Source of the DNA: a virus
DNA: 23,430 nt
IMG/VR virus record: IMGVR_UViG_3300025168_000693
Location: 1-23,430 of that record
Direction: 5' to 3' (one strand)
In this document: positions 1 through 23,430 of the stretch, in pieces
Layout of the letters: every line of letters begins with the position of its first letter
How positions within the stretch are numbered: position 1 is the stretch's first letter
The notes under the pieces: generated by a model
Database searches by the model: none
What the model was told of the DNA's origin: nothing
What the model saw: the letters and a program-made list of their open reading frames with translations, nothing else
Program-made: the position numbers and the translations under genes

Positions 1-50
1 TCGTAATTACCCATTTGTTTCCCACTGCCTACATACTTCTTTTCATTCAT
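1..50 (-). CDS. N-terminal fragment of a small phage protein, cut by the window edge
   Basis: An ATG at 50 opens a frame that stays open to the window edge and begins MNEKKYVGSGKQMGNY. It starts 14 nt after the ERF stop codon, behind an A/T-rich leader, as is usual for Bacteroidota genes. The YVGSGK start resembles small proteins I associate with recombination genes in marine flavophages, but 16 residues are too few to assign a function. It is probably co-transcribed with the ERF gene. Confidence 0.55.
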   Translation of the reverse strand, partial: MNEKKYVGSGKQMGNY

Positions 51-64
51 AATTTTAATTTAAT

Positions 65-628
65 TTAGGTTAATAATAATTTTTCTACTTTCTTACTTAC
101 TTTATATTTTTTTCTAATATCGGCTATAGTAAAACCCTTTTTTGTAATGGCATCTTTTGCCTTGTTAAATTTATCTCCTTTTTCGTCTAACCAATCTTTA
201 GATGGCTCTAACACGTCTGTAGAAGCGTTTTGAGGTACCTTAGAGTGATTATTAGTAGCATCTGCATCTTTGGTATCATCTATTAAAAATAAGCCGTTTA
301 AAGCGTACTTTCTAGCATAACTGCTTGATGCTCCATAACTTTGAGCTACATCCATTCCCTTTCTATTTAAGTTAATACCAGCTTGTGCTCTTACAGATAT
401 TTTGTCTTTACCATCTGTAATTTCAGCAACTGCATTAACAAATAAAGGATCAGGTGCAATAGAATCAGAGATGGTTAATAACAAACCCTCCTTCATAAGT
501 AAAGGTTTAACTGCTTCTAAAATGTCTTCACAACTCCTGTAGTTATAATTACCGAAATTGTTTCTTTGATTTTTTGGTGCTTTCAAACTCCCTTGAACTT
601 TCACCAACTTCTTTGTTAAGTTTTCCAT
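65..628 (-). CDS. ERF-family single-strand annealing protein
   Basis: The 187-residue product matches the ERF superfamily of phage recombinases, which anneal complementary single strands during phage recombination and replication. Visible family features are the N-terminal YNYRSCEDILEAVKPLL stretch (about residues 28-44), a central beta-rich part, and SYARKYALNGLFLIDDTKDAD (about 103-123, the usual S-Y-A-R-K-Y-A-L signature). The C-terminal third is Lys-rich and variable, as is typical. I chose the ATG at 628 (MENLTKK); a TTG at 688 would add 20 hydrophobic residues lying over the terminator T-tract and promoter, which is unlikely. The gene is separated from the lysis cassette by a terminator and has its own promoter-like box four bases before the ATG, so it probably starts the early or recombination transcription unit. 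Confidence 0.85.
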   Translation of the reverse strand: MENLTKKLVKVQGSLKAPKNQRNNFGNYNYRSCEDILEAVKPLLMKEGLLLTISDSIAPDPLFVNAVAEITDGKDKISVRAQAGINLNRKGMDVAQSYGASSSYARKYALNGLFLIDDTKDADATNNHSKVPQNASTDVLEPSKDWLDEKGDKFNKAKDAITKKGFTIADIRKKYKVSKKVEKLLLT

Positions 629-632
629 GTAA

Positions 633-663
633 CAAACATAATTATAATAAATGTCATGTGCAA
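633..663 (-). promoter_or_regulatory. Bacteroidota-type promoter for the ERF gene
   Basis: Read on the minus strand, TATGTTTG (640-633) matches the Bacteroidota -7 consensus TAnnTTTG exactly. A TTG (663-661) lies 20 nt upstream, a suitable distance for the -33 element. Only four bases separate the -7 box from the ERF ATG, so transcription would begin at or next to the start codon and the mRNA would be leaderless or nearly so. The site lies just downstream of the terminator, where a new promoter is needed. Confidence 0.55.
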
Positions 664-673
664 GACAAAAGAC

Positions 674-702
674 AAAAAAAAGAGGCAACGTCTAGTTACC
701 TC
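674..702 (-). terminator. Intrinsic terminator after the lysis cassette
   Basis: Minus-strand RNA forms an 8-bp stem (GAGGUAAC with GUUGCCUC, including one G-U pair) around a 5-nt loop at 694-690, followed by eight U residues (681-674). On the plus strand the G-U pair becomes an A-C mismatch, which supports minus-strand function. It lies between the holin stop codon and the ERF promoter. Confidence 0.8.
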
Positions 703-739
703 CTTTCATTGAAAACAAAGAAAATCAACAGAATATCGC

Positions 740-762
740 ACCCTATTGAATTCACAAAGATA
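740..762 (-). promoter_or_regulatory. Conserved element copy C: TAnnTTTG box plus GAATTCAATAGGGT
   Basis: The minus strand reads TATCTTTG (762-755, an exact TAnnTTTG match) followed directly by TGAATTCAATAGGGT. The same layout occurs at 769-797 and 23401-23430, and the core recurs at 12248-12262. I see no clear -33 element. If it is a promoter, its transcript meets the terminator at 702-674 after about 70 nt. Confidence 0.45.
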
Positions 763-768
763 TATAAA

Positions 769-797
769 ACCCTATTAAATTCATAGAGTATTGAATT
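769..797 (-). promoter_or_regulatory. Conserved element copy B: AATTC...GAATTTAATAGGGT
   Basis: The minus strand reads AATTCAATACTCTATG followed by AATTTAATAGGGT. It carries the inverted pair AATTC-N10-GAATT and shares 14 identical bases (AATTTAATAGGGTT) with copy D. Its -7-like part (TACTCTAT) is poorer than that of copy C. It begins just after the holin stop codon. Promoter, operator and stoperator-like roles are all possible; the repetition itself is certain. Confidence 0.45.
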
Positions 798-803
798 TAT
801 TTA

Positions 804-1262
804 TTAACCTTTGAATATACTTGTAGATTTTTCCGCTGTACGACCACCAAAATAAGCTAATACAACCGCCATCATTACTTTTTCAAATGTATCATTCCAA
901 GTTGCTCCAATATGAAAAGGCACACTTTCTATACTGTCTAATATACCAGCTAAACTAAATACAACTATGCACCAAACTAAAACTAAAGGTCGCACATTTT
1001 TACTTAACCATGAATCTGACATTGAATCAGCTTCCCATCTACTTGTAATAGATTGTATTTCTTTATTTTGTTGCTCATAGATCATTTGTTGTAGCTTTAT
1101 TTTATCATCATTAGATATTTTAGATTTACCTATTTCAGCTAAAGCTTCTTGTGGAGAGCTAACACCACTTAATACTTTTCCTAGTGTTGGATTTATCATT
1201 GATGCAGCACCAAATAATAATTTGCCAACTGTAGTTTCTTTAAACTTCTTTTTATCAGACAT
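804..1262 (-). CDS. Holin, GTA-type three-transmembrane family
   Basis: This 152-residue protein matches the 'holin of 3TMs, for gene-transfer release' family, which makes holes in the inner membrane so the endolysin can reach the cell wall. Family marks are RWEAD (75-79) and SWLSKNVRPL (84-93), followed by a membrane segment at about 91-110 and another at about 127-140. The N-terminal stretch around 12-35 is mildly hydrophobic, and a charged helix lies between. Its ATG overlaps the end of the M15 endolysin gene by 8 nt, so translation is probably coupled. It is the last gene before the terminator at 702-674. Confidence 0.75.
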   Translation of the reverse strand: MSDKKKFKETTVGKLLFGAASMINPTLGKVLSGVSSPQEALAEIGKSKISNDDKIKLQQMIYEQQNKEIQSITSRWEADSMSDSWLSKNVRPLVLVWCIVVFSLAGILDSIESVPFHIGATWNDTFEKVMMAVVLAYFGGRTAEKSTSIFKG

Positions 1263-1725
1263 GACTTATATCTTTATATTTAGTTTTACCTTCTTCTTTG
1301 TATGCTAATAAACATCTTTTTCTATTAGAATCACTATCTACATAGCTAACATGTACCCAATCAGGTTCAGTATCTGTACCAAACTCCCAAATAAGTTGAT
1401 CAAAATCCAAGTTATCTTTGATATAATAATACATATAAGAATTAGAAACATAACCATAAACGTCATCAATATCAATAGCTCTTCCTTGACAATGTTGACT
1501 TTTACTACTACCGCCAATTGCTTTATTAAGTTCTTCACATCTAAAAAATGAATTGATTTTAATTGGACCGTTAACAGCTTTTCTAAGCGGTTCAAACACT
1601 TTCTCAGCGACTAACTCCATGTTTTGTAGTTCGTAGTCATTAGGCACGTTTTCTATGCCTAAGCGAAGAGCTGTGACACTTCTAGTAGCTTCTTTGTAAG
1701 TTATGTGCTTACTTATTGAATTCAT
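1255..1725 (-). CDS. Peptidase M15 endolysin
   Basis: This 156-residue protein belongs to the small phage M15 (VanY/peptidase_M15_3-like) zinc peptidases, which cut peptide cross-links in peptidoglycan. The SxHxxGxAxD signature is visible at residues 76-85 (His78 and Asp85 as zinc ligands), and WVHVSY carries the third ligand His125. The catalytic Asp or Glu is expected just before that His, in the EPDWVH segment. There is no signal peptide, so it should need the adjacent holin to leave the cytoplasm. Its ATG overlaps the upstream stop codon (ATGA), and its end overlaps the holin start. Length and motif are complete. Confidence 0.85.
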   Translation of the reverse strand: MNSISKHITYKEATRSVTALRLGIENVPNDYELQNMELVAEKVFEPLRKAVNGPIKINSFFRCEELNKAIGGSSKSQHCQGRAIDIDDVYGYVSNSYMYYYIKDNLDFDQLIWEFGTDTEPDWVHVSYVDSDSNRKRCLLAYKEEGKTKYKDISHV

Positions 1726-2042
1726 AGTTTATTAATACGATCTATATTATTTTGTATATCAAGATTACCAACTTTAATCTTTAATGATATATCTGCTACA
1801 TATTGCATTCTAACTCTTCCGTTTTTATCTAGTATAACAATAACAGGAACAGCAACTATACTTTTCTGTATATCTTTTGGCTGATCTTTTAAATAACTAA
1901 ATTTAACAACAGCTCCTGTAATACCAGACAAGTCATAATTGTTTTTTTTATTCCACTCTGCATTAATTTGCAAGACAGTTACGTCTTGACTATATACAGA
2001 TGCCGCAACCAATACAAATATCGCACATAATAATTTTTTCAT
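1722..2042 (-). CDS. Exported thioredoxin-fold-like protein lacking the CxxC motif
   Basis: A 106-residue protein with a clear signal peptide (MKKLLCAIFVLVAASVYSQ) that should deliver it to the periplasm. The mature part resembles a small thioredoxin fold: VTVLQINAEW (21-30) sits where thioredoxins have beta strand plus AEW, and VAVPVIVILDKNGRV (63-77) resembles the cis-Pro loop and following strand. The two catalytic cysteines of WCxxC are Asn in this alignment (Asn31 and Asn34), and the mature chain has no Cys, so redox catalysis is excluded if the alignment holds. It sits inside the lysis cassette with ATGA overlaps on both sides. A structural or binding role in the periplasm during lysis is possible, but this is inference. 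Confidence 0.55.
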   Translation of the reverse strand: MKKLLCAIFVLVAASVYSQDVTVLQINAEWNKKNNYDLSGITGAVVKFSYLKDQPKDIQKSIVAVPVIVILDKNGRVRMQYVADISLKIKVGNLDIQNNIDRINKL

Positions 2043-2317
2043 TTACTGATTATTTCAAATAACTTGTCGTCTATCTTCTTCAAGGCATTTGAGTTTTCTT
2101 CTACTTTAGTACCAGTATTCATGATAGTTTCTCTGATTAACTGATCTTTTAAATCATACTCAGTTCTACTAATCTCTGGTTCTGGTAATTCTTTCGCTTC
2201 TTGTATGTCAGCTTGTAAAGCAAACCACATACCTATTAAGGTAGATAATGCTATACCTATTCCAATAAGAGTTTTTATACTAATTTCAAATTTACTGTCC
2301 TCACTTAATTCACTCAT
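2039..2317 (-). CDS. Single-pass membrane protein of the lysis cassette
   Basis: This 92-residue protein has a short charged N-terminus, one membrane segment (about residues 15-34) and a charged, probably helical C-terminal part (TEYDLKDQLIRETIM and beyond). The topology resembles small phage membrane proteins next to endolysins, including i-spanin or holin-like proteins, but I see no motif that decides the function. It starts with an ATGA overlap with the 46-aa membrane protein upstream and ends with an ATGA overlap with the exported thioredoxin-like gene. The position suggests an accessory lysis role. Confidence 0.6.
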   Translation of the reverse strand: MSELSEDSKFEISIKTLIGIGIALSTLIGMWFALQADIQEAKELPEPEISRTEYDLKDQLIRETIMNTGTKVEENSNALKKIDDKLFEIISK

Positions 2318-2454
2318 AATCTTTTAGTTTTTTGAACAGTATAAGCTATCGTGCAGACAAGAAGTATTATTTTTAGCCAAACTTCAACCTCTGTTAATGA
2401 GATAAAAAAGGTTATTGAATTCAGTGCATATATCTTTGCGTCTGCAAAACCCAT
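2314..2454 (-). CDS. Small hydrophobic membrane protein (46 aa)
   Basis: The ATG at 2454, five bases after the previous stop codon, opens a 46-codon frame beginning MGFADAKIYALNS. It contains two hydrophobic stretches (about residues 12-20 and 28-40), with EVEVWLKIILL in the middle and a basic tail (QKTKRL). Its TGA overlaps the next ATG (ATGA). Tight coupling and membrane character suggest a lysis accessory protein such as a pinholin or antiholin, but I do not recognise a named family. The frame has consistent coding character throughout. Confidence 0.6.
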   Translation of the reverse strand: MGFADAKIYALNSITFFISLTEVEVWLKIILLVCTIAYTVQKTKRL

Positions 2455-2458
2455 AGTA

Positions 2459-2713
2459 TTATTCTTTATCAGGTATCTCTTCGTAAGAACCGTCTTCTAA
2501 ATTAACTGAAATCTTACCATACTGTTCCTCAAGCTCTTTCCTTAGTTCAAGTTGTGACTCTTCTAGTTTTTTTAATTCTTCTAATTGAACATCTTTTTGC
2601 TTGTCAATGTTAATTTTTTGAATAGTTAATACACCAACTGTATTCACCACTTGATTAATTTTACCTTGACTTTCTTTAAGCACTTCTAATTGTTTTTCTG
2701 TAATTTTTGACAT
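2459..2713 (-). CDS. Small coiled-coil protein of unknown function
   Basis: An 84-residue, highly charged protein. It begins MSKITEKQLEVLKESQ and continues with heptad-like Leu/Ile spacing to about residue 65, so most of it should form one coiled coil. It ends in a short acidic tail (SYEEIPDKE). Proteins of this look are common between fibre and lysis genes in marine phages, but their role is not known to me. The start ATG is preceded by an A/T-rich leader. A capsid- or tail-associated role cannot be excluded. Confidence 0.6.
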   Translation of the reverse strand: MSKITEKQLEVLKESQGKINQVVNTVGVLTIQKINIDKQKDVQLEELKKLEESQLELRKELEEQYGKISVNLEDGSYEEIPDKE

Positions 2714-2749
2714 TGTATTAAATTTATAATTATATTACAAATATAGTAA

Positions 2750-3094
2750 TTAATTGTTTAAATACTTTATTTCAGTAACAGGGTGTTTTATGTCCTCAAT
2801 TTGTTTGTCTAAAGTTAGTTTTATTTGCTCTATATCTAATTTTGGTTCTATCCAACTCCAAACAATTTCATCTGTTAAATCATTAAAAGGTATATAATTT
2901 TCAGGATTTGGCTCAGTTAAATTCATATTGCCATTAATAGCAACTTCTATTTCATTACCAGTTGCTTGTCCTGGATTTGTAGTTGGTGTTTTTGCCCAAT
3001 AATTATAAGATGCATTATATACTAAATCTTGCATATTATCCTTGTCAATATAACAAGTTAACATTCCTATTGTGTAACCGTATTCTATATTCAT
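2750..3094 (-). CDS. Small protein resembling the DUF7936-type phage family
   Basis: A 114-residue protein. The segment from PENYIPFNDLTDEIVWSWIE to LDKQIEDIKHP (about residues 62-106) has the pattern I associate with DUF7936-like proteins of marine phages: 'F..f..LTeE.V..Wie' followed by 'ld.qI...K.P'. The N-terminal part is beta-rich. These proteins usually lie near tail-fibre genes, as here (directly downstream of the two fibre or adhesin genes), so a fibre-assembly or tail-tip role is plausible but unproven. The leader is a TAAA tetranucleotide run. Confidence 0.55.
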   Translation of the reverse strand: MNIEYGYTIGMLTCYIDKDNMQDLVYNASYNYWAKTPTTNPGQATGNEIEVAINGNMNLTEPNPENYIPFNDLTDEIVWSWIEPKLDIEQIKLTLDKQIEDIKHPVTEIKYLNN

Positions 3095-3115
3095 AATTTA
3101 TTTATTTATTTATTT
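3095..3115 (-). repeat. TAAA tetranucleotide run in the leader of the 114-aa gene
   Basis: The minus strand carries five TAAA units between the stop codon at 3114 and the ATG at 3094, so the run is the whole leader. A/T-rich leaders are normal in this window, but a perfect 4-bp repeat could vary in length by slippage and change spacing to the start. Confidence 0.5.
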
Positions 3116-3701
3116 AACATTGATTAATTGATGTTATAACTCCACTGCTATTTGTTTGCACCCAAGTATTACTGCCACCTGGTGGCGAATATATAATTAA
3201 ACCTGCTGGAGCTATTGAATTTGTTAATGGAGTTTGTGCATTTCCTTGAGCTGGTTGATTATTAGTTGTATATAATTTAGTTGAATTTATTGTCCATCCA
3301 GCACCTGTTGAAGCATTAGTTAATTGGTTGCTCGCCCAATAAGTAAAGTTTAAAGTAGTTCCAGGTATGCATCTGTTTAAAGTTCTAATAGGAACATTAC
3401 CGCTATAATGTCCACTTCCTACTGGATGATAACATATCCAATCTTGATAGTAACCTCTCCAATTATTAAAAGAGCCAGGTCCAGGCGGATTTGGAAAAGC
3501 TGGATCAGTGTTTCCACAAGCTCCGTTTCTAACTGGATAATTATTTCCAGAGTTCATGCCACCACCAGTATTACCGCCATTAATTAGATTATACATTGAA
3601 ATTGGACCAGTAATAGTACCGCCACCGCCATAATTTCCATAAAGTCGCTCTCGTGCAAATAATTGCATTCTAATATTTCCAGTTGTTGGTATTCCAGCCA
3701 T
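3114..3701 (-). CDS. Gly/Asn-rich fibre or adhesin-like protein
   Basis: A 195-residue protein starting MAGIPTTGNIRMQLFARE, then Gly-rich loops (YGGGGTITGPISMYNLINGG), a Pro/Gly/aromatic-rich middle (GNTDPAFPNPPGPG) and a beta-rich C-terminal half ending in Cys. It lies 2 nt after the giant S74 fibre gene, and its composition resembles receptor-contact tips of phage tails. It may be a tail-tip adhesin that works with the fibre. I find no catalytic motif and no named domain I would vouch for. Cysteines at several sites, including the C-terminus, could form disulfides outside the cell. Confidence 0.6.
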   Translation of the reverse strand: MAGIPTTGNIRMQLFARERLYGNYGGGGTITGPISMYNLINGGNTGGGMNSGNNYPVRNGACGNTDPAFPNPPGPGSFNNWRGYYQDWICYHPVGSGHYSGNVPIRTLNRCIPGTTLNFTYWASNQLTNASTGAGWTINSTKLYTTNNQPAQGNAQTPLTNSIAPAGLIIYSPPGGSNTWVQTNSSGVITSINQC

Positions 3702-3703
3702 AT

Positions 3704-6700
3704 TTATTTACAATTACATATTTTTTTAGATAACTCATCAATTTGTTTTTGTTGCTCTTTTATAGCTTCAATTAATAAAGGTACTATTCTTTCATATTTA
3801 ACAGTTAAAAAATTATGATCCTCACCAGTTTTTTCTTTGTATGGTGCATTCATAGGTGCTGTTAAAACTGCTTCTGGTAATACCTTTTCAATTTCTTGAG
3901 CCAATACACCAACTTCATGCATATTGTTTGGGTGAAAATCATATTTTTCTTTTATATCATCAACCCAATCATATTCAACACCATTAATTTGTTTTATTTT
4001 CTCTATTGGATTGCTAATATTTTTTACATTAGTTTTCAATCTTTTATCAGATGCATAAGCAACAACATCACCAGTTAAACTTAATGTACCATTTGTTGCA
4101 CCAAGCTCCATTTTTGTACTAGCAGTTGCACCACCACCACCTGAACCTCCAGTTTCCCAAATCCAACCATAAGTAGATACTCCCTCCATTCTTGACCTTA
4201 ATGCCCAAGATGTTACACTAGTTAAACCACTAGGTGCTGTTAAATTACCATTTGGTCCACAGCCACTAGTTCCAGCACTTGCCATATAATTTTGCCAGTT
4301 ATAGTAAGTATCATTATACCAGCTTATACCAGTGTCTGTACCACTAGCACGATTTAATCTTATACCTTTTCTGTGTTTTGATGTATAATAGAATGTACTC
4401 CTACCAGCACTATCCATTATCATTCCCTCACTATAACTAGAACCAGATTTTGTAAATAAAGATAATTCACCAGATGCCCAATTACCTGGTGTACCAGCAG
4501 TTTTTCTAGCCATTATACCAGCAATAGTTACAGTATTACCGCCACTAGATGATTCTAATGATGAAAATGATAATTTTGTCATTGAATTATTGGGACCACT
4601 TTCATTATGAATACATATACCAGCTGGTGCTTCATCAATACCACCAGTTCTTGTACTGTCTTGTCTAATCATAAAAGCTGGCTGATGTAAATATGCACTG
4701 TTGCTATCAACATAACCATCATATATATAAGAGCCACCACTTGAGCTGGTTGGACCATTAAACATCGCAATACCTCTTACATCAAAAAATCTTAATGGTG
4801 CTGTTATAGTACCAAATGAAACTTTACCATATCTGTCAATAGTCATTCTATGAGTTACAGTACCAGAATCACTGGTTTCTATATTAAAGAAATTATCACC
4901 TGATCCCTCATAATATATTCGATTACCCCATCTTGCACCACCACCACTATTTTCACATAGTATTAAAGATGCTTCATCTCCATCATGACAACTTACATTG
5001 ATTGTTGGTTTTGTTCCGTTTGTATCATTGTAAACGTGCAAAAATGGTGTATTAGATGCATAACCGCTTGTTCCACAAGTTGGGTTTGATATACCAATTC
5101 CAAGTTTACCGCCATTATCCATAGCAATATTACCATTGGTTAAAAATCTTAGTTTATAGCTGTCATTCGGTCCAATATATAATTCTTCACCAGAACCAGC
5201 AACCATTTGAATTGCATTAGTTCCAGCATTTTTAATATATAAATTGCTATCACCATCAACCTCAAATCTAGCATTACCACCAGACAAATGAAACAACTCT
5301 GATGGTAATTCTGTGCCAATACCTAAACGACCATTTGCTTTTAATGTCATTTTTGTAGTTGGTAAAGTTCCACTATTACCAGCACTATTTGTAGTCATAA
5401 ATTGTATTCTACCATTGAAATTACCATCATCAGTAACTTTTATATAAGCCATGTTCCATACAGCAGAAGCAGTTGGATGACCACTTCTAAAATTCAAAAT
5501 TCCACCACCTAAATTATATCGCCCACCAATAGTTAAAACATTTGAGGTTTCTACTGAGCCAACGAGTAGTGTACCATTTGTTTCAGTTCCAGCTCCAATA
5601 CTCATATTGCCATTATCCCCATCAACTGTAAATACAGATGTACCAGTTGCATTTTGATTTCGCATAAAAGAAACATATCTGTTGTCATTATTTGCTCTGG
5701 AAAATCCCCATCTAGCATTTGGACCAAACCTTAAAATATTAGTTGTAGTTCCTGATTCAAATACTGCTGATGAATTAAATTGTAAAACCCCAGAAGTATC
5801 AGCATAAAAACCTTTTACATTATTGTAATTATTGCCACTATATAAAGAATAAAATCCACCATTTTCACCAGCATAATATTGACCATCAACTAACATGGAC
5901 ATTCTGCCACTTGAGGGATTATCAGATTGAAACACTACCTCACCCCCATTTGATGAATAACCACCAAATCTACTGCCTGGCATATTTGCACCGTTCCAAC
6001 TACCGTTAAATCCAACAACATTATTACCATTTACAGATAGAGTTGATGTAAAAGTTGCGTTTCCAGAACTGTCTATACGCATTCTTTCTGCATTATTAGT
6101 GCTGAATCGCATATAATTTGAATTATGATTATATTCTATAGAACCTATTGAAGTATTTGCAGCATCCCCAAATCTTAAAGTACTTGCAGCAGTTGAAATT
6201 ATAGTAATTCCTGATTCACTTGCACCTTTATCAATAACTAAATCATCTGCATTTGCAGCAGGTGTTCCAGTTGTTAAACTTCCTATTTTTACATTTCCTG
6301 CAAAAAATGCGTTTTGAGACGTGTCTAAAGTTAAAGCTGTAGCTGCATTTGACTGTAGTTTTAAAGCCATTCCTGATTGTGCTTGTACTATAGCTTCATT
6401 TGTGTCCCAAGTTAATTTTCCATTTGCATAAGCATTACCCCAAAAAACTTCATTAGTTCGAGTAATTCCTGTAATAGTTGCACTTGGTGCAGTTACACTT
6501 CCTGCAAAAGTTGCTGATTTATTATTTGCTATTGTTAAAGCACTAGCAGTAGAGCCAGTTCCAACTTGTAAATCTATTGTATTTGCTTGTATTTTTAAAT
6601 CTTTGTATGCTGAACCCCAGTCAACAGCCATTAACCTAGAATGAGTACCATCAAAATCTATAATTGTTGCAGGACCTTGACTAGAATTACCTTGTGTTAT

Positions 6701-9700
6701 ACCTAATGCGGCAACAGCTTGATCAGAAACTAATCTCTCATAGGGTGCAACTGTTCCAACGCCTAAATTACCAGCGGCTTTTAATGTCATTTTTGTAGTT
6801 GGTGCAGCTCCAGAATTACCACCACTTGTTGTCGTTTTAAACTCTATACGACCATTATAATTTGAATCATCTGTGACAAAAATCTGTCCCATATTCCAAA
6901 CATTAGCATTACTACCATGACCAGATCTAAAATTTAATATCGGTCCACCATTACCAGCAGAATATAAACTAGACAAAGTTAGTTGTGTGTCATTAGCCAA
7001 AGGTTTGCCAACTTCCATAGTTCCATAAGGAGTTATGCCAACAGTTGCAACACCTAATTTATTTGAAAAATAACCAGTACCAACATTACTAACTCTAAAT
7101 CTAGGTGTGCCATCATGAACACCTTGAAATATAACAAAGTCATCAAATGCATTTTCAGCCGATGTATTAGTTCCATCAGAATTTAAAACAATATGAAAAC
7201 CACCTCTAGTTTGTGCTTTTATCCAATAATTTTGATTGGTTTGACTATAGCCACCAGTTGGATAATTTGTTGCACCTATTATATTACTATAATCACCACC
7301 AGTTTCAGCAGTTCTAGCAAAATAAATATTTTGAGCAAAATTTAAATAAACATCATCATCAAAAGTTACAGTACCATTTTGAAAAGTATGTGCAGTTGCT
7401 CTATACAAGTTAGCACCAGTACCCTCATTTCCAATAACCAAAATACCACTTGCGTATATATGATCACCTTGTAAATATAAACTAGAACTATCACCAGTAC
7501 AATTTAATTGCAATACAGTGCCATTACTTGAAGCATTTTGTAATACATGAGCAGATGTTCCAGAATATGTATTAGTTATTAAACCAGTAACATCTAAAGT
7601 TCCAGTTACATCAACACCACCTAATACTGTTTCTAATACAACACCATTAGCATCATATAGTTTTACAGCATCATCTACTTTAAAAAACGTGTTTTGTTCT
7701 CCAGCATTACCAGTAACTGCATTAATTGTAAAAGCATCAACATCATCTACAACAACCATTATTCCTTCCGCAGTTGCACCAGTATTTGTTAAATAACCAC
7801 CATAAGTAGAATCAGCTCCAGCACCTAAATATAAATAACCATTAACTCTTAAATCATCAACTTCAGCACTATCAAATATTGCACCTTCAAATTCAACATT
7901 ACCAGCAAATTTAGTTTTGTTTAAAGCATTTCCACTAGCAGTATAAGCAGTTCCGCCAGTTGCAGTTCCATTAGTATATGTAGTTGTAGGAGTTACTTTG
8001 CCTCCTTTTTTACTTGTTATATTGCATTCAACAACTAAATCTCTATTGTTATCATTTGATCTAGCTTGTAATTCAAATGTATAATCAGCAGTTTTATATA
8101 CTCTTAATAAATTAGCATCTTGTCCATAAACTATAGCGTCATTATGTGTTGAGCTATCATCAATACGACCTCTAAAAGCAATACTATAATATAAAGTATT
8201 TAAACCAGCAGTAACTCCAGTATTAGTGTTTGGTTGATATACCTTAGCTTCTATTTGTACTCCGTTTGGAGTAATAGTGTTAGTTATAACAATATCAGCT
8301 ACTTTTTTCCATGTTGTTCCAGCCGCACCACTATTAGATTCAATCCATCTAAAAGTAGTTCCTATACCATCTACATTAAAGGCACTATTATCTAATTCAG
8401 TTCCTTCTCCACCTTGATATGCTATTGTATTTAAATAGGTATTACCAGTTAAGTTTCCAGTCACATTACCTGTTAAATTACCAGTAAAAGTTGGTGCGGT
8501 AACAGCACCAGTAAAAATACCAGAGCCATCAGTGTTATTTAAACGAATCATAACAGTATTTGTTTTACCACCAACATTTTGTTCAATTCCAGTTGTACTT
8601 GAACGAGTAAAATCAAAACTATTTATTGGGTTATTATGCCATATACCCCAAGCTGTATCATGTTCCATGAAAATCCAGGATGAAGTTTCACCACCACTTG
8701 TAGGATTCCTTGACCTTAAAAAAGTTGGATAAGTAGTGCTTGCATCTGATTTCATTCTTATACCCTCAGCACTAGCACCACCATCCATTTGTAATGCAAT
8801 ACCATTTTTAGTGCTTGTTATAGTATCACTAAAATTACCAGTAGTTCCAGATATTGTACCACCAGTTACGTTTCCAGTTAATGGTCCACTGAATCCAGTT
8901 GCTGTAACACTACCAACAAACGTAGCATTTTTTGATGTGTCTATTGTTAAAGCAGTTCCAGTGTTTTGTACAAATTTTAATGGATGTGTAGAGTAACTTC
9001 CTATTACAACCTCAGATTCACCAGCATATATTATTGCATTAGCATTATTATTTGTATCTAATAATCTTAAAGATGGGTTGCTGTTATTACTTATTAAAAT
9101 ATTTCCGCCAAAAGTACCGCCATTTGCTTTTGATACAAAATCTGTTGGTAATGTTTGATCACCAGTATTTGTACCAGATAAATTATTAGCACTTAAATCA
9201 CCACTAAATGTACCAGTAGTTCCAGATATTGTTCCACCAGTAACACTACCTGTTATATTACCTGTAACATTACCAGTTAAATCGCCAGTAAAAGCACCAG
9301 CAATAGCACCAGTTCCAGTAATAGTAGGTGAGGTTAAAGTTTTGTTAGTTAAGGTTTGTGTTGTTGTTAATTGTACAATATTACTATTTGTAATACTAGC
9401 AATTTTTGTAGAAGTATCAGCATTACCTGTTACATTACCTTCTAAATTAGCAACTAAAGTTGCAACTGTATATCCTGTAGCTGATGTGTTAACAGTAGTT
9501 AATGGTTTTACCGTTAAACCTGTAAACAGTTTAAATTTATCATCACTAGCATCATTAAATAATCCTTTGTATTTAGTTCCACTAGAAGCATATTTACCAA
9601 ATAATCCAATGTCTAATATATTTGCAGAATTATTTACTGCTAATTGAATTAAAGGATCATCAACTTCTAAATCTACTACATTTAAATATGTAAGAGTTCC

Positions 9701-9946
9701 GTTGACTGTTAAATTGCCACTTACTTCTAGGTTGCCTCCTATTTTAACATTATTAGAAATATGTAATCCATAATCTGATTGTGGAGTTATTCCTATTCCT
9801 ATTTGTGTTGTTGAAACATATAGAGGAGAATTATTACCAAAGCCATCTGTTAATTGTTTAGCACCAATGGTTATATTGCCATTATCACTAAACTTAACAA
9901 GTGACTGATAAGTATCTTTTATTTTAGTATTAGAAAGAGATGCCAT
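3704..9946 (-). CDS. Giant tail fibre with C-terminal S74 self-cleaving chaperone
   Basis: A 2,080-residue fibre. The N-terminus (MASLSNTKIKDTYQSLVKF) should anchor it to the virion. Then come collagen-like or beta-solenoid patches with repeated GN(V/L/I)TG motifs at about residues 167, 219-240, 352 and 484-502, followed by many strands with motifs such as MRIDSSGNATF. A 75-77 residue module occurs twice (about 989-1065 and 1471-1545). The C-terminus from about 1966 is a peptidase S74 intramolecular chaperone: SDKRLK supplies the expected Ser1966/Lys1971 dyad, GVEYDW and VGVLAQEIEKVLPEAV follow, and a C-terminal coiled coil ends the protein. Known S74 domains trimerise the fibre and then cut themselves off before the Ser. 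Thus the mature fibre would be about 1,965 residues. It probably determines host adsorption. Confidence 0.85.
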   Translation of the reverse strand: MASLSNTKIKDTYQSLVKFSDNGNITIGAKQLTDGFGNNSPLYVSTTQIGIGITPQSDYGLHISNNVKIGGNLEVSGNLTVNGTLTYLNVVDLEVDDPLIQLAVNNSANILDIGLFGKYASSGTKYKGLFNDASDDKFKLFTGLTVKPLTTVNTSATGYTVATLVANLEGNVTGNADTSTKIASITNSNIVQLTTTQTLTNKTLTSPTITGTGAIAGAFTGDLTGNVTGNITGSVTGGTISGTTGTFSGDLSANNLSGTNTGDQTLPTDFVSKANGGTFGGNILISNNSNPSLRLLDTNNNANAIIYAGESEVVIGSYSTHPLKFVQNTGTALTIDTSKNATFVGSVTATGFSGPLTGNVTGGTISGTTGNFSDTITSTKNGIALQMDGGASAEGIRMKSDASTTYPTFLRSRNPTSGGETSSWIFMEHDTAWGIWHNNPINSFDFTRSSTTGIEQNVGGKTNTVMIRLNNTDGSGIFTGAVTAPTFTGNLTGNVTGNLTGNTYLNTIAYQGGEGTELDNSAFNVDGIGTTFRWIESNSGAAGTTWKKVADIVITNTITPNGVQIEAKVYQPNTNTGVTAGLNTLYYSIAFRGRIDDSSTHNDAIVYGQDANLLRVYKTADYTFELQARSNDNNRDLVVECNITSKKGGKVTPTTTYTNGTATGGTAYTASGNALNKTKFAGNVEFEGAIFDSAEVDDLRVNGYLYLGAGADSTYGGYLTNTGATAEGIMVVVDDVDAFTINAVTGNAGEQNTFFKVDDAVKLYDANGVVLETVLGGVDVTGTLDVTGLITNTYSGTSAHVLQNASSNGTVLQLNCTGDSSSLYLQGDHIYASGILVIGNEGTGANLYRATAHTFQNGTVTFDDDVYLNFAQNIYFARTAETGGDYSNIIGATNYPTGGYSQTNQNYWIKAQTRGGFHIVLNSDGTNTSAENAFDDFVIFQGVHDGTPRFRVSNVGTGYFSNKLGVATVGITPYGTMEVGKPLANDTQLTLSSLYSAGNGGPILNFRSGHGSNANVWNMGQIFVTDDSNYNGRIEFKTTTSGGNSGAAPTTKMTLKAAGNLGVGTVAPYERLVSDQAVAALGITQGNSSQGPATIIDFDGTHSRLMAVDWGSAYKDLKIQANTIDLQVGTGSTASALTIANNKSATFAGSVTAPSATITGITRTNEVFWGNAYANGKLTWDTNEAIVQAQSGMALKLQSNAATALTLDTSQNAFFAGNVKIGSLTTGTPAANADDLVIDKGASESGITIISTAASTLRFGDAANTSIGSIEYNHNSNYMRFSTNNAERMRIDSSGNATFTSTLSVNGNNVVGFNGSWNGANMPGSRFGGYSSNGGEVVFQSDNPSSGRMSMLVDGQYYAGENGGFYSLYSGNNYNNVKGFYADTSGVLQFNSSAVFESGTTTNILRFGPNARWGFSRANNDNRYVSFMRNQNATGTSVFTVDGDNGNMSIGAGTETNGTLLVGSVETSNVLTIGGRYNLGGGILNFRSGHPTASAVWNMAYIKVTDDGNFNGRIQFMTTNSAGNSGTLPTTKMTLKANGRLGIGTELPSELFHLSGGNARFEVDGDSNLYIKNAGTNAIQMVAGSGEELYIGPNDSYKLRFLTNGNIAMDNGGKLGIGISNPTCGTSGYASNTPFLHVYNDTNGTKPTINVSCHDGDEASLILCENSGGGARWGNRIYYEGSGDNFFNIETSDSGTVTHRMTIDRYGKVSFGTITAPLRFFDVRGIAMFNGPTSSSGGSYIYDGYVDSNSAYLHQPAFMIRQDSTRTGGIDEAPAGICIHNESGPNNSMTKLSFSSLESSSGGNTVTIAGIMARKTAGTPGNWASGELSLFTKSGSSYSEGMIMDSAGRSTFYYTSKHRKGIRLNRASGTDTGISWYNDTYYNWQNYMASAGTSGCGPNGNLTAPSGLTSVTSWALRSRMEGVSTYGWIWETGGSGGGGATASTKMELGATNGTLSLTGDVVAYASDKRLKTNVKNISNPIEKIKQINGVEYDWVDDIKEKYDFHPNNMHEVGVLAQEIEKVLPEAVLTAPMNAPYKEKTGEDHNFLTVKYERIVPLLIEAIKEQQKQIDELSKKICNCK
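5312..5536 (-). repeat. Second copy of a duplicated fibre module
   Basis: Encodes fibre residues 1471-1545. It aligns with residues 989-1065 through shared blocks ILNFRSGH, VWNM, VTDD, NGRI, NSG, PTTKMTLKA and G.LG.GT. A stretch of about 25 nt over the PTTKMTLK codons is identical in the two copies, which indicates a fairly recent or recombining duplication. Confidence 0.8.
6752..6982 (-). repeat. First copy of a duplicated fibre module
   Basis: Encodes fibre residues 989-1065, the partner of the copy at 5312-5536. The blocks and spacing match over the full length except for a two-residue difference near the start. Such modules could be exchanged by recombination to change fibre length. Confidence 0.8.
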
Positions 9947-9970
9947 TATTCAAAACAAGTTGGTTGTGAA

Positions 9971-10084
9971 TTAAACATCTTTACCCAATTTATTATGTGT
10001 GTCATTATCTTTCTTTTTTAAATACGTTAATAATTTTGTTACGTTAACCTGTTTAGGTTTGTAGTTCTTTTTTATATTACCCAT
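9971..10084 (-). CDS. Small basic protein of unknown function (37 aa)
   Basis: The ATG at 10084 lies inside the last codons of the head-tail connector gene in another frame (13-nt overlap). The frame runs 37 codons, starting MGNIKKNYKPKQVNVTK. It is Lys/Asn-rich with a helical middle (TKLLTYLKKKDND). The overlap with the preceding gene and the length fill the gap between connector and fibre, which favours a real gene. I recognise no family. A second, 19-codon frame (10005-9946) overlaps its end and stops on the fibre start. Confidence 0.45.
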   Translation of the reverse strand: MGNIKKNYKPKQVNVTKLLTYLKKKDNDTHNKLGKDV

Positions 10085-10575
10085 CCATGAAAACCTGTGT
10101 CTTTGTCTGGATAAATATCTTGATTTGAATTGCTGTAATATTCATCAAACTTAGACGGTGCATTAAAACTCATATAATCAATAAACCTTTGTGCATAGTA
10201 TTCTGCAAAATCTCTCTCCTTTTGAATTAAGAAATCTATCTCTTCTTTGCTTGCGTTAGAGCTGCTTTCAGCACTGTGCTTATATACACCTCCATTTGAT
10301 ATAGAATAGGCAGCAAATGGCAAGTATTCTACCATAGCGAAGTGAATAAGCATTGGTTGTATGTAATCATTTACTAAAGATAAGTAATCTCCAGATAACG
10401 AACCAGCTAATATATCAGCACTTATTTTATTGTATAAATCTGTACCTAAATAGTTTTGTATATGTATTTCTTGTGCTAAGTCAATAAATTGTATAAATTT
10501 ATCTGTATCTACGTTTGAATTTAACGAGGTATTCTTGACTAAATCTGATCTCTTTATAAATAGTGCTTTTGCCAT
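10072..10575 (-). CDS. Putative head-tail connector (DUF6712-like)
   Basis: A 167-residue, mostly helical protein. Its features (KRSDLVKNTSLNSNVDTDKF at the N-terminus, IQNYLGTDLYNKI at about 34-46, YIQPMLIHFAMVEYLPFAAY in the middle, YAQRFIDYMSFN near 127-138, and a conserved-looking DIYPDKDTGFHGW end) match a family of Bacteroidota phage proteins I know as DUF6712-like, usually found beside the portal. Similar all-helical proteins form the connector ring under the portal. Its ATG overlaps the portal stop codon (TAATG), so the two are translationally coupled. The connector role is inferred from fold type and position. Confidence 0.6.
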   Translation of the reverse strand: MAKALFIKRSDLVKNTSLNSNVDTDKFIQFIDLAQEIHIQNYLGTDLYNKISADILAGSLSGDYLSLVNDYIQPMLIHFAMVEYLPFAAYSISNGGVYKHSAESSSNASKEEIDFLIQKERDFAEYYAQRFIDYMSFNAPSKFDEYYSNSNQDIYPDKDTGFHGWVI

Positions 10576-11825
10576 TATTCTTCTTTATTTATTGATTCTT
10601 CTTCTATTATCTCACGATCTCCTTTTTTAATACCAGTTTCTTTTTCTACTTCAGCATCTGTCATAGCATTAGTTAGATCAGTAAATTCTAAAGGTTGTAG
10701 TGTTTTAAAGTATATATCTAATTCAACTCCATTATACATTAATACCTTTTCTAATTCATCCAGTATAGTAACTTGCATTGGACGAATAACTGTGTTATCC
10801 ATAAGTATTGAAGCTGTTTTTAATTCTTCAGCATTGTTTCCTAATCCAGTATTGTCTTTTATACCTACAAGCATAGGAGATACAATTCTATGTGAAACCA
10901 TAACTTTTCTCATTGATTCATCACTAAGAAATTTATACTGTTCATGTGCGTCACTTAGTATAACTGGATCAATACTTGCAGACAGTTCTTTGCTATCATT
11001 AAAAGCCAATATAAATCTACCAGCATTAGAAGAACCACTAAACTTTTCTTGAATATTACTTTCTATAAGCGATCTCTGCTCTTCTGTAGGAACACCATTA
11101 TTAAAGTTAATAAGCATGCTTGGTGCAAGTCCATTTTGTATATTATTTATATGATAGTTAGCTATTTCTTCTTCTAGTTCTGCATATTGTAAACCACCTT
11201 GATAATCTACAGGAGAGTAATAATAGAATCCAGCTCTATAAGGTTTAATATATAATATCTCTAATCCAGCATTACTTGATCCAAATGCAGGTATTCTTTT
11301 AGGTTGTGTTTTAAACGAAACCTCTGACCAATTTTTAGAGTAGTAAAAACCTTGTATTTCACCCTTGTTATTTGCCTTCTCTGCCCTTAACGTCTCTATA
11401 GGCATGTGTTCTACTTGCACAATCTTTTTGCGGTCCTTAGAATAGATTATTTGAAGTGCTGCTTGTCCCATCATTTTATAGTCATAGCATATCTTTTTCA
11501 TACAAGATTTAGTAAAGAGTTCTTTCATCTCTACATAGTTTTTCCCTTTTACATCTTCTTCAACAGCATCTATACCTTTACCATATATCATTTCTACTAT
11601 ACCATTAATAGCGGCATTGTTAGTAGCACTTCCATTATATCTATCTATAAGGTATTGAAAGTAATTGTTATCTTCTCCATATTCTACCCACTCTCTATTG
11701 TGTTGTTCTACAATCTCAGGTCGTGTATAAGATGACATATTAACTATATGTATCTTTCCTTTTTCTGCTTTAGGCAAAGGATTATTAGCTAATCTCTTTT
11801 TTGCCATTTTATTTACTTTTCTCAT
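10575..11825 (-). CDS. Portal protein
   Basis: A 416-residue protein with the pattern of HK97/PBSX-type portals, which form the 12-mer DNA gate at the capsid vertex. Recognisable parts are the clip/wing region with GLQYAELEEEIANYHINNIQNGL (about 210-232, the long helix), APSMLINFNNGVPTEEQR, a conserved-looking FILAFNDSKE strand, and the stem region with SHRIVSPMLVGI (about 312-323) and a C-terminal acidic tail. The first ATG (11825) overlaps the preceding stop codon (ATGA). A second in-frame ATG at 11807 (MAKKRLANN) has a better A-rich leader, so the true start is uncertain by six codons. No frameshift or truncation is seen. Confidence 0.8.
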   Translation of the reverse strand: MRKVNKMAKKRLANNPLPKAEKGKIHIVNMSSYTRPEIVEQHNREWVEYGEDNNYFQYLIDRYNGSATNNAAINGIVEMIYGKGIDAVEEDVKGKNYVEMKELFTKSCMKKICYDYKMMGQAALQIIYSKDRKKIVQVEHMPIETLRAEKANNKGEIQGFYYSKNWSEVSFKTQPKRIPAFGSSNAGLEILYIKPYRAGFYYYSPVDYQGGLQYAELEEEIANYHINNIQNGLAPSMLINFNNGVPTEEQRSLIESNIQEKFSGSSNAGRFILAFNDSKELSASIDPVILSDAHEQYKFLSDESMRKVMVSHRIVSPMLVGIKDNTGLGNNAEELKTASILMDNTVIRPMQVTILDELEKVLMYNGVELDIYFKTLQPLEFTDLTNAMTDAEVEKETGIKKGDREIIEEESINKEE

Positions 11826-12178
11826 ATTATTACAAAATCGTTATCGTATGTGTTTTCTGTTGTGTATTCTCCAGAATGTACATCAAAGGTATTAAAATTA
11901 GTTTGATCTGTACAGAAAATAGAACCTCTATATATAATTGTAGAGCTATTCTTTATTACAAACGAATAGAATCTGCCTTCAATTAATAAGTTTTTAGATT
12001 GTGAATCTACAAAAGTACCTGTTATAGTCATGTAACCATTAGAGTTACTTACAGATACCGTAATAGGTGTAGTTTTTCTAGTTGATTTATCTGTAAGTTC
12101 AAAAGTAACTGAGCTTTGTGCACTTCTAGGAATGACTTTAAAACTCTTTGAGCTTGCTGATGTAGTTAATATTACCAT
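11822..12178 (-). CDS. Small beta-rich virion-type protein, unknown
   Basis: A 118-residue, beta-rich protein with alternating Ser/Thr/Val strands (ITVSVSNSNGYMTITGTF, about 37-55) and an acidic end. It starts MVILTTSASSKSFKVIPRS without a signal peptide. It lies between the probable tail-tube gene with its terminator and the portal gene, whose ATG overlaps its TGA. An immunoglobulin-like decoration or head-tail joining protein would fit, but this is a guess from composition and place. It is the first gene after a strong terminator, so it needs read-through or its own promoter; I see no perfect TAnnTTTG box before it. Confidence 0.6.
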   Translation of the reverse strand: MVILTTSASSKSFKVIPRSAQSSVTFELTDKSTRKTTPITVSVSNSNGYMTITGTFVDSQSKNLLIEGRFYSFVIKNSSTIIYRGSIFCTDQTNFNTFDVHSGEYTTENTYDNDFVII

Positions 12179-12214
12179 ATTATAAATAACAAATAATCTG
12201 GTATTTGTTTTAAT

Positions 12215-12242
12215 AAAAAAAGGAGCACCGAAGCACCCCTTT
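12215..12242 (-). terminator. Intrinsic terminator with a UUCG tetraloop
   Basis: Minus-strand RNA forms a fully paired 10-bp stem (AAAGGGGUGC with GUGCUCCUUU) closed by a C(UUCG)G tetraloop, followed by a U run (the 12221-12215 bases all read U). Three G-U pairs become A-C mismatches on the opposite strand, so the hairpin is directional. It sits 25 nt past the stop codon of the probable tail-tube gene. Confidence 0.9.
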
Positions 12243-12247
12243 ATTTA

Positions 12248-12262
12248 ACCCTATTAAATTTA
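12248..12262 (-). promoter_or_regulatory. Conserved element copy D: AATTTAATAGGGTT
   Basis: Read on the minus strand, TAAATTTAATAGGGTT follows the stop codon of the tail-tube gene by about four bases and leads straight into the terminator stem. It shares 14 bases with copy B at 769-797. Here no -7-like box is seen, so a promoter role is less likely than a protein- or RNA-binding role. Confidence 0.4.
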
Positions 12263-12266
12263 GTTA

Positions 12267-12824
12267 TTATGAATTTGAACCAGGTGTAATAGTATTTGCA
12301 CCAGCCGCAGTAATTTGTGCTGCTGCTGTTTGACCTCCACTATTTTCTAGGAAGTTAGCTGGTACTTTTTCCATACCGCTAAACGTAAGTGTATAACCAC
12401 TTAAATCTCCCATCGCTGCACCAGTTACTATTGTTCCACCAGAAACATCAGCACCGTTTTCTAATCCCATAACAAATACATTTTGATTATAATCTTCCAC
12501 TAAAATATGTGGGCGACCATAAGCCATTAACTTAAGTTCTTTATTATCTTCTTTAGTTAATTTGTGTAATGTTAAGTTTAATGTTTGTTCAAAGAATGTC
12601 GTTCCGTTTTCTCTTGAAGATGTTATATTCTGTTCAAATGATGAATTTCCTTTTACGTCATACTGTAAAACAGTAACATTACTTCCAAAGGTATCAATAA
12701 CGTCAGTACCACTCGTATATACAATAGCACTAAAATCACCAAAATCAGCAAAATAAACAGCTTTTATACCACCAACAACATCTTTACAAGGTTCTTTTCT
12801 ACCTAATGTTAAATCGCAAGCCAT
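12267..12824 (-). CDS. Probable major tail (tube) protein
   Basis: A 185-residue, beta-rich protein starting MACDLTLGRKEPCKDVVGG. The middle has long strands (TTFFEQTLNLTLHKLTKEDN, about 75-94; GRPHILVEDYNQNVFVMGLENG, about 103-124) and a Gly/Thr-rich block (TGAAMGDLSGYTLTFSGMEK). The C-terminal 25 residues are Ala/Gly/Ser-rich and probably flexible. Length, composition and the private terminators on each side point to an abundant virion protein next to the capsid gene. Tail tube is my best reading of the family and context. A capsid-associated protein is the alternative. It has no signal peptide or catalytic motif. Confidence 0.5.
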   Translation of the reverse strand: MACDLTLGRKEPCKDVVGGIKAVYFADFGDFSAIVYTSGTDVIDTFGSNVTVLQYDVKGNSSFEQNITSSRENGTTFFEQTLNLTLHKLTKEDNKELKLMAYGRPHILVEDYNQNVFVMGLENGADVSGGTIVTGAAMGDLSGYTLTFSGMEKVPANFLENSGGQTAAAQITAAGANTITPGSNS

Positions 12825-12843
12825 AAGTTTTATTTTTTATTAT

Positions 12844-12879
12844 AAAAAAAGGGTAAGCAGATATTTACCTACCTACCCT
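12844..12879 (-). terminator. Intrinsic terminator after the major capsid gene
   Basis: Minus-strand RNA from 12879 to 12850 folds into a 13-bp stem (AGGGUAGGUAGGU with AUCUGCUUACCCU) around an AAAU loop, followed by seven U residues (12850-12844). Three G-U pairs become A-C mismatches on the plus strand, so it is directional. It lies about 21 nt after the capsid stop codon. Confidence 0.9.
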
Positions 12880-12900
12880 AATTTTGATTAATTTAATTTA

Positions 12901-13821
12901 TTAAGAATAAAGAACAATCTCTGATCCTATTCCGTACTGTACTCCAGCAGTAAATCTCATAACAACTCTTACGTTTTGAGAACCATCTAGGTCAGCCATG
13001 TCAATAACTTTTACTTCGTTTGAATCTGATAATAAACCAGTTCCAAAGAATAAGTTAGATTTTTGAGCAGCCATCGCTCTGTTGTCAGCAAGTCCATTAG
13101 CGACAAACAACTTAACTCCGTCAAAAGTAAGTGCACCATCTCCGTACCACATGTGAGATTTAGCATCTACACCTGAGTTAGTAGCAGCAAAACCACCTAA
13201 AGCTCTTACATAAGCTCTAGCTATGTTTTGTGAAATATATATGTGTAAATCTTCTTTACCATATAAAGTAGCAGGAATTGCATCAACAATCGCTCCTAAT
13301 TGAGCAACAACATTTACAGAAGTTACAGTTGCAGCAGCAACGTCAATTACGTCACCATCAGCAGCAGCTAAAACAGTAAATCCATCGAATTCACCAGCAT
13401 TTCCGTTAACACCTTTCCAGATATTGTTTTCTGTTTTTTCAGCAACTAAACCAGAAACATGTCCGATTAAGTAGTCACTAAATTTAGGAGGCAAGTTATC
13501 AAAAGCAGAATATCCCATTTCTACAGCTTCCCAGTCAGATCTAAAATCTTTCTTACAAAGCTCAAGGTTTACTTGGAATTCTTTTGGTTGTATAACTCTC
13601 TCAGTTAATGTAAGTGCACCTGTATCAACAAAGTCACAAGTTGCATCTTTAATAACATTAGAATCAGTAGCAAGTTTTTTAATAACTTCCTTGAATTTAA
13701 TGTTAGGTTTTATTTCAATACCGCCTTTATCTAGTGTAATACCAGATAATAAAGCAGCCGAAATATACTTACCTGCAAATTGTCCAGCATAAGTAGTAGT
13801 AATTGATGTAGTAGTAGCCAT
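12901..13821 (-). CDS. Major capsid protein (HK97-fold type)
   Basis: A 306-residue protein with the features of small HK97-fold capsid proteins in Bacteroidota phages: a short N-arm (MATTTSITTTYAGQFAGKYI), a helix-rich P-domain part with KEFQVNLELCKKDFRSDWEA (about 80-99), a long central part around GFTVLAAADG and NVVAQLGAIVDAIPATLYGK, an IYISQNIARAYVRALGGF helix (about 194-211), and a C-terminal strand set ending RVVMRFTAGVQYGIGSEIVLYS. It follows a scaffold-like gene and is bounded downstream by a strong terminator, as expected for the most abundant virion protein. Codons are somewhat less extreme in A/T than in its neighbours (many GCA, GTT and GAC). No protease domain is fused. Confidence 0.8.
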   Translation of the reverse strand: MATTTSITTTYAGQFAGKYISAALLSGITLDKGGIEIKPNIKFKEVIKKLATDSNVIKDATCDFVDTGALTLTERVIQPKEFQVNLELCKKDFRSDWEAVEMGYSAFDNLPPKFSDYLIGHVSGLVAEKTENNIWKGVNGNAGEFDGFTVLAAADGDVIDVAAATVTSVNVVAQLGAIVDAIPATLYGKEDLHIYISQNIARAYVRALGGFAATNSGVDAKSHMWYGDGALTFDGVKLFVANGLADNRAMAAQKSNLFFGTGLLSDSNEVKVIDMADLDGSQNVRVVMRFTAGVQYGIGSEIVLYS

Positions 13822-13844
13822 TTTTTAATTGTTTTAGTTTTGGT

Positions 13845-14375
13845 TTATTTTATATTAGAAATTGCATTCATTACTCTATCTCTAGTGTTCATTACTCTGT
13901 TTTGACCAAAAGATTTAAAGTTTTGTTTAACATCCCCTTCAGGATTGTGTGAGATTGGTTCAGAAGCTGGTTCAGCAGATAACTTCTCTATTTCATTTTG
14001 CATAGATAGTTTTTCTTCACTGTAACCTAATTTCATTTCTTCAATCATGTTTTTTAACTCAGATATTTTAGAATCAAACTCGTCTCTTCCAACGTATTTG
14101 TCTTCATCCATCTGAACTTCATCAGAAACTTCCTCTATAATAGGAGATTCTTCTTGTAACTCTTCAGCAACAACTTCTTCAGTAGATAATTCCTCTTTAA
14201 CTTCTTCTTGGCAAGCAAGTTCTGTTAATTCTTGAGATAATGTATCTTCTTCTTTAACTTGTTCCGAAAGATTTACTTCATCTTTAACTTCAACTTCTTT
14301 AACTTCATCCTTCTTAACTAATGATAGTTTTTGCATGATGTCGTTCAAAATTGAGGTAGCTTTAGTGTTTTCCAT
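13845..14375 (-). CDS. Acidic scaffold-like protein
   Basis: A 176-residue, very acidic protein. Residues 20-95 are dominated by Glu/Asp/Val repeats (EVKEVEVKDEVNL, EEVVAEELQEESP), residues about 98-135 form a coiled coil (DSKISELKNMIEEMKLGYSE), and the C-terminus is basic (NRVMNTRDRVMNAISNIK). This acidic, coiled-coil, basic-tail layout, and the place between the protease-like gene and the capsid gene, are typical of capsid scaffolding proteins, whose basic tail binds the capsid protein and which are digested during maturation. The identification rests on layout and context, not on a sequence family I recognise. Confidence 0.65.
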   Translation of the reverse strand: MENTKATSILNDIMQKLSLVKKDEVKEVEVKDEVNLSEQVKEEDTLSQELTELACQEEVKEELSTEEVVAEELQEESPIIEEVSDEVQMDEDKYVGRDEFDSKISELKNMIEEMKLGYSEEKLSMQNEIEKLSAEPASEPISHNPEGDVKQNFKSFGQNRVMNTRDRVMNAISNIK

Positions 14376-14435
14376 AAATTTCGATTTATTAATTACTTAA
14401 CTAACTACAGTTATATAGGTTGTTAGATTTTTGCT

Positions 14436-14585
14436 TTAAGATGCAGTTCCTCTTGTTTTACCAACCCCTTGTGCTCTTAAAGTGCCATCACAACACTTTC
14501 TTGAATATGTGCCATTTTTACACATGCAACCTCTTCTTTTACTTGTAGGTGACGATTGTCCTAATGTTTCGTTTGATTTACTCAT
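14436..14585 (-). CDS. Cys-rich small protein (49 aa), marine-phage type
   Basis: The ATG at 14585 overlaps the end of the XkdF-like gene by 8 nt (ATGAGTAA) and opens a 49-codon frame. The core RRGCMCKNGTYSRKCCDG (about residues 17-34) holds four Cys in a C-x-C...CC pattern that could bind one metal ion, and it continues GTLRAQGVGKTRGTAS. The same pattern occurs, as I recall, in small proteins of other marine Bacteroidota phages, in the head-gene region. The gene is probably translated by coupling with the protease-like gene upstream. Function is unknown; a zinc-binding head-assembly factor or minor structural protein would fit. Confidence 0.65.
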   Translation of the reverse strand: MSKSNETLGQSSPTSKRRGCMCKNGTYSRKCCDGTLRAQGVGKTRGTAS

Positions 14586-15495
14586 TTATTTCTCCTAATT
14601 CTTTAAGTTTGCCTCTTGACCAATTTAATCCAGCTTTACCACCCCATAATAAGTATGATATAGTTCCACAAGCTTTACTATCAGATTCATCATAATAAGT
14701 TTCTGCTCTACTTAAATAACTGTACATCCTTTTAATTGTAGATACACTTAGTTTCTCTCCTCTTGCTAATTGTTGTGCTCTTACCTTACCTACAGAAGTT
14801 GCACATTTATTATTTACACTTTTATTTAAGTCAATACCTCTTTTAGCATTATTTCTAACACCACTTCCATAATCACTATAAGTAGCAAATTCATATTTAT
14901 TATCTAGTATTGAATTCGCAATCTCTAATAGTATTTCTTTAGCTTCCTCTTCATCGTTTATCTCATTTATCTTGCTCATAGCTATTTTATCTGTAAAATA
15001 ACCTTCTATAGAGAATCCTTTTACCTTACCTGTTTTAACATAGTCATTCCAAACTTCATCATTATTTACCTTCATAGAAACCATCCATGTACCTATTGGT
15101 AGATTCATATCATACTTTCTTGACTTGTCGTGTACTTCGTCTTCTATAATCCAAGATTCAACAACAGATAACCCATGTAATTCAGCTTGATGTTCTAATG
15201 TAGATTTGTTTTGGTTGCCTCTCATTAAGAATAGTTGAGATGCTTGTCTAACTGTATCTTCACTAAAGAATATATAATACTCCTCTTTTCCATCTTTTCT
15301 GTATATATTTTTATTAGGAACTAAGGCGGCTCCCATTAATATCTTTTTTTCTTTACTAACTTCAGCTAGTTGTATTTCATGTTGTTTAGACAATGCAATA
15401 AAGTTTTCTTCTATTGCTGGTTCATCAACTATTGATATAGCTTCTATGCCTGATAATAATTGTTCCTCGTCTATTAGTAGTTCTACTATTTTCAT
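14578..15495 (-). CDS. XkdF-like head maturation protease with an extra C-terminal domain
   Basis: A 305-residue protein. Residues about 50-168 match the PBSX XkdF domain, found in phage head genes and related in pattern to prohead proteases: LMGAALVPNKNIYR (53-66), YYIFFSEDTV (73-82), STLEHQ (98-103) and VKGFSIEGYF (158-167). His102 and Ser162 are the likely catalytic pair, with the usual 50-60 residue spacing; this is inference. From about 208 a separate domain begins, SGVRNNAKRGIDLN to SYLLWGGKAGLNWSRGKLKELG, which contains two Cys and conserved-looking KRMYSYLSRAETYYD; its function is unknown. The gene lies between tape measure and scaffold, so it should process the scaffold and capsid during maturation. 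Confidence 0.65.
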   Translation of the reverse strand: MKIVELLIDEEQLLSGIEAISIVDEPAIEENFIALSKQHEIQLAEVSKEKKILMGAALVPNKNIYRKDGKEEYYIFFSEDTVRQASQLFLMRGNQNKSTLEHQAELHGLSVVESWIIEDEVHDKSRKYDMNLPIGTWMVSMKVNNDEVWNDYVKTGKVKGFSIEGYFTDKIAMSKINEINDEEEAKEILLEIANSILDNKYEFATYSDYGSGVRNNAKRGIDLNKSVNNKCATSVGKVRAQQLARGEKLSVSTIKRMYSYLSRAETYYDESDSKACGTISYLLWGGKAGLNWSRGKLKELGEINE

Positions 15496-15514
15496 ATTGA
15501 ATTTATTTATATAA

Positions 15515-17362
15515 TTAACCTATCGTTGCTGTTGTGTTTATTTTTCTATCTAATTCCTGAGCTGATGATACATCTCCACTTACAACGTAAGCTCTTAATG
15601 CTCCACCAAATTGATTGCTAACAATTCCTGCTAGTTGACTTCCAGCTCCTTGTCCTACAACATTAAAGTCAGGTGCTTGAACTGTAGTTGGTCCTCCACC
15701 AGAAACAGAAGAGCTTGACATACCAGCAACTTTAACAGACATTATAGCTTTTACATTTGCCAAACCTTGTGCTATAGCACTTGCTGCTGCGATTGCTGCT
15801 CTAATAGGCGAATCAGGAGTTGCAGTTAATTGACTTTCATAAGCTTTTTGAGCTGATGAATATGTTGAAACTAAAGTTCCTGCTACTGCTAAAGCTTTAC
15901 CTGCTCCTGTAGATTTTCCAGCTATCTTAGAAGCGGCTAATAAACCTTTCCCAATATTATCTAGCATATCAATTTTAGAATCTTGCTCTAATTGATCTAG
16001 TTTTTCTTTTGTTTTTAGGTCCTTTTCTTTTGCCTCAATATCTTTTTTATCATAGAAAGCATTTATTTCTAATCGAGCTTGTCTTTTAGCTATCTCATTA
16101 CCTGCAAATGTATTAACTTCAGCTAAAGCTTGTATTCTTCCTAGTTCTGACTTCTCTAAAGCGGTTTCTTTATCTTTAATGTCCTGAGCTTGATTCTTAT
16201 TAAAAAACTGACTTCTAATCCTGCCTAATTCTTTAATGTCTTTAATTTGTTTTTCAAAGATATTACCTAACTTACTTTCTTGATTTTGTTTAGTTTTGTC
16301 ATCTATTTTATTTCTTTCTGAACCGAGCTTAACGTATTCTATATATAAATCTCTTTCTTCTTTTAATCTTTTAATTCTCTCGTTAGCGGTTTCTCCAAAC
16401 CCTAAGTAAGATTCTAAATTACCTTCTAAAGCTTTTTTCTCATTCTTCAAAGCATTTAATTTAGTTTCGTCTAAAATACTATCGCTAGCATACCTTGCAT
16501 TACTTTGTGCCCTAGCTAGTTTTTTTGTATCTATTATTAATTGTTCTGCATCTATTTCTTTCTGTTTATTTATTAAAGCTTCTGTTAATTGTTTATCATT
16601 TTTTATTCCTGCTTCTTCTTGTAGCTTTCTTAAATCTATTTCTTCTTGTAATATTTCACCAGATATTTTTTCTATTTCATTTTGTGCGGCTCTTGATATT
16701 GCTAACTCTAAAATAGATTCTCTATATAAGTCATTTTGTTTTGTAGCAGCTTCAGTTTTATTTTTTACATCCTCTATGCTGACTTCTGCTTTTTCTAAAT
16801 TACTTATATAATCAGGGTATTCATCATTAAGTTTTTTAACTGCTATAGCTTTTTCTTCTTCACTTTTAGTAGAATCTTCTAAAGTAGCTATATAAATTTC
16901 AAAACTTCCATTAACGTCTAAAACGGTTTTAGATGCTTTGTCAAAAACCTTTGATAAATCTTGAATACTAAAAACAACCTCTTTTACAAATTTAAATATT
17001 TTATCAAGGTTTTGTATTAATAATTGACCACCTATTAAAAGTACAGCTTGTATAGATATAAGTTTTCTAAATGCTGCACCTAAACCTTCTGCACTATTTG
17101 CACTAGCTTGAAATAAACTAAACAACTGACCTAAGTTGTTTGCAATAGCACTAAATCCATAGTTAAGGTCAGATGCTGTACGACCAGCTTCCATTAATAT
17201 AGCATTATGTAATCCTGCTGATGCTGTACTATTTTTAGTAGTTTTATTTACTTTGACTTGAGCATCGCTCAAACCTTCCATAGCTTTTGTTACATTCGCT
17301 ACTGCAATATTAGCATCTTTAGCACCAACCTGTATTTGTATAAGTATTTTCTTAGTTGCCAT
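15515..17362 (-). CDS. Tail tape-measure protein
   Basis: A 615-residue protein with tape-measure layout: an N-terminal helical part, a hydrophobic segment at about 100-118 (LISIQAVLLIGGQLLIQNL), a very long charged coiled-coil region (about 185-470), an Ala/Gly-rich hydrophobic region (GKALAVAGTLVSTYSSAQKAY; AIAAASAIAQGLANVKAIMSV, about 500-550) and a Ser/Gly-rich end. Tape measures set tail length and carry membrane-active parts for DNA entry. At about 0.15 nm per residue, 615 residues predict a tail near 90 nm. It is short for the class. Its ATG lies inside the last codons of the 48-aa gene. Its place before the head genes is unusual. Confidence 0.8.
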   Translation of the reverse strand: MATKKILIQIQVGAKDANIAVANVTKAMEGLSDAQVKVNKTTKNSTASAGLHNAILMEAGRTASDLNYGFSAIANNLGQLFSLFQASANSAEGLGAAFRKLISIQAVLLIGGQLLIQNLDKIFKFVKEVVFSIQDLSKVFDKASKTVLDVNGSFEIYIATLEDSTKSEEEKAIAVKKLNDEYPDYISNLEKAEVSIEDVKNKTEAATKQNDLYRESILELAISRAAQNEIEKISGEILQEEIDLRKLQEEAGIKNDKQLTEALINKQKEIDAEQLIIDTKKLARAQSNARYASDSILDETKLNALKNEKKALEGNLESYLGFGETANERIKRLKEERDLYIEYVKLGSERNKIDDKTKQNQESKLGNIFEKQIKDIKELGRIRSQFFNKNQAQDIKDKETALEKSELGRIQALAEVNTFAGNEIAKRQARLEINAFYDKKDIEAKEKDLKTKEKLDQLEQDSKIDMLDNIGKGLLAASKIAGKSTGAGKALAVAGTLVSTYSSAQKAYESQLTATPDSPIRAAIAAASAIAQGLANVKAIMSVKVAGMSSSSVSGGGPTTVQAPDFNVVGQGAGSQLAGIVSNQFGGALRAYVVSGDVSSAQELDRKINTTATIG

Positions 17363-17498
17363 TTCTCAATCGTTTTAATTGTTCTTTCATTTGTTTAAAA
17401 TCCTTTACCCCTGCATATTTACCTTTTGCAATCTCTACATTCTCACTTACACCGTACCAGTGATCTAAATTTAATAATTCAAGTATATTTTTTATCAT
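17352..17498 (-). CDS. Small protein between distal-tail and tape-measure genes (48 aa)
   Basis: The ATG at 17498 follows the preceding stop codon by one base and opens a 48-codon frame that ends inside the tape-measure gene, overlapping its start by 11 nt. It begins MIKNILELLNLDHWYGVSEN and continues GKYAGVKDFKQMKEQLKRLR, with a charged helical end. The tight packing on both sides and the good coding character argue for a real gene. I recall similar DHWYGV proteins beside tape-measure genes of other marine flavophages, but the function is unknown. It could be a small tail-assembly factor. Confidence 0.6.
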   Translation of the reverse strand: MIKNILELLNLDHWYGVSENVEIAKGKYAGVKDFKQMKEQLKRLRNGN

Positions 17499-17499
17499 T

Positions 17500-19917
17500 T
17501 TATGATGGTATATAATTATTTACTACATTAAGTAATTCTAGTTCACTTAATTCTGTTTTAAGGTTAGTTCGTATTGAATTTATAATATAAACCTGATCGT
17601 TTATTATTAACCTATCGTTTAATCTTAGATTAATAATTACTTCCATAGATAATCTAGCTTTAACTTTAATCATCCTTTTCTTTACATCAAATAAATCTTC
17701 AATGTAGCTTTGATAGAACTTCTTAAATAATGAATTAGTTGTTTGAGGTGGAGATAATGTACTATAATCTGTTAAATTCCATTCATCTACTTCATTGTCA
17801 AAATTTATAGTAAATGCTGGAGGAGTTGAAACTGAACTGTCTTGATTAGTATTAGAAGGTCGAAAGTATTGTACTAAAGCATTAGAACCATCGCTTATCC
17901 AATTTATACATTTAGTATTTGACAATCCTGTTTCTTGTATTCCATAAAACACAAGCGGCTTAGTTAATACAGCTTCGTAATTTCCTTGATCATAATCTCC
18001 TAGTATCATATAACTTTCTCCGCTAGCCATAATATTAACACTTAAAGATAGTGTGTCTGCACTATCAATAGCTGTAACTCTTGCTGAAGTATTATCTGTT
18101 AAATTTCTAACTATATCTCCAACCTCAACTTTATTATTAAACTCTCTATTAGTATCTTTAAGTTTATTAGACAATGTATTTGTAGCAGCACCCTGTACTT
18201 TCGCATTAAATTCACTATTAAATTCACCAGCTGCTGAATAACCCCAAAGTATATCAGTTAAATATGTATCATTACTGCCTGTATGATAAGGACTTGAATT
18301 AGATTTGTTTGTGTCAAATATTCTTTCATATTTCATGTGCTCAAATGGAGCTTCAACTTCATAAATATCACCTTTATCAATATCTATTCTTACTTTTTCA
18401 TTACCAAATATATCATTAAACTGCTCTTGATGATTTATAGATAATAATGTACTTGGCTCTTCATACTTAAAATCTATGCCACTATAAATAGTTGGTGCAT
18501 CAATATTTGAATTAGCAACGTCTATATATTTACTAATATCATAACTACCGTTAGAAATATTATTTACAGCATCTGCATAATAATTATCTAAAGTATCTAC
18601 ATATATTTTGCCATAATCGGAATCAGATATATCATCTATATAATATGCTGTAAGATTAAACATTTTAAATAAACCAGTAAGAAAATCTATATTCTTCATT
18701 TCTGGCATATTTTCTGTTATAATTATTTGCTCTGTTGAACTTATTGTTCCTGATGTATAATTAGCAACATTTGTTGTATCTGTAGAATAAATATATTCTG
18801 TTATTTGTAGTGTTGAACTAAAAGATATAGATGCAGTAGATTCTAACACAAATCTTATTTGACTTGTTTCGGTAAATATAAATTCTACACCTAATGTTTG
18901 AGTACCAATAACTCCATCAACTTCTGCAATTACTGAACCACTTGTTAAGTTTAACGCTTTTAAAGTGTAAGGTTCAGAACTACTTGTATTAATAGTTAAT
19001 AATCCTACAAAAGTATTTGTAAATCTTACAGTTGATAAACTCCATATACTTCCTGATACTGAAAATCCAGTATGACCAGATGCATACGACCAATCTCCTA
19101 TTATTCTAGTTTTAAGAACATTTTGATCTTCTCCACCAATAGGTCCTTTGTTTCTGCTTAACCATAAATATAAATTAGAAAAAGCAGTTGCACTAAAGAA
19201 ATCTCTAGTAAAAGCTATATTATATTTATTTTCTATTGCTTCTATTATTTTTAAACATTTAATAGCTGGCTTTACATCTGTCCAAGCTAAACCTTGATTG
19301 TCTGAAGGCGAACCGTTATTATGATATAAGTTACCGCTAAATTGAGGCACACTATTTAACGAATCGTAGTAAAACCTTTTTGTGTGAGATATTAATGGAT
19401 ATATAACTGATTGAGAAAATTTGCCATTTCTTACAGCAGCTCTAATATCACTAGCATTATAATTATGATTATAATTAGTATCTAATTGACTAAGCGTTTT
19501 TAATTGATCATCACCCATTAAGTCACCTAGATTAACAGTGTTACCATAAAATATTAATGTATAAGAAAATGGTTTGCCATCTCTTAAATCAACAGATTGT
19601 AAATCAATCTTACCTGTTTTATATGGAGAATAATCTATTTCTAATAAAGCATCTCTTTTAATTCTATTATCAAAACCAGATGTTATAACGCCATTTGTAT
19701 AAATAACATCTACATTAAAATTATACCAGTGTTGTAATATTTTATTGTTTTCTTTAGATGCTGGTATTGTAAAAGGTTGACTAAAGTCAGTAAATACTTT
19801 AGATATATCTCTTACATCTTGCAATTTAGATGTTACTGTAATTGTTTCATCACTAAACATTTCTGTTTGCTGATAATTACCATCATTGTCTTTTATGTAT
19901 AATACAACTTGTCTCAC
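17500..19917 (-). CDS. Large distal-tail / baseplate hub-type protein
   Basis: An 805-residue protein. It starts at a GTG (19917) that overlaps the upstream TAG (TAGTG), so translation is coupled. Early segments (ISKVFTDFSQPFTIPASKEN, about 38-57; GKIDLQSVDLRDGKPFSYTL, about 101-120; FYGNTVNLGDLMGDD) match a family of tail proteins common in marine Bacteroidota phages. The middle is beta-rich with many Thr/Ser strands, and the C-terminal part has FYQSYIEDLFDVKKRMIKVKARL and LNDRLIINDQVYIINSIR. Size, position before the tape measure and composition suggest the distal-tail hub, comparable in role to gpJ or Tal proteins. No lysin motif is seen. Confidence 0.6.
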   Translation of the reverse strand: MRQVVLYIKDNDGNYQQTEMFSDETITVTSKLQDVRDISKVFTDFSQPFTIPASKENNKILQHWYNFNVDVIYTNGVITSGFDNRIKRDALLEIDYSPYKTGKIDLQSVDLRDGKPFSYTLIFYGNTVNLGDLMGDDQLKTLSQLDTNYNHNYNASDIRAAVRNGKFSQSVIYPLISHTKRFYYDSLNSVPQFSGNLYHNNGSPSDNQGLAWTDVKPAIKCLKIIEAIENKYNIAFTRDFFSATAFSNLYLWLSRNKGPIGGEDQNVLKTRIIGDWSYASGHTGFSVSGSIWSLSTVRFTNTFVGLLTINTSSSEPYTLKALNLTSGSVIAEVDGVIGTQTLGVEFIFTETSQIRFVLESTASISFSSTLQITEYIYSTDTTNVANYTSGTISSTEQIIITENMPEMKNIDFLTGLFKMFNLTAYYIDDISDSDYGKIYVDTLDNYYADAVNNISNGSYDISKYIDVANSNIDAPTIYSGIDFKYEEPSTLLSINHQEQFNDIFGNEKVRIDIDKGDIYEVEAPFEHMKYERIFDTNKSNSSPYHTGSNDTYLTDILWGYSAAGEFNSEFNAKVQGAATNTLSNKLKDTNREFNNKVEVGDIVRNLTDNTSARVTAIDSADTLSLSVNIMASGESYMILGDYDQGNYEAVLTKPLVFYGIQETGLSNTKCINWISDGSNALVQYFRPSNTNQDSSVSTPPAFTINFDNEVDEWNLTDYSTLSPPQTTNSLFKKFYQSYIEDLFDVKKRMIKVKARLSMEVIINLRLNDRLIINDQVYIINSIRTNLKTELSELELLNVVNNYIPS

Positions 19918-21083
19918 TATATAATGTTATTTATTTTGTCAAAGGCATAGTCAAATGATATAGTATAGCTAATAAGTTTATCATTTACTGACTTCTTGAA
20001 TTGTAGTGTATTAGATTTAAGATTTATAGGTAATGTGCTACTTCCATCATAAATCCATACTTGTTCTGATAATAACATCTGTCTTACAACCTCATTAAAT
20101 GATTCATCATAAAAACCAGAGTTTATTGTAATAGATTCTTTACCATTAGAATTGAATTTCTTTTCTTGATGCTTAGTTAATGCATAAGTTGGTTCACCTC
20201 CAGAATTATTAAAGTCAACCATGTTATTCTTAAATGTCTCAGATTTAATATTTATATCTGTCATCGACTTCTTAAAGAACCACATATTTTGTAGTGCACC
20301 ATATTTATTATAAAATATAATACTTAATGGAGTATATTTAGGTTCACACACTTTAGTAAGTGTAATTACTGTATTTGTAGAATATGAAGAGTTTGTACTA
20401 ACTAAAGTAAGTAATGAATTGTCAACTAAATCTTCTGTACCTGTAATAAGTAGGTATTGTATTTTTTGATTAGTATTTCCGTTGTCTAATACAGTTATTG
20501 AAGAACTACCAGCGTTCCAACTATTATAATCATTATTCCAAAACAAATTAGCTTCATCCCATTTTACTGTAGTACCAGTGACTGTAGGTGTTAATGTAGC
20601 TGTTATAGTTGCTGCTTCTGCATATACAGGTATTCTTATATCTTGTCCATCACTATAAAAAACTGTAGTATTATCTTGCAATAACATTGGAGTTGTATAT
20701 TGTACACTTCTTGGATTTATGCCATTTTCAAAATACCCATAACCATCAATAGCTAAAAATGTAGATGTAGTTGTATTTGATCCGCCTACTTGAACTATTG
20801 CACCACTTGAATTGTATATCGTAACAACAGCATCAACCCATAAACTATCTGTAGAATAATCACCATATTCAGTTATCATATAATCTCTTACAAGTTTACT
20901 TAATTCATAAGTTACATAATTAGCTCCTCCTACTTCTAACTTAGTAAGTGTGTATTTTTTATCTGTAGAAGCTCTTTGTCCGTAAGTGCCTTGCCATATA
21001 TATAATTCTAGTTTAGCTGATGCTAAAGAAGCATTAGTTATCTTTTTATAAAATGGACTTCTTGTATTAATTAATGTTGACAT
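19917..21083 (-). CDS. Tail protein, probably distal tail
   Basis: A 388-residue, beta-rich protein. It begins MSTLINTRSPFYKKITN and shows IWQGTYGQ (29-36), YVTYELSKLVRDYM (55-68), and a C-terminal half with CEPKYTPLSIIFYNKYGALQ and MWFFKKSMTDINIKSETF (about 247-286), a pattern I associate with tail proteins next to the hub in marine flavophages. The middle (TATLTPTVTGTTVKWDEANL) looks like an Ig-type or beta-sandwich part. Its stop codon overlaps the GTG start of the 805-aa protein, so the two probably assemble together at the tail tip. A Dit-like role is inference. Confidence 0.55.
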   Translation of the reverse strand: MSTLINTRSPFYKKITNASLASAKLELYIWQGTYGQRASTDKKYTLTKLEVGGANYVTYELSKLVRDYMITEYGDYSTDSLWVDAVVTIYNSSGAIVQVGGSNTTTSTFLAIDGYGYFENGINPRSVQYTTPMLLQDNTTVFYSDGQDIRIPVYAEAATITATLTPTVTGTTVKWDEANLFWNNDYNSWNAGSSSITVLDNGNTNQKIQYLLITGTEDLVDNSLLTLVSTNSSYSTNTVITLTKVCEPKYTPLSIIFYNKYGALQNMWFFKKSMTDINIKSETFKNNMVDFNNSGGEPTYALTKHQEKKFNSNGKESITINSGFYDESFNEVVRQMLLSEQVWIYDGSSTLPINLKSNTLQFKKSVNDKLISYTISFDYAFDKINNII

Positions 21084-21085
21084 AT

Positions 21086-21676
21086 CTATTTATGTAGTTT
21101 AAAAGTATTTCCTTGTTTTGAATAACCTAATTTTTGCATGAACCCATCTATATCTAAGTTAATGTCTTTTACTATTTCTGTAGAAATACCTAATATTTTA
21201 TCTATTTCTTTATTTACTAAATCAGTTAAAAAGTTAGTTGGTTTTATGCCTTCTTTATTTATTTTTTGTGCTATTAAACTTGCTATTCGTGTTTTACCTT
21301 TTTCTGTTATATTAGATAATTTGTTTTGACTAGCATCTAATAATGTAACTGGTTTATTATTAATCCATGTAATTATATCGTTTATGTTTGGAGAAGAACC
21401 TGCTGGAGTTCCTTCATCTACTTTCTCTCCATACTCATTACCTTTTACGTTAAATGTAAAGAAATCTCCTTTTCCAACAACTTGTTTCTCTAGCTTTAAA
21501 CTTTGCGATAAACTTCTATTACTTGTATTGATTGGTGAATTAATTGTTCTATTACCAAATTTTACACTACTGTAAGTTCTTGATCTAGGTTCTGCTAAAT
21601 CTGATTGTGCCAACCTTATAAGTTTATCTGAATATTTAGTTAAGAATATTTCTGTATTTTTTAGTTTAAAGCTCAT
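21086..21676 (-). CDS. Tail-completion / HK97 gp10-like protein
   Basis: A 196-residue protein starting MSFKLKNTEIFLTKYSDKL at the ATG that overlaps the preceding stop codon (TAATG). A TTG six bases upstream is a poorer start. An N-terminal helix is followed by beta segments with FTFNVKGNEYGEKVDEGTP (about 73-91), a GNEYGEKVDEGT block that resembles the Y-x-x-x-V-E-x-G-T motif of HK97 gp10-type proteins. The C-terminal half is helical (SLIAQKINKEGIKPTNFL, DKILGISTEIVKDI). Such proteins cap or join head and tail. The assignment is moderate. Confidence 0.5.
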   Translation of the reverse strand: MSFKLKNTEIFLTKYSDKLIRLAQSDLAEPRSRTYSSVKFGNRTINSPINTSNRSLSQSLKLEKQVVGKGDFFTFNVKGNEYGEKVDEGTPAGSSPNINDIITWINNKPVTLLDASQNKLSNITEKGKTRIASLIAQKINKEGIKPTNFLTDLVNKEIDKILGISTEIVKDINLDIDGFMQKLGYSKQGNTFKLHK

Positions 21677-22167
21677 TAGCAAGCAGATTGACCGTTAGAA
21701 TTAATATCTGATATTTGATTGTTAGCCACAGTAATAGATATGTCTAAACTCCAACCAGCAAGCAAGTTTTCAAACCTGTCCTCAAACATATTTGCAGTAT
21801 AGTCAGTATCTATTTGATATAAGTCAGAAAACAATTCTCCTCTTCTTAATGCAGATTGTAATCCGTTGACAACAGCAAATTGAGTATTAAGTACATCTTG
21901 CTTATTATTTATATCATGAAAGTAATTGTTTAAATCCTTTACATCTTCTTTAGTTTCATTTACAATATCCATACAGATAACCTGTATATTGAATTGCACT
22001 ACATGATCTTGAAACGTACATCCATTTACAATTATATGTGACAATGGAAATATAGTTTGTTTAGATAAGTCAACTTCAAATATGTCACCAAAAGTAACTG
22101 AATTAACATTTGAGTTACCTTGAAGGTATGTTTTAAGTTTGTCTAGTATGTCGTAAAAACCTGTCAT
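21676..22167 (-). CDS. Probable tail-terminator-type protein
   Basis: A 163-residue alpha/beta protein starting MTGFYDILDKLKTYLQGNSN. The N-terminal helix, the FPLSHIIVNGCTFQDHVVQF strands (about 41-60), a long helix with NETKEDVKDLNNYFHDI, and the FENLLAGWSLDISITVAN end (about 132-149) resemble small tail-completion proteins. Its ATG overlaps the TGA that ends the -1 frame of the chaperone (ATGA), which itself supports that hidden frame. It has a TAATG junction with the gp10-like gene. The role is inferred from size, fold type and position. Confidence 0.5.
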   Translation of the reverse strand: MTGFYDILDKLKTYLQGNSNVNSVTFGDIFEVDLSKQTIFPLSHIIVNGCTFQDHVVQFNIQVICMDIVNETKEDVKDLNNYFHDINNKQDVLNTQFAVVNGLQSALRRGELFSDLYQIDTDYTANMFEDRFENLLAGWSLDISITVANNQISDINSNGQSAC

Positions 22168-22427
22168 CTTTTATATGCTTTTTTTATTTCTTGTTGTTCT
22201 ATCTCTACTTTTTCTTTTTCAAATGCCAAGTAATTTAAACACTCGTAGAGTGGAAGTTCGGTAACTGCATTGAAGTTTCTGACATCTCCTTTAGCGAGTG
22301 CATAAACTGATTGATACCAACCCCATTTTTTTGCAAATGTTGATCTAGCATCTGCATATCCTCTTTCTTCAGGTTCTGTTCCAAATATTTCGGTATAGCT
22401 CCCAGTAACTCCTTCCCTAAAGCGTAA
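22164..22427 (-). CDS. -1 frameshift extension of the tail-assembly chaperone (gpT-like)
   Basis: From 22427 the -1 frame reads 87 residues, starting LRFREGVTGSYTEIF. It includes AKKWGWYQSVYALAKGD and TELPLYECLNYLAFEKEK, then a charged helix to a TGA at 22164. KWGWY...YALA.GD...F..V..L...E.L..La...EK is the pattern of the C-terminal part of phage tail-assembly chaperones. The frame has no ATG and is closed by a TAG only about three codons before the T9 run, so it can be reached only by slippage. The joined product would be about 262 residues (175 + 87). In lambda the equivalent gpGT recruits the tail tube to the tape measure. A lost T in the run (sequencing error) is the main alternative. Confidence 0.75.
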   Translation of the reverse strand, partial: LRFREGVTGSYTEIFGTEPEERGYADARSTFAKKWGWYQSVYALAKGDVRNFNAVTELPLYECLNYLAFEKEKVEIEQQEIKKAYKR

Positions 22428-22951
22428 AAAAAAACCATTGAACTAATAGCTACATCTAATGGCATATCTTTCATAGCTTCTTGTATTTCTTCATTTACCT
22501 TGTAAGGAGCAATTCCATATTTATCTTCTGCCTTAAAATTAACAGGTCGATACAATACAGCCATAGCTTTATGCATTTTTTGCCAATCAGTAATGTTAGT
22601 TTCTAAATCAACATATTCACCAAGTGTAATATCATCTAGTTTAGGAATAAATCCCATATCTATATCTAACAAGTTAAATCTTTGTATTAGCTTAGGTTTC
22701 TCTTCAAACGCTTTGTTTAATACTATCAATACTTTTTTATATTCTTTTAGTGGTATTTTAATTACATCCTTTAATGATACGTTACAGAATATTTCTACAA
22801 GTTTCATATTCAAGAAATCATTTATTTTGTCTTCGTCTTCGGCATCTTCCATTTTGTTTTGATCTATGATCTTCATATACTTTTGATATTGCCAAAGTTT
22901 AATGTCAGATAGAGTTGTTGGTACTTGTAATTCGATTTGCTTTAGTGCCAT
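22235..22951 (-). CDS. Tail-assembly chaperone, unshifted product (gpG-like)
   Basis: A 238-residue, mostly helical protein starting MALKQIELQVPTTLSDIKLW. The N-terminal two thirds (KYMKIIDQNK; LGEYVDLETNITDWQKMHKA, about 111-130; AMAVLYRPV) look like tail-assembly chaperone N-domains of marine phages. After codon 175 (MVFF) the zero frame continues YALGKELLGAIPKYLEQNL and ends at 22235, while the -1 frame carries the second domain. About 190 nt are therefore read in two frames. The short form would be the abundant one, as in lambda. The gene follows a 215-nt gap with 17-bp repeats and is the first of the tail operon. No TAnnTTTG box lies in that gap. Confidence 0.7.
   Translation of the reverse strand: MALKQIELQVPTTLSDIKLWQYQKYMKIIDQNKMEDAEDEDKINDFLNMKLVEIFCNVSLKDVIKIPLKEYKKVLIVLNKAFEEKPKLIQRFNLLDIDMGFIPKLDDITLGEYVDLETNITDWQKMHKAMAVLYRPVNFKAEDKYGIAPYKVNEEIQEAMKDMPLDVAISSMVFFYALGKELLGAIPKYLEQNLKKEDMQMLDQHLQKNGVGINQFMHSLKEMSETSMQLPNFHSTSV
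22426..22435 (-). promoter_or_regulatory. Slippery site for -1 ribosomal frameshifting
   Basis: The minus strand reads G followed by nine T. In the zero frame (GTT TTT TTT TAC) this gives the heptamer T TTT TTT, which allows both tRNAs to re-pair one base back. The -1 frame opens just upstream and codes for the chaperone extension downstream. Confidence 0.7.
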
Positions 22952-23046
22952 ATTATAATTAATAGTTTAGTTTGATTTTGTACTTTAGGTTTTCCAACTG
23001 AACATCTGTCAGTTATATATGTATTATTAAGTGTATGTTACATATA

Positions 23047-23069
23047 GTGTATTACACTATGTAATACAC
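23047..23069. repeat. Perfect 9-bp inverted repeat
   Basis: GTGTATTAC and GTAATACAC flank a 5-base spacer (ACTAT) in the non-coding gap before the tail operon. The spacer and right arm also form a partial copy of the 17-bp unit found at 23084-23151. There is no T-tract suggesting a terminator on the minus strand; a protein-binding palindrome is more likely. Confidence 0.65.
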
Positions 23070-23083
23070 GTTGTAATATATTA

Positions 23084-23151
23084 CACTATGCAATATAATA
23101 CATTATGTAATATAATACACTATGTATTATAATACACTATGTATATATATA
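23084..23151. repeat. Four 17-bp tandem repeats
   Basis: Four direct copies of a unit close to CACTATGTAATATAATA lie end to end at 23084, 23101, 23118 and 23135, with one to a few changes per copy; the 11-base start recurs at 23055. The array fills the only large non-coding gap (22952-23166). The rest of that gap holds the 9-bp inverted repeat and A/T-rich sequence. It may be an operator array, a promoter region or replication iterons. Confidence 0.8.
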
Positions 23152-23166
23152 ATAACTATAATCTGA

Positions 23167-23400
23167 CTATTTGTCGGTTGGGTTATGTTTGTAGTAGTAG
23201 AATACATAAAGCTCAATGATCTTATCGCTCCATTTTTTTAGATTATACGCTTCTGGTGAACGTATAATTTTACCATTGTCATTAACCTCCACAAAGTATT
23301 CTTTGTTGTTCTTTGGCACTGCATATATCTTTATGCCATTATCCATGCAATAAGATATTGCCTTAAGATAATTCTGGTCATGTATTATTTTTCTAGCCAT
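23167..23400 (-). CDS. Small protein of unknown function (77 aa)
   Basis: A 77-residue basic protein starting MARKIIHDQNYLKAISYCMD. It has an alpha/beta look: a helix, then the strand pair IKIYAVPKNN and YFVEVNDNGKIIRS, then AYNLKKWSDKIIELYVFYYY and a polar end. I recognise small proteins of this kind from marine flavophages but know no function. Its ATG directly follows the conserved element GAATCTAATAGGGT, so it is probably the first gene of a regulated unit. It is separated from the tail operon by the repeat-bearing gap. A DNA-binding regulator acting on the neighbouring repeats is possible, but nothing in the sequence proves it. Confidence 0.6.
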   Translation of the reverse strand: MARKIIHDQNYLKAISYCMDNGIKIYAVPKNNKEYFVEVNDNGKIIRSPEAYNLKKWSDKIIELYVFYYYKHNPTDK

Positions 23401-23430
23401 ACCCTATTAGATTCATAAAGGTATTGAATT
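23401..23430 (-). promoter_or_regulatory. Conserved element copy A, abutting the 77-aa gene
   Basis: The minus strand reads AATTCAATACCTTTATG followed by AATCTAATAGGGT and then the ATG of the 77-aa gene. TACCTTTA is one base from the TAnnTTTG consensus, and AATTC-N11-GAATC forms an imperfect inverted repeat around it. A transcript starting after this box would have a leader of only about 10-15 nt. The -33 region lies beyond the window edge. Confidence 0.5.

Follow-up and report, generated by a model that had tools for sequence, protein, structure and literature searches.

A probable −1 frameshift on a T9 run and its second domain in a gene family of Bacteroidota phages and prophages

Known frameshift genes and the present locus

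The closest described system is the tail-assembly chaperone pair gpG/gpGT of phage lambda, reportedly worked out by Xu, Hendrix and Duda. Lambda shifts at the slippery site G GGA AAG, and the N-terminal domain of the pair binds the tape measure while the C-terminal domain recruits the tail-tube protein. In phage P2, a contractile-tail phage, the products E and E+E' arise from a −1 shift at T TTT TTG. Low-level −1 shifting is widespread in the tail chaperone genes of tailed phages (PMC5009743), and in E. coli 6–7% shifting was measured for two genes of this kind (PMC3711429). Where −1 frameshift genes with two products have been reported from tailed phages, most of them encode tail chaperones (PMC5009743, PMC10885494). 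The principle of frameshifting is already known; what is new here is the gene family, the position of the slip about 190 nt before the zero-frame stop, a zero frame that is kept open with little constraint on its sequence, and a series of slip sites ranging from T7 to T10.

The window, i.e. the whole stretch of 23,430 nt that was analysed (IMG/VR record IMGVR_UViG_3300025168_000693), carries the structural module of a tailed phage, with portal, head proteins, protease and a tape-measure-like protein. On its minus strand, a 238-aa ORF contains a run of nine T (22434–22426) in the zero-frame phase ATG GTT TTT TTT TAC (Table 1). The run at the slip is the longest A/T run of the window, in which T runs of at least eight are rarer than in shuffled sequences. 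The −1 frame comprises 89 codons when the two shared TTT codons are included (87 past the slip), lacks Met codons, and is closed by a TGA (22166–22164) overlapping the start codon of the following gene (ATG at 22167). After the slip, the zero frame has 63 more codons before its TAA, which has 22235 as its last base. All of this (the run and its T TTT TTT phase, the upstream TAG, the absence of ATG, the length and the overlapping stop) is present in the sequence as given in a preliminary description of the locus. That a −1 shift on the T9 run fuses an otherwise hidden second domain to the product of the 238-aa gene is strongly supported by the comparisons presented below.

Table 1 Features of the frameshift locus and of its downstream genes within the window
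Feature	Position	Strand	Remarks
Zero-frame ORF, 238 aa	22235..22951	(−)	Conserved N-terminal domain (residues ~1–182) and 63-aa zero-frame-only tail past the slip
−1 frame TAG	22443..22445	(−)	Three codons ahead of the T9 run
Slippery heptamer T TTT TTT	22433–22427	(−)	Phase-locked to the zero frame, within T9 22426..22434
−1 frame second domain	22164..22433	(−)	87 codons post-slip, no ATG
Dual-frame stretch, ~190 nt	22235..22426	(−)	Zero frame kept free of stops; −1 frame dominates the amino acids
Next gene, 163 aa	21676..22167	(−)	Start codon overlaps the −1 frame stop
Tape-measure-like protein, 615 aa	15515..17362	(−)	Fifth gene after the frameshift gene, same transcriptional direction

As in lambda gpG/gpGT, the shift is located towards the end of the gene for the N domain, within a tailed-phage structural module, the longer product is predicted to be the minor one, and the second domain has no start of its own. 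Unlike in lambda, the slip takes place at T TTT TTT within T9, homology is not detectable, and the tape-measure gene is not adjacent. The T-rich heptamer is shared with P2, taking the P2 site from general knowledge, and no sequence match between the frameshift gene and P2 was found. The distance from slip to stop is also unusual, being about 63 codons here versus an average of 26–36 nt in surveyed phages (PMC10885494). Gene callers miss the second domain because the slip is located this far ahead of the zero-frame stop.

Conservation and dual coding among relatives

Scans with the zero frame and with the −1 frame each returned 80 loci, the latter being viral relatives with 52–89% identity, and profile scans found more. 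In the resulting set, the second domain is in −1 relation in 405 of 406 loci. The exception (L249, from a metagenome contig) has a T10 run and an odd frame, which may reflect either an assembly error or a natural variant of the run length; one further locus of the set (L219) is truncated. At the level of distinct junctions, the expected phase was found in 263 out of 264, and the 263 phase-checked relatives, which form 66 clusters at 70% amino acid identity, all combine the −1 relation with a run of at least nine T (246 with T9 and 17 with T10, never shorter). Two clusters (L365 and L378) have C directly after the last TTT codon and keep nine T via an upstream TTT. Where the second frame of the relatives has an ATG at all, the first one nearly always lies well downstream. 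Matches in the phages collection are limited to the cultured Nonlabens phages P12024L and P12024S; in their homologous genes (40+41 and 38+39) the T9 run has an identical phase, the second domain lies in −1, and the two halves are annotated as unrelated hypothetical proteins. They differ from the present phage in that the zero frame stops 28 codons after the slip codon and that the second protein is annotated from an internal ATG. The family as a whole spans hundreds of marine viral contigs, and among 350 genomes sampled from one Bacteroidota order, 78 have a homologue.

Since homopolymers are error-prone in sequencing, the T9 run might be a misread T10, in which case the gene would have one continuous frame, as the preliminary description had allowed for. 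This explanation has a negligible probability and is refuted by the relatives. The 263 distinct loci and the cultured phages have T9 or else T10, the latter also with the second domain in −1 (all 17 T10 relatives included), not one continuous-frame relative was found in the family, and the zero frame remains open beyond the slip. Judged by its sequence conservation, the T9 arrangement is biology, shared across a large and mostly unannotated family of Bacteroidota phages and prophages. The programmed shift proposed in the preliminary description is strongly supported in this way, the −1 relation being kept in 263 of 263 relatives, with T9 or T10 in these and the heptamer T TTT TTT in deeper ones.

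Substitution rates at the zero-frame codon positions 1/2/3, obtained from 2155 sequence pairs that are not independent, are.19/.11/.42 upstream of the slip,.14/.24/.21 in the overlap and.10/.28/.15 past the zero-frame stop. This switch corresponds to zero-frame-only, dual and −1-only coding, respectively, and establishes both frames as coding. The zero frame of the relatives reaches 50–69 codons after the slip without a stop, at a frequency well above chance: when the −1 codons were resampled synonymously it typically closed after about 9 codons, and a frame as long as that observed is expected in about 4 of 66 clusters, while it was observed in all 66. The +1 frame closes within 3–11 codons, whereas the zero and −1 frames stay open. 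The amino acid identity of the zero frame in the overlap is only slightly above the value expected from the −1 constraint (0.611 versus 0.588), which indicates that the openness of this frame is selected more than its sequence. The zero-frame amino acids in the overlap are thus barely constrained. The earlier claim that about 190 nt are coding in two frames consequently stands as far as the open zero frame is concerned, and has to be weakened for the amino acids it encodes.

Ribosomal or polymerase slippage

Distant prophage homologues (12–19% identity) keep the −1 relation with runs of 7–9 T. In another Bacteroidota order, where the homologue occurs in the 78 of 350 sampled genomes mentioned above, usually in one copy (loci L436–L465 and L466), 25 of 29 readable junctions have a bare T7, nearly all of them as CAT TTT TTT Axx. 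The His codon CAC makes up 50 of 112 elsewhere in these ORFs, yet CAT is nearly fixed at the junction; likewise, TTC accounts for 17% elsewhere, yet TTT TTT is used at the junction. The heptamer rule X XXY YYZ is the sole explanation for the fixed T of CAT. The only element common to all junctions is xxT TTT TTT in the zero-frame phase, i.e. the ribosomal X XXY YYZ heptamer, and this, together with the near fixation of CAT, favours ribosomal −1 frameshifting. The frequency of the gene in this order also suggests a very common prophage or tail-like element.

We consider it probable that the ribosome slips back by one base at T TTT TTT with low efficiency, and that the two products act as a tail-assembly chaperone pair. 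The majority of ribosomes would read GTT TTT TTT TAC in frame, giving the 238-aa, G-like protein, while a minority would slip and produce a GT-like fusion of the first ~175 residues with the 87-residue helical domain encoded in the −1 frame only. In the pair, the N-terminal domain would bind the tape measure and the C-terminal domain would recruit the tail-tube protein. Neither the RNA downstream of the slip (mean z of 0.15 over 66 clusters) nor its consensus fold yielded a structure or meaningful covariation; a long-range pseudoknot may exist. Bacteroidia ribosomes fail to recognise Shine-Dalgarno sequences (PMC9976891), and a stimulator of that kind is therefore not expected.

A different reading, which the preliminary description does not mention and which we regard as unlikely, is that the RNA polymerase slips on T9 and adds a U to some mRNAs, ordinary translation of the resulting T10 mRNAs giving the fusion, as in Shigella mxiE. 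Like mxiE and the bacterial 9A/9T genes, the locus has a T run joining two overlapping ORFs in −1 relation; unlike them, it is a phage structural gene with deep homologues that retain just 7 T, locked to the zero-frame phase. Several observations favour the polymerase. Every member of the phage clade has at least nine T where T7 would suffice, A/T runs in many bacteria are prone to slippage from a length of nine onwards (PMC1088944), and an RNA stimulator was not found. The base at T8, which could be C with both proteins unchanged, differs in 28 of 2183 pair comparisons (1.3%), while comparable doubly synonymous sites differ in 166 of 750 (22%). This is far less variation than T TTT TTY alone would need, and counts against a plain heptamer explanation. 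The loci listed with C at this position have an extra T-rich codon upstream, and a T10 run is still present. With both protein sequences fixed and T TTT TTN as the sole requirement, the probability of at least nine T in all 66 clusters would be about 1e-5 if the clusters were independent, which they are not. Taken together, the long run in all clusters and the nearly invariant T8 give a hint that run length is selected, in keeping with slippage of the RNA polymerase. A ribosomal preference for UUU over UUC would however explain T8 equally well. The deep relatives with T9 have it in two different codon phases (xTT TTT TTT Txx and xxT TTT TTT TTR), as would suit a polymerase, but in the second phase the amino acids alone fix the nine T. 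Run length itself counts against the polymerase: a homopolymer of about nine or more A/T is found throughout the phage clade and not in the T7 deep homologues (25 of 29 readable junctions), and homologous prophage genes with a phase-locked T TTT TTT or with T8 have the same −1 architecture. With a rather low probability, both processes are involved, the T7-type ribosomal slip site having been lengthened to T9 in the flavobacterial phage clade, with polymerase slippage contributing to or setting the product ratio, and the unshifted protein having its own alternative tail of ~63 residues from the second-domain DNA. The T7, T8, T9 and T10 sites constitute a natural series for asking whether the ribosome or the RNA polymerase slips, in bacteria whose ribosomes do not use Shine-Dalgarno stimulators.

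T9 runs are also seen in related loci ~500–550 and 1200–1400 nt upstream of the slip, mostly in intergenic DNA with short ORFs. They are often terminator-like, sometimes following G+C-rich inverted repeats, and resemble intrinsic terminators placed before the unit.

Gene neighbourhood and candidate function

The preliminary description had likened the gene to lambda gpGT and assigned its 87-aa frame to the second domain of tail-assembly chaperones. The searches with this frame gave no chaperone family, and no tail-chaperone match was obtained for the gene in Pfam, NCBIfam or PHROGs. PHROG 32199 matches zero-frame residues 48–182 (E 3e-19), and beyond it and PHROG 38404, both of unknown function, no known family was found for either domain, nor was any solved structure in the PDB. 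Matches to PHROG 166 ("tail protein"), obtained for 8 of 52 members of the gene family, were judged to be due to chance; in the one member displayed, profile positions 141–197 align to residues 31–87. The two frames were folded separately with AlphaFold2, the zero-frame ORF giving a model with a pLDDT of 84.8, low in the tail. A fold search in BFVD returned many uncharacterised phage proteins and one weak match named tail assembly chaperone (E 0.04). The 615-aa protein resembles the tape measure of Flavobacterium phage 6H (BLASTP E 4e-7) and, weakly in tblastn, the tape-measure genes of Riemerella phages. Gp10 of phage 6H was not used to connect the gene with a standard tape-measure neighbourhood, since only a weak fold match was obtained and the −1 frame at its T TTT TTC meets a TAG. 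Directly after gp10, an unannotated open frame of 105 codons in −1 relation (L408, 10044–10361) may be a hidden second domain, with a junction lacking a simple slippery site.

A lambda gpG/gpGT-like tail chaperone is our best guess for the role of the gene, a putative member of that family. The guess draws on the architecture, the neighbouring tail module, the order of TerL, frameshift gene and small protein gene shared by P12024L and the prophage L466, the single weak structural match, and the wide occurrence of low-level −1 shifting in tail chaperone genes; of the likeness to gpGT, architecture and neighbourhood hold up, while similarity in sequence or solved structure is missing and the tape measure is not adjacent. 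A two-domain gene with a genuine ribosomal −1 frameshift could also serve another purpose, such as packaging or head-tail joining, which we find rather improbable. Such a role would be in line with the undetectable similarity to known chaperones and with gene order: the frameshift gene is not located between the major tail protein and tape-measure genes and does not adjoin the latter, and in P12024L and the prophage L466 (G1422:C22:181000-194500, where it comes after TerS/TerL genes) the order is TerL, frameshift gene, ~140-aa gene. It is at odds with the predominance of tail chaperones among known two-product −1 frameshift genes of tailed phages (PMC5009743, PMC10885494), with the tape-measure-like gene in the downstream module, and with the weak fold match to an annotated tail assembly chaperone. 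The counterpart of the 163-aa gene also follows the frameshift gene in P12024L (31% identity).

Two other regions of the window were noted. Upstream of the frameshift gene, the intergenic stretch 23013–23152 contains imperfect repeats with a 17-nt period together with palindromes (TACACTATGTAATATAA-like), and looks like an operator or iteron array. At 3704–9946, a 2080-aa tail-fibre-like protein is encoded, with a C-terminus (SDKRLKTNVKNI...) that by eye resembles a self-cleaving S74-type fibre chaperone.
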